A stretch of DNA of 64,000 bases from Selenomonas sp. oral taxon 920 (GTDB lineage Bacteria > Bacillota > Negativicutes > Selenomonadales > Selenomonadaceae), in the NCBI RefSeq assembly GCF_001717585.1, contig NZ_CP017042.1:533501-597500 (forward strand). Reading direction: 5' to 3'. Positions 1 through 64,000 of the stretch are shown here, in pieces (position 1 is the first letter of the stretch; each line of letters begins with the position of its first letter). The notes under the pieces were generated by a model. It worked only from the letters and a program-made list of their open reading frames with translations. It made no database searches and was not told the DNA's origin. Position numbers and translations under genes: made by a program.

Positions 1-1
1 C

Positions 2-1171
2 TATCCGCGCTCGGACGCGGAGTATCTGCCCGTGAGTCAGCATAAAGACGCGGCGAAGATTCTCTCCAATCTCGCCGCACTGGACGGCTCGGAGCTCGGC
101 ACATGGGCGCGGGAGGCGGATGCAAAGAAAAAATCCCGTGCGTGGAACGACGCGAAGATCACGGCGCACCACGCGATCATCCCGACGACCGTGCCCGTAA
201 ATCTTACGCGGCTCAGCGCGGTCGAGCGCAATATCTACGAATTGATTGCACGCGCCTACATCGCACAGTTTCACCCGAACTGCGTCTACGATCAGACGAA
301 GGTCGAGGTCACTTACCACGGTGAGCTGTTTGCTGCGAGCGGACGTACGGAGCGTGCGGCGGGGTGGCGTGCGATGTACCGTACGGCGAAAAATGAGGAA
401 GATGTGGAGAAAGAGGACGAAGAAAGTGCCGTCCTGCCGCCGATGAAAAAGGGCGACGTGGCGGACTATGTGTCCGCAGAGCTCGGCACGCGCCAGACGA
501 AGCCGCCCTCGCGCTTTACCCCCGCGACTCTCCTGCAGGGGATGAAGGAGATTCACAAATACGTCAAGGACGAGGCGGCGAAGAAGATGCTGCGCGATGT
601 CTCCGGCATCGGCACGGAGGCGACGCGTGCGAGCATTATCGAAGATCTGATACGGCGCAGATTCCTGAACGCGGCGGGGAAGAAGAAGGTGCTCACGCCG
701 ACGGCGGAGGCGTACCTCCTCATTGATGCGCTCCCTGATACGATGACGTATCCCGATGCGACGGCGGTCTGGGAGGATCGTCTGCACTCGATGGCACAGG
801 GAGAGGGAACGCCTGAGGAGTTCCTTGCGGGACAGGCGGCGTTTGCGCGCGACCTCTGTGCGGCGGCGCAGACCGCTACGATCACGGGCGGCGGGGGGAT
901 TCCCTGTCCTGCGTGCGGGCGCGGGGTCATGCAGAAGCGTAAGGGGAAGCACGGCGCCTTCTGGGGCTGCTCCGCGTTCCCGCAGTGCCGCATGACAGCG
1001 AACGATGCGGACGGAAAGCCCGACTTTACGGGAAAGAGCATTCCGCGCAGCGCAGCGGAGACATCGGGAGCGCGTCCCTCCACGCACCCTGCGCCCGCAT
1101 ACGCTCCGCGCGGCAGCTACACGCCGACGGCGAACGAACAGGCGGAGATGGACGCGCTGTTTTTGGATTGA
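2..1171 (+). CDS. topB: DNA topoisomerase III, 3' part (5' end outside window)
   Basis: Type IA topoisomerase, which cuts one DNA strand through a 5'-phosphotyrosine and resolves linked DNA. The reading frame is open from base 2 and starts with YPRSDAEYLP. This matches the YPRTDS active-site box of topoisomerase III, so the first visible codon (2-4) is probably the catalytic tyrosine. AHHAIIPT near visible residues 55-62 is another family hallmark. The C-terminus carries a topoisomerase zinc finger (CPAC ... CSAFPQC) near residues 301-328, followed by a Pro/Ala-rich end. 389 residues are visible, roughly the C-terminal half. The GTG at 32 is an internal Val, not a start. The helicase gene begins 17 bases downstream, probably in the same operon. 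Confidence 0.93.
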   Translation, partial: YPRSDAEYLPVSQHKDAAKILSNLAALDGSELGTWAREADAKKKSRAWNDAKITAHHAIIPTTVPVNLTRLSAVERNIYELIARAYIAQFHPNCVYDQTKVEVTYHGELFAASGRTERAAGWRAMYRTAKNEEDVEKEDEESAVLPPMKKGDVADYVSAELGTRQTKPPSRFTPATLLQGMKEIHKYVKDEAAKKMLRDVSGIGTEATRASIIEDLIRRRFLNAAGKKKVLTPTAEAYLLIDALPDTMTYPDATAVWEDRLHSMAQGEGTPEEFLAGQAAFARDLCAAAQTATITGGGGIPCPACGRGVMQKRKGKHGAFWGCSAFPQCRMTANDADGKPDFTGKSIPRSAAETSGARPSTHPAPAYAPRGSYTPTANEQAEMDALFLD

Positions 1172-1188
1172 TTCCGCAGGAGGAAACG

Positions 1189-2289
1189 ATGGACTTTGCA
1201 TCGCTTGGCGTGCCCAAGCATCTCAGAGAGGCACTCGCAGGGCGCGGCATCGCTGCGCCGACGGAGATACAGGCTGCGTTCATTCCCGCGGCGCAGGCGG
1301 GGGAGAATCTCATCGGTGAGGCACCGACGGGGACGGGTAAGACGTTCGCCTACCTCCTGCCCGTCATGGAGCGCATCGACCCCGCCGTCCGCGCAGCACA
1401 GGCACTCGTCCTCGCACCGACGCACGAGCTCGCGATGCAGATTGCGACGGTCGCGCGCGAGCTGGCACAGGCGGCAGGGCTGCCGATCGGCGTGCAGGCA
1501 CTGATCGGCGGAGCGAACATCAAGCGGCAGATCGAAGCGCTGAAGAAGAAGCCCGCGCTCATCGTCGGCTCTGCGCCGCGTGTGCAGGAGCTCCACCGCC
1601 TCGGCAAGCTGAAACTCGCGGGCACACGTCTGCTCGTTCTGGATGAGTTCGACCGACTCCTCGGCAAGCAGCATCTGGACGAGGTGCGCACCGTGATCCG
1701 CCTCCTGCCCGCCGACCGTCAGGTGCTCCTGCTCTCGGCGACAGCGGGCACGGCAGCCGTGCGGATGGCACAGGAGCTGTTCGCGCCGCGCCTCATCCGC
1801 GTGGAGGGGGCGAGCGATACGCATGAAAACTACTATCATATTGTACCGTTTCGTGATAAAATAAAGGCTGTTCAAAAACTGACGCGGCGTCTGCCGATCA
1901 GGCGGGGGCTTGTCTTTGTCGGGCGCAGCTTCGATGCGGCACACGCCCTCGAAAAACTGCGCTTTGAGGGGATCAAGGCCGTTGCCCTGCTCGGGCAGGA
2001 GCGGCGCGACCAACGTCGTGCGGCACTCGATGCCATTCGTGCGGGACGTGCCGAGCTCCTCATCTCCACCGACCTCGCTGCGCGCGGGCTCGACATTGAG
2101 GATGTGGACTATGTGATCCACCTCGACCTGCCCGAGGACGTGCGCACCTACCGTCACCGTGCGGGACGCACGGCGCGTGCGGGCAAGGCGGGCGCAGTCA
2201 TCTCACTCGTGGATGCGAAGGAACTCGACAAACTGAGGGTTCTCGCCGCACGCATGGAGATCGAAATCACGCGGCTGCCGTATGCCTGA
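1189..2289 (+). CDS. DEAD-box ATP-dependent RNA helicase
   Basis: Superfamily 2 RNA helicase of 366 residues, little more than the two RecA-like core domains. Visible motifs are the Q motif (PTEIQ), motif I APTGTGKT, Ia PTHELAMQ, motif II as DEFD rather than DEAD, motif III SAT, and motif VI HRAGRTARAG. There is no long basic tail, so it is a small member. The same frame stays open upstream to 985, inside topB. I chose ATG 1189 because GCAGGAGG lies just upstream and homology to the Q-motif region begins there (MDFASLGVPKHL). It probably remodels structured RNA in ribosome assembly or mRNA decay; the subfamily is unresolved. Confidence 0.9.
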   Translation: MDFASLGVPKHLREALAGRGIAAPTEIQAAFIPAAQAGENLIGEAPTGTGKTFAYLLPVMERIDPAVRAAQALVLAPTHELAMQIATVARELAQAAGLPIGVQALIGGANIKRQIEALKKKPALIVGSAPRVQELHRLGKLKLAGTRLLVLDEFDRLLGKQHLDEVRTVIRLLPADRQVLLLSATAGTAAVRMAQELFAPRLIRVEGASDTHENYYHIVPFRDKIKAVQKLTRRLPIRRGLVFVGRSFDAAHALEKLRFEGIKAVALLGQERRDQRRAALDAIRAGRAELLISTDLAARGLDIEDVDYVIHLDLPEDVRTYRHRAGRTARAGKAGAVISLVDAKELDKLRVLAARMEIEITRLPYA

Positions 2290-2334
2290 CGGTTTGGCAC
2301 GGCGTTCATCCATTTCCAAAGGGGGATATCATAC

Positions 2335-3678
2335 GTGGACATATTGCCCACATTGCTCGACATACTGCTTGTTGCCTTTTTGATCTTCATGAACGGTTTC
2401 TTCGTCGCGGCGGAGTTCTGCTGCGTCAAGATCCGCACCTCGCGTCTCGAGACGCTGATTGCGGAGGGGAGCAGCCGCGCCGGATATGCGAAGCAGCTCA
2501 CCGAGCATCTCGACTACTCGCTCTCGGTGACGCAGTTCGGCATCACGCTCGCCTCGCTTGGTCTCGGCTGGGTGGGTGAGCCCGCGATTGCGACGCTCAT
2601 TCTGCCCGTGACGCATGTGTTCGGGCTGCCCGACGAGGTCGGGCACACGATTGCGCTTGCGATAGCCTTTACGATCATCACCTCGCTGCACATCGTGCTC
2701 GGCGAACTCACACCAAAGTCGATGGCGATTGCGAACGTCGAGGACATCATGCTTGCGATTGCGTTCCCTATGGTGCTCTTCGGCCGCGTCATGCGCCCCT
2801 TTGTCTGGATTCTGAACACCGTTGCGAATGCGATCAGCCGTAAATTCGGTTACGACGTGAAGGGCGAGAACGAGGACGCGCACACGGAGGAGGAGATTCG
2901 TCTCCTGATGAAGGAGAGCTATCGGCAGGGGTTGATCAACAGTACGGAGGCGGACTTTGTCGACAATGTTTTTTCATTTACAGAGCTGAACGCACGCGAG
3001 ATCATGGTGCCGCGCACGGATATGATCTGCCTCTACCTCGACGATACGCCTGCCGAGCGCATCAAGACCATCCTCGAGGAGCAGCAGACGCGCTATCCCG
3101 TATGCTACGAGGACAAGGATCACATCATCGGCTTTATTCATGTGAAAGACCTGCTCCCGCCGCTGATTCGCGGCGAGCGGCTGAATCTGCGCCGTTACAT
3201 CCGCAAGGCACTCGTCGTACCTGAGAGCATGGACGGCAGCGTACTTCTGCGCACGATGCAGGAGGAGGGCTCACAGCTCGCGATTGTGGTCGACGAGTAC
3301 GGCGGCACGGCGGGCATGGTGACGGTCGAGGACATCATCGAGCAGATCGTCGGCGATATCCGCGACGAGTTCGATGAGGAACGCGAGAGCGTGGAGTGGC
3401 GCGCGGGAGACATCTGCTCCGTCGATGCGAAACTCCTCCTCGAGGAGGTGGACGATCTGCTCGGCGTCCGCATCGAGGATGAGGACGTGGACAGCATCGG
3501 CGGCTGGCTCTACGATCAGCTCGGCGTGGTGCCGCAGATCGGGCAGATGGCGGCGCACGCAGGAACGCTGCTCTACGTCGAGGAGGTGGACGGCGTACGC
3601 ATCACACGTGTGCTCCTTCATCTGCCGCATACGGTATTGGAGGAACAGGATGAGCCTGCATCCAATGAGGAGGAATAA
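2335..3678 (+). CDS. CNNM/CBS-domain membrane protein (HlyC/CorC family)
   Basis: Predicted inner-membrane protein of the hemolysin C/CorC (YhdP, PaeA) family, whose members are linked to Mg2+ or other cation efflux and polyamine tolerance. The N-terminal ~190 residues form a DUF21/CNNM domain with several membrane segments (the first around LLDILLVAFLIFMNGFFVAA). Two CBS motifs follow at about 205-325 (MVPRTDMICL; VVDEYGGTAGMVTVEDI), then a CorC_HlyC domain to ~430 and an acidic tail. GTG 2335 is the start: a GGGGGAT Shine-Dalgarno lies 5 bases upstream. Length (447) is normal. The hexokinase ATG follows the stop by 2 bases, so the two are translationally coupled. The substrate cannot be deduced. 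Confidence 0.88.
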   Translation: MDILPTLLDILLVAFLIFMNGFFVAAEFCCVKIRTSRLETLIAEGSSRAGYAKQLTEHLDYSLSVTQFGITLASLGLGWVGEPAIATLILPVTHVFGLPDEVGHTIALAIAFTIITSLHIVLGELTPKSMAIANVEDIMLAIAFPMVLFGRVMRPFVWILNTVANAISRKFGYDVKGENEDAHTEEEIRLLMKESYRQGLINSTEADFVDNVFSFTELNAREIMVPRTDMICLYLDDTPAERIKTILEEQQTRYPVCYEDKDHIIGFIHVKDLLPPLIRGERLNLRRYIRKALVVPESMDGSVLLRTMQEEGSQLAIVVDEYGGTAGMVTVEDIIEQIVGDIRDEFDEERESVEWRAGDICSVDAKLLLEEVDDLLGVRIEDEDVDSIGGWLYDQLGVVPQIGQMAAHAGTLLYVEEVDGVRITRVLLHLPHTVLEEQDEPASNEEE

Positions 3679-3680
3679 AT

Positions 3681-4973
3681 ATGGCACTCAACTCCGCACT
3701 CTACGATGACATCATCGATGCGTTCACAGTCGATACGGAGCACCTGCGCGAGGCAGCAGCGGATTTTCGTCAGGATATGCGCCTCGGACTTGCAGGCTCG
3801 CCCGACTCCTCCCTGCGCATGCTGCCGTCCTATCTTGGCCTTCCGACGGGCACAGAGCGCGGCGACTATCTCGCGCTCGACTTCGGCGGGACGAACGTGC
3901 GCGTCCTGCTCTATCGTCTGGAGGGCAATGGAAAATATGAAGTGCTCTCCCACGTCGCAAAGCCGCTCAAGGTCGACGGCGTGTATGATTTCGTCGGCGC
4001 GGAGGCGACGGGCGAGGAGATGTTTGACTTCATCGCAGCGCTTGTTGATGAGGCGGTCAGCGGAGATCACGCAACGCCGTACCTCCTTGGGCACACATTC
4101 TCCTTCCCGTCCAGTCAGACGAATATCAATGATGCGCGCCTGATCATCTGGACAAAGGAGTTCGCGGCAAAGGGGGTCGAAGGCGAGGTTGTCAACGATC
4201 TCCTGCGTGCGGCGCTCGTGCGGCAGGGGCTCTCGAACGTTACGCCGAACTCTGTCATCAACGACACCGTCGCGGTACTTCTTGCAGCCGCCTATATCAA
4301 CGGGGATACGAAGATCGGTGCGATCTATGCGACGGGGCACAACACCTGTTACCTCGAGCCGTATACGGGCACGGCACAGCCGCCGATGATCCTCAACATG
4401 GAGTCGGGCGGTTTCTCGAAGCTTGTTCCGAACCGATTTGATATTGCACTCGATGCCGCATCGGAGAAAAAGGGAGAACAGCGTCTCGAAAAGATGGTGG
4501 CGGGGCGCTACATGGGCGAACTCTTCGCGATGGCACTTGCTGAACTGCTCGGCGCGACGGGGCGCACATACGGCTTTACGAGCGTCGATCTCGGCCGTAT
4601 GCTGGAGGATGTGAGTGAGGGGGCAGAAGTGACGGCGAAGATCGTCGAAGAGATGGCAGGCGCGGTGCTTTTGTCGGAGGATGCCGTCCGCGTGCGCGAT
4701 CTCGCGCGTGCGATTGTCGTGCGCTCCGTGCGCCTTATCGCGGCGACGTTTGTCGGGACGCTGTGGCAGATCACAGCGGGCGGTGAGGTGCGCCCGCAGC
4801 ACATCGCCGTGGACGGCTCGGTCTACGAGAAGATGCCGCTCGTCAAGGAAACGATGCTGCACGCATTCTCCGAACTCCTCGGCGAGGATGCAGCGCAGGT
4901 TGATACCATCCTTGCGTGCGGCGGCTCGGGACTCGGCGCGGCACTCGCGGCAGCGATGACGGAGCACGGGTGA
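3681..4973 (+). CDS. Eukaryotic-type hexokinase
   Basis: Phosphorylates hexoses at C6 with ATP, feeding glycolysis and, through the mutase and glg genes in this window, glycogen synthesis. Motifs match the eukaryotic hexokinase family (Hexokinase_1/2), not the bacterial ROK or Glk types: phosphate loop LALDFGGTNVRV near residue 66, sugar-binding FSFPSSQTN, the catalytic-Asp segment SVINDTVAVLL, glycine-rich IYATGHNTCYLE in place of the usual GTGxNACY, and a late GGSGLGAAL. At 430 residues it is one catalytic unit, about half a mammalian hexokinase I. ATG 3681 is used, with GAGGAGGA at the end of the upstream gene as ribosome-binding site. Confidence 0.87.
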   Translation: MALNSALYDDIIDAFTVDTEHLREAAADFRQDMRLGLAGSPDSSLRMLPSYLGLPTGTERGDYLALDFGGTNVRVLLYRLEGNGKYEVLSHVAKPLKVDGVYDFVGAEATGEEMFDFIAALVDEAVSGDHATPYLLGHTFSFPSSQTNINDARLIIWTKEFAAKGVEGEVVNDLLRAALVRQGLSNVTPNSVINDTVAVLLAAAYINGDTKIGAIYATGHNTCYLEPYTGTAQPPMILNMESGGFSKLVPNRFDIALDAASEKKGEQRLEKMVAGRYMGELFAMALAELLGATGRTYGFTSVDLGRMLEDVSEGAEVTAKIVEEMAGAVLLSEDAVRVRDLARAIVVRSVRLIAATFVGTLWQITAGGEVRPQHIAVDGSVYEKMPLVKETMLHAFSELLGEDAAQVDTILACGGSGLGAALAAAMTEHG

Positions 4974-4980
4974 AAATTTC

Positions 4981-5010
4981 TTGCCACTGCTGCGTCCTCT
5001 GTGCTATGAT
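4981..5010 (+). promoter_or_regulatory. Predicted sigma-70 promoter of secG
   Basis: TTGCCA (4981-4986), 18-base spacer, TATGAT (5005-5010) with a TG just before the -10 box. It lies 38 bases upstream of the secG start, in the only gap between the hexokinase gene and secG. Confidence 0.6.
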
Positions 5011-5048
5011 AACAAAATACAAATATTGGAGAAGGAAGGGGCTTTTTC

Positions 5049-5276
5049 TTGCTCACGCTTTTAATGGTACTTGATGCAATCGTTGCAATCATTCTCATCG
5101 CGTCTGTCCTCGGGCAGGAGGCAAAATCCGCCGGCATGGGCGGTCTCGACGGCGGCGGGGATACGGTATTCTCGGGCAAGGCACGCGGGATGGACGCGCT
5201 GCTTGCGCGCGTGACCGTCGTGTTTGCGATTCTGTTCGGCGTAATCACGATCGTGATTGCGCGGATGTCGAGCTGA
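5049..5276 (+). CDS. secG: Preprotein translocase subunit SecG
   Basis: Small accessory subunit of the SecYEG channel. The 75-residue product has the two-membrane-segment plan: segment one at ~2-22 (LTLLMVLDAIVAIILIASVL), a cytoplasmic loop with a Gly-rich stretch ending in TVFSGKARG, and segment two at ~53-72. The conserved Q of the VLLQ motif is kept (VLGQEAKSAG). Start TTG 5049 follows GGAGAAGGAAGG; no ATG or GTG gives a complete first segment. Position upstream of esterase, rnr and smpB is the classic Firmicutes arrangement and supports the call. Confidence 0.9.
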   Translation: MLTLLMVLDAIVAIILIASVLGQEAKSAGMGGLDGGGDTVFSGKARGMDALLARVTVVFAILFGVITIVIARMSS

Positions 5277-5295
5277 TCGATCGAATTAGGGAATG

Positions 5296-5330
5296 TCCCT
5301 GCTGCCGCTGCGGCGGCGCAGGGATTTTTT
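5296..5330 (+). terminator. Intrinsic terminator/attenuator between secG and esterase
   Basis: TCCCTGC (5296-5302) pairs with GCAGGGA (5318-5324) around a G+C-rich inner stem, followed directly by T6 (5325-5330). It should stop much of the secG transcript before the esterase-rnr-smpB genes. Confidence 0.75.
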
Positions 5331-5359
5331 AGGATGTCGGGGGAAAGGGCGGAAATGTC

Positions 5360-6118
5360 ATGCACCTAGAGGGCGCGGAGCCGTTTTTGCTGCCGGGCGG
5401 GCGGCATGGCGTGCTCCTCATTCACGGCTTCACAGGGCTGCCGGCGGAGCTGCGCCTCATGGGAGAGTATCTGAATGAGCGCGGCTTCACCGTGCTCGCG
5501 ATACGGCTCGCGGGGCATGGGACGACGGCCGAGGATTTGAGCCGTATGGAGCATGAGGACTGGATGGACTCTGTGCGCGACGGCTACGCCATCCTCAGCG
5601 GCGCATGCGATGTGATCTCCGTCGTCGGGCACTCGATGGGTGCGGTCTTTGCCATGCTGCTCTCTGTTGAGGCGGACGCAGCCCACGTCGTCAGTCTCGG
5701 TGCACCGATCATGATCGCGCCCGAGCAGGGGATCGAGCATCTGCCGACGCGTGAAGCGTGCGTCGATCGCTATGTGCCCAAGGCGCGCCGCAAGCTGCAG
5801 AACGTGCCGCAGGGGGCGAACAATACTTATCGGCGTATGCCGCTCGTCTCCATCCATGAGATGATGGATGTCATTGCCATCCTCTGCAGAGAGATCGCAC
5901 GGGTGACGGCACCCATTCTGATCGTGCATGGGATGCACGATCATACAGCAGACCCGAAGAGTGCGGACTATCTCTATGAGAACGTCCGCAGCGTGCGGCG
6001 CGAGAAATTCATCCTGCCCAATGCGGGACATCTGCTGCCGCTTGATATGGGAATTCGGGAGCTCGTTTTTGCGCGTACAGCGGAATTCCTGCTGGACGGA
6101 GCGGAACGAGAAGAATAG
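5360..6118 (+). CDS. Alpha/beta-hydrolase carboxylesterase (Est/YvaK family)
   Basis: Serine carboxylesterase/monoacylglycerol-lipase-like enzyme, 252 residues, cytoplasmic. The sequence shows the oxyanion region HGFTGLPAE, nucleophile elbow GHSMGA (Ser near residue 95), the acid region VHGMHDHTADP, and catalytic His in NAGHLLPLD near residue 225. It resembles Bacillus and Geobacillus Est30-type enzymes, which also sit between secG and rnr. ATG 5360 has GGGCGGAAA upstream. rnr begins 22 bases after the stop. The physiological substrate is unknown. Confidence 0.87.
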   Translation: MHLEGAEPFLLPGGRHGVLLIHGFTGLPAELRLMGEYLNERGFTVLAIRLAGHGTTAEDLSRMEHEDWMDSVRDGYAILSGACDVISVVGHSMGAVFAMLLSVEADAAHVVSLGAPIMIAPEQGIEHLPTREACVDRYVPKARRKLQNVPQGANNTYRRMPLVSIHEMMDVIAILCREIARVTAPILIVHGMHDHTADPKSADYLYENVRSVRREKFILPNAGHLLPLDMGIRELVFARTAEFLLDGAEREE

Positions 6119-6139
6119 GAACGGGAAAAAGAGGAGATT

Positions 6140-8845
6140 ATGGAACAGGAACAACTGGATACGCTGAAAGAACGCGTACACGCCTTTATGCGGGAGGACG
6201 CCTATCGCCCGCTGCCGGAGGCAGAGGTACGCACGGGGCTTGGCATGGCAGAGGAGGAAGGACCCCTTCTTTCGTCTGCGCTCGCAGCACTCGAAGCGGA
6301 GGGCGTGATCATCCGCAACCGCAGCGGTCTCTATGGTCTGCCGAGCCGCATGAACCTTGTTGTAGGGCGACTCTCCATGTCGCCGAAGGGGTTTGGCTTC
6401 ATCATCCCCGACGTGCGTGCGACGGAGGACGAGTCGGATGTCTTCGTGCCCGGCCCGATGCTTGCGACAGCCATGCACGGCGACCGCGTGGTCGCGCGAG
6501 TTGCGCCGTCTGAACAGGCAGGACGTGCGCGTGAGGGCGAGATCATCCGCATCCTCGACCGTGCGAATACGCATATTGTCGGCACGTTCGAGCGCAGCAA
6601 GGCTTTTGGCTTCGTCACGCCCGACAGCGCGAAGATCGGGCGCGATATCTTCATTTTGAAAAAGGACTTCGGCGGCGCAAAGACGGGCAGCAAGGTCGTC
6701 GTGGAGATTACAAAGTGGCCCGAGGAACGCCGCAGTGCGGAAGGGCGCGTTGTCGAGGTGCTCGGCAAGACGGGGGATCCCGGCGTGGATGTGCTCGCTG
6801 TCATGCGTGCGTACAACCTGGACGAGCATTTTCCGCCCGCCGTGGCGGAAGCAGCTGCGCGCTGCCCCGAGAATCCGCTGCCCGAAGAGTATGAGGGACG
6901 GCGTGACCGCCGCGACTTCCCCATTGTCACGATTGACGGCGAGGATACGAAGGACATCGACGACGGCATCTATGCGTATGAGAAGGACGGTGGATTCTTC
7001 CTCGGTGTCTACATCGCCGATGTCAGCCACTATGTCCGTGCGGGCGAGCCGCTCGATGTGGAGGCGGCGCAGCGCGGGACGAGCGTCTACCTCGTCGACC
7101 GTGTGATTCCGATGCTGCCGCGTGAACTCTCGAACGGCATTTGCAGTCTGAACGAGGGCGTTGACCGCCTCTCGATGGCGTGCGAGATGGAGATCGGCGC
7201 GGACGGCGAGGTGCGGAGCTACGAGATCGTTCCGTGCGTCATTCACGTGGCACGCCGTCTCACATATACACTCGTGAATAAGGTGCTCGCGGGCGAGGAA
7301 CCGTTTGTCTCGGACAATGAGGACATCCGTCCGATGCTTGAGACCCTGCGCCGCCTGCGTGAGGCACTGCGTGCAAAGCGGCACCGCCGTGGGGCGATCG
7401 ACTTCGAGCTGCCCGAGATCAAGGTGAAGCTCGATGCGGAGGGGCATCCCGTTGCTCTCGTGAAACGCACGGGTTCAATCGGTGAGTCCATCATCGAGGA
7501 GTGCATGCTCATCGCGAACGAGACCGTCGCACGTCACATGGAGCTGAAAGAAGAGCCGTTCGTCTACCGCGTGCACGAAACACCGAACAGTGAGAAGATC
7601 GAGCGTTTCCAAAGCCTCCTCGCCGCACTTGGTCTGCGCCTGAACGTGGGCGAGGACGGAAAGGTGCAGCCGCGCGACATCCAGGCGGTGCTCGACCGTG
7701 TGAAGGGGGCACCCGAGGAGCGGATCATCGGCACAGTCGCGCTGCGCTCCATGCAGCAGGCACGCTACTCGACGCAGAGCCTTGGACATTTCGGACTTGC
7801 CGCACGCTACTATACGCATTTCACCTCGCCCATCCGACGCTATCCCGATCTCCTTGTGCATCGTCTCCTGCGCGAGACCTTTGCCACGGGGCACATTCCC
7901 GCAGAGAAGCGCGAGCGGCTGCGTGCCACGCTGCCCGATGCGGCGGAGCACTCCTCTGCGCGCGAGCGTATCGCCATTGAGGCGGAGCGTGAGACCACGG
8001 ACATGAAGAAGATCGAGTACATGGCACAGTTCGTCGGCGAGACCTTTGAGGGTGTCATCAGCGGCGTCACGGCGTTCGGTGTTTTCGTCGAGCTTGAGAA
8101 TGGCGTTGAGGGGCTCGTGCACGTCTCAACGATGGTGAACGACTACTACAGCTATGTCGAGGAGCAGTATGCGATGGTCGGCGAGCGCACAGGCATGCGC
8201 TACCGCCTCGGCGATGCCGTGACCATCATCATCACGCGTGCCGATGTACAGGCTCGGACGCTCGACTTCGTGCTGAAGGACAACGGTGTCTACGAGCCAA
8301 ACACAGCAAAATCTGCCAAAACGTCCGCAAAGCCAAAGACCTTCGATGAAAAATCTGCCTCCTCTGTCGGACGCAGCCGTCGCTCCCGTAAAAAGAAGGG
8401 TGGACGCAGAAACGAACCGATCATCGCCGATGTCACGGCAACGCCCGCAGAGCGCCGCAAGAAAACGCGCGGCGCACACGGTACACAGGGCAGACGTGCG
8501 CAGGAGGGCGAACGCGCGGCGCACAAGGCTGCGGCGAGCGTGCCCGCGAAGCCGAAGACGAACGGTGGGCGCGGTGAGCGTCCCGCACGTGCTGCGCAGG
8601 GGGGCGGCGACCGCCGTGACCGTGCGCGTGGACGCGGCAGAACCGCCGACTATGGTGAGGATCGCGGTGAGCGCGACTACCACCGCGTCAAGGTGACGGG
8701 GCTGAACAGTGCTGTCTGGCCGGATCCGCCGGGCTATCGCACACAGAAGCCCGATGCGGACACCGCAGAGAAGCCGCGGCGTGCGCCGCGCCCCGCGCGC
8801 CGCATGAACCGCAGAACCGAGGGCGGAACGGGGAACGCCGAGTGA
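6140..8845 (+). CDS. rnr: Ribonuclease R with long basic C-terminal tail
   Basis: Processive 3'-5' exoribonuclease that degrades structured RNA and works with SmpB-tmRNA on stalled messages. Order: N-terminal winged-helix region (~1-70), cold-shock/OB domains (~72-210; SPKGFGFIIPD and SKAFGFVTPD), RNB catalytic domain (~255-580) with the metal cluster IDGEDTKDIDD (D266, D272, D274, D275), and an S1 domain (~632-715; GVISGVTAFGVFVELENG). The last ~175 residues are a low-complexity Lys/Arg/Ala/Gly tail, making the protein 901 residues against ~800 for most RNase R. ATG 6140 follows GAGGAG. smpB starts 9 bases after the stop. Confidence 0.95.
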   Translation: MEQEQLDTLKERVHAFMREDAYRPLPEAEVRTGLGMAEEEGPLLSSALAALEAEGVIIRNRSGLYGLPSRMNLVVGRLSMSPKGFGFIIPDVRATEDESDVFVPGPMLATAMHGDRVVARVAPSEQAGRAREGEIIRILDRANTHIVGTFERSKAFGFVTPDSAKIGRDIFILKKDFGGAKTGSKVVVEITKWPEERRSAEGRVVEVLGKTGDPGVDVLAVMRAYNLDEHFPPAVAEAAARCPENPLPEEYEGRRDRRDFPIVTIDGEDTKDIDDGIYAYEKDGGFFLGVYIADVSHYVRAGEPLDVEAAQRGTSVYLVDRVIPMLPRELSNGICSLNEGVDRLSMACEMEIGADGEVRSYEIVPCVIHVARRLTYTLVNKVLAGEEPFVSDNEDIRPMLETLRRLREALRAKRHRRGAIDFELPEIKVKLDAEGHPVALVKRTGSIGESIIEECMLIANETVARHMELKEEPFVYRVHETPNSEKIERFQSLLAALGLRLNVGEDGKVQPRDIQAVLDRVKGAPEERIIGTVALRSMQQARYSTQSLGHFGLAARYYTHFTSPIRRYPDLLVHRLLRETFATGHIPAEKRERLRATLPDAAEHSSARERIAIEAERETTDMKKIEYMAQFVGETFEGVISGVTAFGVFVELENGVEGLVHVSTMVNDYYSYVEEQYAMVGERTGMRYRLGDAVTIIITRADVQARTLDFVLKDNGVYEPNTAKSAKTSAKPKTFDEKSASSVGRSRRSRKKKGGRRNEPIIADVTATPAERRKKTRGAHGTQGRRAQEGERAAHKAAASVPAKPKTNGGRGERPARAAQGGGDRRDRARGRGRTADYGEDRGERDYHRVKVTGLNSAVWPDPPGYRTQKPDADTAEKPRRAPRPARRMNRRTEGGTGNAE

Positions 8846-8854
8846 GGAATTTCG

Positions 8855-9328
8855 ATGGGAAAGAAGAACGAGAGCGTCAAGATCGCCTGTGAGAACCGCA
8901 AGGCGCGTCATGATTATTTCATCCACGAGACATACGAGGCAGGGCTGGAACTCGTCGGAACGGAGGTCAAGTCCCTGCGTGCGGGCAAGGCAAATCTGCG
9001 CGACAGCTACGCCTATATCAAGAATGGGGAGATATTCCTCGACCATATGCACATCAGCCCCTATGAACAGGGCAATCAGTTCAACCACGACCCGCTGCGC
9101 GTGCGGCGTCTCCTCATGCACAAGGCGGAGATCCTGAAACTCTTCGGCAAGACGCGCGAGAAGGGCATGACACTCGTCCCGCTGAAGGTCTACTTCAAAC
9201 GCGGACGGGCAAAGCTCGAACTCGCCCTTGCGAGCGGCAAACACAACTACGATAAGCGGCAAAGTTTGCGTGCAAAGGATGCCAAACGTGAGGTTGAACA
9301 GGCGTTAAAGGCACGGCAGCGTGGATAG
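8855..9328 (+). CDS. smpB: SsrA-binding protein SmpB
   Basis: Binds tmRNA and delivers it to stalled ribosomes for trans-translation. The 157-residue product shows the family blocks: ENRKARHDYFI, GLELVGTEVKSLR, LRDSYAYI, HISPYEQGN, HDPLRVRRLLMH, KVYFKRGRAKLELALASGK and KHNYDKR, with a basic C-terminal tail that normally reaches the decoding centre. ATG 8855 follows GAGGAAT closely. The partner tmRNA gene (ssrA), next door in Bacillus, is not seen here. Confidence 0.97.
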   Translation: MGKKNESVKIACENRKARHDYFIHETYEAGLELVGTEVKSLRAGKANLRDSYAYIKNGEIFLDHMHISPYEQGNQFNHDPLRVRRLLMHKAEILKLFGKTREKGMTLVPLKVYFKRGRAKLELALASGKHNYDKRQSLRAKDAKREVEQALKARQRG

Positions 9329-9340
9329 ATCGGAGGATTT

Positions 9341-10699
9341 ATGCAGGAAAAGGAAGCATCGCCCGCACTTCGGCGCGGGCTGAAGAACAGACATCTCCAG
9401 ATGATCGCACTCGGAGGGGCAATCGGGACGGGGCTTTTCTACGGATCGGCATCCACGATTGCACTCGCGGGACCTGCGGTCATGCTCGCCTACCTTCTCG
9501 GCGGCATCATGATCTTCTTCATCATGCGGATGCTCGGCGAGATGGCGGTCGATGAACCGGTCTCCGGCTCGTTCAGTCACTATGCGGGCAAATACTGGGG
9601 CGACTTTCCGGGCTTCCTCTCCGGCTGGAACTACTGGTTCAACTACATCATTGTTTCCATGGCAGAGCTTGCGGCGGTCGGCATCTACATGAATTTCTGG
9701 CTGCCCGATCTCCCGCAGTGGCTCTCCGCACTCATCTGTCTTGCCGTCATTACCGCGCTCAACCTCATCAATGTGCGCGCATACGGCGAGATGGAGTTTT
9801 GGATGGCACTCGTCAAGATCACGGCGATTGTCCTCATGATCGGACTCGGCGGCTGGCTGCTCGTCACGGGCGCACCGTTTCCGGAGAACGTCAGCAATCT
9901 CTGGGAATACGGAGGATTCCTGCCGAACGGATGGTGGGGCTTCCTGCTCGGCACGGCCGTCGTCATGTTCTCGTTCGGCGGCATCGAACTGATCGGTATT
10001 ACGGCGGGCGAGGCGGAGGATCCAGACCGTACGATTCCACAGGCGATCAATCAGGTCATCTGGCGCATTCTGATCTTCTACGTCGGGACGATGGCGGTGC
10101 TCATGGCGCTCTGGCCGTGGAACGAGGTCGGCATGGAGGCGAGCCCCTTCGTGCAGATCTTCCGCAACGTCGGCATTCCAGCTGCCGCGCACATCCTGAA
10201 CTTCGTCGTTCTCACTGCCGCGATCTCCGTCTATAACTCTGCGATCTACAGCAACAGCCGCATGCTCTACGGACTCGCGCAGCGCGGGGATGCGCCGCAG
10301 GTGCTGAAAAGCCTCTCCGCGCGCGGCGTCCCTGTGCTCGGCATTTTGATCTCCTCGGGAATTACGTTGATTGTCGTCTTTCTGAACTACTTCTTTCCGG
10401 GTGACGCGTTCCTCTATCTCATCTCGATTGCAACCTGTGCCGCTGTGATCAGCTGGGTGACGATCGTCGTGACGCATTTGAAATTCCGTCGAAAGGCGGA
10501 GCGTGAGGGAAAGCACATCAAATTTCGCGCGCCGCTGTATCCGTGGATCAACTACATCTGTATCATATTCCTCATCGGCGTTGTTGTCATGATGGCGCAG
10601 ATCCCGGGCATGCAGCTCGCCGTGCCCATTCTGCCCGCATGGCTGCTCGTGCTCTGGCTCGGTTATCGCTCGAAACAAAAGAGAGCAAACAAGCGCTGA
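9341..10699 (+). CDS. Amino-acid permease (APC superfamily, AAT type)
   Basis: Secondary amino-acid:H+ symporter of 452 residues with about 12 membrane segments. The N-terminal block LKNRHLQMIALGGAIGTGLFYGSA is the AAT (LysP/GabP/ProY/AnsP) signature, where GGAIGTGLF lines the substrate site. A second family motif, MLGEMAVDEPVSGSFSHYA, follows at ~62. The C-terminus ends in basic residues (RSKQKRANKR). ATG 9341 follows GGAGG, 12 bases after smpB. A terminator follows, closing the secG-to-permease transcription region. The amino acid transported cannot be told from sequence alone. Confidence 0.85.
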   Translation: MQEKEASPALRRGLKNRHLQMIALGGAIGTGLFYGSASTIALAGPAVMLAYLLGGIMIFFIMRMLGEMAVDEPVSGSFSHYAGKYWGDFPGFLSGWNYWFNYIIVSMAELAAVGIYMNFWLPDLPQWLSALICLAVITALNLINVRAYGEMEFWMALVKITAIVLMIGLGGWLLVTGAPFPENVSNLWEYGGFLPNGWWGFLLGTAVVMFSFGGIELIGITAGEAEDPDRTIPQAINQVIWRILIFYVGTMAVLMALWPWNEVGMEASPFVQIFRNVGIPAAAHILNFVVLTAAISVYNSAIYSNSRMLYGLAQRGDAPQVLKSLSARGVPVLGILISSGITLIVVFLNYFFPGDAFLYLISIATCAAVISWVTIVVTHLKFRRKAEREGKHIKFRAPLYPWINYICIIFLIGVVVMMAQIPGMQLAVPILPAWLLVLWLGYRSKQKRANKR

Positions 10700-10710
10700 G
10701 AGAACAATAG

Positions 10711-10740
10711 AGACACTCACACAGACGTGAGTGTCTTTTT
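10711..10740 (+). terminator. Intrinsic terminator after the amino-acid permease
   Basis: GACACTCAC (10712-10720) pairs perfectly with GTGAGTGTC (10727-10735) across a 6-base loop, then T5. Confidence 0.9.
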
Positions 10741-10761
10741 CATGTATACCGGCTTTTCCAT

Positions 10762-10790
10762 TAGACAAAAAGAAAAAAATATGTTAAAAT
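10762..10790 (+). promoter_or_regulatory. Predicted promoter of the zinc-ribbon gene
   Basis: TAGACA (10762-10767), 17-base A-rich spacer, TAAAAT (10785-10790), 35 bases before the ATG at 10825. Confidence 0.55.
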
Positions 10791-10824
10791 ATGTAATAAA
10801 AATTTAATAGTAAGGAGGAATAAT

Positions 10825-11472
10825 ATGATCTGTAAGGAATGTGGAGCGAAAATTGAAAAACTCACGCGTATTTGTCCGCATTGCGGAGAGCGGGCACTGA
10901 TCGATGACGAGCTTGAGACGTGGAGCTTCATTGCGGATACAGCGGCAAAGCACAAGCGGGAAATGCCCGCCGAGATCCCGCTGAACGAACCCGTGCCGAT
11001 CCCCGACGAACGCACGGCGCAGATCGACGGACTGGAGCGCCTGAAGGACTACTTCGTTCAGCACAGCAACCTCTACAAGATTGTTGAGGATCTGGACTAC
11101 ATCGAGAGCGGCCTGCACCGTCCGTCCTTTGTGCTCTGGCTGCTCGCCGGCGGACTGGTTGCAGCACTCGTCTACTTCCCTCTCTCCCCATTCCTGCCGG
11201 ATTTCATCTGGGCATACTACTTCGTGCTCTGGGGCGCGGTCACCACTGTCGGCTATCTGCGTGCCGGCCGCCGCTACGAACGCCGTAAGGCGGAGTACGC
11301 GCTCCTGCGCCGCGATGCGGAGAACGACCTGCGTGCGATGTACAACGACTGCGCGGACTGTTTTCTGCCGCTCGCCTGGACACCGCCGCCGCAGATCATA
11401 CGCATGCTCGATGCCCTGCGCTCGGGAGAGACCGACTCCGTGCGCGAGTATATGGAACGGGAGGCAGGATGA
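10825..11472 (+). CDS. Zinc-ribbon membrane protein, function unknown
   Basis: A 215-residue protein whose N-terminus is a zinc ribbon with two CxxC knuckles (C3/C6 and C17/C20; CKEC, CPHC). A hydrophilic stretch follows to ~95, then two adjacent membrane segments at ~103-121 and ~126-144 (LWLLAGGLVAALVYF; FIWAYYFVLWGAVTTVGYL), and an Arg-rich cytoplasmic C-terminal part. I do not recognise a characterised family; zinc-ribbon-plus-membrane-hairpin proteins are widespread and mostly unstudied. ATG 10825 has a strong AAGGAGGAAT. The last bases overlap the next start (ATGATGA), so the pair is translationally coupled. Confidence 0.7.
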   Translation: MICKECGAKIEKLTRICPHCGERALIDDELETWSFIADTAAKHKREMPAEIPLNEPVPIPDERTAQIDGLERLKDYFVQHSNLYKIVEDLDYIESGLHRPSFVLWLLAGGLVAALVYFPLSPFLPDFIWAYYFVLWGAVTTVGYLRAGRRYERRKAEYALLRRDAENDLRAMYNDCADCFLPLAWTPPPQIIRMLDALRSGETDSVREYMEREAG

Positions 11473-11846
11473 TGACGGCAAAGATTCAGATCAAGCGTAT
11501 CTATGAGGCGGCAGCTGCGGATGACGGATTCCGCGTGCTGGTCGACCGCCTCTGGCCGCGGGGCATATCCAAGGAGCGTGCGGCGCTCGACGACTGGTGG
11601 AAGGACATCGCTCCGTCGCCGGAGCTGCGCACGTGGTTCGGGCACAAGGAGGAGCGTTTTGCGGAGTTTGCCGAAAAATACCGTGCGGAGCTCTCGACCG
11701 GTACAGCCGCACCGACGCATATGGTGACGGTGAACGAACACCTTACAGCCGGGGAGAATGTCACGCTGCTTTACGGGGCAAAGGATCCAAAGATCAACCA
11801 GGCGCTTGTTCTGCGCGACTGGATGCATGCGATGATGGATAAGTGA
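11469..11846 (+). CDS. DUF488 / YeaO-like protein
   Basis: 125-residue cytoplasmic protein of the DUF488 (YeaO) family. Family blocks visible: IQIKRIYEA, GFRVLVDRLWPRGISKE, LDDWWKDIAPSPELRTWF, and a conserved late segment NVTLLYGAKD. No biochemical role is firmly established for the family. Start ATG 11469 overlaps the stop of the zinc-ribbon gene; ATG 11472 is an alternative one codon on. The gene ends at a hairpin shared with the convergent nhaC gene. Confidence 0.85.
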   Translation: MMTAKIQIKRIYEAAAADDGFRVLVDRLWPRGISKERAALDDWWKDIAPSPELRTWFGHKEERFAEFAEKYRAELSTGTAAPTHMVTVNEHLTAGENVTLLYGAKDPKINQALVLRDWMHAMMDK

Positions 11847-11860
11847 AGACATATACGAAA

Positions 11861-11895
11861 GAGCCGTCAATGGAGCAATGCTCCGTTGACGGCTC
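11861..11895. terminator. Bidirectional terminator between the YeaO-like gene and nhaC
   Basis: A 16-bp stem (11861-11876 with 11880-11895, one G-T pair, 3-base loop). T-rich bases follow mainly on the minus strand, so it should serve nhaC best. Confidence 0.7.
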
Positions 11896-11915
11896 TTATG
11901 CATGCTGCAGCAAAA

Positions 11916-13427
11916 TTACTTTTCTGCCGAACTCACGCGCGAGGAGAGAACTGCCATGAAGACGGCGAGGGCGGCGATGCCGATGCCGAGACCGATGTAG
12001 CCGTTCCCAGTGAGCCCATCGGTGATGTATCCGAGGAGGGAGCATGAGGCAACGACAGCGACGTAGGGCAGCTGTGTTGAGACGTGGTCGAGATGGTGGC
12101 ACTGTGCGCCTGCCGAGGCGAGAATTGTGGTGTCAGAGATGGGGGAGGCGTGGTCACCGCAGACTGCGCCCGAGAGGATGGCGGCGACGGAGACGACGAG
12201 GATATCGGGTGCGGTCTGACCGAGGACGGCGATCGCGATCGGGATGAGGATACCGAACGTGCCCCAACTTGTGCCCGTCGCAAAGGCAAGCCCCGCCGCG
12301 ACGAGGAAGAAGAGCGGCGGCAGGAACATGACAACGCCAGCGTTCGCCTGTACAACGGAGCCGACGAAGCCGCCGAGGTCGAGATACTCCTTGCTGCAGA
12401 TGCCTGAGAGTGTCCACGCGAGGCAGAGAATAAAGATCGCAGGGGTCATCGCCTTGAACCCCCAGCCAAAGCTGTCGCAGAACACATTGAACGAAACGAC
12501 GCGGCGCGGCAGGTAGAGCAGTCCCGTAAAGACAAAGGCGATGAACGAGCCGAGCACAAGTGACTTCGACGAGTCGCAGTTTGCAAACGCCTCCGCAATG
12601 CTGTTGCCCTCGTGGATGCCGCCCGTGTAGAGCATTCCGTAGATGCACGCGCCGATGAGAACGAGGAGGGGCAGCATGAGGTCGATCATCTTGCCGCGTC
12701 CTTCGCTCGCCGCGCTTGCGGATGCCTCTGCCGTATCCTGATACTCCTTCGGGATCTCGAAATGCGCATTGGATTTCTCAACGCTTTTCCGCATCGCGCC
12801 GAAGTCGCGCCCCGTCCAGATGATGAAGAGCATGAAGAGGAGCGTGAGCCACGCATAGAGATTGAACGGGATCGTCTGCAAAAAGAGCATAAAGCCGTCG
12901 ATCTGCGCATCCTCGGGGAGCGAGGAGCCAACCGCCGCCGCCCAGCTCGAGACGGGGGCGATGATACAGATCGGCGCGGCGGTCGCATCGATGATGTAGG
13001 CGAGCTTCGTGCGTGCAATCTGGAACTTGTCCGTAACGGGGCGCATGACCGTACCGACGGTGAGGCAGTTGAAATAGTCGTCGATGAAGATGACGATGCC
13101 GAGCAGTACGGTGACGAGGGAGGCACTGCGCTTCCCCTTGATCGTGCGCGTCGCCCATTCGCCGTAGGCGTTCATTGCACCCGAGCGCGTGATGGCGGCG
13201 ACGAGGATGCCGAGGATGACGAGAAAGACGAGGATGTTGACATTGCTGCCGACCTTGTCCGCCATCACCTGAAACATCGTGAGCGTTGCCTGCAGGAAAT
13301 TCCCGCCCGCAAAGAGCATTGCCCCCGAGAAGATGCCGATGATAAGGGACATATAGACTTCCTTCGTCCAAAGCGCGAGTACGATGGTGATGATCGGCGG
13401 CAGAATCGACCATGCGGTTGCTGTCAT
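11916..13427 (-). CDS. nhaC: NhaC-family Na+/H+ antiporter
   Basis: Integral inner-membrane antiporter of the NhaC/YuiF (IT superfamily) type, 503 residues with about 11-12 hydrophobic segments. Distinctive features are the IDDYFNCLTVGTVMRP block near residue 115, APICIIAPVSSWAA near 150, GTSWGTFGILIPIA near 395 and GDHASPISDTTILASAGA near 430, all typical of NhaC proteins. It probably exports Na+ in exchange for protons or a small anion; the true substrate within NhaC-like proteins varies. ATG 13427 is the start. A good promoter lies 47 bases upstream. Confidence 0.87.
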   Translation of the reverse strand: MTATAWSILPPIITIVLALWTKEVYMSLIIGIFSGAMLFAGGNFLQATLTMFQVMADKVGSNVNILVFLVILGILVAAITRSGAMNAYGEWATRTIKGKRSASLVTVLLGIVIFIDDYFNCLTVGTVMRPVTDKFQIARTKLAYIIDATAAPICIIAPVSSWAAAVGSSLPEDAQIDGFMLFLQTIPFNLYAWLTLLFMLFIIWTGRDFGAMRKSVEKSNAHFEIPKEYQDTAEASASAASEGRGKMIDLMLPLLVLIGACIYGMLYTGGIHEGNSIAEAFANCDSSKSLVLGSFIAFVFTGLLYLPRRVVSFNVFCDSFGWGFKAMTPAIFILCLAWTLSGICSKEYLDLGGFVGSVVQANAGVVMFLPPLFFLVAAGLAFATGTSWGTFGILIPIAIAVLGQTAPDILVVSVAAILSGAVCGDHASPISDTTILASAGAQCHHLDHVSTQLPYVAVVASCSLLGYITDGLTGNGYIGLGIGIAALAVFMAVLSSRVSSAEK

Positions 13428-13473
13428 GAGTTAGATACACTCCCTAAGATATTATTTTACAAAACCGCTTACC

Positions 13474-13501
13474 ATTATAGCAAAAAAACGGAATTTGGCA
13501 A
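13474..13501 (-). promoter_or_regulatory. Sigma-70 promoter of nhaC
   Basis: On the minus strand TTGCCA (13501-13496), 16-base spacer, then a perfect TATAAT (13479-13474). Confidence 0.75.
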
Positions 13502-13536
13502 AAGGTTCGGATGAAAAATTGCAGCACTAAATTTCT

Positions 13537-13565
13537 TTGACAGAGGGCATGTATAAATATATTTT
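13537..13565 (+). promoter_or_regulatory. Candidate promoter of the chemotaxis receptor gene
   Basis: Perfect TTGACA (13537-13542), 17-base spacer, TATTTT (13560-13565). A sigma-28-like alternative overlaps it: TAAA (13528-13531), 15 bases, GCATGTAT (13547-13554). The leader to the start codon is ~150 bases and otherwise shows only a weak GCAGC/GCTGC hairpin near 13635. Confidence 0.4.
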
Positions 13566-13723
13566 GCCGAGGCAGGAAAAAATGTTTATGCGGCGAATTA
13601 GAAAATCGTACACGAAAGTTATTTTTGATGGCAGCATGCGCTGCTGTCTTTGCGCGCGGTTATGGCAAGGAGTGCCTCGTTCTGCGTTGAAATGACCGGG
13701 CGCAGGGGAAAGGAGAGAATATT

Positions 13724-15856
13724 TTGCAGGAACAAGGGCTAAAGAAGGGAAGGGGTATCGGCTTTCAGCTGAACGCGATCACGCTCATCGGGATTGTTGT
13801 GATGGTGACGATCCTTGTCTCGTTCGTTGGCTATCGTGCCTACGATGAACTCCTCGCCGTTGGATCGCAGGCGAAGTACAATGAGCTGGGCGACAAGGTG
13901 CGCCCCGTAGTCGGTAGCTACGACGCGGTCAAGCAGTCGGGACTGGATCTGCGTCAGCACATCTACGAGCTCATGAAGGCTCCCCCCGAGGCACGCAGCC
14001 GTGAGGCACTGAACGCACTGCTTGAGGATGTCATGGAGTCCAATCCGAACCTCGTCGGGGTGGGCGTGGTATTCGAGCCGAATGCGTTCGACGGGCAGGA
14101 TGCGGCGCATGTGGCCGACCCGCTCTCCGACGGGACGGGGCGTGTGATTCCGTTTGTGGGACGCGAGGGCGGTGTGCTTGAGTTCGAGCCGACGACCGGC
14201 TACGATACGGACTCGTGGTACACGGAGCCGGCAAAGACCTCGAAGCCGACGCTCACGCCGGCATACTATGATGAAGTCGGCGGCAAGAAAACACTCATGG
14301 CCTCCATCGGTCTGCCGATCCTTGTCGACGGCCGTTTTGTCGGTGCGATCACGCTCGACTTCGACATGGACAAGGTTCAGGAGATGTTCGAGAAGCTCAG
14401 TACGCCCGACAACATCTACCTCATGCTCGATAGCAAGGGACAGGTCATCGCACACGGCACGAACCGGGATATGGTTATGAAGGACGCGTTCCAACTCATG
14501 CATCTGGATGCGGCAGAGCAGAAGGAAATCTTCTCAGACGGATCGTACAGAAAAACGCAGGTCTCCCCGACCACGGGTAAGGACTCGGTCTATGTCTACC
14601 ATGCGGTTCAGTACAACGGGATGGATACGTCGTGGGTGGTCTTCTCCATTACGGACAAGGATAAGTTTACCGGCGCAGCACGCCATATGGTCATCTTCTC
14701 CGTTGTGCTGGCAGTGATCTGTACCGTGGTGCTCGTCATCGCACTCGCAATGTTCATCCAGCGTCGTTTGATTGTACCGATTGGAGATGTGACGGGGATT
14801 TTGACGCGTTTTTCCGATCTCGATCTGGATCACGAGAAGGGAAAGCATGCTGCGATCTATCTGGATCGTGCCGATGAGATCGGCGCGATGGTTCGTTCGC
14901 TCGGGCGCATGGCGAACAGCCTGCGCGAGATTATCGGCAAGATCAACGGTGCCTCCCAGTCGGTTGCGGCGACGAGCGAGGAACTGACGGCGACGGCACA
15001 GAACACGGCGCACTCGGCGGAGACCGTGCGCAAGGGCATTCACGACATTGCCGAGAGTGCGCGTGTACAGGTGAAGGATACGCAGGATGCGGTCGATCAT
15101 ACAGAGCAGATTCTCGGGCTGCTTGATGACAACCGCAAGGTCATGGAGGAGATGAACGCGGCGACGGCGAACATCCAGAAACGCCAGTCCGAGGGCGCGG
15201 AGATCCTCTCCGACCTCATGAAGAAGTCCACCGAAACCGCCGATGCCACACAGGAAGTCTCGCGCGTGGTCGAGGAGACGAATGAGCGTGCGGAGCGCAT
15301 CGAAGAGGCGAGCGCGATGATTCAGTCCATCTCCGAGCAGACGAACCTCCTCGCGCTCAACGCTGCCATCGAGGCGGCGCGTGCGGGCGAGGCGGGACGC
15401 GGATTCGCGGTCGTCGCCGAGGAGATCCGCAAGCTTGCCGAGCAGTCGCGCGGCTTTACGGATGAGATCAACGGCATCATCGGCGAGCTGAAGATGAAGT
15501 CGCAGCAGGCGGTTGATACGATGGAGGTCTCCAAGAAGCTGGTCGAGGAGAGCAACGTCAACCTCGGACGCACACAGCGCCGCTTTGAGATGATTGCCGA
15601 GGCGGTCGAAGGCGCGAACAGTGTCGTTACGAAGCTGAACGAATCCGCTGAGAAGTTGACGGAGAAGAATAAGGCAATCGCTGCCGTCAGCAACAAGCTC
15701 ATGGATATGGCGAAAGAGAATGACGTAACGACGGATGAGGCAGAAGCCGCCGTCGACACGCAGACGCAGGCACTCGCGGACATCGCCGAGGCGAGCGAGA
15801 GCCTTGCCCAGATCGCAACGGATCTGCAGAACGAGATCGAGCGTTTCCGCGTTTGA
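13724..15856 (+). CDS. Methyl-accepting chemotaxis protein with Cache sensor
   Basis: Transmembrane chemoreceptor of 710 residues. A first membrane segment at ~17-37 precedes a large extracytoplasmic double-Cache-like domain (~40-315; [35 protein letters not shown]). A second membrane segment lies at ~325-347, then HAMP to ~400 and the methyl-accepting signalling domain. The kinase-contact hairpin tip is clear: [20 protein letters not shown]. There is no C-terminal NWETF-like CheR tether. Such Cache domains often bind amino or carboxylic acids; the ligand is unknown. TTG 13724 is preceded by AAAGGAGAG. No other chemotaxis gene is nearby, so this is a stand-alone receptor. Confidence 0.93.
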
Positions 15857-15883
15857 TCGTCGGTTACCAGTATATTGACATTG

Positions 15884-15917
15884 AAAAGCCCTGCCGCAGG
15901 AATGTGGCAGGGCTTTT
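15884..15917. terminator. Bidirectional terminator between the receptor gene and the AEC gene
   Basis: AAAAGCCCTGCC (15884-15895) pairs with GGCAGGGCTTTT (15906-15917); A and T runs flank both sides. Confidence 0.88.
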
Positions 15918-15931
15918 GCCTATGTACAGTC

Positions 15932-16885
15932 TTACCGCAGCAGGAAGAACAGTGCGGGATAGACGAGGAAGAAGAAGGCGATGCTCGTGGTGAGAAAGCC
16001 GGAGATGGTATAGTCCACGTTGAGACGGTAGAGTTTTGCCGCCGTGACGGAGTTGATCGCCCCGGGAGTAACGGAGAAGACGAGGATCGCACCGAGAAGG
16101 ACGGGATCACTGACGAATGGATAGGAAATTGCCATCATGAAAGCGGGCAGGATGAGAAAGCGCAGGGCGAAGAGGTCGAGGGTGTACGGTGCGTAGCGGC
16201 GCGCACGGTGCAGGTTGACAAGTGCGCCGACGGGCAGCATGCCGAACCACGCGCCGAAGTGGATCAGTCCCTCAAACGCAGTGCCGACTGCGGGCGGGCG
16301 TTCGATGCCCGCGGCGTTGAGCGCAAGCCCCGCAGCCATGCCGAGGATGCTGAGCTGGTTCCACGAGAGGAAGATATCGAGGAACCGCATGTGGATCTTG
16401 CCGCCGCGTCCGTGATTTTTGTGCTGCAGATAGTAGTACTGCGCCATTGGAAATACGGCGAGCACGAGCATAAGTGTCTGAAAGATGCCCATGATCTGCG
16501 CGTAGGCAAAGCCCTGCTCGCCGTAGAGGATGTAGGCGCAGACACCGCCGAGGGTGGTAATGTTGGACATCATCGCATTCGCGAGGTATGCGCCGCGGTC
16601 GAGGGGATTATGATATTTACGGATGAAGAATGCCCAGCCGACAAGCCCCGGAACAAGGACGATGAGGATGCCGTAGACCGGGATGAGGGCAAGATCCCAC
16701 GAGATCGGCAGTGTCCAGCAGCTCATGAGGGCGAGCACGGTGTAGATGATGATGACGTTCAGGCGCAGGATACGGCTGATGAGTGCGTCGGAGATCTTCC
16801 CGTACCGATAGAGGAGATAGCCGACGATGAGCGGCGCGAGTAGGTCGGTGAAGAGGTAGATGATGCGGAAATCGGAATTATCCAA
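15932..16885 (-). CDS. AEC family transporter (copy 1)
   Basis: Auxin-efflux-carrier-type permease, 317 residues, ~10 membrane segments split into two five-segment halves. In bacteria this family moves malonate, malate or other small organic acids. The start TTG 16885 is chosen because the N-terminus (MDNSDFRIIYLFTDLLAPLI) then aligns with that of its upstream neighbour, and AGAAGGG stands before it. It lies 15 bases after the stop of copy 2 and shares long blocks with it (GVCAYILYGE, GFAYAQI, GMLPVGALVNL), so the pair arose by tandem duplication and is co-transcribed. Confidence 0.85.
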   Translation of the reverse strand: MDNSDFRIIYLFTDLLAPLIVGYLLYRYGKISDALISRILRLNVIIIYTVLALMSCWTLPISWDLALIPVYGILIVLVPGLVGWAFFIRKYHNPLDRGAYLANAMMSNITTLGGVCAYILYGEQGFAYAQIMGIFQTLMLVLAVFPMAQYYYLQHKNHGRGGKIHMRFLDIFLSWNQLSILGMAAGLALNAAGIERPPAVGTAFEGLIHFGAWFGMLPVGALVNLHRARRYAPYTLDLFALRFLILPAFMMAISYPFVSDPVLLGAILVFSVTPGAINSVTAAKLYRLNVDYTISGFLTTSIAFFFLVYPALFFLLR

Positions 16886-16900
16886 GAGAAGCCCTTCTTT

Positions 16901-17857
16901 CTATCGAAACATGAAAAATGTCACGGGGAATAGTATGGTTAGATACAGTACCGTCGTCACAAGAAAAACGGCAATGGTATAATCGACGTTCAGCTGATAG
17001 AGGCGCGCGGTGAGTGTGGCGTTGATCGCTGCGGGAACGCTCGCGAAGATGACGAGGGCGTTCTGCACGATCGGGTCGCTGATGAAGATGCGCGCGGCAA
17101 GGAAGGCGGCGAGCGGGACGATGAGGAAACGCAGGAGGATCATGTCGAGCGTCAGGTAGAAGAAGCGGCGCGCACGTCGAAAGTTGATGAGGGAGCCGAC
17201 GGGCAGCATGCCGAACCATGCTGCGATGTGAATGATGTAGGAGAATACCTCCGAGAGCAGCGGCGGCCGTGTGATGTCCGCGGCATTCAGCAGCAGACCT
17301 GCCGCCATGCCGAGGAGGCTGAGTTGATTCCATGAGACGAGCAGGCCAAGGAAGCTGCGTCCCTCGAGACGTGCGCTGCGGCCGTGGTTCTTGTACAGCA
17401 GGTAGTAGTACTGCGCCGCCGGAAACGCGAGCAGAACGAGCACGAGGTTCTGACAGGCACCGCCGATCTGCGCGTAGGCAAAGCCGCGCTCCCCATAGAG
17501 AATGTAAGCGCAGACACCGCCGAGCGTGCCGATGTTTGAGAGCAGAGCGGAGACGAGGTGCGTGCCGCGGTCGATGGGGCTGTGGAAGCGCTGTCCGAGA
17601 AAACGCCAGCTGAGGAAGCCCGGAAAGAGGATGATGAAGGCGAAGAATGCGGGCAGTACGAGAAGGTCACGCGTGAGCGGCAGTGCCCAGAAGCTGAAGA
17701 GTGAGAGCAGGGTAAAGAAGACGACGACGTTGATGCGAATGAGGCGGTTGAGCGTCGCATCCGAGAGCAAGTGTCGCTGATAGAGCAGATAGCCGACGAT
17801 GAGCGGCAGGATCAGATCGGTAAAGAGATAGATGAGCCGCGCGTTGATGTCATCCAT
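16901..17857 (-). CDS. AEC family transporter (copy 2)
   Basis: Second auxin-efflux-carrier-type permease, 318 residues, tandem paralogue of the next gene. Shared segments include IYLFTDL, LIVGYLLY, GVCAYILYGERGFAYAQI and FGMLPVGSLINF. The frame is open to 17920, but ATG 17857 (MDDINARLIYLF) matches the paralogue's N-terminus and has GGGGGATT in front, so it is preferred. First gene of a two-gene operon; its promoter carries an 8-bp inverted repeat over the -35 box, hinting at repression by a dedicated regulator that is not in the window. Substrate unknown, probably an organic acid. Confidence 0.85.
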   Translation of the reverse strand: MDDINARLIYLFTDLILPLIVGYLLYQRHLLSDATLNRLIRINVVVFFTLLSLFSFWALPLTRDLLVLPAFFAFIILFPGFLSWRFLGQRFHSPIDRGTHLVSALLSNIGTLGGVCAYILYGERGFAYAQIGGACQNLVLVLLAFPAAQYYYLLYKNHGRSARLEGRSFLGLLVSWNQLSLLGMAAGLLLNAADITRPPLLSEVFSYIIHIAAWFGMLPVGSLINFRRARRFFYLTLDMILLRFLIVPLAAFLAARIFISDPIVQNALVIFASVPAAINATLTARLYQLNVDYTIAVFLVTTVLYLTILFPVTFFMFR

Positions 17858-17897
17858 ATAAATCCCCCAAACATTGCGCAACAGAGATGGTGCGTTC

Positions 17898-17926
17898 ATC
17901 CTAGCACAAGTCACGGGCATTGTAAA
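17898..17926 (-). promoter_or_regulatory. Promoter of the AEC operon
   Basis: Minus strand TTTACA (17926-17921), 17-base spacer, TAGGAT (17903-17898), 41 bases upstream of the ATG. Confidence 0.6.
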
Positions 17927-17939
17927 TATTTTGCCCGTG
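17912..17939. promoter_or_regulatory. Inverted repeat over the AEC -35 box (candidate operator)
   Basis: CACGGGCA (17912-17919) and TGCCCGTG (17932-17939) are perfect inverse complements separated by 12 bases and enclose the -35 hexamer. No regulator gene adjoins. Confidence 0.5.
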
Positions 17940-18120
17940 TGCAGAGGAATGGGAAAAGTTCGTAAGATTTTGAGATGGGAGAGAGGAAAAGGCGGAAAGG
18001 GCGGCGAATATTTACCCTATGTTGTATAGTGTTTTGTTATGACCCGATGGCTTCGTCGATGGAGCATAAGGGGATTATGGGGATCGCCGAAGGCGTTTCC
18101 CAAGGAGGAGGGGACGTTAC

Positions 18121-19476
18121 ATGGCAGTGACAGACAAAGGTTTTGGCGCATACGATGTACGCGGTATCTATCCCGATGAGGTGAACGAGGAGCTCGCTTA
18201 TCGTGTCGGACGCAGTTTCCCCACGCTGTTCGGCGCGAAGAAGGTTGCCGTCGGACATGATATCCGTCTGTCGGGACCTGCGATCCGTGATGCGCTCGCG
18301 AAGGGGCTCACGGAGGCGGGCTGTGATGTTGTGGACATCGGACAGTGCGGCACGGAGATGATCTACTTCGCAACGGCGCATTTGAAGCTCGGCGGCGGCA
18401 TCATGATCACGGCGAGCCACAACCCGAAGCAGTACAACGGCATGAAGTTCGTGCGCGAGGAGTCGCGCCCGATCTCGAGCGATACGGGGCTGAAAGATAT
18501 TGCGGCAATGGCGGTCGGCGAGACCTATCCCGCGCCTGCGGCAGTGCCCGGCAAGATCGAGAAGGTGGACGTGCTCGACGAATACATCAAGCACATTCTC
18601 ACCTATGTCGATGTGAGCAAGCTCAAGCACTACAAGATCGTCGTCAACACGGGCAATGGGGCGGCGGGTCCCATCATCAACGCAATGGAGAAATTCCTGC
18701 CGTTCGAGCTGGTCAAGGTCTACAATGAGCCGGACGGCAACTTCCCGAACGGCGTGCCGAACCCGATCCTGCAGGAGAACCGCGAGGCGACGGCGAAGGT
18801 CGTGCGCGAGACGGGAGCGGACTTTGGCGTGGCGTGGGACGGCGACTTCGACCGTTGCTTCCTCTTTGACGAGAAGGGCGGATTCATTGAGGGGTACTAC
18901 ATGGTCGGTTTCCTCTCGGAGGCGTTCCTCAAGAAGAACAAGGGCGCAAGCGTCATTTACGATCCGCGCCTCGTCTGGAACACGATCGAGATTGCCGAGC
19001 AGCTCGGCGGCAAGCCGGTCATGTGCAAGAGCGGCCACGCATTCATCAAGGACAAGATGCGTGAGGTCAATGCCATCTATGGCGGCGAGATGAGTGCACA
19101 TCACTATTTCCGTGACTTCTCCTACTGCGACAGCGGTCAGATTCCGTGGCTGCTCGTAGCGGAGCTGATGAGTGCGTCGGGCGGCAAGACCCTCTCCGAG
19201 CTGATGAAGGCACGCATGGATCGCTATCCGACCTCGGGTGAGATCAACAGCAAGGTCACGGATGCAAAGGCGATCATGGACCGCATCGAAGCGAAGTACG
19301 GCGCGAGCGGCAAGGTGACGAAGGTGGACGGCGTGTCCATCGAGTTTGACAACTGGCGGTTCAACCTGCGTATGTCCAATACGGAGCCGGTCATTCGTCT
19401 GAATGTCGAGACGCGTCAGGACAAGGCGCTGCTGAAGGAGAAGACGGACGAACTGCTCGCAGAGATTCGTGCCTGA
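18121..19476 (+). CDS. Phosphomannomutase/phosphoglucomutase
   Basis: Alpha-D-phosphohexomutase of 451 residues that interconverts hexose 6- and 1-phosphates, linking hexokinase to glucose-1-phosphate for GlgC. Four signature loops are visible: phosphoserine TASHNP (S99), metal loop WDGDFDRC near 239, sugar-specificity loop GGEMSAHHYF near 321, and phosphate-binding SNTEPVIRLN near 420. GEMSAHH rather than GEESGH favours the dual-specificity PMM/PGM (AlgC/ManB) type. ATG 18121 follows AAGGAGGAGG. The isomerase gene follows after 30 bases, so the two are likely one operon. Confidence 0.92.
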   Translation: MAVTDKGFGAYDVRGIYPDEVNEELAYRVGRSFPTLFGAKKVAVGHDIRLSGPAIRDALAKGLTEAGCDVVDIGQCGTEMIYFATAHLKLGGGIMITASHNPKQYNGMKFVREESRPISSDTGLKDIAAMAVGETYPAPAAVPGKIEKVDVLDEYIKHILTYVDVSKLKHYKIVVNTGNGAAGPIINAMEKFLPFELVKVYNEPDGNFPNGVPNPILQENREATAKVVRETGADFGVAWDGDFDRCFLFDEKGGFIEGYYMVGFLSEAFLKKNKGASVIYDPRLVWNTIEIAEQLGGKPVMCKSGHAFIKDKMREVNAIYGGEMSAHHYFRDFSYCDSGQIPWLLVAELMSASGGKTLSELMKARMDRYPTSGEINSKVTDAKAIMDRIEAKYGASGKVTKVDGVSIEFDNWRFNLRMSNTEPVIRLNVETRQDKALLKEKTDELLAEIRA

Positions 19477-19506
19477 TTGCGTACTGGTACAGGAAGGAGT
19501 TTTTTG

Positions 19507-20955
19507 ATGAGCCTTGTACTGAAATCCGGATTTACATTCGACTATGACAATCTCTACGGCGAGGGTAAGGTGACGGACGCCGACCTCGCGTTCTATGCGG
19601 ATGATCTCAAGAAGGCGCATGAGGCGATGAAGGTCATGCGTGAGAAGGGCTTCATCCGCGCGCATCTCTCGAAGGACGGCGAGCCTGAGAAGGTGCTCTT
19701 CTCGCAGACACCCTACATAGAGGACGGGCATATCAACTCACCTGCGTCGATTGCACGTCTGAAGGAACTCGGGAAGCACGCGCAGGAGCATACGGATGTC
19801 CTTATCTCGCTCGGCATCGGCGGCTCGTTCCTCGGGAACAAGGTGCTCTTTGACGTGCACTGCGGCGAGCTCTGGAACTCGCTCTCGAATGAGCAGCGCA
19901 ATAACTACCCGCGCATCTACTTCAGCGGCAACAATATCGACCCGCGCCGCACAGGCGACATCATCAATCATCTGAAAGACGTTGCCCAGATCAAGAAAAC
20001 GCATGGCGGGCAGCCGCTGCGCATCATGCTCCTCGTCATCTCGAAGTCGGGCGGCACGCTCGATACGATGTCGAACTTCATGGTCATGTATGACGAATTC
20101 ATGAAGGCGGACAATGTCGAGGTCGAGGTGGTTGCGGTCACCGACCCGAACGAGGCGAAGCCGACGCTGCTGAAAAAACTCGCGATGGACAAGGGGTGGA
20201 AGCAGTTTGCCGTGCCGGACGGCGTAGGCGGGCGCTTTACGGTGTTCACCGAGGTCGGACTGACGCTTGCCGCGTGCATCGGCTTTGACATCGAGAGCTT
20301 CCTTGCGGGCGCACGCGATATGGACAAGGCATGTCAGAATGACGATCTCTGGCAGAACCCTGCAATGCTCAATGCGGCGCTGAAGTTTGCCGCGTCGGAG
20401 AAGCACGGGCGTGACATTGAGGTCATGATGCCGTATGGAGACTATCTGAAATCCGTCTCCGAGTGGTACATCCAGCTGCTTGCCGAATCCCTCGGAAAGC
20501 AGTTCAACAAGGAGGGCAAGGAGGTCTGCTACGGGCGCACGCCGGTTGTCGCCGTCGGCACGACCGATATGCACGCACAGACACAGCAGCACCAGGAGGG
20601 CAAACTCAACAAGGTCGTGCAGTTTATCCGTATCGACAAGTGGAAAAATGACCTCGTGATCCCGAACGTGTTCCCCGAGGTTCAGAAGCTTGCAGATATC
20701 GCGGGTGTGACGATGGGCGCTGCGCTCGAAGTGGCGCGTCAGTCGAATGCGGATGCGCTCGCGTCGAACAAGCGCTACAGCGCAGTCTTTGCGCTGCCGG
20801 AGCTGACACCGTACCATCTCGGCGAGCTGCTCTACCTGCTCGCGATGTCCGTTGCCTATGAGGGCGAACTCGCGGATGTGGATGCGTTTGATCAGCCGGG
20901 CGTGGAGGCGTACAAGCGGATCATGGGACCGAAACTTCAGGCGCTGAAGGGATGA
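19507..20955 (+). CDS. pgi: Glucose-6-phosphate isomerase
   Basis: Interconverts glucose 6-phosphate and fructose 6-phosphate. The 482-residue product shows the nucleotide-like sugar phosphate loop GIGGSFLGN near 98, SKSGGTLDT near 180, and TPVVAVGTTDMHAQTQQH, which includes the conserved catalytic region. The frame is open to 19477, but ATG 19507 is preceded by AGGAAGGAG at good spacing and gives the expected N-terminus (MSLVLKSGFTFDY). It follows the phosphohexomutase gene directly; together they set the flow between glycolysis and hexose 1-phosphate. Confidence 0.94.
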   Translation: MSLVLKSGFTFDYDNLYGEGKVTDADLAFYADDLKKAHEAMKVMREKGFIRAHLSKDGEPEKVLFSQTPYIEDGHINSPASIARLKELGKHAQEHTDVLISLGIGGSFLGNKVLFDVHCGELWNSLSNEQRNNYPRIYFSGNNIDPRRTGDIINHLKDVAQIKKTHGGQPLRIMLLVISKSGGTLDTMSNFMVMYDEFMKADNVEVEVVAVTDPNEAKPTLLKKLAMDKGWKQFAVPDGVGGRFTVFTEVGLTLAACIGFDIESFLAGARDMDKACQNDDLWQNPAMLNAALKFAASEKHGRDIEVMMPYGDYLKSVSEWYIQLLAESLGKQFNKEGKEVCYGRTPVVAVGTTDMHAQTQQHQEGKLNKVVQFIRIDKWKNDLVIPNVFPEVQKLADIAGVTMGAALEVARQSNADALASNKRYSAVFALPELTPYHLGELLYLLAMSVAYEGELADVDAFDQPGVEAYKRIMGPKLQALKG

Positions 20956-20987
20956 GTTTGCAGAAGGCATCTGCCTTCATGAGGGGA

Positions 20988-21009
20988 GGGGGCTGCTGCG
21001 GCAGTCCCC
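20988..21009 (+). terminator. Weak terminator-like hairpin after pgi
   Basis: A 9-bp stem (20988-20996 with 21001-21009, one G-T pair) with a TGCG loop, followed by the T-rich TTCCTATATTTT. It may partly isolate the pilP-like/secretin pair from pgi. Confidence 0.4.
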
Positions 21010-21032
21010 TTCCTATATTTTGGAGGGAAATT

Positions 21033-21581
21033 GTGAGAGGAGCATGGAGGGAATATCTGACAGCGCTGTCCGTGCGGCAATGGGCGATCATCGGAGCCGT
21101 CCTGCTGTGTGCGCTGGGCAGCGCGTATCTCCTGTGGTCGGATGCGGAAGAATCTGTCGTGATTGTGCAGAACGTGGAAACGGCACCGTCCTCGACGGAG
21201 ATCGCGGGTCTCTCGGCAGCGGCGAAGCGCACGGCTCTGCGGAATCCATTCTCTTCCAGACACGAGCGGCGCGGCGAGATTCCTCCTGCCGCACCGATGG
21301 GAGAGAAAACAGAAAAAGCATCGCCTCCGCCCTTGCCTGTCTCCACGCAAATCCCGTCTGCAGCGCATATTCCGCCGCCTGCACCGTCTTCGCCGCCGCT
21401 CACACTCAGCGGCGTGGTGACGGCTGCGGACGGCACGCGCATTGCCATTCTGGCGCAGGGTGAAGAAGGAGCGGCGCTGACCGTGGGGGAGACGTGGAAG
21501 GGGCATACACTTCGTTCCGTGGCAGACCGATCCGCGACATTGGATACGGCATCCGGCATGATCACGCTGACAAGGGAGTAG
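21033..21581 (+). CDS. PilP/GspC-like inner-membrane protein
   Basis: A 182-residue bitopic protein: short basic N-terminus, one membrane segment (~15-33; WAIIGAVLLCALGSAYLLW), a Pro-rich periplasmic linker (~95-125; ASPPPLPV, IPPPAPSSPP), and a small C-terminal beta domain (LTLSGVVTAADGTRIAI ... LTVGETWKGHTL). This is the layout of PilP and of the GspC homology region, which link the inner-membrane assembly platform to the secretin. GTG 21033 follows TGGAGGGAAA; the frame extends upstream without a better site. The secretin gene begins 6 bases after the stop, which strongly supports the pairing. No PilM, PilN, PilO or ATPase gene is adjacent. Confidence 0.6.
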   Translation: MRGAWREYLTALSVRQWAIIGAVLLCALGSAYLLWSDAEESVVIVQNVETAPSSTEIAGLSAAAKRTALRNPFSSRHERRGEIPPAAPMGEKTEKASPPPLPVSTQIPSAAHIPPPAPSSPPLTLSGVVTAADGTRIAILAQGEEGAALTVGETWKGHTLRSVADRSATLDTASGMITLTRE

Positions 21582-21587
21582 AACGGT

Positions 21588-22874
21588 ATGAAACGATGGA
21601 TGATGATGGCGGTGCTCGCAGGGAGCCTGTTCCTGCCCGGCTCTGCCGTCGCTGCACCCGTGACGATCGACGTGACGGGCGGCGATGTGCGCGCCGTCCT
21701 GCTCGCTGTCGCACGTATGGGCAGCCTTCCGCTCATTGTCGATGACAGCGTGACGGGGACCGTGACTGCGCATCTGACGGGCGAGGGCGAGGAGGTGCTG
21801 CGTCTCGTTGCCGCTGCGCGCGGCATTCACATCGAGCGGCACGGCGCGGTCTTTGTTGCGCTCGCTGCGGACACACGCGCGGAGAATCGGCGCGTACATA
21901 CCTATCACGTACGCTATGGCGACCCCGAGGAACTCGCGCACGCAGCAAATTTATCCCTCACAGGTGAAGGAAAACGGGCAATCGTGTCGAAAAATAACGA
22001 AGAGAAAGGGAATGAGGGCTCAGATTCTGATACTCAGAGGCGTGTGCTCGTCGACCGGGCAACGAATACGCTTCTCTTCTACGGGACAGAATCTGAGGCT
22101 CTTTCCGTGCGCGAAATTATCTCTGCACTGGATCATGCGCCCAAGCAGGTATCGCTCGAGGCGCGCGTTGTGGCAGTCTCCAAGCAGGCGGCAAAGGAAC
22201 TCGGCATTGATTGGTCGTGGTCGTCTCTGCCGCAGTACCCGCGTGTGCAGCGAAACTCTGCGGGAGGTTGGCAGGTCAGTGAGCGCAATGCGGGTACGGG
22301 CGGGACGAGTGCGCCGGGCATCATCCGCTTCGGCAGGGGATCGGAGGGACTTCCGTACGAGTTCTATTACTCTGCTGCGATTCGGGCGCTCATTACGGAC
22401 GGCAGAGCGAAGATGCTTGCCCGTCCGAACATTACGACCGTGCAGGGGCACGAGGCACTCATCAACATCGGTGCAGAGGTGCCCGTACCGCGTACGGCGA
22501 CCTCGAACAATGTCACGACGACCGGCATCGAGTACCGCGAGGCGGGCATTATCCTGCGCTACACGCCGCGCATTACCGAGGACGGCAATATCGTCGCGCG
22601 TGTACACACCGAGGTCAGCACGCCCGTCTACGTCGATGAGCTGAAGGCGTACCGCTTTCAGAAGCGGAGCGCGGACACCACCGTGCGCCTCCGAAACGGC
22701 GAGACCATGGTGATCGGAGGACTCATCGACAGCGACGAGTCGCGTTCTCTTGCGAAGATTCCATTTCTTGGTGATCTGCCCGTGCTCGGCGCATTCTTCC
22801 GCTCCGTGCGGACGAGCAAGACCGAGACCGAACTCATGATTTTTCTCACAGCACATGTGCTGGATGAAGGATAA
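21588..22874 (+). CDS. Secretin (PilQ/GspD family), short form
   Basis: Outer-membrane channel subunit with Sec signal peptide MKRWMMMAVLAGSLFLPG ... AVAAP (~1-23). The ~400-residue mature part contains an N-terminal secretin/TonB-like short domain (IDVTGGDVRAVLLAVARMG), an N1-type domain near 100-185, and the C-terminal secretin barrel. That barrel shows ITTVQGHEALINIGAEVPVP and the closing signature VRLRNGETMVIGGLID ... IPFLGDLPVLGAFFRS. At 428 residues it is shorter than most PilQ (~600-700), with few periplasmic domains. It implies an outer membrane. The NarL-type response regulator gene follows. Whether it serves type IV pili, DNA uptake or another exporter is open. Confidence 0.85.
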   Translation: MKRWMMMAVLAGSLFLPGSAVAAPVTIDVTGGDVRAVLLAVARMGSLPLIVDDSVTGTVTAHLTGEGEEVLRLVAAARGIHIERHGAVFVALAADTRAENRRVHTYHVRYGDPEELAHAANLSLTGEGKRAIVSKNNEEKGNEGSDSDTQRRVLVDRATNTLLFYGTESEALSVREIISALDHAPKQVSLEARVVAVSKQAAKELGIDWSWSSLPQYPRVQRNSAGGWQVSERNAGTGGTSAPGIIRFGRGSEGLPYEFYYSAAIRALITDGRAKMLARPNITTVQGHEALINIGAEVPVPRTATSNNVTTTGIEYREAGIILRYTPRITEDGNIVARVHTEVSTPVYVDELKAYRFQKRSADTTVRLRNGETMVIGGLIDSDESRSLAKIPFLGDLPVLGAFFRSVRTSKTETELMIFLTAHVLDEG

Positions 22875-22882
22875 TAAGGAAA

Positions 22883-22910
22883 TCACTGATCAGTGAATGC
22901 TCGTCAGTGA
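22883..22910. promoter_or_regulatory. Palindromic element with three half-sites before the response regulator gene
   Basis: TCACTGATCAGTGA (22883-22896) is a perfect 14-base palindrome; its half-site TCAGTGA occurs again at 22904-22910, exactly 14 bases after the first copy. It sits between the secretin stop and the regulator start. Confidence 0.5.
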
Positions 22911-22951
22911 GTCCTAAAATTGCAGGATGCAATGGAAAAGAGGAGATGTCA

Positions 22952-23623
22952 GTGGCAATCAGGATATTACTTGCAGACGATCACGCACTGCTCAGGCAGG
23001 GGATCAAGCGCGTGCTGAACTTTGAGGACGATCTCGAGGTGGTCGGTGAGGCGGAGGACGGGCAGGAAGCCCTCGCGCGCACACTCATGCTGAAGCCGGA
23101 CATCCTCCTTCTCGACATCAATATGCCGGGCCTCACGGGACTCGATGTCACAAAACAGCTCAAACAGGCACGGTCGCGTACGAAGATCATTGCGCTCACG
23201 ATTCACGACAGCGACAACTATGTTCTCGAACTCCTCAAAAATGGCGCGCTTGGCTACCTGCTGAAGGATGTGGAGCCGAATGTTCTCATCAAGGCGATCC
23301 ACATGGTCAATGAGGGCAATCCGTTCGTCTATCCGAAGCTCGCGGAACGCCTCTTCGGCAGTACGGCGGTCTACGGCGACGTGAGCCGCATGGCAAAGGA
23401 GATATGGGACGAGAGCCGCGGCGAACGCCTCACCCCGCGCGAGATGGATGTACTCGGCTGCATAGCGAAAGGGCTGTCGAATCAGGACATTGGAAAAGCG
23501 CTCGGGCTGAGCGAAAAGACGGTCAAGAATCACCTCACCAGCATTTTTCACAAGCTCAAGGTCAATGACCGCACACAGGCGCTTGTCTACGTGCTCAAAA
23601 ACAAGATTGTTACGTTGGAGTAA
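22952..23623 (+). CDS. NarL/LuxR-family response regulator
   Basis: Two-domain transcription factor of 223 residues. The receiver domain has the acidic pair DD near residue 9, phosphoacceptor D55 (LLLDINMPG), a Thr in IALTIHD and Lys in YLLKD. The C-terminal LuxR-type helix-turn-helix (~160-220) reads LTPREMDVLGCIAKGLSNQD ... KTVKNHL. The frame is open to 22907. GTG 22952 is preferred because GAGGAG lies 6 bases before it, whereas ATG 22946 touches that ribosome-binding site. No sensor kinase gene is adjacent. The palindromic element upstream may be its own operator. Confidence 0.88.
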   Translation: MAIRILLADDHALLRQGIKRVLNFEDDLEVVGEAEDGQEALARTLMLKPDILLLDINMPGLTGLDVTKQLKQARSRTKIIALTIHDSDNYVLELLKNGALGYLLKDVEPNVLIKAIHMVNEGNPFVYPKLAERLFGSTAVYGDVSRMAKEIWDESRGERLTPREMDVLGCIAKGLSNQDIGKALGLSEKTVKNHLTSIFHKLKVNDRTQALVYVLKNKIVTLE

Positions 23624-23635
23624 CGAATGCAAAGC

Positions 23636-23670
23636 GGCCCGCATGCAATGATGGTGCGGGCCTTTTCTTT
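23636..23670 (+). terminator. Terminator after the response regulator gene
   Basis: GGCCCGCA (23636-23643) pairs with TGCGGGCC (23655-23662), followed by TTTTCTTT. Confidence 0.88.
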
Positions 23671-23855
23671 TGCCGCAATTCAAAGGCAGACCTTGTGGGT
23701 TTCAGTATTGGCAATATTTTTTGCTGCATAATATGACAGTGCGATGATGGATGCACATGCGCTGCCCAAAGGATCGGACTTTTCTGCATTGCCGGAGGCG
23801 TGGGGGATATTCATCGGCAGAACGATGAGCCAAGAAATATGAAAAAAACTATCAT

Positions 23856-23884
23856 TTGTAGTTGAGAAAATAACGTGCTATAAT
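23856..23884 (+). promoter_or_regulatory. Promoter of the ZIP transporter gene
   Basis: TTGTAG (23856-23861), 17-base spacer, TATAAT (23879-23884), 20 bases before the start. The rest of the 23671-23855 gap shows no gene. Confidence 0.65.
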
Positions 23885-23903
23885 CCGGCATGAGGTGAAA
23901 TAT

Positions 23904-24683
23904 ATGCTGGAAGTTTTCCAAGGGCTCATGATACCGTTCATCGGCACGGCGCTTGGTGCGGGCTGTGTGTTCTTTTTGAAGGGGGCGCTGAACCGCAATG
24001 TGCAGCGCGGCCTGACGGGCTTTGCCGCAGGTGTGATGGTGGCGGCGTCGATCTGGAGTCTGCTGATCCCGGCGATGGAGGGATCAGCAGACATGGGGCA
24101 GTACGCCTTTGTCCCTGCGGTGGTCGGCTTCTGGGCGGGGACACTTTTTCTGCTCGCACTCGACCATATCATTCCACACCTCCATATGAACGCGCAGAAG
24201 GCAGAGGGACCACACAGCCGTCTCTCACGGACGACGATGCTCGTGCTCGCGGTAACGCTCCACAACATCCCCGAGGGCATGGCGGTCGGGGCGATCTATG
24301 CGGGCTGGCTCAGCGGCAGCGAGAGCATTACGCTCGGCGCGGCGCTCGCACTTTCGCTTGGCATAGCGATTCAGAACTTTCCTGAGGGAGCGATCATCTC
24401 CATGCCGCTGCGTGCGGCAGGGATGGGGAAGTGGCGCGCATTCGGCGGCGGCGTGCTCTCGGGTGCCGTCGAGCCGATCGGCGGAGCTCTTACAATTCTC
24501 GCAACGGCACTTGTCGTTCCGGTTCTGCCCTACGCACTCTCATTTGCGGCAGGAGCGATGCTCTACGTCGTAGTGGAGGAGCTGATTCCGGAGATGAGCG
24601 AGGGGGAGCATTCGGATGTCGGAGTTATCTCATTCGCCGCAGGTTTTTCTCTGATGATGATGCTCGATGTTGCACTCGGATAA
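23904..24683 (+). CDS. ZIP-family divalent metal transporter
   Basis: Inner-membrane importer of Zn2+ and related metals (ZupT/GufA branch), 259 residues with eight predicted membrane segments. The two signature metal-binding helices are present: HNIPEGMAVG near residue 114 and QNFPEGAIIS near 157. A His-containing cytoplasmic loop (IIPHLHMNAQ) lies between. ATG 23904 is chosen over GTG 23895 because GAGGTG stands 6 bases before it. The gene has its own promoter and terminator and is monocistronic. Confidence 0.9.
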   Translation: MLEVFQGLMIPFIGTALGAGCVFFLKGALNRNVQRGLTGFAAGVMVAASIWSLLIPAMEGSADMGQYAFVPAVVGFWAGTLFLLALDHIIPHLHMNAQKAEGPHSRLSRTTMLVLAVTLHNIPEGMAVGAIYAGWLSGSESITLGAALALSLGIAIQNFPEGAIISMPLRAAGMGKWRAFGGGVLSGAVEPIGGALTILATALVVPVLPYALSFAAGAMLYVVVEELIPEMSEGEHSDVGVISFAAGFSLMMMLDVALG

Positions 24684-24693
24684 AGAAATACAG

Positions 24694-24729
24694 AAAAAGA
24701 GCCGTTGGCATTGCCGCACGGCTCTTTTT
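24694..24729. terminator. Bidirectional terminator after the ZIP gene
   Basis: AAAAAGAGCCGT (24694-24705) pairs with ACGGCTCTTTTT (24718-24729). Its A5 arm gives a T5 tract on the minus strand, so it could also end a minus-strand RNA coming from 24890. Confidence 0.88.
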
Positions 24730-24730
24730 C

Positions 24731-24892
24731 CTGGAAAGGGATGCGCGCAGGTCGGGAAAAACCTGCGGCTTGAGAAATGGGATGTAAGGATTATTTGCCT
24801 TACAATGAGGAACGCAGGGAAACGTTCCTATAGAGGGATGATCAACAGGGGAAAATGTCGGGGAGGACGTTTCGTGGTTCCCTGTTGACATC
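24731..24892. ncRNA. Candidate structured small RNA, GGA-rich (CsrB/RsmZ-like) if read on plus
   Basis: Four stem-loops stand in a row with no coding signal: CGCAGGT/ACCTGCG (24746-24767), TGTAAGG/CCTTACA (24783-24804), AGGAACG/CGTTCCT (24808-24829), and GATG-A-TCAACAGGG pairing with CCCTGTTGACATC (24837-24892). The last has an inner hairpin at 24853-24872. Read on plus, GGA occurs 11 times between 24733 and 24867: within the loops of three hairpins, at the stem-loop border of the fourth, and as GGGATG in the linkers (24738, 24779, 24835). This is the pattern of CsrA-binding sponge RNAs. Read on minus, the same bases give UCCC motifs, and there is an extended -10 box (24901-24896) and a terminator (24694-24729), which would make a ~196-nt RNA. 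The strand is unresolved. No match to 6S, SRP, tmRNA or T-box consensus was seen. Confidence 0.45.
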
Positions 24893-24895
24893 TGT

Positions 24896-24904
24896 ATTGT
24901 ATCA
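24896..24904 (-). promoter_or_regulatory. Candidate extended -10 box for a minus-strand RNA
   Basis: On minus: TG (24904-24903), one base, TACAAT (24901-24896). No good -35 hexamer is seen at 16-18 bases. The predicted start near 24889 coincides with the base of the large stem. Confidence 0.35.
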
Positions 24905-25031
24905 TATTTTTTTTGAAAATTTTGTAACCCAAGTCACACAATATAGAAAAAGATATACTAATAATAAATTTTTGCCGATTTTTTTCGTGCATCCGGGAGA
25001 GTGACAGACCTCTGAAAAAATTCTTAATAAA

Positions 25032-25047
25032 GTCAATGATAATTGAC
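25032..25047. promoter_or_regulatory. Inverted repeat upstream of the enolase promoter
   Basis: GTCAAT (25032-25037), GATA, ATTGAC (25042-25047): a perfect 6-bp inverted repeat ending 19 bases before the -35 box. Candidate regulator site. Confidence 0.4.
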
Positions 25048-25066
25048 GTTGCTCACAGCTCGCGCA

Positions 25067-25095
25067 TTGCTTTTTCCTGAGAAAAAACGTATAAT
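25067..25095 (+). promoter_or_regulatory. Promoter of the enolase gene
   Basis: TTGCTT (25067-25072), 17-base spacer, TATAAT (25090-25095). Confidence 0.75.
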
Positions 25096-25107
25096 GATTG
25101 AGAAGGA

Positions 25108-25134
25108 GAATACGCAGGTGTGATTTGCGTATTC
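25108..25134 (+). promoter_or_regulatory. 5' leader hairpin of the enolase mRNA
   Basis: GAATACGCA (25108-25116) pairs perfectly with TGCGTATTC (25126-25134); it begins a few bases after the expected transcription start and may protect the 5' end of a highly expressed message. Confidence 0.5.
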
Positions 25135-25164
25135 GGAGGGGATGCTCCCTTTGTTTGGTGATGA

Positions 25165-26481
<1,317 letters not shown>

Positions 26482-26500
26482 GCATCAATCACATATGGGA

Positions 26501-26531
26501 GGAATCCACTGCACTGCGGTGGGTTCCTTTT
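26501..26531 (+). terminator. Terminator after eno
   Basis: GGAATCCAC (26501-26509) pairs with GTGGGTTCC (26519-26527, one G-T pair), then TTTT. Confidence 0.85.
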
Positions 26532-26562
26532 GTATTCTTTGATGAAAAGGAAGTGTCTGCGT

Positions 26563-26928
26563 ATGAAAAAAATCGAAATTCCTAGCGATATGATGAAAAT
26601 AGCGATCTCGCTGAAATCGTTTGGTATTGATGGGTGTGCATGGCGTGCACGGGATGCACTTGCGGTGATCTCATATTTATCGGAACAGAACGCCGTTATA
26701 TTGGGCGGTGATGTTTATAAAATAATGGGCAATCAGATCGGGACAGCCTACGCTGGTTGGCATTATGATCCGATCACAACGAAAAGCGCACGGGAGAACA
26801 TACGAGTGGGTGAAGAAAAAGCCGTTGCGTACATTCGACATTTTTTACAGCGAAATGGCGATGATTTTATTTATGCAATTGTATTTCAAGTGTTCATCAA
26901 TGATTTTTGTTTGGAAACAGGGTACTGA
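26563..26928 (+). CDS. Imm40-like immunity protein (orphan)
   Basis: A 121-residue soluble protein with clearly more A+T-rich codons than its neighbours, a sign of transfer. The core ILGGDVYKIMGN followed by YAGWHYDP and a late EKAVAYIRHFL resembles the Imm40 family of polymorphic-toxin immunity proteins; I recall this pattern rather than having searched it. The frame is open to 26530, inside the eno terminator. ATG 26563 is preferred (AAGGAAG upstream, though 9 bases away). No toxin, Rhs or LXG gene is visible nearby, so it may guard against toxins of neighbouring cells or be a remnant. Confidence 0.5.
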   Translation: MKKIEIPSDMMKIAISLKSFGIDGCAWRARDALAVISYLSEQNAVILGGDVYKIMGNQIGTAYAGWHYDPITTKSARENIRVGEEKAVAYIRHFLQRNGDDFIYAIVFQVFINDFCLETGY

Positions 26929-26982
26929 TGATACAAATAATATGAGCAATGAAGTTATATAAGCGCCGCATTTTGTGCATAG

Positions 26983-27029
26983 AAAAGGGACTGTCGCACG
27001 GATAGCTTCGTGCAGCAGTCCCTTGTTTC
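26983..27029 (-). terminator. Terminator of the nitroreductase gene
   Basis: AAGGGACTG (26985-26993) pairs with CAGTCCCTT (27016-27024) around an inner CGCACG/CGTGC stem. The minus strand ends in TTTTCT; the plus strand has only a weak T tract. Confidence 0.75.
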
Positions 27030-27043
27030 CGTCAGCCACTCAC

Positions 27044-27556
27044 TTACAATACCTCCACGATTTCCACTGCAGCTTTGCGCTGCGGATGGCGCGGGGAGGG
27101 GATGCCCTTTTCGGTCGGGTAGCCGATGGGGAAGATGGCGATGAGGTCGTAGTCTGCCATCTGAGGGAATGTCTCTTTGAGTTTGGGCGCGTCGAAATGC
27201 CCGACCCATGTTGAGCGCAGACCCTCGTTGTGAATGGCGAGCATGATGTGAGTCGCGACAATGGCGGCATCCACGTCGGCGAAGCTGCGCCCGTCGTACT
27301 GCCGCACCCACGCGTCCTCGTTCTTTCCGCCGACGACAAGAAAGACACCCGCGCCGAAGGTATAGCTCGTCGTCTCCGCGAGCTTTGTCCGTGCTCCAGG
27401 GCTCTCGACCGCCCAGATCTTGAACGGCTGCTTGTTGACGGCGGTCGGCGCAAGGCGCGCTGCCTCGAAGATGCGGTCCAAGGCTTCGTGCGGGATATCC
27501 CTGTCCGAGAGGGAGCGACAGGAGGAACGCTCGCGAATGAGTTCGTTGAATTCCAT
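27044..27556 (-). CDS. Nitroreductase-family protein
   Basis: Predicted FMN-dependent NAD(P)H oxidoreductase, 170 residues, at the small end of the family. FMN-contact blocks are visible: N-terminal RERSSCRSLSDRDI, the APTAVNKQPFKIWAV block (normally APSaxNxQPW), and the C-terminal IGYPTEKGIPSPRHP segment. Such proteins reduce nitroaromatics, quinones or related compounds; the natural substrate is not predictable. ATG 27556 with AAGGAGGCAA upstream. Monocistronic, with a perfect TATAAT on minus at 27591-27586 but a poor -35 box. Confidence 0.85.
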   Translation of the reverse strand: MEFNELIRERSSCRSLSDRDIPHEALDRIFEAARLAPTAVNKQPFKIWAVESPGARTKLAETTSYTFGAGVFLVVGGKNEDAWVRQYDGRSFADVDAAIVATHIMLAIHNEGLRSTWVGHFDAPKLKETFPQMADYDLIAIFPIGYPTEKGIPSPRHPQRKAAVEIVEVL

Positions 27557-27675
27557 AACATTGCCTCCTTTATGCTGATATGCTTATTATATCACACAGC
27601 ACACAGAAAAATCTTTCAGCATAAAATAAGAAAGGTATGCTATGATAACAAACAAAATAACGGAGGATGAGGCGG

Positions 27676-29499
27676 ATGATGCGAAAGAAATTATGTGCGG
27701 TATTTGCCGCACTCACGATAACGGCAGGTATCGTTTTCCCGCCTGCGCGCGCAGAGGCGATTGACGCGTGGGGGCTTGCAGCGCAGGCGCTCGGTGTGCT
27801 CGGCGCGTACCACTCGGCACTCGGTGCGGTGCTTGCGCTCGGCAACGATGTCCATGCGCAGGTACAGAGCAAACGACAGGATATTGCCGAGAACGGGCGT
27901 GCACACAATGCGAATGATGTCCTTTTGGTGGACAGTATTATGGAGCGGCTCGTGCGGGACGGCGACTACGTGCTCCGCGTGAACTCGCTGCCCTTTACAT
28001 GGGCGGTGACTGACAGCTCCGTCTTCAATGCCGCCTGTTACCCGACGGACTATGTGAGCATCAACCGAGGGCTTATCCGCGGTCTCGGCGGAAATGTGGA
28101 CGAGCTTGCCGCCGTGCTCGGGCACGAGATGACGCACGGCATCCGCCAGCACAGCGCGCACAACTACGCGAAGGCGGCAGCGCAGTTCTATGGGCTGAGC
28201 TTTCTCAACATGAACTTTGGGCTCATGGATTGGAACAAACTCAATGCGCTCGTAGGTTACTCTGTGGCGAAGAATGTCACGCTCCCCACAGAGTACGAGG
28301 CGGACGAGGGGGGCTTCCGCATCATGACGAGCGCGGGGTTCAATCCCGGCGGCGGGGCAGCGGCAATGGCGCGTATGGGATACTATTTGACGTATGTGAC
28401 GCAGGATCTCGCGGAGTATCAAGACCCCAAAGAGAAGGATCTGCCGCAGGATGATTTCTCTGATCATCCTGCGACGGAGCGGCGTGAGGCAAAGCTTGCG
28501 GAATTTATGACGGACTACAGTGCGGGTCATGTGACGGTGCGCGACCGCAAGACGGTCTGCATCGACGGGACACCGCTTCTCACGGTGACATGGACGGCTG
28601 AGGACTACGACAACAGCCCTGAGAATGCGTACCTCGTCGCAGGTGCGCTCGCCCGTGCCTTTCATGACTGCGACCGTGCGGAGGACTGGGGGCTTAGCTT
28701 GAAGAGGGACGGCGGTGCGACACTCGGCGGCGATCCGCGTGTGAACGAGCTGCTCGTGTATTTTCTCGCGAAGGAGCGGGCAGGGGAGCGTCTCATCACG
28801 CTTGTTCGTGATGCCTATGCGGGCGAAGCCGTCAGCGGCGCACGGGAGAAGCTGCGTGCTGCTGAGAAATCACGCGCGGAGGCTCACGCAGCAGAGCGTG
28901 CCGCGGTGGAAAATGCCGACGCAAAGGCAATCCGGAAGATGCGCGAGAACAGTGACGCGTACAGTGATTACGGCGACAGTACGCGTGCACTCATGCTGAT
29001 GGATCGCATCTTTGCTGCGCCAAATGATGAGAGCCGTGCGCAGAGTTTCGTTATCCGTGCGCGGGCCTATGCCGTACAGGGGGATTGGGCAAAAGCTCAG
29101 GCGGACGCGGACAGGGGTGTTGCAGACGCTCCGAAGGATGTGCTCACGTGGCTGAACCGCGCGGATGTGCGCCGTATGAGCGGCGACCGCGAGGGTGCAC
29201 TTGCCGATGCGCTGAAGGCGATCGAAATAGATGCAAAAAATCCTTACGGCTATCTGATCGCCGCAGAGCTATGTGACGAGATGGAAAATGCGGCAGAGGC
29301 GCAGGAGTATTATAGGAAACTCTATGCCGTCGAGCCGAAAGCTCTTGAGCGCATCCCCGACGAATATCTCGAAGCCGTGGACAAGCGTGCCTATGCAAAG
29401 CGCATGAAGGACAAAGAGCGTGCACGTGAGGTGCGTGAGAAGGAAATACGCGAGAAGCTGCAGGAAAAAAGCCGTCCTGCGGACGGCAATACGGATTGA
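27676..29499 (+). CDS. M48-family metalloprotease with TPR repeats (BepA/LoiP-like)
   Basis: Exported zinc protease of 607 residues. A signal peptide (MMRKKLCAVFAALTITAG ... ARAEA, ~1-28) directs it across the inner membrane. The M48 domain holds HEMTH at residue 150 and the third zinc ligand region PTEYEADEGG near 205. A middle region (~265-430) includes an Ala/Glu-rich coiled-coil stretch (KSRAEAHAAERAAV). Two to three TPR-like repeats at ~440-560 (DWAKAQADADRGVADAP; REGALADALKAIEID) precede a very charged tail. The plan recalls BepA, which checks outer-membrane protein assembly, fitting a diderm cell. ATG 27667 abuts the ribosome-binding site, so 27676 is preferred. Confidence 0.82.
   Translation: MMRKKLCAVFAALTITAGIVFPPARAEAIDAWGLAAQALGVLGAYHSALGAVLALGNDVHAQVQSKRQDIAENGRAHNANDVLLVDSIMERLVRDGDYVLRVNSLPFTWAVTDSSVFNAACYPTDYVSINRGLIRGLGGNVDELAAVLGHEMTHGIRQHSAHNYAKAAAQFYGLSFLNMNFGLMDWNKLNALVGYSVAKNVTLPTEYEADEGGFRIMTSAGFNPGGGAAAMARMGYYLTYVTQDLAEYQDPKEKDLPQDDFSDHPATERREAKLAEFMTDYSAGHVTVRDRKTVCIDGTPLLTVTWTAEDYDNSPENAYLVAGALARAFHDCDRAEDWGLSLKRDGGATLGGDPRVNELLVYFLAKERAGERLITLVRDAYAGEAVSGAREKLRAAEKSRAEAHAAERAAVENADAKAIRKMRENSDAYSDYGDSTRALMLMDRIFAAPNDESRAQSFVIRARAYAVQGDWAKAQADADRGVADAPKDVLTWLNRADVRRMSGDREGALADALKAIEIDAKNPYGYLIAAELCDEMENAAEAQEYYRKLYAVEPKALERIPDEYLEAVDKRAYAKRMKDKERAREVREKEIREKLQEKSRPADGNTD
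29471..29487 (-). terminator. Minus-strand terminator inside the end of the M48 gene
   Basis: GCCGTCC and GGACGGC with a 3-base loop; on the minus strand it is followed by TTTTTT, so it should terminate the convergent MFS transcript, while encoding residues of the protease tail on plus. Confidence 0.75.
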
Positions 29500-29503
29500 T
29501 GAG

Positions 29504-29530
29504 GGCGCGGTTTTACTGCGCCTTTACTTT
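29504..29530 (+). terminator. Terminator after the M48 protease gene
   Basis: GGCGC (29504-29508) pairs with GCGCC (29518-29522), then TTTACTTT; a short stem, moderate strength. Confidence 0.5.
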
Positions 29531-30705
29531 TTGCTGTGCTTTCTCCACAGCGTATAGCAGACTGTGCCGAGTGCGATGACAGCGACATCGACGATACTGT
29601 AGGTGAATGCATAGCCATAGGAGACGGCAACGACACCGAGGCCTGCGGCGGCGAGGCCGACGCTGATGTCGAGTGACCAGAAATAGGTCGCAGTGGCGAC
29701 ACCTGCACGTGCGGCGGGCGCGCTGCGGACAGCGAGCGTCTGGAGGGCGGGAGTGACCGCACCGAAACCTGCACCGAGGAGCAGCGCTGCCGTGATCAGC
29801 CCGCTGAGCCCGTCGATTCTGCCCAGGAGGAACATTCCTGCCGCGAAGAGACAGAGGCCCGGATAGACGGTGTAATCGGGACCCTTTCGGTCAAAGATGC
29901 GCCCGATGAAGGGGCGTGTGACGAGGATGGCACCCGCGTAGCACGCGTAGAAGAGGCTTGTCTCAGAGGACAGCCCGAGGCCGCGCGTGTAGAGCGGGAT
30001 GAAGGTGAGGACACTGCCGTAGGCAAAGAAGAGGATCCCTGCAATGAGGGCGGGCGGGAGTGCCTTGCGCTCGATGAATGTGCTGACGGAGAGCGTTCGT
30101 GCAGACCGTTTTTCCGGCAGAATGACTGCATCGGGGAGTTTCTGTCCGCCGCCCGCAGCGATGGAGACGGCGGCGAGGACACTCAGCAGGCAGAACAGTG
30201 CGCTCGCGGAGAAATGTTCCATGAGCAGCAGCCCGATCATGGGACCGACCACCATGGCGAGATTCGTCGAGAGGGCAAAGTAGCCGATGCCTTCCCCCTT
30301 GCGTGCAGGCGGGAGGATGAGCGCGGCAATCGCCGCCGCCGTCGTGGTCGCAACGGCAAAGATGATGCCGTGCAGAAGGCGCAGCCCATAGAGCACGGAG
30401 AGTGCTGAGGCAAAGGCAAATGCTGTCATGACGAGGAAGAATGCCGTCGTGATGGCGAGCATGAGCCGCCGCTTGTTGAGGCTGTCGATCAAAATGCCTG
30501 CGCAGGGGCGCGCAGCGACTGTGCCGACCTGGAAGAAGGTCATGGCAAGTCCCGCCTCAACATCTCCGCCCCCATACTCCGTCATAATGACGATCGGCAG
30601 CGCTGCAATCATGGCATACTGCGCGATATAGATGAGAAAATTGCCCAGACTCATGCCCAGAAATTCGCGCGTCCAGAGCGGCGTGCTGTGTTTGTCTTTG
30701 TCCAT
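29524..30705 (-). CDS. MFS transporter (drug/metabolite efflux type)
   Basis: Major-facilitator protein, 393 residues, 12 predicted segments. The motif-A loop between segments 2 and 3 appears as GILIDSLNKRRLM, and a motif-C-like stretch GPMIGLLLM lies in segment 5, typical of antiporters that expel drugs or metabolites. A second half-repeat loop reads GRIFDRKGPDY. ATG 30705 has GGGGGTTCC upstream. Divergent from the next MFS gene, with which it shares a 158-base promoter region. Substrate unknown. Confidence 0.82.
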   Translation of the reverse strand: MDKDKHSTPLWTREFLGMSLGNFLIYIAQYAMIAALPIVIMTEYGGGDVEAGLAMTFFQVGTVAARPCAGILIDSLNKRRLMLAITTAFFLVMTAFAFASALSVLYGLRLLHGIIFAVATTTAAAIAALILPPARKGEGIGYFALSTNLAMVVGPMIGLLLMEHFSASALFCLLSVLAAVSIAAGGGQKLPDAVILPEKRSARTLSVSTFIERKALPPALIAGILFFAYGSVLTFIPLYTRGLGLSSETSLFYACYAGAILVTRPFIGRIFDRKGPDYTVYPGLCLFAAGMFLLGRIDGLSGLITAALLLGAGFGAVTPALQTLAVRSAPAARAGVATATYFWSLDISVGLAAAGLGVVAVSYGYAFTYSIVDVAVIALGTVCYTLWRKHSKK

Positions 30706-30741
30706 GGAACCCCCTTTTCGATCTGTGTGCTGGTGACTCCC

Positions 30742-30770
30742 AATATACTACGGAGGAAGCGTTGTGTAAA
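30742..30770 (-). promoter_or_regulatory. Promoter of the minus-strand MFS gene
   Basis: Minus TTTACA (30770-30765), 17-base spacer, TATATT (30747-30742). Confidence 0.65.
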
Positions 30771-30781
30771 GGCAATCTCGC

Positions 30782-30809
30782 TTGCTTTTTTTATCGCCTG
30801 TGATAGAAT
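30782..30809 (+). promoter_or_regulatory. Promoter of the plus-strand MFS gene
   Basis: TTGCTT (30782-30787), 16-base spacer, TAGAAT (30804-30809) with TGA before it (extended -10). Confidence 0.65.
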
Positions 30810-30863
30810 GGCAGGAGTCTTTCAGAGCGTGGGGGAGCGCATATGGGAAAGGAGCATTGAGGC

Positions 30864-32006
30864 ATGGACAAAAAACAGATCGGGGAGCGCGAGGCGCACG
30901 CGACGCGCGCGTTCTTCTTTATCGGGGGATTTGGCTCAGCATCGTGGGCTCCGCTTGTACCGCTTCTGCGCGCACGGCTCGCCATCGGAGATGATGTTTT
31001 GGGACTCCTGCTGCTGTGCATCGGCATCGGCTCACTCGCAACGATGCCGCTCTCGGGCGCACTCGCAGCACGGCTCGGCTGCCGCCGCGTGCTCATGGTG
31101 ACGGGGATGCTGTTTGCCTGTGCTCTGCTTGCGGTCACGCTTGTGGATTCGCTCTGGATCGCCGTGCCCATCATCCTCGCGTTCGGCGCATTGATGGGCT
31201 GCATTGATGTCGTGATCAATATTGCGGCGGTCATTGTGGAGAAGGGAATCGGACGGCGTATCATGAGCGGCATGCATGCGTTCTGGAGCCTCGGCGGATT
31301 CGTCGGCGCGGGACTCTACGGCGTGTGGGTCGGCGTACTCGGGCTGACGGCATTTCAGTCCACGGCAATTGCGGCAAGTATCGTGCTCGCACTGACAGTG
31401 GGCTTCGGCCGGAATCTCATCCCCTACGGCGGGGGCGGCGGTTCGCTCGTCGCGCTTCCGCGCGGCATTGTCGTCTTTGTCGGGATTACGGCGTTCATCG
31501 CGTTCCTCAGCGAGGGGGCGGTGATGGATTGGAGCGGTGTCTATCTCACGGCGGTGCGCGGGATGGATCTCGCACTCGCGGGCGTCGGATTCTCTGTCTT
31601 CTCTGCGGCAATGCTCACGATGCGGTTCCTCGGCGACCGCGTCGTCCAGCGCATCGGTCAGCGTCCCGTTGCCGTCGGCGGTGCACTGCTCACCTTCCTT
31701 GGAATCCTGCTTGTTATGTTCGCCCCTGTGGACGCACTACTCTATGGAGGCTTCTTTGCGATCGGCATCGGCAGCGCCAACATTGTGCCCGTATTCTTCT
31801 CCCTCATGGGACGGCAGAACGTCATGCCCATCGGAACGGCGGTCTCCGCCGTCAGTACAATGGGCTACCTTGGCATCCTTGCGGGACCCGCTGCGATTGG
31901 CTTCGTCTCCTCGGCGACGAATTTGCAGACCGCGTTCGGCATGCTCGCCGCACTCAGCATTGCGCAGGCAGCCGTCGGATTCTACGTGTTCAAGAAGATG
32001 GTCTGA
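30864..32006 (+). CDS. MFS transporter, YbjJ-like
   Basis: Major-facilitator protein of 380 residues, ~12 membrane segments. The combination GCIDVVINIAAV in segment 4-5, SGMHAFWSLGGFVGAGL, and SEGAVMDWSGVYL at the start of the second half is characteristic of the YbjJ/FucP-like subgroup. The motif-A-like loop reads LAARLGCRRVLM. ATG 30864 follows AAAGGAGCATTGAGGC. Its divergent partner is also an MFS protein but of a different subgroup, so they are not recent duplicates. Substrate unknown. Confidence 0.82.
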   Translation: MDKKQIGEREAHATRAFFFIGGFGSASWAPLVPLLRARLAIGDDVLGLLLLCIGIGSLATMPLSGALAARLGCRRVLMVTGMLFACALLAVTLVDSLWIAVPIILAFGALMGCIDVVINIAAVIVEKGIGRRIMSGMHAFWSLGGFVGAGLYGVWVGVLGLTAFQSTAIAASIVLALTVGFGRNLIPYGGGGGSLVALPRGIVVFVGITAFIAFLSEGAVMDWSGVYLTAVRGMDLALAGVGFSVFSAAMLTMRFLGDRVVQRIGQRPVAVGGALLTFLGILLVMFAPVDALLYGGFFAIGIGSANIVPVFFSLMGRQNVMPIGTAVSAVSTMGYLGILAGPAAIGFVSSATNLQTAFGMLAALSIAQAAVGFYVFKKMV

Positions 32007-32026
32007 GGGATTTTATTTTGCACATC

Positions 32027-32060
32027 AAAAAACGCCATTCCGCAGGGAATGGCGTTTTCT
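32027..32060. terminator. Bidirectional terminator between the MFS gene and rpsT
   Basis: AAAACGCCATTCC (32029-32041) pairs with GGAATGGCGTTTT (32046-32058) across a 4-base loop. Confidence 0.92.
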
Positions 32061-32065
32061 ATAGC

Positions 32066-32332
32066 TTACTGTGCCAGCGCGTTGACCTTCTTCGCAAGAC
32101 GCGACTTCTTGCGTGCTGCAGCGTTCTTGTGGTAGACGTTGTTTGCAGCTGCCTGATCGATGGACTTGTATGCCGCAACGAGGAGGGTTTTCGCCTCGTC
32201 TGCGTTGCCGGCGGCAACAGCGTCGTTGACGCTGCGGATGGCACGGCGGACGCGCGTCTTCTCTGCAACATTGCGTGCACGGCGCTTGGCGTCAGACTTC
32301 ACACTCAAAATGGATGCCTTGATGTTTGGCAA
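32066..32332 (-). CDS. rpsT: 30S ribosomal protein S20
   Basis: Small-subunit protein binding the 5' domain of 16S rRNA; 88 residues, very basic and helical. The N-terminus PNIKASILSVKSDAKRRARN and the later SxIDQAAANNVYHKNAAARKKSRLAKKV are the family pattern. The start is placed at TTG 32332, which gives the canonical MPNIK; GAGGGGG is 8 bases upstream. GTG 32341 would touch the Shine-Dalgarno. TTG or other rare starts are common in rpsT genes and help autoregulate translation in E. coli. Confidence 0.95.
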   Translation of the reverse strand: MPNIKASILSVKSDAKRRARNVAEKTRVRRAIRSVNDAVAAGNADEAKTLLVAAYKSIDQAAANNVYHKNAAARKKSRLAKKVNALAQ

Positions 32333-32367
32333 ATCATTCACCCCCTCAACGAAAAATGTACTGCGTC

Positions 32368-32396
32368 ATTCTATCACACGGCTCTCTAAAATGCAA
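32368..32396 (-). promoter_or_regulatory. Promoter of rpsT
   Basis: Minus TTGCAT (32396-32391), 17-base spacer, TAGAAT (32373-32368) with TG upstream. It overlaps the 3' end of the preceding minus-strand gene. Confidence 0.7.
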
Positions 32397-33195
32397 ATTT
32401 TTTTTCGCGTGTACCGACGAAGCGAAGGCTCGCGGCGTTGAGCAGCAGGATGAGAGCCGATGCTGCGTGCCAGAGTGCGCCAGTGACGGGGGTCAGTACA
32501 CCTGCCGCCGCCAGCCCCAGAGCGATGAAATTGAGCGTATGTCCGAAGATGGCGTTCTGTTCGATCTTTGTGCGTGTACGCCGTGCCATGCGGATAAGTG
32601 CGGGGAGATGACGCAGATCCTCGCCGATGAGGACGGCTTCCGCATCTGCATTGGCAGGGGAGGCGGGGCTTAGGTCGATGCGCATGAGGTCTGGATGTTC
32701 CGCATGCAGTGCGGAAGTGGGGGAGCCGACGAGGGCGGTGTGTTTTTCGTAAGGCATTTCGCACTCTTCCATAGAGCGGATATCCGTGATGCCTGCTGCC
32801 GCCGAGATGCGTGTCGCCGCGTCCGCATCGGAGCCCGTGCACAGGACAGGATGCAGCCCCATGTGGCGCAGGGACGCAGCAATGTGCGGGAAATCTGCGC
32901 CCAGACTGTTCGTGCGGCTTAGAGCATCCACGTCGAATACGATGGTCTCCGTCCGCCCGAGTGCCTCGAGGGCGCTGTCCGCACGGACGAGCATGCCGCG
33001 GCGCGCAAGGCTGGATCGTGCGCTCGTATCGACTGCTGCACCGGTGAAGACGAAGACGCAGGGACAGAACGCGATGAGTGCTGTGATCACGCGCATAGAA
33101 TCGTCCAAATACCAGCAGACGAGTGCCGCAAGAGAGAGAAAAAGTGTATAAATCGGGATCAGGCGTACCCTGCCTGCCTGCCATATCTGTGCCAT
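32386..33195 (-). CDS. Degenerate P1B-type ATPase-like protein (pseudo-enzyme)
   Basis: A 269-residue membrane protein that aligns by motif order with the C-terminal half of heavy-metal P-type ATPases. It has a membrane helix with the metal-site triad CPC (ALIAFCPCVFVFTGAAV, ~36-55), then SSLARRGMLVRADSALEALG as in P1B pumps. IVFDVDALSRT stands where IVFDKTGTLT belongs, TGSD replaces TGD, VGSPTSA replaces VGDGxND, and the closing membrane pair follows RRTRTKIEQN. The actuator and nucleotide-binding domains are missing. It therefore should not pump by the normal cycle but may still bind metal. The reading frame is intact, arguing for a kept function. ATG 33195 follows GGAGGGG. A TetR regulator gene is divergent. 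Confidence 0.7.
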   Translation of the reverse strand: MAQIWQAGRVRLIPIYTLFLSLAALVCWYLDDSMRVITALIAFCPCVFVFTGAAVDTSARSSLARRGMLVRADSALEALGRTETIVFDVDALSRTNSLGADFPHIAASLRHMGLHPVLCTGSDADAATRISAAAGITDIRSMEECEMPYEKHTALVGSPTSALHAEHPDLMRIDLSPASPANADAEAVLIGEDLRHLPALIRMARRTRTKIEQNAIFGHTLNFIALGLAAAGVLTPVTGALWHAASALILLLNAASLRFVGTREKKFAF

Positions 33196-33221
33196 AAGAG
33201 CCCCTCCAATGAAAAATGAAC

Positions 33222-33250
33222 TTGTTTCAGTTTTGAACATATAGTACAAT
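33222..33250 (+). promoter_or_regulatory. Promoter of the tetR-type gene
   Basis: TTGTTT (33222-33227), 17-base spacer, TACAAT (33245-33250). Confidence 0.6.
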
Positions 33251-33324
33251 AAACGCAGAAAAACCGTAAGAAACAATTCGATGGAAATGTCTGTTATCGG
33301 ACAAAATAAACAATATGTTCATAT
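33235..33324. promoter_or_regulatory. Candidate TetR operator pair
   Basis: GAACATAT (33235-33242), inside the promoter spacer, is the inverse complement of ATATGTTC at 33313-33320; the second site is also a palindrome, ATATG-TT-CATAT (33313-33324). Both lie between the two divergent genes. Confidence 0.4.
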
Positions 33325-33339
33325 AGGAAAGGAAACTGT

Positions 33340-33915
33340 ATGGAGCGACGCCGCAAAAAGACACGACAGGCAATTCTTGCCGCATTTCAGGAGCTGCTCG
33401 CGCAGAAACGATATGAAAATATCATTGTCCAGGACATTATTGAAGCCGCGGATGTCGGGCGCAGCACATTTTACGCGCATTTCGAAACAAAGGATATGCT
33501 CCTGCGCGCAATGTGCGAGGATATGTTTGCGCATGTACTCGAAAACGTTGCGGATGAGGGAAGCCATGACTTTTCGTACGACCGCGACAATCCCGCAGTA
33601 ATTATTTCACATATGCTCTATCATATGCAGGATCAGCAGAAGAACATTCGAAGCCTCCTGACCTGTGAGAGTCGGGATATATTTCTCCGCTATTTTCGCG
33701 AGAAGCTGAGCGAGACTCTGACCGCGCGCGGGCATGCACTGCTGCGCGGACATGTGCTTCCCGATGATTTCCTCATCAATCACATCACGGGCAGCTTTAT
33801 GCTGATGGTGGAGTGGTGGATGCAGGGCGGCTGCGTTCGTACTCCCGAGGAGATGGCGGAGATGTATGCAGCGCTCATCGCGCCGATCTTTTGCGTGGGC
33901 GGCGGCAGCCTTTAA
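33340..33915 (+). CDS. TetR/AcrR-family transcriptional regulator
   Basis: A 191-residue repressor. The N-terminal helix-turn-helix is typical: KTRQAILAAFQELLAQKRYE, then IVQDIIEAADVGRSTFYAHF ending with FETKDMLL. The all-helical C-terminal half (~70-190), probably the ligand and dimer domain, has no diagnostic motif. ATG 33340 has AGGAAAGGAAAC upstream. Divergent transcription from the pseudo-ATPase gene and inverted repeats in the shared region suggest it represses that gene and itself. Confidence 0.88.
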   Translation: MERRRKKTRQAILAAFQELLAQKRYENIIVQDIIEAADVGRSTFYAHFETKDMLLRAMCEDMFAHVLENVADEGSHDFSYDRDNPAVIISHMLYHMQDQQKNIRSLLTCESRDIFLRYFREKLSETLTARGHALLRGHVLPDDFLINHITGSFMLMVEWWMQGGCVRTPEEMAEMYAALIAPIFCVGGGSL

Positions 33916-33962
33916 AAGGAATGTTGCACACCCTTCAGAATAATTTTTCTTTATATTGCTTC

Positions 33963-33991
33963 TTGATTTGGACAAAAACATAGAGTACAAT
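33963..33991 (+). promoter_or_regulatory. Promoter of the glycogen operon
   Basis: TTGATT (33963-33968), 17-base spacer, TACAAT (33986-33991). Confidence 0.55.
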
Positions 33992-34283
33992 AATGATACG
34001 ATAAATATAAAAAATGGAAAGTACAAAGGTCCTTCCTCATTTTTTGATAAATTTGAAAAAAGCCTGAAAATACAGCGAAAACATGCAGGAAATTCGGCTC
34101 GTTTATCGAATTAGGTATGTATCATGAAGCGACTAAAAGAGGAAGAACACGACAAAATGAGTGCCATCTCATTGAAACAGGCAGGAATACGGCGACGCGG
34201 ATGGGTGTACGGCGAGCCCGACCGATTTGCCGTTGCATATATGTTGGGGATACCACCCGGTATCCGTGAGGGGAGAAATACCT
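33992..34283 (+). promoter_or_regulatory. Long 5' leader of glgC
   Basis: About 285 untranslated bases between the promoter and the glgC start. It holds no convincing gene; a frame from 34124 is out of phase and lacks coding character. A hairpin GGATACC (34248-34254) / GGTATCC (34259-34265) stands just before the ribosome-binding site GAGGGGAG, which contains a GGA. This layout is compatible with translational control of glgC, as by CsrA in E. coli, but no known riboswitch consensus is recognised. Confidence 0.4.
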
Positions 34284-35438
34284 ATGAGAAAAACAGAGTG
34301 CTTGGCAATGATTCTGGCAGGCGGACAAGGAAGCCGCCTCGGTGCGCTCACGAAGCGCGTCGCAAAGCCGGCGGTTCCGTTTGGGGGGAAATACCGCATC
34401 ATTGACTTTCCCCTGAGCAACTGCGTCAACTCCGGCATCGAAAAGGTCGGTGTTCTGACGCAGTATCGTCCGCTCGAGCTGAACCAGTATCTCGGTTCGG
34501 GCAGCGCGTGGGATCTCGACAAGCGCGACGGCGGACTCTTTGTCCTGCCGCCCTACGCACGGGAGAAGGGCGCAGAGTGGTATCGCGGAACGGCAGATGC
34601 GATCTACCAGAACCTGAACTTCATCGACATGACGGATCCGGACTATGTGCTCATCCTCTCGGGTGACCACATCTATACGATGGACTATGCGTGGATGCTT
34701 GAGTCACATAAGAAGAACAAGGCGCAGGCGACGATCGGCGTGTTCGAGGTGCCGTGGGACGAGGCGCCGCGCTTCGGCATCATGAATACGGACGAGAGCG
34801 GCCGCATTGTCGAGTTTGAGGAAAAGCCGGCGAAGCCGAAGAGCAATCTCGCTTCCATGGGCATCTATATTTTCAATCGGGACTATCTCGCGGAGTATCT
34901 CACGGCAGATGCGAAGAGCGAGACCTCGAGCCATGACTTCGGCAAGGACATTATTCCAAAGATGCTCGCGGACGAGGGGCGCCTCTACTCTTACGCATTC
35001 AACGGCTACTGGAAGGATGTCGGTACGATCGAGAGCCTCTGGCAGGCGAATATGGATCTCCTGCAGGATGAGCCGCCGTTCGAGCTCTCGGGCAAATGGA
35101 GGATCTATTCGTTCAATCCGTCCATGCCGCCGCAGTTTGTCGGCAAGGATGCGAAGATTACGCGCTCGATGATCAGCGAGGGGACCATGATCCTCGGTAC
35201 GGTCGAGAACTCTGTGATCTTCCCGGGTGTGCGCGTCGGCAAGGGTGCTGTTGTGCGCAACTCTGTTCTGCTTCCGTCTGCGGTGGTTGCGGACGGTGCC
35301 GCAGTGGACTATGCGATTCTCGCGCAGCATGCCGTCATCGAGGCGGGCGCGCAGGTCATCGGCGAGGAATCGCAGATCACGGTCATTCCAGAGGGGGAGA
35401 CGGTGACGGCTGCCGAGAGTGAGCAGCGCGTCGGCTGA
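34284..35438 (+). CDS. glgC: Glucose-1-phosphate adenylyltransferase, catalytic subunit
   Basis: Makes ADP-glucose from ATP and glucose 1-phosphate, the committed step of bacterial glycogen synthesis. The 384-residue product has the pyrophosphorylase loop [13 protein letters not shown] near residue 12, [15 protein letters not shown] near 35, [12 protein letters not shown] near 96, the catalytic-Asp region [11 protein letters not shown] near 130, EEKPAKPK near 184, and a C-terminal left-handed beta-helix of hexapeptide-like repeats. The frame is open to 34227; ATG 34284 is preferred (GAGGGGAG upstream, normal N-terminus). In Firmicutes GlgC pairs with GlgD, encoded 30 bases downstream. Confidence 0.96.
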
Positions 35439-35468
35439 TCCGCACACAGAGAATGGAGTGAACATAAC

Positions 35469-36575
35469 ATGAATAGCGTAATGGGGCTCATCAACCTGCA
35501 GGAGGACGGAAGTCTCATCCGTGAACTTGCTGACCGACGTGCTGTTGAATCCATTCCCTTCGCCGGACGTTACCGACTGATTGATTTTGCCCTTTCGAGC
35601 ATGGTCAACTCCGGGGTTCACCAGGTGGGTGTCATGCTCCCCGATGAACCGCGCTCGGTACTCGACCATCTGCGCTCGGGCAAGGACTGGGATCTGGCGC
35701 GCCGCCACGACGGACTCTTCTATCTGCCGGCCGCGCACGACGATGCGCAGCGCCGTAAGGGCGACCTCAAGAATTTCTACCACAATCTGGACTTTATTGA
35801 GCATGCCTCTGCGCGCTACATCCTGCTGGCAAACGGCAGCTTTGTCTACAATGTGGATTTCGGCAAGGTGCTGCGCTTTCATCAAAACACGGATGCGGAC
35901 ATCACCATGGTTTCGCACACCACGATCGACGAGAATACGGGCAACAACATCGTGCTCGATACGGCAGAGACGGGGCTCGTCCTCGATATCGCGGAGAAAC
36001 CTGTTGCCTATCAGGGCATGAAGGTCTCCATGGGGATCTATCTCATGGATAAGCGCGCATTCGTTGAGACTGTCCGCTATGCCTACGAGCGCGGCGGGCA
36101 GGACTTCGTACTCGACGGCATCATCCGACGTGCGGCGGACTATACCATGTTCGCCTACGAGCACGACGGCTATATGGCACATGTGGACTCCATGTCAACC
36201 TACTATCGGGCGAACATGGAGATCCTCGATCCCGAGGTCTGGCAGAGTCTCTTCATGGGTGAGCGTCCCATCTACACGAAGATCAAGGACGGCGTGCCCG
36301 TGCAGTACAAGGAGACTGCAAAGGTCACGAATTCTCTCATTGCGAACGGCTGCATCGTGCGCGGTGCGGTGGAGAACAGCATCCTCTTCCGCGGAGTAAA
36401 GGTGGGCAAGGATGTGAAGATCCGCAATTCGATCATCATGCAGAAATGTGATATTCAAGACGGCGCGCTTGTCGAAAATGTCATTTGCGACAAGAATGTC
36501 GTGATCACGGCGGAGAAGTGGCTGAAGGGAGCCGCCGAGTACCCGCTTGTGATCAAGAAGAACATCACCATCTAA
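35469..36575 (+). CDS. glgD: Glucose-1-phosphate adenylyltransferase, GlgD subunit
   Basis: Non- or weakly catalytic partner of GlgC that modulates its activity and allostery. The 368-residue protein keeps the fold (PFAGRYRLIDFALSSMVNSG, the C-terminal beta-helix IVRGAVENSILFRGVKVG), but its pyrophosphorylase loop is degenerate: LQEDGSLIREL stands where GlgC has GGQGSRL. This is the usual sign of GlgD. ATG 35469 has GAATGGAGTG upstream. A large hairpin lies between this gene and glgP, so the synthesis genes may be more expressed than the downstream ones. Confidence 0.94.
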   Translation: MNSVMGLINLQEDGSLIRELADRRAVESIPFAGRYRLIDFALSSMVNSGVHQVGVMLPDEPRSVLDHLRSGKDWDLARRHDGLFYLPAAHDDAQRRKGDLKNFYHNLDFIEHASARYILLANGSFVYNVDFGKVLRFHQNTDADITMVSHTTIDENTGNNIVLDTAETGLVLDIAEKPVAYQGMKVSMGIYLMDKRAFVETVRYAYERGGQDFVLDGIIRRAADYTMFAYEHDGYMAHVDSMSTYYRANMEILDPEVWQSLFMGERPIYTKIKDGVPVQYKETAKVTNSLIANGCIVRGAVENSILFRGVKVGKDVKIRNSIIMQKCDIQDGALVENVICDKNVVITAEKWLKGAAEYPLVIKKNITI

Positions 36576-36589
36576 AGTTTGTTTGTTTT

Positions 36590-36653
36590 GCCGTTAGCGG
36601 TTCTCTCCCGCTCCGAAAATCGGAGCGGGAGAGACTATAACGGCTTCTTGTTT
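36590..36653 (+). terminator. Composite hairpin between glgD and glgP
   Basis: An inner 15-bp perfect stem (36602-36616 with 36620-36634, AAA loop) is enclosed by an outer 7-bp stem GCCGTTA (36590-36596) / TAACGGC (36638-36644), followed by TTCTTGTTT. Likely a partial terminator or mRNA-stability element splitting the operon. A further small hairpin CCTGCC/GGCAGG is at 36675-36689. Confidence 0.65.
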
Positions 36654-36736
36654 CTGATACTTCTTATGGGGGTTCCTGCCGCAGGCAGGGAAAGAATGTC
36701 GGGGAAAGCAAGAGAATAGGAAAAGGAGTGGACGAT

Positions 36737-39202
36737 TTGGCACAGAAGGATCAGGTCAATAAGCCGACAGGGAAAACCCTTGACACGATGAAGAAAATCT
36801 TGAAGAGCCGCTTTATCACGACCGCACATGTTATGTTTGGCCGCGAAGTAGAGGAACTGACGGAGATCGAAATCTACAAGACGATCGCGGCGACCGCCAA
36901 GCAGTCCATCTCGGATAATTGGATCAAGACGAACAAGCAGTACGGGGAGCGCAAGGAGAAGCAGATCTACTACTTCTCCATCGAGTTCCTGCTCGGCCGC
37001 CTGCTGAAATCCAACCTCATCAACCTCGGCATCGAGGAGGCACTCAGGGAGGTTCTGAGTGACTTCAAGCTGAACCTCTCGGATGCCTACGAAGCAGAGC
37101 CGGACGCGGGGCTCGGCAACGGCGGTCTCGGTCGTCTTGCGGCGTGCTTCATCGACTCGCTCGCGGCACACAGCCTTCCGGGGCATGGCTGTACAATTCG
37201 CTATCAGTACGGGCTCTTCGAGCAGAAGATCGTCGGCGGCAACCAGGTCGAGATTCCGGACAACTGGCTGCGTGACGGCTTTGCGTGGGAGTACCGCAAG
37301 CCGGATAAGTCCGTGGATGTGAAGTTCGGCGGCAATGCCTATATGCGTGATGTGGGGAATGGAAAGCTTGAACTTGTCCACGAGGATCCGATGATCGTTA
37401 TGGCAGTCCCATACGATATGCCGATCGTCGGCTACCACAATACGACGGTCAACACCCTGCGCATGTGGAACGCGGAGGTCAACCGCGATTTCTCGGATTA
37501 CGGCATGCTGACACAGGAGCAGATCCAACAGCGGAACGATTACCGCAGCTTTGTCGAGTCCATCACGCGCTATCTTTATCCGGATGACAGTACATTCGAG
37601 GGGCGCCGCATGCGCCTTATTCAGGAGTACTTCTTCGTCTCGGCAGGGGTGCAGAGCATTGTCCGTCACTACAAGAAGACGGGCATGAGCATCTATGACC
37701 TCGGCAAGAAGATCGGCATCCACATCAACGACACCCACCCTGCACTCTGCGTCGCAGAGCTCATGCGCATCCTCGTCGATGACGAGGCGCTGACGTGGGA
37801 GGATGCGTGGGCGATTACGCGTGACACGATCGCGTACACAAATCACACGATCATGCCCGAGGCGCTCGAGACGTGGGGGATTGACATGTTCCGGCCGCTC
37901 CTGCCGCGCATATACATGATCATTGACGAGATCAACCGCCGCCACCTCGAGGAGGTGCGCCGCCGCTATCCAAACAATGAGGACAAGGTGCGCGCTCTCT
38001 CCATCATTCAGGACGGCGTGATCCATATGGCGCGCCTCTCCATTGTCGGCGGCCACAGTGTCAACGGTGTGGCGAAGATCCACACGGGCATCCTGAAGTC
38101 GACAACGCTCAAAGATTTCTATGACTACACGCCGCGCAAGTTCAACAACAAGACCAACGGCATTACACATCGCCGCTGGCTGATGGGGGCGAACCCCGAG
38201 CTTGCGGCACTGATTGACGAGATGCTGGGCAGCCGCAAGTGGCATCGCCATCCGGAGCAGATGGACGGACTGTATGCGCGCGTTGAGGACAAGAACTTCC
38301 TCGAACAGCTGATGAAGATCAAACACCTGCGCCGCGAGGGCCTTGCCCGTTACATCGAGCAGCACAACGGGGTAAAGATCGATCCGGATTCGATGTTCGA
38401 CATTCAGGTCAAGCGCATTCACTCGTACAAGCGCCAGCTGATGAACATTCTGCACATCATGTACCGCTACCATCGTGCGCAGAGTGAGCCGTCCTTCCTC
38501 ACGCAGCCGGTGACCTACTTCTTCGGCGGCAAGGCAGCACCGGGCTACTATATCGCGAAGGAGACAATCCGTCTCATCAACGTGGTCGCGGACCGCATCA
38601 ACAAAGATCCGCGTGTGAACAAGTTCATGAAGGTCATCTTCATCGAGAATTTCGGCGTCTCCATCGGCGAGCTTGTCTATCCTGCGGCGGATGTCAGCGA
38701 GCAGATCTCGACGGCATCGAAGGAAGCTTCGGGCACGGGCAACATGAAGTTCATGATGAACGGTGCAATCACGCTCGGCACCCTTGACGGTGCCAACGTC
38801 GAGATCCGCGATGCGGTCGGGAGCGAGCACTGCGTCATCTTCGGCCTCAAGGCCGAGGAGGTTATGAACTACTACGCGACGGGCGCGTACTCTGCGTGGG
38901 ATGAATATAACACGAATGAGAAGGTGCGCACGGTGATGAATCAGCTCGTCGACGGCACCTATGGGGATTTCCGTTCGCTGTATGACTATCTCCTGCATGC
39001 GAACGATGAATTCTTTATCCTAAAGGATTTCAATGCGTACGACAACGCACGCATCGAGGTCATGCGGAGGTTCAAAGACAAGGAGGGCTGGGCACACACG
39101 GCGGCAATGAATGTCGCACACTCCGGCGGATTCTCGTCTGATCGTACAATTGACGAGTATGCACGGGACATCTGGAACATCCGCCCCGTCATCATCTCGT
39201 AG
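36737..39202 (+). CDS. glgP: Glycogen/maltodextrin phosphorylase
   Basis: Pyridoxal-phosphate enzyme releasing glucose 1-phosphate from glycogen ends. The 821-residue length is normal for family GT35. Conserved segments: YFSIEFLLGRLLKSNL near residue 80, DAGLGNGGLGRLAACFIDSL near 120, IHINDTHPALCVAELMR near 328, KTNGITHRRWL near 472, and the PLP-lysine site EASGTGNMKFMMNGA near 665. Start: AAAGGAG is 8 bases before TTG 36737; GTG 36728, three codons upstream, is an alternative. It stands between glgD and glgB, so synthesis and breakdown are encoded together. Confidence 0.95.
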   Translation: MAQKDQVNKPTGKTLDTMKKILKSRFITTAHVMFGREVEELTEIEIYKTIAATAKQSISDNWIKTNKQYGERKEKQIYYFSIEFLLGRLLKSNLINLGIEEALREVLSDFKLNLSDAYEAEPDAGLGNGGLGRLAACFIDSLAAHSLPGHGCTIRYQYGLFEQKIVGGNQVEIPDNWLRDGFAWEYRKPDKSVDVKFGGNAYMRDVGNGKLELVHEDPMIVMAVPYDMPIVGYHNTTVNTLRMWNAEVNRDFSDYGMLTQEQIQQRNDYRSFVESITRYLYPDDSTFEGRRMRLIQEYFFVSAGVQSIVRHYKKTGMSIYDLGKKIGIHINDTHPALCVAELMRILVDDEALTWEDAWAITRDTIAYTNHTIMPEALETWGIDMFRPLLPRIYMIIDEINRRHLEEVRRRYPNNEDKVRALSIIQDGVIHMARLSIVGGHSVNGVAKIHTGILKSTTLKDFYDYTPRKFNNKTNGITHRRWLMGANPELAALIDEMLGSRKWHRHPEQMDGLYARVEDKNFLEQLMKIKHLRREGLARYIEQHNGVKIDPDSMFDIQVKRIHSYKRQLMNILHIMYRYHRAQSEPSFLTQPVTYFFGGKAAPGYYIAKETIRLINVVADRINKDPRVNKFMKVIFIENFGVSIGELVYPAADVSEQISTASKEASGTGNMKFMMNGAITLGTLDGANVEIRDAVGSEHCVIFGLKAEEVMNYYATGAYSAWDEYNTNEKVRTVMNQLVDGTYGDFRSLYDYLLHANDEFFILKDFNAYDNARIEVMRRFKDKEGWAHTAAMNVAHSGGFSSDRTIDEYARDIWNIRPVIIS

Positions 39203-39262
39203 AGATGCGGGGGCGTGCGCATAGGAAACACACGTCCTTAGGAAAATACAGGAGGGGATCGT

Positions 39263-41650
39263 ATGAAAACATCGACACTCAGTGAGTTTGATCTGTACCT
39301 CTTTCATCAGGGCACGAACTACCATGCCCAGGAAATGCTCGGAGCGCATTTTGTGGAGCAGGATGGAAAAAAGGGCGTCCGATTTACGGTGTGGGCGCCG
39401 AATGCAAAAGCGGTCAGCGTTGTGGGAGAGTTCAACGATTGGAACGTATTCATCCATCCGATGAGCCGCATTGATGATGGAGAGATCTGGGAGGTCTTTG
39501 TCGAGGGACTCGGCGAGGGCGAGATCTACAAGTACGCGATCGAGCCGCAATGGGGCGGTCCCCGTATTATGAAGGCAGACCCGTACGGGTTCTATGCTGA
39601 GAAGAAGCCTCTGACGGCATCGCGTACCTACGATATGAACCACTACGTGTGGGGCGATGCCGCATGGCAGAAGCGCAAAGAGGAGGAGTCCTCCTACGAG
39701 CGCCCCATGCTCACATATGAGGTACACGCAGGGTCGTGGCGCCGTACGCTCGAGGGGGAGTACCTCTCTTATCGGGAGCTTGCGGACCAGCTGATCAGCT
39801 ATGTAAAGGACATGAACTACACCCACATCGAGTTCATGCCTCTGTGTGAGCACCCCTATGACGGCTCGTGGGGCTATCAGGCGACAGGCTACTTCGCGGT
39901 AACAAGCCGTTACGGCACACCCGACGATTTCCGTTATCTTGTGGATACCGCCCACCAGAACGGCATCGGCATCATCATGGACTGGGTGCCGGGGCACTTC
40001 TGCAAGGACGAGCAGGGGCTTCGTCATTTCGACGGAAAGAACCTCTACGAGTCCGACAACGAAACGCGCGCGGAGAACTGGGAGTGGGGCACCACAAACT
40101 TTGACTACGGGCGCACGGAGGTCCAGAGCTTCCTCATCTCGAACGCGCTGTTCTGGTTCGAGGAGTTCCACATCGACGGCCTGCGCATCGACGCGGTCGC
40201 CAATATGCTCTACCTCAATTACGGGCGCAAGGACGGCGAGTGGCAGCCGAACAAATACGGCGACACGGGCAACCTCGAAGCGATGGATTTCCTGAAGAAG
40301 CTCAACGAGACGATCTTCAAGTATCACCCGCACGCACTGATGATCGCAGAGGAGTCGACCTCGTGGCCGCTCATCTCAAAGCCCGTCTATATGGGCGGCA
40401 TGGGGTTCAACTACAAGTGGAACATGGGCTGGATGAACGACATGCTTTCCTATGTGAGCCTTGACCCGATCTACCGCAAGTGGAATCAGGACAAGATCAC
40501 GTTCTCCCTCATGTATGCGTTTTCCGAGAACTTTGTGCTCCCGCTGTCGCACGACGAGGTGGTGCATGGCAAGTGCTCCCTCATCAGCAAGATGCCGGGC
40601 GACTACTGGCAGAAATTTGCGGGGCTGCGCGGATTCTTCGGCTACTGGATGGCGCATCCGGGCAAGAAGCTGCTTTTCATGGGCGGTGAGTTCGGACATT
40701 TCATTGAGTGGAACTTTGACGACAGCATGGACTGGCACCTTGTCGAGCAGTACCCGATGCACACGAAGATGCTCGCGTACTCGAAGGCGCTCAACAAGTT
40801 CTACGTCGACAACAAGGCGCTCTGGCAGGTCGACTTTGACTGGAACGGCTTCCAGTGGATCGACTGCAACGACAGCGAGAACAGCATCATTGCGCTCGTC
40901 CGCCGCGCTGAGGATCGGAGTGACTTCATTATCTGCGTGCACAACTTCACGCCTGAGGTGCGTCACGGCTACCGCATCGGCGTGCCGACGAAGGGGACCT
41001 ATGTCGAGGTGTTTAATTCCGACGAGGAGGCATACGGCGGCAGCGGTGTGCTGAACACAGGTGATATCGTGAGCGAGGACTATGCGTTCCACGGACGCGA
41101 GCAGTCCATCGTCATCACGGTGCCGCCGCTCGCCTCGACGTTCTACCGCCTGAAGCGGCAGAGCGGCGCGGGTACCCCCGTCAGTGAGGTCTCCGAGCCG
41201 GTTGATGCCGTTGCAAAAAAAAAATCAGTAACGTCTAAGTCGACCGCCGCCGCTGCAAAGAAGCAGGAAGCAGCGACCGAGACTCCGAAGAAGGCTGCAC
41301 CAAAGAAGCGCACGACAGAGGCAAAACCAGCCGCGAAGAAGACGAGGCGGACAAGCACCGCGAAAAAGGCGGATACGGCGTCCGCAAAGACGGCGGCCCC
41401 CAAGAAAACTGCAGCAAAGAGCACGGCCGAGAAACCGGCAGCGAAGGCGAAGACCTCGAGAACGTCTGCGAAATCCACGGCAAAAGCATCCGCGTCCGTG
41501 ACTTCAAAGGCAGCAAAGCCAACTGCTGCAGCGACTGATGCGAAGGCGGCGAAGTCCGCCGCGATGACGGCGACGAAGAAGAAGCCCGCCCGCAAGAGCA
41601 CTGCGGATGCGGAGGAACAACCAAAGAAAACGCGTGCGGCAAAGTCATAG
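39263..41650 (+). CDS. glgB: 1,4-alpha-glucan branching enzyme with histone-H1-like tail
   Basis: Introduces alpha-1,6 branches in glycogen (GH13). Order: N-terminal CBM48-type module (~25-115; VWAPNAKAVSVVGEFNDW), catalytic barrel (~130-540) with nucleophile in HIDGLRIDAVANM near 310, acid/base in MIAEEST near 358, and LPLSHDEVVHGK near 428, then a C-terminal beta domain to ~640. After that comes an unusual ~146-residue tail of Lys, Ala, Thr and Pro (AAKKTRRTSTAKKA, KTAAPKKTAAKSTAEK), like histone H1 or AlgP. An A10 run (41215-41224) sits at the border. Normal GlgB is ~620-730 residues; this is 795. ATG 39263 follows GGAGGGG. Confidence 0.95.
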   Translation: MKTSTLSEFDLYLFHQGTNYHAQEMLGAHFVEQDGKKGVRFTVWAPNAKAVSVVGEFNDWNVFIHPMSRIDDGEIWEVFVEGLGEGEIYKYAIEPQWGGPRIMKADPYGFYAEKKPLTASRTYDMNHYVWGDAAWQKRKEEESSYERPMLTYEVHAGSWRRTLEGEYLSYRELADQLISYVKDMNYTHIEFMPLCEHPYDGSWGYQATGYFAVTSRYGTPDDFRYLVDTAHQNGIGIIMDWVPGHFCKDEQGLRHFDGKNLYESDNETRAENWEWGTTNFDYGRTEVQSFLISNALFWFEEFHIDGLRIDAVANMLYLNYGRKDGEWQPNKYGDTGNLEAMDFLKKLNETIFKYHPHALMIAEESTSWPLISKPVYMGGMGFNYKWNMGWMNDMLSYVSLDPIYRKWNQDKITFSLMYAFSENFVLPLSHDEVVHGKCSLISKMPGDYWQKFAGLRGFFGYWMAHPGKKLLFMGGEFGHFIEWNFDDSMDWHLVEQYPMHTKMLAYSKALNKFYVDNKALWQVDFDWNGFQWIDCNDSENSIIALVRRAEDRSDFIICVHNFTPEVRHGYRIGVPTKGTYVEVFNSDEEAYGGSGVLNTGDIVSEDYAFHGREQSIVITVPPLASTFYRLKRQSGAGTPVSEVSEPVDAVAKKKSVTSKSTAAAAKKQEAATETPKKAAPKKRTTEAKPAAKKTRRTSTAKKADTASAKTAAPKKTAAKSTAEKPAAKAKTSRTSAKSTAKASASVTSKAAKPTAAATDAKAAKSAAMTATKKKPARKSTADAEEQPKKTRAAKS
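41215..41224 (+). other. A10 homopolymer at the body/tail junction of glgB
   Basis: Ten A bases encode Ala-Lys-Lys-Lys together with the preceding GC. One A fewer brings TAA at 41229-41231 into frame; one more brings TAA at 41236-41238 into frame. Polymerase slippage or mutation either way would yield a tail-less branching enzyme. Confidence 0.7.
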
Positions 41651-41759
41651 GCTGCCCGCGCGCATTGATAGGAGAATGACGAAGGCAGCGAGTACAGGAT
41701 GAACAGCTCGTGTCGCAGATGATTACGGCATCGCTCACGAGGAAAAGGAGGATATTGGG

Positions 41760-43205
41760 ATGAAGGTACTATATGTAGCATCGGAGGCAGTTCCATTTGT
41801 AAAGACCGGCGGTCTTGCGGATGTGGCAGGCTCTCTGCCCGCGGCACTCGTCAAGGATGGCGTGGACTGCCGCGTCATTCTGCCGAAGTACGGGGCGATT
41901 GCCGATGAGATCCGCAGCGCGATGGACCATATCTATGACGGAGTTCTGAATGTCGCATGGCGGGATAAGTTCGTCGGCATTGACAGGTATGTGCTCGATG
42001 GCGTGACCTACTACTTTGTGGATAATGAGGAGTATTTCAATCGCGAGGGATTCTACGGGTACCCGGACGATGCCGAGCGCTTCTCGTTCTTCAGCCGCGC
42101 CGTCCTCAATCTCCTGCCGGCGCTTGATTTCTGGCCGGACATCATCCACGCGAACGATTGGCATTCCGCACTCGTCCCCGTGTTCCTAAAACTGGAGCAT
42201 ATGGATGATCCGCGCTATGCAGGGATCAAGACGCTGTTTACGATTCACAATCTGAAATATCAGGGGGTCTTCCCCAAGGATGTCATGACGGATGTGCTCG
42301 GGCTTGACTGGCAGTATTTCAACAACGGCGATTTCGAGTTCTTCGATGCAGTCAACTTTATGAAGGCCGGCATCATCTATGCCGACTACGTATCGACCGT
42401 CAGCAAGACCTATGCCGAGGAGATTCAGTACGACTACTACGGTGAGCATCTGGAGGGGCTTCTGCGCAAGCGCCGCGAGGAGCTCTTCGGCATTGTCAAC
42501 GGCATCGACTATGATGTCTACAACCCCGAGACGGACAAGAATCTCTATGTCAACTACGACATTAAGAAGGCGGTCGAGGGCAAGAGCGACAACAAGGTAC
42601 GCCTGCAGCACGATCTCGGACTCCCTGAGAACCGACGCACGCCGATGGTAGCGATGATTACACGCCTTGTCGCCAACAAAGGGCTCGATCTCGTGGTGCG
42701 TGTCCTGGATGAGATCCTTCAGCACGAGAACGTCCAGTTTGTTCTGCTCGGTACGGGTGACCGCGGCTATGAGGACTGGTTCAAGGAACTCGCATGGCGC
42801 TATCCGAACAAGGTGTCGATCAACATCCGCTTCTCGAACGAACTGGCACAGCGGATCTATGCAGCATCGGATATCTTCCTCATGCCGTCCATGTTCGAGC
42901 CGTGCGGCCTCGGACAGCTCATCGCCATGCGCTACGGGACGATTCCCGTTGTGCGCGAGACGGGCGGGCTGAAGGACACAGTTGTGCAGTTCGACCGTTC
43001 GGATGTGGACAAGGGCAACGGCTTCCTGTTCTACGAATACAACGCACATGAGATGATGTATGCTCTGAAGCGTGCGCTTGCTGCCTACGGCAATCTGCGT
43101 GAGTGGCGTCAGCTCGTATTCACGGCAATGCACAGTGATTTCAGTTGGAAACGCTCGGCGAAGGAATATGAAACCCTCTATGAGCGCCTCCTGCTTGAGA
43201 GCTGA
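41760..43205 (+). CDS. glgA: Glycogen synthase (ADP-glucose type)
   Basis: GT5 glucosyltransferase extending alpha-1,4-glucan from ADP-glucose. The 481-residue product has the N-terminal ADP-glucose site KTGGLADVAGSLP (~17-29), HANDWHSALVP near 130, and the C-terminal retaining-GT motif PSMFEPCGLGQLIAMRYG (~378-395) with the catalytic Glu region. ATG 41760 is preceded by AAAGGAGGATATT. It lies 109 bases after glgB. With GlgC, GlgD and GlgB it completes the synthesis pathway. Confidence 0.96.
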   Translation: MKVLYVASEAVPFVKTGGLADVAGSLPAALVKDGVDCRVILPKYGAIADEIRSAMDHIYDGVLNVAWRDKFVGIDRYVLDGVTYYFVDNEEYFNREGFYGYPDDAERFSFFSRAVLNLLPALDFWPDIIHANDWHSALVPVFLKLEHMDDPRYAGIKTLFTIHNLKYQGVFPKDVMTDVLGLDWQYFNNGDFEFFDAVNFMKAGIIYADYVSTVSKTYAEEIQYDYYGEHLEGLLRKRREELFGIVNGIDYDVYNPETDKNLYVNYDIKKAVEGKSDNKVRLQHDLGLPENRRTPMVAMITRLVANKGLDLVVRVLDEILQHENVQFVLLGTGDRGYEDWFKELAWRYPNKVSINIRFSNELAQRIYAASDIFLMPSMFEPCGLGQLIAMRYGTIPVVRETGGLKDTVVQFDRSDVDKGNGFLFYEYNAHEMMYALKRALAAYGNLREWRQLVFTAMHSDFSWKRSAKEYETLYERLLLES

Positions 43206-43277
43206 GGCACGTAGCTGCGCATATCCGATTCGTGCGTTGATTGGACGCGTTTAAGTCATATACGACGCATCTCTTAT

Positions 43278-43330
43278 GAAACCGCTGGTGAATTAGTTCA
43301 AATAAGAACATTTGATTCCCCAGTGGTTTC
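43278..43330 (+). repeat. Stem-loop between glgA and the GH13-GH77 gene
   Basis: An 11-bp stem (43278-43288 with 43320-43330, one G-T pair) encloses GTTC/GAAC. No T tract follows, so it is more likely a processing or stability element than a terminator. Confidence 0.45.
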
Positions 43331-43363
43331 TGTGCGTTTAATTTTAGGAAGGGAGAGGGTGCT

Positions 43364-46300
43364 ATGCTGGAATCGTATCAGGTGGAGCACAACTCACAGG
43401 ACATCTATTTCCGCTCCATTGTCGGGGCAGCCGAAGCGGGGAGCCGGCTGCGTCTCGGCATCCGCATTCGGACATTCGAGCCGATTCATCAAGTGCTCGT
43501 GCGCCTGTGGCAGGACAAGGCGGGGGAGCGTCTGGTTGCGCTCGAGACGAAGGAAGGGCAGGGGGAGCAGAAATTCTATACGGCGTGGATTGATCTGCCG
43601 GATTACGGCTGCCTCGTCTGGTACTACTTCATCATCACAGCGGAGAGCGGTACCTATTTCTATGGGAACAATCCGGAGATGCTTGGCGGTGTCGGTACAC
43701 TCAGCACAGAGGCCCCCGCGTCTTATCAGATCACGATATACAACAAGGGTGCACGCACGCCGGACTGGTTTAAGAACTCTGTCATGTATCAGATCTTTCC
43801 CGACCGCTTTGCGCGTTCGGGAGATACGATTGTGAAGAAGAAGGGCGCTGTCATTCGTACGGATTGGACGGATGACCCCATGTATCTCAAAGATCCTGAC
43901 ACAAAGGAGATCATCGCCTATGATTTCTTCGGCGGAAACCTGCGCGGGGTCATGGAGAAGCTGGACTATCTGAAGAAGCTCGGTATCTCCTGCATCTACT
44001 TCAACCCCGTCTTTGAGTCTGAGAGCAACCACCACTACGACACGGGAGACTACCACAAGATCGACCCCGTGCTCGGCGATATTGAGGACTTTCGCGCCCT
44101 TGTCACGGCAGCCGAGGAGCGCGGCATCCGTATCATCCTCGACGGCGTATTCAGCCACACGGGCAGCAACAGTATCTATTTCAACCGCCAGCATCAGTAC
44201 AGCTCGCTCGGCGCCTATCAGTCGAAGGAATCGCCGTACTACTCGTGGTACCATTTCCGCAGCTACCCGAATGAGTACGACTGCTGGTGGAACTTCGACA
44301 CGCTGCCGAACGTCAACGAGACGGACCCCGACTACATGGACTTTGTCATCACAGGCAAGGACAGTGTGCTTCATCACTGGATGAACGAGGGCATTGCGGG
44401 CTGGCGGCTCGATGTGATCGACGAACTCCCGCCGACGTTCTCCAAGACGTTTTTCGCAGAGCTGAAGAAGCGCAACCCTGATGCCGTCATGATCGGCGAG
44501 GTTTGGGAAGATGCCTCGAACAAGGTCGCCTATGGGACGCCGCGTGAATACCTCTCGGGCAACGAGATGGACTCGGCGATGAACTATCCGCTGCGCACGA
44601 TGATGCTCGACTTTCTCACGGGTGCGATCGACGGACGTCAGACGGCGCGGCGGCTTGCGAGTCAGATCGAGAACTACCCGAAGGAAAATCTCTATGCGAT
44701 GATGAACCTTATCGGCAGTCATGACGTGCAGCGTGCCATCACTGTACTCGCCGGCGTACCCTACTATGAGGGAATGCCGGCAATCGAGCAGTCACGCGTC
44801 CGCATGACGGACGAGCAGTTTGACCTCGGGTCTCGGCGCCTTCTCATGGCAACGCTCTGGCAGATGACCTATCCCGGCGTGCCGAGTGTCTACTACGGCG
44901 ACGAGATCGGGATGCAGGGGTTCAAGGATCCGTTCAACCGCCGTCCCTACGATTGGGAGCACGGCAACAAGGACATTCGCAGCTGGTTCGAGCGCTTTAT
45001 CGCCATTCGTAATGAAAATGATGCTCTGCGCACAGGCGATATCCTGCCGCTCTACGGTGCGGGCGATGTCATTGCCTATGCGCGCACCATCCGTTCGGGC
45101 TACGATGTGTTCAACCAGGAGAAGGAAGACGGTGTCTTTATTGCCGCATTCAACCGCAATCTCACGGAGACACTGACCATCGAGGTGGATGTGAGTGACT
45201 TCGCCTGCGGCGTGTTCGAGGACGCATTCAAGCCCTCGCGCACCTATGAGGTGGAGCGCGGACACCTGCGGATCAAGATTCCGCCGCTCTTCGGTCTCCT
45301 CCTGCGTCAGCGTAAGGAGCCGCAGCGCTGGGAACGCAAGGCGGGTGTCCTCCTGCATCCAACTTCTCTGCCGTCGAAATACGGTGTGGGTGACTTTGGC
45401 GAGGAGGCATATCGCTTTCTCGACTTCCTCGCAGAGGCGGGGCAGAAGATCTGGCAGATCCTGCCGCTCAGCCCCGTCGGCTATGGCTACTCGCCTTATC
45501 AGTCCATCTCCGCCTTTGCGGGCAACATCATGCTCATCGACCTCGACGAGCTTGCCGCGCGCGGATGGCTGACGGAGAAGGATCTCTTTCTGCCGTACGA
45601 GGCGAACACGGCGTTCATCGACTTTGAGCGCGTCAAGCAGTTCAAGAAGGATATGCTCGAAAAGGCGTTCCGGGCATTCCGTAAGACGAGTGCACAGGAT
45701 AAGGCCTTCCAAGATTTCTGTAAGAGGGAAGCGTACTGGCTCGACGACTATGCACTTTTCCACGCGGGGAAGAAGGCGTATGAGCGCGCACCGTGGACGG
45801 AATGGCCGGAGGAGATTCGCCGCCGCGACCCTGCCGCACTCAAAGAGCTTGCCGAGCGGCAGCGCGATGAGGTCGAACTCGACCGCTTCAAGCAGTACGT
45901 CTTTCATCTGCAATGGAATCGCCTGCATGACTATGCGAAGAAAAAGGGGATCGAAATTCTCGGCGATATGCCGATCTTCATCGCACAGGACAGTGCAGAC
46001 GCATGGGCAAACCAGCAGCTCTTCGATCTCAATGAGGATGGTACGCCGCGCACGGTGGCGGGCGTACCGCCTGACTACTTTGCCGCCAATGGGCAACTCT
46101 GGGGCAATCCGCAGTACAATTGGGACGCGATGAAGGCGGAGAACTACGCATGGTGGAAGCGGCGCTTCCGAAAACTGCGTGAGCAGGTGGACATCATCCG
46201 CATCGACCACTTCCGCGCTTTTGAGTCCTATTGGTCGGTGGACGGCAAGGCGGAGACCGCAATCAACGGACACTGGATCAAGGGGCCCGGCAAGCCCTTC

Positions 46301-46813
46301 TTCGATGAGATCGAGCGGGAACTCGGTGAGATGAATATCGTCGCTGAGGATCTCGGCATCATTACGAGCGAGGTTGAGCGCCTGCGCGATGACTGCGGCT
46401 TCCCCGGCATGAAGATCGTCCACTTCATGCTCGAACCGAATGAGTCGGGGCGCGTCGGTTTCGTCACGCCAGAGAACAGCATCGTCTATACGGGGACGCA
46501 CGACAACAACACGACCGTCGGCTGGTTCACACACGACATTGACGAGGTGCTGCGCGAGACCCTTGCAAACCTCATGGGGACGACCTCCGACCGTCCTAAG
46601 ACCATCTGTAAGCGCCTCATCAAGGCGGCGTATGCCTCGCGTGCACGCATGGCGATCATCCCCATGCAGGATTTCCTCGGACTCGACGAGCGCGCCCGCA
46701 TGAATACGCCCGGTACCGTCGGCATCAACTGGCGGTGGAGCCTCAAGAAGGACTACCTCCTAGAGCTCGACTCAAAGAAACTGAAGGCTCTCTGCGTGCG
46801 GTACCGTCGGTGA
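43364..46813 (+). CDS. Fused alpha-amylase/neopullulanase (GH13) and 4-alpha-glucanotransferase (GH77)
   Basis: A 1149-residue bifunctional glucan enzyme. Residues ~1-135 form a beta-sandwich CBM34-like module. Residues ~140-650 are a GH13 barrel: FPDRFARSGD, YDTGDYHKIDP, nucleophile in GWRLDVIDELPP near 350, acid/base in MIGEVWEDA near 380, LIGSHDVQR near 454, then a beta domain. From ~657 (RKAGVLLHPTSLPS) a complete MalQ-type GH77 follows: LPLSPVGYGYSPYQSISAFAG, nucleophile IRIDHFRAFESYW near 947, acid/base IVAEDLGIIT near 993, and TGTHDNNT near 1045. No stop or frameshift separates the parts. The signal peptide is missing, so it is cytoplasmic and should trim and rearrange glycogen-derived dextrins. 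ATG 43364 follows AAGGGAGAGGGTG. Confidence 0.9.
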   Translation: MLESYQVEHNSQDIYFRSIVGAAEAGSRLRLGIRIRTFEPIHQVLVRLWQDKAGERLVALETKEGQGEQKFYTAWIDLPDYGCLVWYYFIITAESGTYFYGNNPEMLGGVGTLSTEAPASYQITIYNKGARTPDWFKNSVMYQIFPDRFARSGDTIVKKKGAVIRTDWTDDPMYLKDPDTKEIIAYDFFGGNLRGVMEKLDYLKKLGISCIYFNPVFESESNHHYDTGDYHKIDPVLGDIEDFRALVTAAEERGIRIILDGVFSHTGSNSIYFNRQHQYSSLGAYQSKESPYYSWYHFRSYPNEYDCWWNFDTLPNVNETDPDYMDFVITGKDSVLHHWMNEGIAGWRLDVIDELPPTFSKTFFAELKKRNPDAVMIGEVWEDASNKVAYGTPREYLSGNEMDSAMNYPLRTMMLDFLTGAIDGRQTARRLASQIENYPKENLYAMMNLIGSHDVQRAITVLAGVPYYEGMPAIEQSRVRMTDEQFDLGSRRLLMATLWQMTYPGVPSVYYGDEIGMQGFKDPFNRRPYDWEHGNKDIRSWFERFIAIRNENDALRTGDILPLYGAGDVIAYARTIRSGYDVFNQEKEDGVFIAAFNRNLTETLTIEVDVSDFACGVFEDAFKPSRTYEVERGHLRIKIPPLFGLLLRQRKEPQRWERKAGVLLHPTSLPSKYGVGDFGEEAYRFLDFLAEAGQKIWQILPLSPVGYGYSPYQSISAFAGNIMLIDLDELAARGWLTEKDLFLPYEANTAFIDFERVKQFKKDMLEKAFRAFRKTSAQDKAFQDFCKREAYWLDDYALFHAGKKAYERAPWTEWPEEIRRRDPAALKELAERQRDEVELDRFKQYVFHLQWNRLHDYAKKKGIEILGDMPIFIAQDSADAWANQQLFDLNEDGTPRTVAGVPPDYFAANGQLWGNPQYNWDAMKAENYAWWKRRFRKLREQVDIIRIDHFRAFESYWSVDGKAETAINGHWIKGPGKPFFDEIERELGEMNIVAEDLGIITSEVERLRDDCGFPGMKIVHFMLEPNESGRVGFVTPENSIVYTGTHDNNTTVGWFTHDIDEVLRETLANLMGTTSDRPKTICKRLIKAAYASRARMAIIPMQDFLGLDERARMNTPGTVGINWRWSLKKDYLLELDSKKLKALCVRYRR

Positions 46814-46862
46814 GAGAAATCGTGACCAAGGAGCTGTCGCACGGGACAAATGTGCAGTGACT

Positions 46863-46912
46863 AAAAAGTTAGACCTGAAAGCGCAGGAAAGCGCTTTCAG
46901 GTCTAACTTTTT
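46863..46912. terminator. Strong bidirectional terminator after the GH13-GH77 gene
   Basis: A perfect 22-bp stem (46863-46884 with 46891-46912) and 6-base loop, flanked by A5 and T5; serves both convergent operons. Confidence 0.92.
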
Positions 46913-46951
46913 GGGGGCACTACAGATCCCAGCCTTTTATATTTATCGTCT

Positions 46952-48568
46952 TTAGAGTGCAGCACGCAGGAGGTTCTTTGTATATCCATCACACGGCTCT
47001 TGGAGAACGCGCGGTGTTGCGCCCTGCTCGACGATGCGTCCATTCTGCATGATGAGGACGCGGTCGGCGATGGAGCTGACGAGCGGAAGATCGTGCGAGA
47101 TGAAGAGGAGACTCATGCCGTGCTCCCGCTGCAGATGCAGGAGCAGGGCGATGATCTTTGCCTGTACGGATACGTCGAGTGCCGAGGTCGCCTCATCGCA
47201 GACGAGGATTTCGGGATGAACCGCCATCGCGCGTGCAATCGCCGCCCGCTGGCACTCGCCGCCGCTCATCTCGTGCGGATAGCGATCCGCGTATGCGGCG
47301 GGCAGTCCGACCTCGGCGAGGAGTTCGGCGACGCGCCGTTTGGTGTCGCGTTCATCAGGCGTACACAGGCGGCAGATGGTTTCGCCAATCATCGCGCCGA
47401 CGGTGCGGCGCGGGTTGAACGAGCCGGGGGCATCCTGAAACACCATCTGGATGCGGGTGTAGAGGGCGCGGCGTTCCTTTCCGCGTGTGTGCGTGATGTC
47501 CTTGCCGTCGAGGAGAATATTCCCGCCCGTCGGCAGATGCAGCCCCGTGAGGAGCTTTGCAACGGTGGATTTGCCGCTGCCGCTCTCGCCGACGATGCCG
47601 AGCAGTTCGCGCCGCGCGAGGGAAAAGGAGATGCTGTCGACTGCCTGAACGCGCCCCGCCGTATCGTCAAAATGCATGGAGACATTTTCAAAGCGCAGGA
47701 ATGTGTCCCTGCCATTGGATTTCTTTTCTTCCTGACGGGGAGCAAAGCTGTCCTCTATGTGATGGCGGCGGTCGCAGCCATCATGTGCCGCTGCATACAT
47801 TTTCGGTACTGCTGCAATCAGGCTTTGTGTGTATGGATGCTGCGGATTTTCGAGCACCTCCGTGACACTGCCCTGCTCGACGATCTTTCCTTTGCACATG
47901 ACGGCGACGCGGTCGGCGATGTGCCGTACGACGCCGATGTTGTGCGTGATGAGGAGAATTGCCGTACCCGTGCGCTCCTTGAGTGCGTGCAGCTCGTCCA
48001 GTACCTGCAGCTGGATCGTCGCATCGAGTGCCGAGGTCGGCTCATCGGCGAGGAGGAGCTGCGGGCGCAGGATGACGGCGAGTGCGATGGCTGCACGCTG
48101 TGCCATGCCGCCCGACAGCTCGAACGGATAGGCAGAGAGGATACGGTGTGCATCGGCAAAACCCATGCCGCCGAATACCTCTGCCGCGCGTGCGTAGATT
48201 TCCTCACGCGACAGATCGGTGTGTGCACGCATCGTCTCAACGAGCTGCGTGCCAATCCGCCGCGCAGGGTTCAGCGATGCACCCGCGTACTGAAACACCA
48301 TCGCGATCTCCTCGCCGCGCAGCCTGCGCCGCTCTCCCTCGGAGAGTACGGCTAGGTTCTTCGTGTCAAAGGAGACCGTACCCGCGTGAATCTCGGTGGA
48401 GAGTCCGCGGATCTGCACGATTGCCTTGAGCAGGGTAGACTTCCCGCTGCCGCTCTCACCGACGATACCAAGCACCTCGCCCGTGTGAAGGCTGATGCTG
48501 ATGTCCTCGATCACGGCATCGCCGCCGTACCCCGCAGTCAAATGGTCAATTCGTAAGAGTTCCTGCAT
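46952..48568 (-). CDS. ABC transporter ATPase, two fused domains (DppD-DppF type)
   Basis: A 538-residue cytoplasmic protein with two complete nucleotide-binding domains in one chain. Domain 1 has Walker A GESGSGKST near 38, signature LSGGMAQR near 150 and Walker B LLLADEPTSALD. A ~25-residue linker (SFAPRQEEKKSNGRD) leads to domain 2 with Walker A GESGSGKST near 330, signature MSGGECQR and LVCDEATSALD. Both keep His-loops (LLITHN, LFISHD). It is the motor for the permeases and binding protein encoded upstream. In most peptide/nickel systems the two ATPases are separate. ATG 48568 lies 31 bases after the binding-protein stop. Confidence 0.93.
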   Translation of the reverse strand: MQELLRIDHLTAGYGGDAVIEDISISLHTGEVLGIVGESGSGKSTLLKAIVQIRGLSTEIHAGTVSFDTKNLAVLSEGERRRLRGEEIAMVFQYAGASLNPARRIGTQLVETMRAHTDLSREEIYARAAEVFGGMGFADAHRILSAYPFELSGGMAQRAAIALAVILRPQLLLADEPTSALDATIQLQVLDELHALKERTGTAILLITHNIGVVRHIADRVAVMCKGKIVEQGSVTEVLENPQHPYTQSLIAAVPKMYAAAHDGCDRRHHIEDSFAPRQEEKKSNGRDTFLRFENVSMHFDDTAGRVQAVDSISFSLARRELLGIVGESGSGKSTVAKLLTGLHLPTGGNILLDGKDITHTRGKERRALYTRIQMVFQDAPGSFNPRRTVGAMIGETICRLCTPDERDTKRRVAELLAEVGLPAAYADRYPHEMSGGECQRAAIARAMAVHPEILVCDEATSALDVSVQAKIIALLLHLQREHGMSLLFISHDLPLVSSIADRVLIMQNGRIVEQGATPRVLQEPCDGYTKNLLRAAL

Positions 48569-48599
48569 GACGCTGCTCCGCTGTACGCTGTGTGTGCGC

Positions 48600-50123
48600 T
48601 CACTTCTTATCCAGATCCTTTGTTACATGGTAGTAATCGCTCGGCGTGGAGAGGAACCCCGTGACCTTTTTCGAGATGCCGATCTGCATGTTGTTGAAGC
48701 CAATGAAGTCCATCGCCGCATCGTCGATCACCTGCTGCTGAATGTGGTTGACGAGTGCGATGCGCTTTGTCGGGTCAAATGTATTCGGCAGGTCGGACAG
48801 CAGCTGCTCCACGACGGGATTGTCATAGTGCCCGAAATTCGATATGCCCTTTGCACTGAGGCTGTCGCGCAGGAATGCGTACGGGTCGCCCGTCGGCATG
48901 GTGATGACGGAGTAGAGGGAGAGCTCAAACTCGCCGGGCTTGAGATACGTTGACTTTTCATGTGAGACGATATTGATGTTGATGCCGATTTTCTTGAGCT
49001 GTGCCTGCATCTCCGTTGTGATGTTCTCGTTGAAGAGCCGCTTGTAGACACCCATCTCGACGGTGAGCGGCTTGCCGTTTTTCTCGACGATGCCGTCGCC
49101 GTCTGTGTCCGTATAGCCTGCTGCCGCAAGCACCTGCTTTGCCTTCTCGGGATCGTAGGAACGCGCCTTGAGTGCGGGATCGCCATAGGGCGTGGAGGCG
49201 AGGAACGCACTGTTCGATGCGGTCATTGCGCCCTTCAGGTACTGGTCGCCGATGGTCTTTTTGTCCACGCCGTACATGATCGCCTGACGAACTGCGGGAT
49301 CGGTGAGCTTATCGAGGTTCATGTAGAGCTGATAGGTACGCGTCTGCGGTGTTTTGACCACCGTAAACTTGTCATTCGCTGCAATCGTCTCTGCCGTCTC
49401 GGGGCTGAGGTCCAGTGCTACATCGATCTCATCACCCTGCAGTGCCATTGCAAGCGTGTTGAAGTCTGCGATCTTCGTGTACTCGACCTCGTCGACCTTC
49501 ACGTCGCCGCCCCAATACTTCGTGTTCTTCGTCATAACGGCGTGCTTGTCTGCTTCAAAGCTGCTCATGACAAACGGACCTGTGCATACGGGGGCATTGT
49601 CAAAGTCCTTTGTGCCCGCAACGTCGACGATGACAGCGTACGGATCGCACAGATCGTTGACGAGGGTCGCATACGGCGCTTTCGTACGGATCGTGAGGAC
49701 ATTTCCCTCTGCCGTGTACTCTGCATCCTTCAGCCATGCGGCGCGGTCATTCGTCTCCGCCGTGCGTTTGAGCGAGGCGATGACCTTGTCCGCCGTCATC
49801 TTCTCCCCGTTGGAGAACGTGACATTATCTTTTAGTGTGATGCGCCAGACGGTCGGTTCGACATTCTCCGCCTTTTCAGCGAGCCACGGCTGCGGCGCCA
49901 TCTCATCGTCGAGGCGGAAGAGTGTTTCGCCCACGCCGTAGCGTACGGCGTACCAGCCCATCCACTCCTTCGCGGGATCCATCGTACTCGTCACGGCAAC
50001 TGTGCCGCCGACGCGCACGATTTTCTTGCTGTCTGCCGCCTGATCCGAGCCGCCGCAGCCGCTCATCGTGAGCGGAACGGCGAGCAGCAGTGCGGCACAG
50101 AGACATTTCAGTGTTTTGTTCAT
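48600..50123 (-). CDS. ABC transporter substrate-binding lipoprotein (peptide/nickel family)
   Basis: Family 5 extracytoplasmic binding protein (DppA/NikA/OppA), 507 residues. A lipoprotein signal with lipobox MSGC places the acylated Cys at residue 23. Hallmarks include GVGETLFRLDDEMAPQPWLAE, the family signature ITLKDNVTFSNGEKMTADKV near 103 and APVCTGPFVMSSFE near 180. Peptide, nickel-chelate and opine transporters share this fold, so the ligand is uncertain. The frame continues upstream to 50177, but ATG 50123 has AGGAGGAACC and a proper signal peptide. The stem-loop at 50230-50278 separates it from the permease genes. Confidence 0.92.
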   Translation of the reverse strand: MNKTLKCLCAALLLAVPLTMSGCGGSDQAADSKKIVRVGGTVAVTSTMDPAKEWMGWYAVRYGVGETLFRLDDEMAPQPWLAEKAENVEPTVWRITLKDNVTFSNGEKMTADKVIASLKRTAETNDRAAWLKDAEYTAEGNVLTIRTKAPYATLVNDLCDPYAVIVDVAGTKDFDNAPVCTGPFVMSSFEADKHAVMTKNTKYWGGDVKVDEVEYTKIADFNTLAMALQGDEIDVALDLSPETAETIAANDKFTVVKTPQTRTYQLYMNLDKLTDPAVRQAIMYGVDKKTIGDQYLKGAMTASNSAFLASTPYGDPALKARSYDPEKAKQVLAAAGYTDTDGDGIVEKNGKPLTVEMGVYKRLFNENITTEMQAQLKKIGININIVSHEKSTYLKPGEFELSLYSVITMPTGDPYAFLRDSLSAKGISNFGHYDNPVVEQLLSDLPNTFDPTKRIALVNHIQQQVIDDAAMDFIGFNNMQIGISKKVTGFLSTPSDYYHVTKDLDKK

Positions 50124-50229
50124 GGTTCCTCCTATTAGAAATGCAAGGAATGATAATATGTGGTAATATGATGCCATGTCCTAAAGCGAACCCTAGTGGA
50201 GCAAACGGAGAAAAGCGTGCGACCCGCCC

Positions 50230-50278
50230 CCTGCGGATTTCTTTCGTTCAAGCGAAGCGCGTTTAAGAAGTCCGCAGG
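50230..50278 (-). repeat. Large inverted repeat between permease and binding-protein genes
   Basis: CCTGCGGATTTCTT (50230-50243) and AAGAAGTCCGCAGG (50265-50278) form a 14-bp stem with one G-T-type pair and a 21-base loop. It sits in a 228-base gap within the operon and could set unequal expression of the binding protein. Confidence 0.55.
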
Positions 50279-50351
50279 TATTTAGGTGGACGAGCACGCG
50301 CCCGTTTGCGTAACGAGGTGTTTGCGTAGGACTTGCATCATAAAACTGCCT

Positions 50352-51185
50352 TTACACTCGTTTTTCCCGCGTCTTGGGATCGAGCAGATCCCGCAGCTGA
50401 TCGCCAAACATATTGAACACCATCATGACGGTGACCATCACCGCGCTCGGCGCGAGTGCCGCCCACGGTGCCTGCTGCAGATACTTCTGTCCCTCGCTGA
50501 TCATTGCGCCCCACTCGGCGGCGGGGATCTGAACGCCGATGCCGAGGTAGGACAGCCCCGCGAGGCCCATCATCATCGTGCTGACGTGGAGAACGGCGGT
50601 GACGATGAGCGGTCCTGCGATGTTTGGCAGGATGTGCCCGAAGAGGATGCGCGCGTCTGTACAACCCGAGAGGCGTGCCGCCTGTATGTAGGTCTCCTCC
50701 TTTACCGCGACGGCAGCACTGCGCGCAATGCGTGCGTACTGCGTCCACGTCGTAACGATGAGTGCAAGCATGGCATTGACAAGACCGCCGCCGAGAACGC
50801 CCGCCACTGCGATTGCAAGCACGATATCGGGAAATGCCTGAAATACATCGGTGATGCGCATAAGCACTGCGTCCATGCGTCCGCGATAGTAGCCCGAGAG
50901 CAGTCCAATGAGACTTCCCAGCGAGCCGGCGATGAGAATGATGAAGAGGGCGGCGAAAATTGAAGTTTTCCCGCCCGCGAGAATGCGCGAGAGAATGTCT
51001 CTGCCGTAGTTGTCCGTGCCGAGGAGATGCTCTGCAGACGGTGCTTTTAGAATCAGCTGCGGATCGGTCGCATATGGATCGTAGGGCGCAAGCTGCGCGG
51101 AGAAGAGACTTGCGATGAGAATGAATGCTGCCAAAAGCGTGAGCAATCGAAAGAGCAGCGGTGTATGCAGAAAGAAGTTCATCAT
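50352..51185 (-). CDS. ABC transporter permease (DppC/NikC type)
   Basis: Inner-membrane permease, 277 residues. A first membrane segment (~15-33) is followed by the OppC N-terminal region with the hallmark HLLGTDNYGRDILSRILAGG near 53. Five further segments belong to the BPD_transp_1 domain, with the EAA loop as AARLSGCTDARILFGHILPN near 180. The C-terminus ends in GDQLRDLLDPKTREKRV, typical of DppC. ATG 51185 directly follows the upstream permease stop (adjacent bases), so translation is coupled. Confidence 0.93.
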   Translation of the reverse strand: MMNFFLHTPLLFRLLTLLAAFILIASLFSAQLAPYDPYATDPQLILKAPSAEHLLGTDNYGRDILSRILAGGKTSIFAALFIILIAGSLGSLIGLLSGYYRGRMDAVLMRITDVFQAFPDIVLAIAVAGVLGGGLVNAMLALIVTTWTQYARIARSAAVAVKEETYIQAARLSGCTDARILFGHILPNIAGPLIVTAVLHVSTMMMGLAGLSYLGIGVQIPAAEWGAMISEGQKYLQQAPWAALAPSAVMVTVMMVFNMFGDQLRDLLDPKTREKRV

Positions 51186-52118
51186 TTAAAGATCCTTGAT
51201 TCTCGGATTGAAATAGCGATACGAGAGGTCGGCGAGCAGGTTCACAAGGAAAAATGCCAGTGCCATCCAGACCACCACCGCCTGAATGACGGGATAGTCA
51301 CGGCTCGTGATCGCCGTCATGATGAGACTGCCAATGCCCGGCCAGTTAAAGATCGTCTCAATAATGACTGTTCCGCCGAGCAGCGAGCCAATGGAAATAC
51401 CCGTGAGCGTGATGACAATGACCATGATGTTCTTGAGGACGTTGCGGAATAGGATCACGCGCTCCGGAATGCCGCGTGCACGAAGCCCTATGACATAGTC
51501 CTTAGCCAGCTCGTCGAGGGCTGCCGCGCGAATCTGGCGAATGTAGCGCGAGGACATGACGAGCGCGAGCGAGAGCGCGGGCAGTACCATGCCGATCGGT
51601 TTCGTGGTCGCAAGGACCGGAATCCAGCCGAGCCGATAAGAAAAGATAAACATAAGGACAATCCCGATGATAAAGCCGGGCGTTGCGTTGCCGATGAAGG
51701 TCAGAAAGCGAATGACATAGTCCACGCGGCCGTTGCGGCATGCGGCGATGGCGATGCCGAGCGGCAGGGAGATGAGGAGGGTGAGCCCCATCGCCGTACC
51801 TGCCATACGGAGCGTGTAGGGGAGTGCCTTCCAAAACGTCACAGCGACAGGAAGATCGGTGATGTAGGATGTGCCCATATCGCCTTGGAGGAAATGCACG
51901 AGCCAGCGTCCGTACTGCACGAGAAAGGGCTGATCGAGCCCCATTTCCGAACGCATCCGCTCCACGAGCTGCGGATCGGCGGCGACACCGCCCGCTGAGA
52001 GACGGATGCCGACGGGATCGCCGGGAGCGATGTAGATAAGACCGAAGGAGAGAAGTGTGATGCCGAAAAATACAGGGATGAATTGCAGACAGCGACCGAG
52101 AAGCGTCTTGTATGTCAT
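51186..52118 (-). CDS. ABC transporter permease (DppB/NikB type)
   Basis: Inner-membrane permease, 310 residues, first gene of the operon. The OppB N-terminal region ends in APGDPVGIRLSAGG, then MGLDQPFLVQYGRWL, five or six membrane segments and the EAA loop GLRARGIPERVILFRNVLKN near 203. It ends with TLTGISIGSLLGGTVIIETIF and NPRIKDL. ATG 52118 has only a weak upstream purine stretch. A strong promoter with TTGACA lies 94 bases upstream, in the region shared with divergent serA. Confidence 0.92.
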   Translation of the reverse strand: MTYKTLLGRCLQFIPVFFGITLLSFGLIYIAPGDPVGIRLSAGGVAADPQLVERMRSEMGLDQPFLVQYGRWLVHFLQGDMGTSYITDLPVAVTFWKALPYTLRMAGTAMGLTLLISLPLGIAIAACRNGRVDYVIRFLTFIGNATPGFIIGIVLMFIFSYRLGWIPVLATTKPIGMVLPALSLALVMSSRYIRQIRAAALDELAKDYVIGLRARGIPERVILFRNVLKNIMVIVITLTGISIGSLLGGTVIIETIFNWPGIGSLIMTAITSRDYPVIQAVVVWMALAFFLVNLLADLSYRYFNPRIKDL

Positions 52119-52187
52119 AGGTACTCCATTATATTGTATGTTTTGAAGTGAGTTCTTTTTTCATTTATCTGTCAGACAATAATTTTT

Positions 52188-52217
52188 AGTATATCGCCCA
52201 TGGAAGAAGATTGTCAA
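52188..52217 (-). promoter_or_regulatory. Promoter of the minus-strand ABC operon
   Basis: Minus TTGACA (52217-52212), 18-base spacer, TATACT (52193-52188). Confidence 0.75.
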
Positions 52218-52270
52218 CCGAAGCGTAAAAATATGAATATGTGTGAATTTATCGGCGGTTTCTTAAGTAT

Positions 52271-52300
52271 TTGACACACCTCGCCCCTTTTGTCTATAAT
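52271..52300 (+). promoter_or_regulatory. Promoter of serA
   Basis: Perfect TTGACA (52271-52276), 18-base spacer, perfect TATAAT (52295-52300). A small GCGGCAT/ATGCCGC hairpin (52329-52343) follows in the leader. Confidence 0.8.
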
Positions 52301-52359
52301 GAAACGTATTGTATTGTGTATATAGACCGCGGCATTATGCCGCACTGGAGGGCTGGCGG

Positions 52360-53955
52360 ATGAAGATTTTGGCTGCGGACGGTATTTCACCCGAGGGAAT
52401 CGGACTACTGGCAGAGTATGAGGTCGATGTGCGTGACAAGATCGCGCACGAGGAGCTTCTGGAGATCATCGGCGATTATGATGCGCTCATGGTGCGTTCG
52501 GCCTCGAAGGTGTCGGCGGATGTACTGGCGCGCGCCGATAAACTTAAGATCATCGGACGCGCAGGCGTCGGTGTAGACAACATCGATGTGAAGGCGGCGA
52601 CGGAGCGCGGCATCATTGTCATCAACTCGCCGGGCGGCAATACGATTGCTGCGACGGAGCACACGATGGCGATGATGCTCTCGCTCGCACGCAACATCCC
52701 TGCGGCGGATGCAACGATGCACGCGGGCGCGTGGGATCGCAAGGCATTCGTCGGCGTGGAACTGCGCGGCAAGACGCTCGGTATCATCGGCATGGGGCGC
52801 ATCGGCAGCGGCGTTGCAAAGCGTGCACTTGCCTTTGATATGAATATCATTGCGTATGATCCGTACATCAATGAGGAACGTGCAAAGGCGCTTGGCGTGA
52901 CTGTAGGGACGCTCGACGATATCTTTGCGGCGGCGGACTTTGTCACGGTACATATGCCGCTCACGAAGGAGACGCGCGGTATGATCTCGATGCCGGAGCT
53001 GCGTAAGATGAAGAAGGGCGTGCGTCTCGTCAACTGTGCGCGCGGCGGCATTATCAACGAAAGTGATTTGGCGGCGGCGGTCAAGGATGGGATCGTCGCG
53101 GGGGCGGCAATCGACGTGTTCGAAAGCGAGCCGCTCGCGGAGGATCATCCGCTGCGCGGCGTTCCGGGCATTGTGCTCACGCCGCATCTCGGCGCGTCCA
53201 CGGTGGAGGCGCAGATCGGCGTGTCCGTCGACGTAGCGGAGGGCATTCGCGCGGCACTGCGCGGCGAGCCCGTGACGGCGGCAGTCAATATGGCACCGGT
53301 ATCAAAGGAAGTCATGCGTGTCATTCGTCCCTACATCACGCTCGCAGAGCAGCTCGGCTGCACCGTTTGCTCGCTCGCTGAAGGTCCCATCTCCCATGTG
53401 GAGGTCATCTACAATGGAGAGATTACCGAGGTCAATACGAGTTTTCTCACGACGGCACTCCTCAAGGGAATGCTCAATCCGATCCTCGAGAGCGAGATCA
53501 ACTACGTCAATGCCCCGAGTGTTGCGAAGTCGCGCGGCATCAAGGTAACGGAGATCAAGGAGAAGGAAACCTCGCACTATTCGACGCTCATCACCGTGCG
53601 CGTTACGACGGCGGCGGGTACGGCAGAAGCAGGCACGGCAGAGGTGCAGGGCACACTCTTCGGTACGGAGGGGCGTATTGTGCGGATCAACGGATTCCGT
53701 GTGGATATTGACCCGCACGCACGTCTCCTCATCTGTCCGCACATCAACCGTCCCGGCGTCATCGGCACGGTTGGCTCCATCATGGGCGAGGCGGGCATCA
53801 ACATCTCGTCCATGCAGGTGGGCAAGTCCAAGCGCGAGGGGATGAGCATCATGGCACTCACAATTGATCACGACATCCCCGATGGTACGCTCGCACGCCT
53901 GCTCGCCATCGACGGCATCTTTGATGCGAAACTGGTCAATTTCGAAACGATTTGA
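52360..53955 (+). CDS. serA: D-3-phosphoglycerate dehydrogenase
   Basis: First enzyme of serine synthesis, oxidising 3-phosphoglycerate with NAD+. The 531-residue long form has substrate and NAD domains (~1-315), an intervening ASB domain (~320-445) and a C-terminal ACT domain (~455-531; ICPHINRPGVIGTVGSIMGE) for serine feedback. Key motifs: GRAGVGVDNID near 68, Rossmann GIIGMGRIGSGVAKRA near 145, catalytic Arg in NCARGGIINE and His in LTPHLGAS. The frame is open to 52309; ATG 52360 follows TGGAGGGCTGGCGG. Monocistronic, with its own strong promoter. Confidence 0.96.
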   Translation: MKILAADGISPEGIGLLAEYEVDVRDKIAHEELLEIIGDYDALMVRSASKVSADVLARADKLKIIGRAGVGVDNIDVKAATERGIIVINSPGGNTIAATEHTMAMMLSLARNIPAADATMHAGAWDRKAFVGVELRGKTLGIIGMGRIGSGVAKRALAFDMNIIAYDPYINEERAKALGVTVGTLDDIFAAADFVTVHMPLTKETRGMISMPELRKMKKGVRLVNCARGGIINESDLAAAVKDGIVAGAAIDVFESEPLAEDHPLRGVPGIVLTPHLGASTVEAQIGVSVDVAEGIRAALRGEPVTAAVNMAPVSKEVMRVIRPYITLAEQLGCTVCSLAEGPISHVEVIYNGEITEVNTSFLTTALLKGMLNPILESEINYVNAPSVAKSRGIKVTEIKEKETSHYSTLITVRVTTAAGTAEAGTAEVQGTLFGTEGRIVRINGFRVDIDPHARLLICPHINRPGVIGTVGSIMGEAGINISSMQVGKSKREGMSIMALTIDHDIPDGTLARLLAIDGIFDAKLVNFETI

Positions 53956-53979
53956 GAGGGTTTCAGCCTTTTTCCATAA

Positions 53980-54001
53980 TTGACCTATATGATATAGTCA
54001 A
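53980..54001. promoter_or_regulatory. Imperfect palindrome upstream of htpX
   Basis: TTGAC (53980-53984) and GTCAA (53997-54001) flank TATAT-G-ATATA; possible operator near the htpX promoter. No clear -35/-10 pair could be fixed. Confidence 0.3.
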
Positions 54002-54040
54002 AAGGACAAAGAATCTATCGCAACAAGGAGGCAGAAGCCT

Positions 54041-54910
54041 ATGAACTCAATCAAGACAACGATGCTGATGGCGCTCCTGATGGCACTCATGGTTGCTCTT
54101 GGCGGAATTTTTGCAGGACATACAGGCATGACTGTCATGCTGATCATCGCACTCGGGATGAACTTCTTCTCGTATTGGTTCTCCGACCGCATGGTGCTCA
54201 GCATGTACAACGCGCAGGAGGTCGATCGTTCGAGTGCGCCGGAGCTCTATGGACTCGTCGAAAAGCTCGCGGGGCGTGCGGGACTTCCCATGCCGCGCGT
54301 CTACATCATCAACGAGGATGCACCGAACGCATTTGCAACGGGACGCAACCCGTCGAACGCGGCGGTTGCTGTGACAACGGGACTGATGCGTGCGCTCGAC
54401 TACAATGAAATCTCGGGCGTGCTCGGACATGAGCTCGCGCACGTCAAGCACCGTGACATTCTCATTTCGACCATCGCGGCGACGATGGCGACAGTCATCT
54501 CCTACGCGGCGAGCATCGCCCAGTGGGCGGCGATCTTCGGCGGCGGGCGTTCGAGTGACGATGACCGCGGCGGCATCATCGGGCTCATCGCAACGGCAAT
54601 CATCGCACCGATTGCGGCGGCACTCATCCAGATGGCAATCTCGCGCTCACGCGAGTACAGCGCGGACGAGGGCGGCGCAGAGATCTGCGGCAACCCGAAC
54701 TACCTCGCATCAGCACTTGAGAAGATCGAGTACTACGCCGTGCACGGCGCACCGCTGCCCGAGGCAACGCCCGCCACGGCGCATATGTGCATCATCAACC
54801 CGCTGACGGGGCGTGACATCTCGTTCAAGAGCCTGTTCTCGACCCATCCCGATACGCAGGAGCGCATCGCGCGTCTGCGTGAGCAAGCGCAGCGGATGAA
54901 CATTCGCTGA
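54041..54910 (+). CDS. htpX: Zinc metalloprotease HtpX
   Basis: Membrane-bound M48 protease that removes misfolded membrane proteins. The 289-residue protein starts with two membrane segments (~8-26 and ~29-47). The zinc site HELAH is at ~130 ([14 protein letters not shown]), followed by two more hydrophobic stretches, and the third ligand Glu in [13 protein letters not shown] near 205. [20 protein letters not shown] near 83 and the late [13 protein letters not shown] are also standard. ATG 54041 follows AAGGAGGCAGAAGCC. Closed by a strong terminator. Confidence 0.95.
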
Positions 54911-54934
54911 ATATAATACCGAATACAACACCAG

Positions 54935-54974
54935 AAGCCCCTTCGGCGCAGCAAATTCGTCGAAGGGGCTTTTT
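54935..54974 (+). terminator. Terminator after htpX
   Basis: AAGCCCCTTCG (54935-54945) pairs with CGAAGGGGCTT (54961-54971), then T tract to 54974. Confidence 0.9.
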
Positions 54975-54990
54975 GTGTTGCTTTACAGAA

Positions 54991-55002
54991 ATTGTATACA
55001 AT
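54991..55002. promoter_or_regulatory. Perfect palindrome ATTGTATACAAT (candidate GntR-type operator)
   Basis: A 12-base perfect palindrome 164 bases upstream of the decaying binding-protein gene. TTGTATACAA resembles operators of FadR/GntR regulators. The rest of 54975-55165 holds a G-rich stretch and AAGGAG but no gene. Confidence 0.35.
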
Positions 55003-55165
55003 GGATATTGAAAACCATAATCGACTTATGTTGATGGGAGGTCTCTTTGGGGGGGAGGGGCTTGACCGAATAAGAGATGTACGGGTGGATGGCGGCAGCC
55101 GGGCGAAGGGATCGTCCGCTGCCGCCGGCTATGGGATGAATTTAAGGAGATTTTAAGGAGGCTTT

Positions 55166-56744
55166 ATGAAAAAAGTGCTTGGAAGGTTTTGGCGGCGACG
55201 CTTGCGCTCGGCGCATCGTTGATTGTCGGCGGCTGCGGAGGATCGAACACGGCGGAGCGTCCGAAGGACGAGATCGTCTATGTCAACTTCCGCGATACGC
55301 GTGACCTCAACCCGCATCTGTTCGCGGGTGAGATGTACGCACAGAAGCTGCTCTACGATACGCTCATCACCATCAATCCGGATGGCACCTATGCGCCCTC
55401 ACTTGCGACAAGCTGGGAGATCAGCCCCGATGGGCTGACGTATACGTTCAAGATCCGTGAGGGCGTTAAATTCACGGACGGCGAGGTCTGCGATGCGCAG
55501 GCAATCCTTGCGAACTTCAATGCGCTGAACGGCTTCAAGGAGCGTTATAAGTGGACGTTCCTGCAGGTGCTCGATCACTTCGAGGTGCCCGCAATACGTT
55601 CGTCATCAAGCTGAAGGAGCCGCGCGGTGCGATGATGACGGAGCTCGGCGTTCTGTGTCCGTTTGCGATGTGCTCGCCGAAGGTCATGAAGAACGGCTTG
55701 ACGAAGGACGGCGTGACGGAGTACATCGGCACGGGTCCGTATAAGCTCGTCGAGCACGTCACGGACGAGTATGCGGTCTTTGAGCGCAACGAAGACTACT
55801 GGGGCGAGAAGCCCGCGATCCGCAAGATCACAGTCAAGGTCATTCCCGACAACCAGACGCGTCTGCTTGCGCTTGAAAAGGGAGAGATCGACCTCATTTT
55901 CGGCAAGAATATGATCGACGGCGATGCGGTCAAGAAGTTCTCGAATATGAAGGGGTATAAGACGGCACTCTCCTCGCCCGCTTCGACGCGAGAGCTCGTG
56001 CTCAACACGACGAACCCCATCCTGAACGATCTGAATGTCCGTCGTGCGCTCAACTACGCGACGAACCGTCAGGCAATCTCGGAGAATATCTTCTATGGCT
56101 TTGAGCCGCCCGCAGAGACGCTCTTTGCAAAGAATGTGCCGTATGCAAACATCGACGTGATGGAGTATAAGTACAATGCCGATACTGCCGGACAGCTCCT
56201 CGAGCAGGCGGGCTGGACGATGGGCGCGGACGGTGTGCGCGAGAAGAACGGGCAGAAGCTCAGTCTCAACCTCCTCTACAACGTCGATTCGGTCATGGAA
56301 AAGACCATCTCGGAGTATCTGCAGGCAGAGTATGCGAAGTTCGGTGTCAAGCTCAATATCGCAGGACAGGAAGAGCAGTCCTACCGTGACAATATGAAGG
56401 CGGGCAACTTCGACATCATCTTCAACATCGTCTGGGGTATGCCGTACGACCCGATGTCCTCGCTTGCGGGCATGACCGAGCCCGTCTACGGTGACTTTGC
56501 TGCACAGCAGGGCATTCCGACGAAGGCGGAGATTGACCGCAATATCCTCATGGCAAACAAGGATACGACCGATGCCGCGCGTCAGGAGCACTACAGCTAT
56601 GTGCTGAAGCAGTTCGCGGAGCAGGCTGCCTACATTCCCATTACGTACGAGGTCAACAAGGCAATCTATCGTGAGGGGCTTGAGGGCGTTCAGTTCACAT
56701 CCTCGCAGTATGAGGTGCCTTTCTGGCTCATGAGCTGGAAGTAA
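55166..56744 (+). pseudogene. Substrate-binding lipoprotein gene with two frameshifts (peptide/nickel ABC family)
   Basis: Homologue of the DppA/NikA binding proteins, broken twice. ATG 55166 after AAGGAGG opens a frame that fails after 18 codons. One extra A in the A6 run (55169-55174) would give MKKSAWKVLAATLALGA and the lipobox IVGGC, a perfect lipoprotein signal. The body then reads correctly (TWEISPDGLTYTFKIREGVKF-type signature) until near 55590. There a single base is missing between EVPA and NTFVIKLKEPRG, and the rest runs in another frame to 56744. Without the two indels the product would be ~525 residues. The downstream permease genes are intact. Either the gene is decaying, or the A6 change is phase variation or sequencing error. 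Confidence 0.8.
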
Positions 56745-56763
56745 TTATTTTTGGATGAGGAGA

Positions 56764-56794
56764 ACTGTCGCGGCAAGCGCGGCAGTCCTTTTCC
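56764..56794 (+). terminator. Intercistronic terminator-like hairpin
   Basis: ACTG-T-CGCG (56764-56772) pairs with CGCG-G-CAGT (56778-56786), followed by CCTTTTCC. Expected to lower expression of the permease genes relative to the binding protein. Confidence 0.55.
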
Positions 56795-56826
56795 TGCGTT
56801 CTATGCGCAATAGAAATGGTGTGACT

Positions 56827-57765
56827 ATGAAACAGTATATCATTCGGCGCGTTCTGCTGACGATTCCGCTGCTCGTTGCGATTTCGTTTGTCTGCTTCGC
56901 GCTCATCAGTCTCATCCCCTCCGATTCCGCCGAGGTGGCACTGCGCGTGCGCCAGATCCCCGTCATCAGCGACGAGATGATCGCCGAGACACGGGCGGAG
57001 CTGGGGCTGGACAAGCCGTATCTCATTCGCTATCTCACATGGGTGTGGAATGTGCTGCACGGGGATTTTGGCTTCAGCTATGTCAACCCACTGCGCAGCG
57101 TCGCGGATGAGCTGCTGCGCTGTCTGCCGGCGACGCTCGAGCTGGCGGGGGCGTCGCTCGTTCTCGTCATCCTGATTTCGCTGCCGGTCGGATTCCTCTG
57201 TGCGGTCTACAAGAACACGCTGATCGACAAGGCTGTGCGTCTCTTTGTCTTTATGACGACGGCGATGCCCGCATACTGGATCGGACTTCTCCTCATGTGG
57301 CTGGTCGCCATCGAGATGAACCTCCTGCCGACGAGCGGGAACAAGGGCTTTGACTCGTTCATCCTGCCCGCCTTTACCGTGGCACTGACGTACATTTCGA
57401 CGTACATCCGCCTGATCCGCAACAATATGCTCGAAAATATGAAGCAGGACTATGTGAAATACGCGCGCGTGCGCGGCATCCGTCAGCGTGTGATCCTTGT
57501 GAAGCACATCCTGCGGAACTCGCTGCATACGTGTTTTGTCGCAATCGGCATGAGCATTCCGCAGTTCATCGCGGGGACGATTGTCGTTGAGAATGTCTTT
57601 GCGTGGCCGGGGCTCGGAACGCTCTGCATCAAGTCGATTTTCAATCGGGACTATCCCATCATTCAGATGTACGTGCTGTTCATTGGCGTGCTGTTTGTCA
57701 TGTTCAATCTGATTTTCGACATTTTGCAGACACTCGCCGATCCGCGTGTGAGAGAGGGGGAGTAA
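56827..57765 (+). CDS. ABC transporter permease (DppB type) of the decaying operon
   Basis: Inner-membrane permease, 312 residues, intact. It begins MKQYIIRRVLLTIPLLVAIS with the first membrane segment. ELGLDKPYLIRYLTWVWNVL and DFGFSYVNPLRSV follow, then five segments, the EAA loop RVRGIRQRVILVKHILRNSL near 217, and the end ILQTLADPRVREGE. The frame is open to 56755, but ATG 56827 gives the family N-terminus; its ribosome-binding site is weak (GGTGTG). The next permease starts 1 base after the stop. Confidence 0.9.
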   Translation: MKQYIIRRVLLTIPLLVAISFVCFALISLIPSDSAEVALRVRQIPVISDEMIAETRAELGLDKPYLIRYLTWVWNVLHGDFGFSYVNPLRSVADELLRCLPATLELAGASLVLVILISLPVGFLCAVYKNTLIDKAVRLFVFMTTAMPAYWIGLLLMWLVAIEMNLLPTSGNKGFDSFILPAFTVALTYISTYIRLIRNNMLENMKQDYVKYARVRGIRQRVILVKHILRNSLHTCFVAIGMSIPQFIAGTIVVENVFAWPGLGTLCIKSIFNRDYPIIQMYVLFIGVLFVMFNLIFDILQTLADPRVREGE

Positions 57766-57766
57766 C

Positions 57767-58591
57767 GTGCTCGACAGATTTCTGCACAACCGCACGGCGA
57801 TGGGGACGACGATCTTCCTCGGTATCATTGTGCTTCTGGGCATCCTCGCACCGTGGATCAGCCCGCACGATCCCTACGCGAACAACATTGCGAACAAATT
57901 TGCCGGCTTTAGCTGGGAGTATCCGCTCGGCACGGATCAGCTCGGCCGCTGCATTCTCCCGCGCATGCTCGACGGCATCCGCCCGACGCTCGGGCTTGCC
58001 GCGCTCACGATGCTCGGCACGATCGGCCTTGGTGCGTTTATGGGGCTGTGTGCCGGCTACTTCCGCGGGGCGGTGGACGAGGTCATCATGCGCATCGTCG
58101 ATGTCATGCTCTCGTTCCCAAGCCAGATCATGGTGTTTGCCATTGTCGCACTCCTCGGCGTGGATGTCCGCAACATCATCCTCGCGCAGGTGTTCATCAA
58201 GTGGGCGTGGTATGCACGCATGATCCGAACGGGTGTCATTCAGCACCGCGACAAAAACTTTATCTCGTTCAGCCGCGTGGTCGGTACGAGCAACAGCTTC
58301 ATCCTCATGCGCCATCTGCTGCCCTCGATAGCGGCGGATCTCGCCGTCCTCGCGAGCCTTGACATCGGCTGGGCGATCATCAACATCTCGACGATGTCCT
58401 TCCTCGGTCTCGGCGTGCAGGCACCGATTCCCGAATGGGGCGCGATGCTCAACGAGGCGAAGAACGTCCTCACGACGAACCCCATCCAGATGCTTGCGCC
58501 CGGTATCGCCATTGTCTCCGTCGTCACGGCGTTCAATCTGCTCGGCGATGCCATCCGCGACGTGCTCGACCCGAAGGAGGTGCGCTCATGA
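57767..58591 (+). CDS. ABC transporter permease (DppC type) of the decaying operon
   Basis: Inner-membrane permease, 274 residues, intact. An early membrane segment, then PLGTDQLGRCILPRMLDGIR, the DppC hallmark near 50. The EAA loop is FSRVVGTSNSFILMRHLLPS near 168, and the protein ends GDAIRDVLDPKEVRS. GTG 57767 follows GAGAGGGGGAG. The last codon overlaps the next start (ATGA), coupling translation to the ATPase remnant. Confidence 0.9.
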   Translation: MLDRFLHNRTAMGTTIFLGIIVLLGILAPWISPHDPYANNIANKFAGFSWEYPLGTDQLGRCILPRMLDGIRPTLGLAALTMLGTIGLGAFMGLCAGYFRGAVDEVIMRIVDVMLSFPSQIMVFAIVALLGVDVRNIILAQVFIKWAWYARMIRTGVIQHRDKNFISFSRVVGTSNSFILMRHLLPSIAADLAVLASLDIGWAIINISTMSFLGLGVQAPIPEWGAMLNEAKNVLTTNPIQMLAPGIAIVSVVTAFNLLGDAIRDVLDPKEVRS

Positions 58592-59052
58592 GTGAAGGAA
58601 AAAACGTCATTGAGGTCAAGAACCTGCGGGCTGTCGTGCATGAGGAGGGGCAGGACATCACCCTGCTCCATGACAGCAGTTTCGTCGTTCGTGAGGGCGA
58701 ATGCCTCGGCATTCTCGGTGAGTCGGGCAGCGGCAAGAGCCTCTGCATTGCGCGGGCGATTGCGTGTCGGAGCGAGCTGATCCTCTTTGACGAGGCGGTG
58801 TCTTCCCTCGACGCGCATACGCAGGTACAGAACATGGATCTCCTGCTCGACCTCAAGGAAAAACTCGGTCTGACCTATATTTTCATCACGCACGACCTCA
58901 CTTCGATCACCTACTTCTGCAGCCGCGTCATCTTCCTCAAGGACGGCAGCGTCGTTGCGGATTCGCCCGTCAGCGAGCTGTCGAAACTCGACGTGCCCTA
59001 CGCAAAAGAATTGCTCGGTGCGGTGCTTGATTTCAATGCGGAGAGTGCGTAA
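58588..59052 (+). pseudogene. ABC ATPase remnant with internal deletion
   Basis: A 154-residue open frame that joins the start of one nucleotide-binding domain to the end of another. Residues 1-50 run to an intact Walker A (LGESGSGKS), then the next residues are LCIARAIACRSELILFDEAVSSLD, which normally follow the LSGGQ signature ~100 residues later. The Q-loop and signature are gone. The second part resembles the DppF/NikE (second) ATPase, so the deletion may span two former domains. The His-loop IFITHDLTS is kept. The product cannot form a normal ATP sandwich. Confidence 0.75.
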
Positions 59053-59059
59053 ACATGGG

Positions 59060-59098
59060 AAGCCTATCACACGGAAAGCCTGTGAGATAGGCTTTTTT
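59060..59098 (+). terminator. Terminator after the decaying operon
   Basis: AAGCCTATC (59060-59068) pairs with GATAGGCTT (59085-59093) with partly paired interior, then T tract. Confidence 0.85.
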
Positions 59099-59122
59099 GT
59101 TGCCTGCAGTGATGTGTGAATC

Positions 59123-59157
59123 TTGAGTTTTGCACATAATTATGCTATATTAGCATA
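59123..59157 (+). promoter_or_regulatory. Promoter and palindromic operator of the toxin-antitoxin operon
   Basis: TTGAGT (59123-59128), 17-base spacer, TATATT (59146-59151). The -10 box lies inside TATGCTA-TAT-TAGCATA (59141-59157), a perfect 7-bp inverted repeat, as expected for autorepression by a Phd-type antitoxin. Confidence 0.65.
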
Positions 59158-59175
59158 CAGAGAGGAGGGGGTGTT

Positions 59176-59445
59176 ATGCCACAGATTCGACCAATTACCG
59201 ATCTCAGAAACACAACGGAGATTTCTGCGCTCTGCCATGCAAAGCGTGAACCGCTGTTCATCACGAAGAACGGCTATGGCGATTTGGTTGTCATGAGCAT
59301 CGAGATGTACGAGGAAATGCTCGATGCGGCGCGGGTGGATGCCGCGATCCATGCGGCGGAGGAGGAGTATGAGGCGGACGGCGTCCTGATGGATGCACGG
59401 GAAGCTCTTTCCTCTCTGCGGAGGAAGCATTTTGGAGCGGTATGA
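59176..59445 (+). CDS. Phd/YefM-family antitoxin
   Basis: An 89-residue antitoxin. The N-terminal DNA-binding/dimer domain reads IRPITDLRNTTEISALCHA, then EPLFITKNGYGDLVVMSIEMYEEM, the YefM/Phd signature. The acidic and flexible C-terminal part (VDAAIHAAEEEYEADG) should wrap the toxin. ATG 59176 follows GAGAGGAGGGGG. It overlaps the toxin start by 14 bases, the usual arrangement. The promoter carries a perfect palindrome. Confidence 0.88.
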   Translation: MPQIRPITDLRNTTEISALCHAKREPLFITKNGYGDLVVMSIEMYEEMLDAARVDAAIHAAEEEYEADGVLMDAREALSSLRRKHFGAV

Positions 59446-59734
59446 TGTAAAGCTCTATGCGCGTGCCTATCAGGACTTGGATGAGATCTATGCCTACATT
59501 GCGGGTCATCTGTTAAATCCATCTGCTGCAACGCAGCTCATCGACGCATTGGATGCAGCGATATGCAGCTTGGAGCAGCAGTCTGAACGCGGTGCTCTTC
59601 GCCGCACGGGTGCATATGCAAATAGGGGATATCGTCAGCTCTTTGTGAAAAACTACGTTATCATTTATCGTGTTCTGAAAGAGCTCAAGCAAGTCCATAT
59701 TGTCACGATATGTTATATGTCGCATATGATCTAA
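59432..59734 (+). CDS. RelE/ParE-family toxin
   Basis: A 100-residue toxin of the RelE/ParE fold, which either cuts mRNA on the ribosome or inhibits gyrase. Family features: [34 protein letters not shown], and the C-terminal strands [15 protein letters not shown] and [11 protein letters not shown]. The [11 protein letters not shown] pattern occurs in both branches, so the target is undecided. The frame is open to 59393, but TTG 59432 has GCGGAGGAAG at good spacing and gives the usual N-terminus. Confidence 0.85.
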
Positions 59735-59769
59735 TTGTCATGGCAATCATAATTTTAGGAGGAAAATCT

Positions 59770-60477
59770 ATGAGTTCACTGCACATTGCTGCCGAAAAGG
59801 GCGAGATCGCCGAGCGTATCCTGCTGCCGGGTGATCCCCTGCGTGCAAAGTTTATCGCGGAGAATTTCCTGGAGGGGGCGAAGGAGTACACCTCCATCCG
59901 CAACATCCTCGGCTATACAGGCACGTACAAGGGCGTTCCAGTCTCAGTGCAGGGCACGGGCATGGGCATGCCGTCGATCTCCATCTATGTGAATGAGCTG
60001 ATGGACTGCTACGGCGTTCAGAAGCTCATTCGCGTCGGCACCTGCGGCGGCATGCACGAGAAGGTAAAGCTGCGCGACGTATTCATCGCGCAGGGCGCAA
60101 CGACGGACTCGGGCATGATTCGGAGCATCTTTGGCGGCTCGATCAACTATGCACCGCTCGCGGACTACGAGCTGCTCTCCGCCGCTGTGGAGAATGCAAA
60201 GAAGCTGAACCTCCCCGTGCGCGTCGGCAATGTCATCTCCGTCGACCGTTTCTACGATGAGGAGATCGACAATGCGAAGCTGCGTCAGTACGGTGTGCTC
60301 GCGGTCGAGATGGAGGCGGCGGCACTCTATACGCTCTCGGCGAAGTATGGACGGCAGGCACTCGCGCTCTTTACCGTCAGCGATCATCTGCTGCGAGACG
60401 AACACTGCACGGCAGAGGAGCGACAGACGACGTTCAACGATATGATCAAGATCGCACTTGAGACAGCGATTGGCTGA
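59770..60477 (+). CDS. deoD: Purine-nucleoside phosphorylase, DeoD type
   Basis: Cleaves purine (deoxy)nucleosides with phosphate in salvage. The 235-residue hexameric-type protein has [21 protein letters not shown] (phosphate site), [16 protein letters not shown] near 64, IRVGTCGGM near 86, the substrate segment [16 protein letters not shown] near 178, and TVSDHL with the catalytic Asp near 204. The frame is open to 59710, inside the toxin gene; ATG 59770 follows TTTAGGAGGAAAA. It lies 35 bases after the toxin stop. Confidence 0.95.
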
Positions 60478-60502
60478 ACGCATACCACACACAGATATCA
60501 AG

Positions 60503-60548
60503 GATTGCTGCGTGGATCTCGTAAGGGACGCATGCAGCAATCTTTTTA
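60503..60548 (+). terminator. Terminator after deoD
   Basis: GATTGCTGC (60503-60511) pairs with GCAGCAATC (60534-60542), then T5. Confidence 0.85.
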
Positions 60549-60598
60549 TATGGATGATTTTGAATGGTACTCACGTAATTATCATCAAAAGTTTAAAA

Positions 60599-60610
60599 GA
60601 AAACGTTTGC
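60599..60610. promoter_or_regulatory. Operator 1 of the beta-galactoside operon
   Basis: GAAAACGTTTGC, a near-palindrome centred on ACGT like LacI/GalR-family or CcpA sites, overlapping the -35 box. Flanking A and T runs match operator 2. Confidence 0.65.
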
Positions 60611-60635
60611 TTTTTGGAAAATGATGGAGTATAAT
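60607..60635 (+). promoter_or_regulatory. Promoter of the beta-galactoside operon
   Basis: TTGCTT (60607-60612), 17-base spacer, TATAAT (60630-60635). Confidence 0.72.
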
Positions 60636-60650
60636 GAAAACCGTAAGAAA

Positions 60651-60662
60651 GAAAACGTTTAC
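60651..60662. promoter_or_regulatory. Operator 2 of the beta-galactoside operon
   Basis: GAAAACGTTTAC, 11 of 12 bases identical to operator 1 and 52 bases (five helical turns) from it, just after the expected transcription start. Confidence 0.65.
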
Positions 60663-60709
60663 TTTTCCAAAAAACCTTTTCCTTTTTATCATTTTCAAGA
60701 GTTGTTTGT

Positions 60710-60731
60710 GGGAAACGTTCATCCGTTTCCC
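60710..60731. promoter_or_regulatory. Inverted repeat before the first gene of the operon
   Basis: GGGAAACG (60710-60717) and CGTTTCCC (60724-60731), perfect, 6-base spacer. It shares the GAAACGTT core with operators 1 and 2 and could also fold in the mRNA close to the ribosome-binding site. Confidence 0.5.
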
Positions 60732-60751
60732 ATGATGAAGGAGGGAGTCAC

Positions 60752-61357
60752 ATGGAGGAGAAGAAATTCATCCTCACAATCAGCCGTCGGTACGGCTGCG
60801 GCGGACGGGAACTCGCGAACATTCTCGCCGAGAAACTGGGCGTTCATCTCTACGATCGCCAGATTGTCCATCTCGCGGCGGCAAAGCTCGGCATCAACGA
60901 TTTGCATGAGAAGGAACTGCTCGAGCTTGAGAACACGGTGAAGCCGCTTGCATCGCGCTTCATTCCGTTCCATTCGTTCGGCATGGCGATGGGGGAGTCC
61001 AGCCAGGGGATGTTCATGGCGGAGTCGAATGTCATCCGCAAACTTGCCGATGACGGTCCGTGCATCTTCCTCGGGCGCTGCGCGGACTATGCGCTCCGGA
61101 AGCGCGACGATGTGTTTTCCATCTTCGTCTGTGCGGACGACGACTACCGTGAGGAGCGCGGACGCACGGTCTACGAGGGCAAGACGCTCAAGGAGATGGA
61201 TCGCGAGGACGAGAAACGCGCGCGCTACTATGACTACTATACGGGGCGCAAGTGGGGCGACGGCGCACACTACGATCTCGTTGTGAATGCGGGGCGTGCG
61301 CCGCTCGCGCAGATTGCGGACGGTATCATTGCCTACATCCGCACGGTCAAAGGCTGA
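60752..61357 (+). CDS. Cytidylate-kinase-like protein
   Basis: A 201-residue P-loop kinase-like protein of the Cytidylate_kin2 group. The N-terminus ILTISRRYGCGGRELANILAE carries a phosphate-binding loop modified from GxxGxGK to YGCGGRE, typical of this group. CIFLGRCADYALRKRDDVFSIFV near 103 and a C-terminal YYTGRKWGDGAHYDLVVNAG are further hallmarks. Family members are widely found beside transporters; their substrate is not established. ATG 60752 follows AAGGAGGGAG. The symporter gene starts 12 bases downstream, so it is the first gene of the galactoside operon. Confidence 0.8.
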   Translation: MEEKKFILTISRRYGCGGRELANILAEKLGVHLYDRQIVHLAAAKLGINDLHEKELLELENTVKPLASRFIPFHSFGMAMGESSQGMFMAESNVIRKLADDGPCIFLGRCADYALRKRDDVFSIFVCADDDYREERGRTVYEGKTLKEMDREDEKRARYYDYYTGRKWGDGAHYDLVVNAGRAPLAQIADGIIAYIRTVKG

Positions 61358-61369
61358 GGAGGGCTTCCC

Positions 61370-62791
61370 ATGTCGGACAAAAAGAGCAAGTTCTGGCCGC
61401 GCATCGCTTATTCCTGCGGCACGTTTGGACACGATGTGTTCTATGCAATGCTCGGTACATACTTCATGATCTTTGTCACGAGCAATCTGTTCCACTCTGA
61501 CAATCACGAGCACGATGCCTATATGATCGGCATTGTGACGACGATTATCCTTGTACTGCGCATCGGAGAACTCTTTCTTGATCCCTTTATCGGCAATACG
61601 ATTGACAAGACGAAGACGCGTTGGGGCAAGTTCAAGCCGTGGGTTATCGTAGGTGCATTCGTTGCGGCAATCGCGCTGGCGATTCTCTTCACGGATATGG
61701 GCGGGCTGACGGTATCGAATCCGATGCTCTATCTCGTCCTCTTCGCACTGCTCTATCTCATTATGGATATTTTTTACTCTGCAAAGGATGTTGCGATCTG
61801 GTCGATGATTCCCGCGCTCTCGTTCGACTCGCGTGAGCGCGAGGTGACGGCGACCTACGCGCGTATCGGCTCGGTGTTCGGCGGTCAGCTGGTCACGGCG
61901 ATCGTCATGCCTGTCGTGCTCTACTTTTCACTGAACGAGAACGGCGGCGCGGGCGACTCTGCGGGGTGGTTTGCGTTTGCGGTCATCGGCGGCGGCATCG
62001 CAACGCTTGGCGCGATTATCCTCGGCCTTGGGACAAAGGAGGAGGACTCTGCGCTGCGCGAGAATAAGACGGAGACCTCGTTCAAGGACGTGTTCTCGAT
62101 CCTCATCAAGAATGATCAGCTGCTCTGGGTGGCGATTGCGTATCTTGTTTTTGGTCTTGGGCAGAATGTCATCAATAATTTCAACCTCTATTACTTTATC
62201 TATGTGCTCGGCGACGCGAAGCAGTTCTCGTTCCTCGGCATCATCAACGTCATCATCGGCTTGCTCGCCGTGGCGCTCTTCCCGACGCTGACGATGAAGT
62301 TCAGCCGTCGAAAGCTCTTCTTTGCCTCGGTTGCTGTGATGCTCCTCGGGATCGTGCTTTATTCCATGGCGGGTACGAGCGTTCTTATGACGCTCTTTGC
62401 CGCAGGACTCTTTGCCCTGCCGCAGCCGCTGATCTTTCTCGTCGTGCTCATGACGATCACGGATACGGTCGAGTATGGGCAGCTGAAGCTCGGCCATCGT
62501 GATGAGGCGCTTGTCCTCTGCGTGCGTCCGCTGGTGGACAAGCTCGCGGGTGCGATCACAAGCGGCATGATCGGCATTACGGCGATCTGGGTCGGCATGA
62601 CGACGGGCGCAACGGCGGCGACGATTACGCCGGAGAACCTCTTCAACTTCAAGCTCGTCATGTTTGCGCTTCCGTTCGTTCTCATTCTGCTCGGTGCGAT
62701 TATCTACCGTGCGAAGGTGACACTGACGGAAGCAGAGCACGCGCGCATCGTGGAGGAACTCGAGGAGAAATGGGATGAAATGAATAAGTAA
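61370..62791 (+). CDS. GPH-family sugar:cation symporter (MelB/LacS-like)
   Basis: Glycoside-pentoside-hexuronide symporter, 473 residues, 12 predicted segments. The N-terminus KFWPRIAYSCGTFGHDVFYAM and the cation-site loop LFLDPFIGNTIDKTKTRWGKFKPW near 68 are diagnostic. The second-half motif TDTVEYGQLKLGHRDEAL near 363 is also characteristic. It lacks the C-terminal IIA-like domain of streptococcal LacS. Its place before lacZ makes lactose or another beta-galactoside the likely substrate, carried with Na+ or H+. ATG 61370 follows GAGGAGGG. Confidence 0.9.
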   Translation: MSDKKSKFWPRIAYSCGTFGHDVFYAMLGTYFMIFVTSNLFHSDNHEHDAYMIGIVTTIILVLRIGELFLDPFIGNTIDKTKTRWGKFKPWVIVGAFVAAIALAILFTDMGGLTVSNPMLYLVLFALLYLIMDIFYSAKDVAIWSMIPALSFDSREREVTATYARIGSVFGGQLVTAIVMPVVLYFSLNENGGAGDSAGWFAFAVIGGGIATLGAIILGLGTKEEDSALRENKTETSFKDVFSILIKNDQLLWVAIAYLVFGLGQNVINNFNLYYFIYVLGDAKQFSFLGIINVIIGLLAVALFPTLTMKFSRRKLFFASVAVMLLGIVLYSMAGTSVLMTLFAAGLFALPQPLIFLVVLMTITDTVEYGQLKLGHRDEALVLCVRPLVDKLAGAITSGMIGITAIWVGMTTGATAATITPENLFNFKLVMFALPFVLILLGAIIYRAKVTLTEAEHARIVEELEEKWDEMNK

Positions 62792-62811
62792 TCCTGTGGT
62801 AACATTTGTGG

Positions 62812-62838
62812 AAGCGGTCGCTAGCGACCGCTTTCTTT
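62812..62838 (+). terminator. Palindromic hairpin between symporter gene and lacZ
   Basis: A 22-base perfect palindrome (62812-62833) followed by TCTTT; partial terminator or stability element just before the lacZ ribosome-binding site. Confidence 0.6.
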
Positions 62839-62858
62839 GCAGAAACGGAGGTCTTGAC

Positions 62859-64000
62859 ATGAGCGGCTTCGATTTTGAGAAACTGAAAGACCCGCAGTAC
62901 TTTGCGGAGAACCGCCTGCCTGCGCACAGCGATCATATCTTCTACCGCGACGAGGCGGAACTGGCACGCGGCATATCCTCGTTCTACCGCACGCTCGGCG
63001 GTATTTGGCATTTTGCTTATGCGCGGAATACGGCACGCATCCCGCAGGGCTTCGAGGCGGCGGACTACGACTGTCACGACTGGGAGACGATCCGTGTGCC
63101 GGCGCACATCCAGATAGAGGGGCACGGCGTACCGCATTATACGAATACGACGTATCCGTGGGACGGGCACGAGAGCATCGCGCCGGGGGAGATTCCAACG
63201 CGCAGCAATCCCGTCGGCTGTTATGTGAAGTATTTCAACGTGCCGGAGGACTGGGAAAATGTTTTCATCTCCTTTGGCGGTGTGGATGAGGCACTCGCGC
63301 TCTTTCTCAACGGACATTTCGTCGGCTACAGTGAGGACAGCTGCACACCTGCGGATTTCGATCTGACGCCGTATCTCACAGCGGGCGAGAACAAGTTGGC
63401 GGCGATGGTATTCCGCTATGCGAGTGCGAGCTGGCTTGAGGATCAGGATTTCTGGCGGTTCTCGGGGATATATCGGGATGTTCTGCTCTACACAAAGCCG
63501 CAGCACCACATCGAGGATATCGCTGTTCGTGCCGTGCCGCTTGAACGGGATGGATATACGGATGGGCAGCTTGATGTGCACCTTACGTTCGGCGATGCGT
63601 CTGAGAAGCATGTCGAGATCCTGCTCTGCGATGAGGACGGAGATTGTATATGGGAGGATGAGGCGAGCATACTCGCAAAGACACATACGTTTTCGGGGGA
63701 GGCTGCCTGTGTGCTCCTGTGGAGCGCTGAATGTCCGTGGCTCTATCATCTTCTGATTCGTGTGCGCGATGCGGCGGATGTTTTGCAGGAGGTCGTGCGC
63801 GTACGCGTTGGCTTCCGTGAGTTCTGTCTCAGGGATGGACTGATGCAGATCAACGGCAAGCGCATTGTGTTCAAGGGAGTGAACCGTCACGAGTTCGACT
63901 GCGATCACGGGCGGGCGATGGATCCCGCGCTCTTTGAGCAGGATCTCATTGCACTCAAACGTGCGAATGTCAACGCGATCCGTACATCGCACTATCCGAA
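62859..64000 (+). CDS. lacZ: Beta-galactosidase, LacZ type (GH2), 3' end outside window
   Basis: Hydrolyses lactose and other beta-galactosides. The first 380 residues are visible. The N-terminal sugar-binding domain (~45-210) contains LGGIWHFAY, WETIRVPAHIQIEGHG, YTNTTYPWDG, NPVGCYVKYF and EDQDFWRFSGIYRDV. An immunoglobulin-like domain follows (~215-325). The barrel begins with GFREFCLRDGLMQINGKRIVFKGVNRHEFD and runs to ALKRANVNAIRTSHYPN at the window edge; the catalytic Glu residues lie beyond it. ATG 62859 follows ACGGAGG. Last visible gene of the operon with the GPH symporter. Confidence 0.95.
   Translation, partial: MSGFDFEKLKDPQYFAENRLPAHSDHIFYRDEAELARGISSFYRTLGGIWHFAYARNTARIPQGFEAADYDCHDWETIRVPAHIQIEGHGVPHYTNTTYPWDGHESIAPGEIPTRSNPVGCYVKYFNVPEDWENVFISFGGVDEALALFLNGHFVGYSEDSCTPADFDLTPYLTAGENKLAAMVFRYASASWLEDQDFWRFSGIYRDVLLYTKPQHHIEDIAVRAVPLERDGYTDGQLDVHLTFGDASEKHVEILLCDEDGDCIWEDEASILAKTHTFSGEAACVLLWSAECPWLYHLLIRVRDAADVLQEVVRVRVGFREFCLRDGLMQINGKRIVFKGVNRHEFDCDHGRAMDPALFEQDLIALKRANVNAIRTSHYP

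Follow-up and report, generated by a model that had tools for sequence, protein, structure and literature searches.

A conserved A10 run with stop codons in both shifted frames of glgB in oral Selenomonas species: a candidate slippage site for tailed and tail-less branching enzyme

Introduction

The closest described counterpart of the site reported here is dnaX of Thermus thermophilus, in which a run of nine A residues is followed by near stop codons in both other frames; the long form is read in the zero frame and transcriptional slippage makes about half of the product short, as described in parts of PMC5009743 and PMC1088944. Slippage also gives truncated products from Shigella spa33 and mxiA, according to a passage in PMC5009743. 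Shorter second products can arise at the level of the ribosome as well: E. coli dnaX uses −1 ribosomal frameshifting at an A-rich heptamer, and ribosomes are described in part of PMC4363877 as sliding along iterated AAA codons and terminating at out-of-frame stops. Baranov et al. 2005 point out, in a passage of PMC1088944, that truncating slippage is hard to spot by comparative means, as no extensive new coding sequence follows the site.

A second set of relevant systems concerns storage polymers. PhaF, PhaM and AlgP have histone-H1-like domains that bind DNA and are believed to tether PHA and polyphosphate granules to the nucleoid, as set out in parts of PMC13052382 and PMC9239181.

Here we describe an A10 run in glgB of Selenomonas sp. 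oral taxon 920, within a 64-kb stretch of its chromosome (the window), and compare it with orthologs from a genus set of 14 genomes (oral Selenomonas-type organisms and Centipeda, source genome included, one genome per species) and from other genera of the family.

Results

glgB encodes a branching enzyme with a basic C-terminal tail

The gene order in the window is glgP, glgB, glgA and a GH13-GH77 fusion gene. The last of these is a single ORF at 43364-46813 (1149 aa), in which a GH13 alpha-amylase-type domain is fused to a GH77 4-alpha-glucanotransferase. The features discussed below are as follows.

39263..41650, + strand: glgB, glycogen branching enzyme with a C-terminal Lys/Ala-rich tail, 795 aa in the zero frame (NCBIfam and Pfam matches)
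39263..41161, + strand: complete enzyme portion, residues 1-633 (end of the NCBIfam GlgB match; GlgB structure alignments)
41162..41212, + strand: linker, residues 634-650, SGAGTPVSEVSEPVDAV (SGAGTP present in 14/14 genus orthologs)
41213..41647, + strand: Lys/Ala-rich tail, 145 aa (by composition), lost on any loss of frame at the A10 run
41215..41224, + strand: slippage-prone A10 run, GCA AAA AAA AAA (exact A10 in 8/14 genus orthologs)
41229..41231, + strand: TAA in the frame entered on loss of one A (+1 frame), predicted product ...AKKNQ, 655 aa
41236..41238, + strand: TAA in the frame entered on gain of one A or on a −1 ribosomal shift, predicted product ...AKKKISNV, 658 aa
41760..43205, + strand: glgA, 3′ of glgB, listed for context since polarity could affect its expression

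The glgB product scores above the cut-offs (in brackets) of three NCBIfam models, NF003811 with 924 bits (741), NF008967 with 914 (577) and TIGR01515 with 881 (464), and contains the Pfam domains CBM_48, Alpha-amylase and Alpha-amylase_C. By these matches it is a GH13 glycogen branching enzyme, GlgB, of standard build up to about residue 633. The three NCBIfam matches end at residues 626-633 and solved GlgB structures align up to residues 625-644.

The tail that follows is 28% K+R and 30% A, with a pI of 10.8 and a charge of about +32. Region 41156-41647 gave no Pfam match at E ≤ 1, and a search of the tail against the proteins of its own genome at E ≤ 0.01 returned the tail itself and no other tailed protein. 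A tailed GlgB is encoded in all 14 genus genomes; although the tail is variable, inspection by eye finds an MTAxKK block and a PKK near the C-terminus in every one of them (L001-L014).

An A10 run lies at the start of the tail, followed by stops in both other frames

In the zero frame the run reads GCA AAA AAA AAA TCA (A-K-K-K-S) and codes for residues 651-654; about 20 residues of linker separate these from the enzyme portion, and the Lys/Ala-rich tail begins with them. With one A lost, the sequence becomes GCA AAA AAA AAT CAG TAA; with one A gained, it continues ...ATC AGT AAC GTC TAA. The initial annotation had placed these two stops correctly, and its further claim that slippage in either direction would give a complete enzyme without the tail is borne out by frame reading. 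It had also set the run exactly where the catalytic part ends, which is not the case: the enzyme portion ends about 20 residues earlier.

This is the only run of at least nine A in the 64 kb on either strand. Dinucleotide shuffles contain a mean of 0.13 A9 matches, and 3 of 100 equal the two found in the window, both of which lie within the one A10; judged within the window alone, the rarity of the run is modest. The 2.44-Mb source genome holds two A10 places. Near stops in both frames also occur at other A runs: among 20 A9 sites inspected in two relatives, in one within an ORF (L256, genome G005) the stops lie 0 and 4 bases past the run, and in another (L250) 20 and 15 bases past it, in a doubtful 101-codon frame on the other strand. 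Since such a layout can arise by chance in one genome, the weight of the argument rests on conservation.

Like Thermus dnaX, as far as that system is described in the sources cited, glgB has a sense-strand homopolymer of at least nine A late in the coding sequence, a zero frame that gives the long product, and stops close by in the two other frames. It differs in belonging to another gene and pathway, in having ten A residues, in that a basic low-complexity tail would be removed, and in being known from sequence comparison. The Shigella cases are alike by their description, in that slippage (proposed in glgB) gives a shorter second product, but spa33 and mxiA are secretion apparatus genes. In dnaX of the organism itself, A runs stay below six, and there is one T6.

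The run and both stops are conserved in eight species

Exact A10 is present in eight genus orthologs (L001-L007, L009), while the other six have A9 (L008), A8 (L011), A7 (L010) or no such run (L012-L014). In every one of the eight A10 carriers each shifted frame is closed by a stop, at two distances that do not vary: the +1-frame stop is TAA or TGA, the −1-frame stop always TAA. The codons that contribute to these stops differ between carriers (GTA, GTG or ATG before the A; TCT or CCT before AAR), and so do residues near the run (V/M, T/I, S/P). The A9 relative (L008/L157) reads AAA AAA AAG and has kept the near stop of the −1 frame but lost that of the +1 frame. In the five genus members that have neither A9 nor A10, no gene has both stops within 8 codons. 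The GCA codon before the Lys codons is kept in all nine A10/A9 species, and pure AAA in eight of them. A pattern for the run plus both stops matched 8 of 189 family genomes, always at these glgB genes; it was written from the carrier genes themselves and covers the unread family genomes for the exact layout only.

The initial annotation had taken the position and the stops to suggest selection, which this distribution supports. It had also named codon-broken Lys runs in relatives as evidence against a functional run; these do occur in the five members with neither A10 nor A9 and, to a mild degree, in the one with A9, but not in the eight carriers.

Retention of the run goes against codon preference

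The carriers are separated by substantial background synonymous divergence: the identity of fourfold third bases between them is 0.59-0.83, mostly about 0.62, against an equilibrium expectation of 0.37. AAA is a minority codon, making up 12-22% of the Lys codons in their glgP, glgB and glgA genes, and apart from the run there are 113 columns with Lys in every one of the eight, of which 3 are all-AAA, 59 all-AAG and 51 mixed. The column that forms the −1-frame stop has a third-base T in all nine A10/A9 species, which holds for none of the other 115 TCN/CCN columns that these species share. Outside the tail, none of 1974 positions is followed within 8 codons by conserved stops in both frames; counted per species, such stops follow 6 of 1102 other tail positions in the eight carriers, versus 8 of 8 at the site.

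The site had been picked for its look in one species, and we corrected for this by asking how often features that the window's species happens to have are retained by every carrier at other places in glgP, glgB and glgA. The rates are 3/19 for AAA, 5/38 for GCA, 5/71 for a −1-frame stop and 40/65 for a +1-frame stop; on the last count, the +1-frame stop taken alone is weak evidence. The product of the retention rates for three AAA codons and two stops is about 2 in 10,000, assuming independence. What counts against selection is a plain sliding window of synonymous identity, in which the best window over the site ranks 155 of 2069, on a score that favours preferred codons and is blind to rare ones. 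The branch that separates the nine A10/A9 species from the remaining five has a support of just 74, and as the carriers are all found in a single part of the tree, they may share one origin. Taken together, the run and its stops are kept against codon preference, as expected of a slippery site under purifying selection, and selection on the run plus both stops is well supported by these comparisons.

Slippage of RNA polymerase would release the enzyme without its tail

The reading that we favour, and hold to be somewhat probable, is that loss of frame at the A10 run is programmed, as at the Thermus dnaX site, and that slippage of RNA polymerase on the run yields both tailed and tail-less GlgB. 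RNA polymerase would slip on the ten A residues, so that part of the glgB mRNA carries a number of A residues other than ten plus a multiple of three. Ribosomes on slipped mRNA would terminate a few codons past the run in either frame, freeing a complete branching enzyme of 655 or 658 aa without the basic tail, while unslipped mRNA would give the 795-aa tailed form. One gene would thereby supply both forms, and the length of the run would set their ratio. A stop near the run would also leave about 400 bases of glgB without translation before glgA, and it is possible that glgA expression would drop.

Nascent-RNA hairpins at such a place can stimulate polymerase slippage, according to part of PMC5009743. 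Upstream of the run (41192-41214 and orthologs), the same small hairpin, with a stem of 4-6 pairs and a loop of 4, is predicted in five of the eight A10 carriers (L164, L151-L154), ending 2-4 bases before the A residues. The nine-species consensus fold of the run and the 60 bases before it has a z of −2.47, with 2 of 200 column shuffles as low. Against synonymous codon sampling, however, the hairpin is ordinary: 153 of 2000 samples are as stable and 96 of 394 other windows as extreme. Its stability stays within what synonymous sequences reach, and we treat it as a lead only.

The five genus members without A9 or A10 that nevertheless have the tail count against the proposed mechanism, for they indicate that the short form is not generally needed.

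The ribosome is a less likely source of the same two products

The two products could instead be made by the ribosome, through a −1 frameshift on A_AAA_AAA or by sliding on poly(A), with termination at the near stops; we consider this possible but unlikely. The run does contain in-frame A_AAA_AAA heptamers, so that glgB resembles E. coli dnaX in having an A-rich heptamer and a truncated second product, which in glgB is a proposed one. The −1-frame stop is the better kept of the two, and the A9 relative, which retains it together with A_AAA_AAG and has no near +1-frame stop, could use the ribosome. In four of the nine species an SD-like GGTGG lies some 16 bases 5′ of where the GCA codon ends. 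The other five have no SD-like word at that place, only different SD-like words elsewhere, and in this glgB differs from E. coli dnaX, as any one SD-like element is common to at most four of the nine. Nor is there a shared hairpin downstream of the run: the nine-species consensus reaches −0.76 kcal/mol, with 14-15 of 200 column shuffles as low, and single-species folds, although they reach a z of −3.1 in one case, vary between species. A two-sequence consensus fold was uninformative as evidence for a frameshift stimulator. The classical combination of an upstream SD-like element and a downstream stem-loop was thus not found across the nine species, and we rejected it.

The composition of the run also sets it apart from E. 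coli dnaX. It is a pure homopolymer, AAA rather than AAA AAG, in eight of the nine species; the +1-frame stop is kept in eight of nine as well, giving stops in both frames; and the GCA codon, kept in all nine, supplies a tenth A for which a heptamer has no need. Since pure AAA and GCA are kept while the stimulators are not common to the nine, slippage of the polymerase is favoured over a classical −1 shift.

A tolerated run, phase variation and a DNA element are less probable still

The run might be tolerated and unused, with AAA as the ancestral coding of KKK and both stops serving as a safety net against costly misframed tails, which we regard as rather improbable. It would accommodate a tail present in 14 of 14 species with A10 or A9 in only nine, the chance occurrence of near dual stops at another A9 (L256), and the smoothed synonymous conservation at the site, which is not extreme. 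It sits poorly with the fact that a synonymous change to AAG, the preferred Lys codon, would end the hazard, yet three AAA codons are kept in eight species, and with the scarcity of such runs: carrier genomes hold just 1 to 4 A10 places each, and in four of the eight the glgB run is the only one of the assembly.

Phase variation at the DNA level, in which changes in A10 length during replication would turn the tail on or off between cells, seems very unlikely. Runs of this kind are probably hypermutable by replication slippage too (part of PMC1088944). All eight assembled A10 alleles, one genome per species, are in frame for the tail, whereas lengths of 9 or 11 would be expected among them if switching were free; these in-frame counts are weakened in that selection in culture could mask out-of-frame alleles.

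We give almost no credence to the block being kept for its DNA sequence, for instance as an internal promoter, so that the frame would be irrelevant: to the eye TTGC-A-run-TCTAAG looks like a spaced hexamer pair, but we rejected an internal promoter at the run on a sigma-70 consensus scan of 41100-41800 that returned no promoter-like site and on a TTG that is not conserved (TAGCAA and TGGCAA in two of nine species), and stops in two frames would be left unexplained.

Tails and A runs in other genera of the family

A GlgB match was found in 134 family genomes of other genera. The 3′ ends of 96 of these genes were taken (two end at contig ends), of which 87 were parsed and 9 were not; one row within the 87 (L108) is perhaps misparsed, and its tail was read separately. 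Lys/Ala-rich GlgB tails are widespread in the family: 58 of the 87 parsed genes encode one that is 40 residues or longer and has a K+R content of 15% or more. None of the 87 has A10 in the tail, and six have A8 or longer.

One gene of another genus (L203, genome G132) has KKK encoded by A9 at the corresponding place (IAKKKAITK), and stops lie 4 bases past the run in the +1 frame and 17 bases past it in the −1 frame; seven other glgB genes of that genus have AAG AAA AAG or just two Lys codons there. L203 is a possible place to seek a second origin of the slippage site, though one species proves nothing. Two genes of one further genus (L221 in G115 and L239 in G118) have a short GlgB tail that ends just past an A9 (...ESKKN and ...DAKKKE), and slippage in one direction would lengthen their ORFs by about 300 or 140 bases. 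In one relative, a run of 36 A, a C and a run of 14 A (L123, G003:C14:191095-191144) lie outside any ORF of more than 90 codons, possibly as an assembly or mobile-element feature.

Discussion

The A10 run of glgB and the stops in both shifted frames form a real conserved element. On the comparisons made here it is most likely a slippage site making tailed and tail-less GlgB, a dnaX-type case in an unexpected gene. We infer the slippage, its occurrence at the RNA rather than the ribosome level, the two proteins and a role for the tail. The initial annotation had called the run a slippage switch; conservation of the run and the dual stops supports the site, but 'switch' is too strong a word, as a fixed ratio of the two forms fits equally with regulation.

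The literature search, which covered few subscription papers, found no account of a glycogen branching enzyme with transcriptional slippage or of transcriptional slippage in Selenomonas, and no title on Lys-rich or C-terminal tails of branching enzyme among the matches listed. In the covered portion of a 2024 review of prokaryotic alpha-glucan enzymes, the words 'frameshift' and 'histone' are absent, and 12 of its 13 passages on C-terminal extension, lysine or isoform are silent on such a tail.

As for what the tail does, it resembles the C-terminal domains of PhaF and AlgP, as these are described in parts of PMC9239181 and PMC13052382, in being a long, basic, Lys/Ala-rich domain of about 150 aa on a storage-polymer protein, a likeness of composition only. 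It differs from them in sitting on a glycogen enzyme, in having no KPAA repeat array and in that its presence would be under the control of a candidate slippage site. By analogy, a polyanion, for instance DNA or polyphosphate, may serve as the anchor to which tailed GlgB ties glycogen synthesis. A further and tentative proposal, to which we attach low confidence, is that polymerase slippage determines how much GlgB is anchored to the nucleoid or to polyphosphate relative to the free enzyme; the system would then be a glycogen counterpart of PhaF/AlgP, in which the length of an A run, not a second gene, does the tuning.

Joint conservation of a run and of stops in both frames offers a comparative signal for truncating slippage. 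If the proposal is true, glgB would be a case of dnaX-like slippage within central metabolism, and the role of a histone-like tail on a glycogen enzyme would become a testable question.
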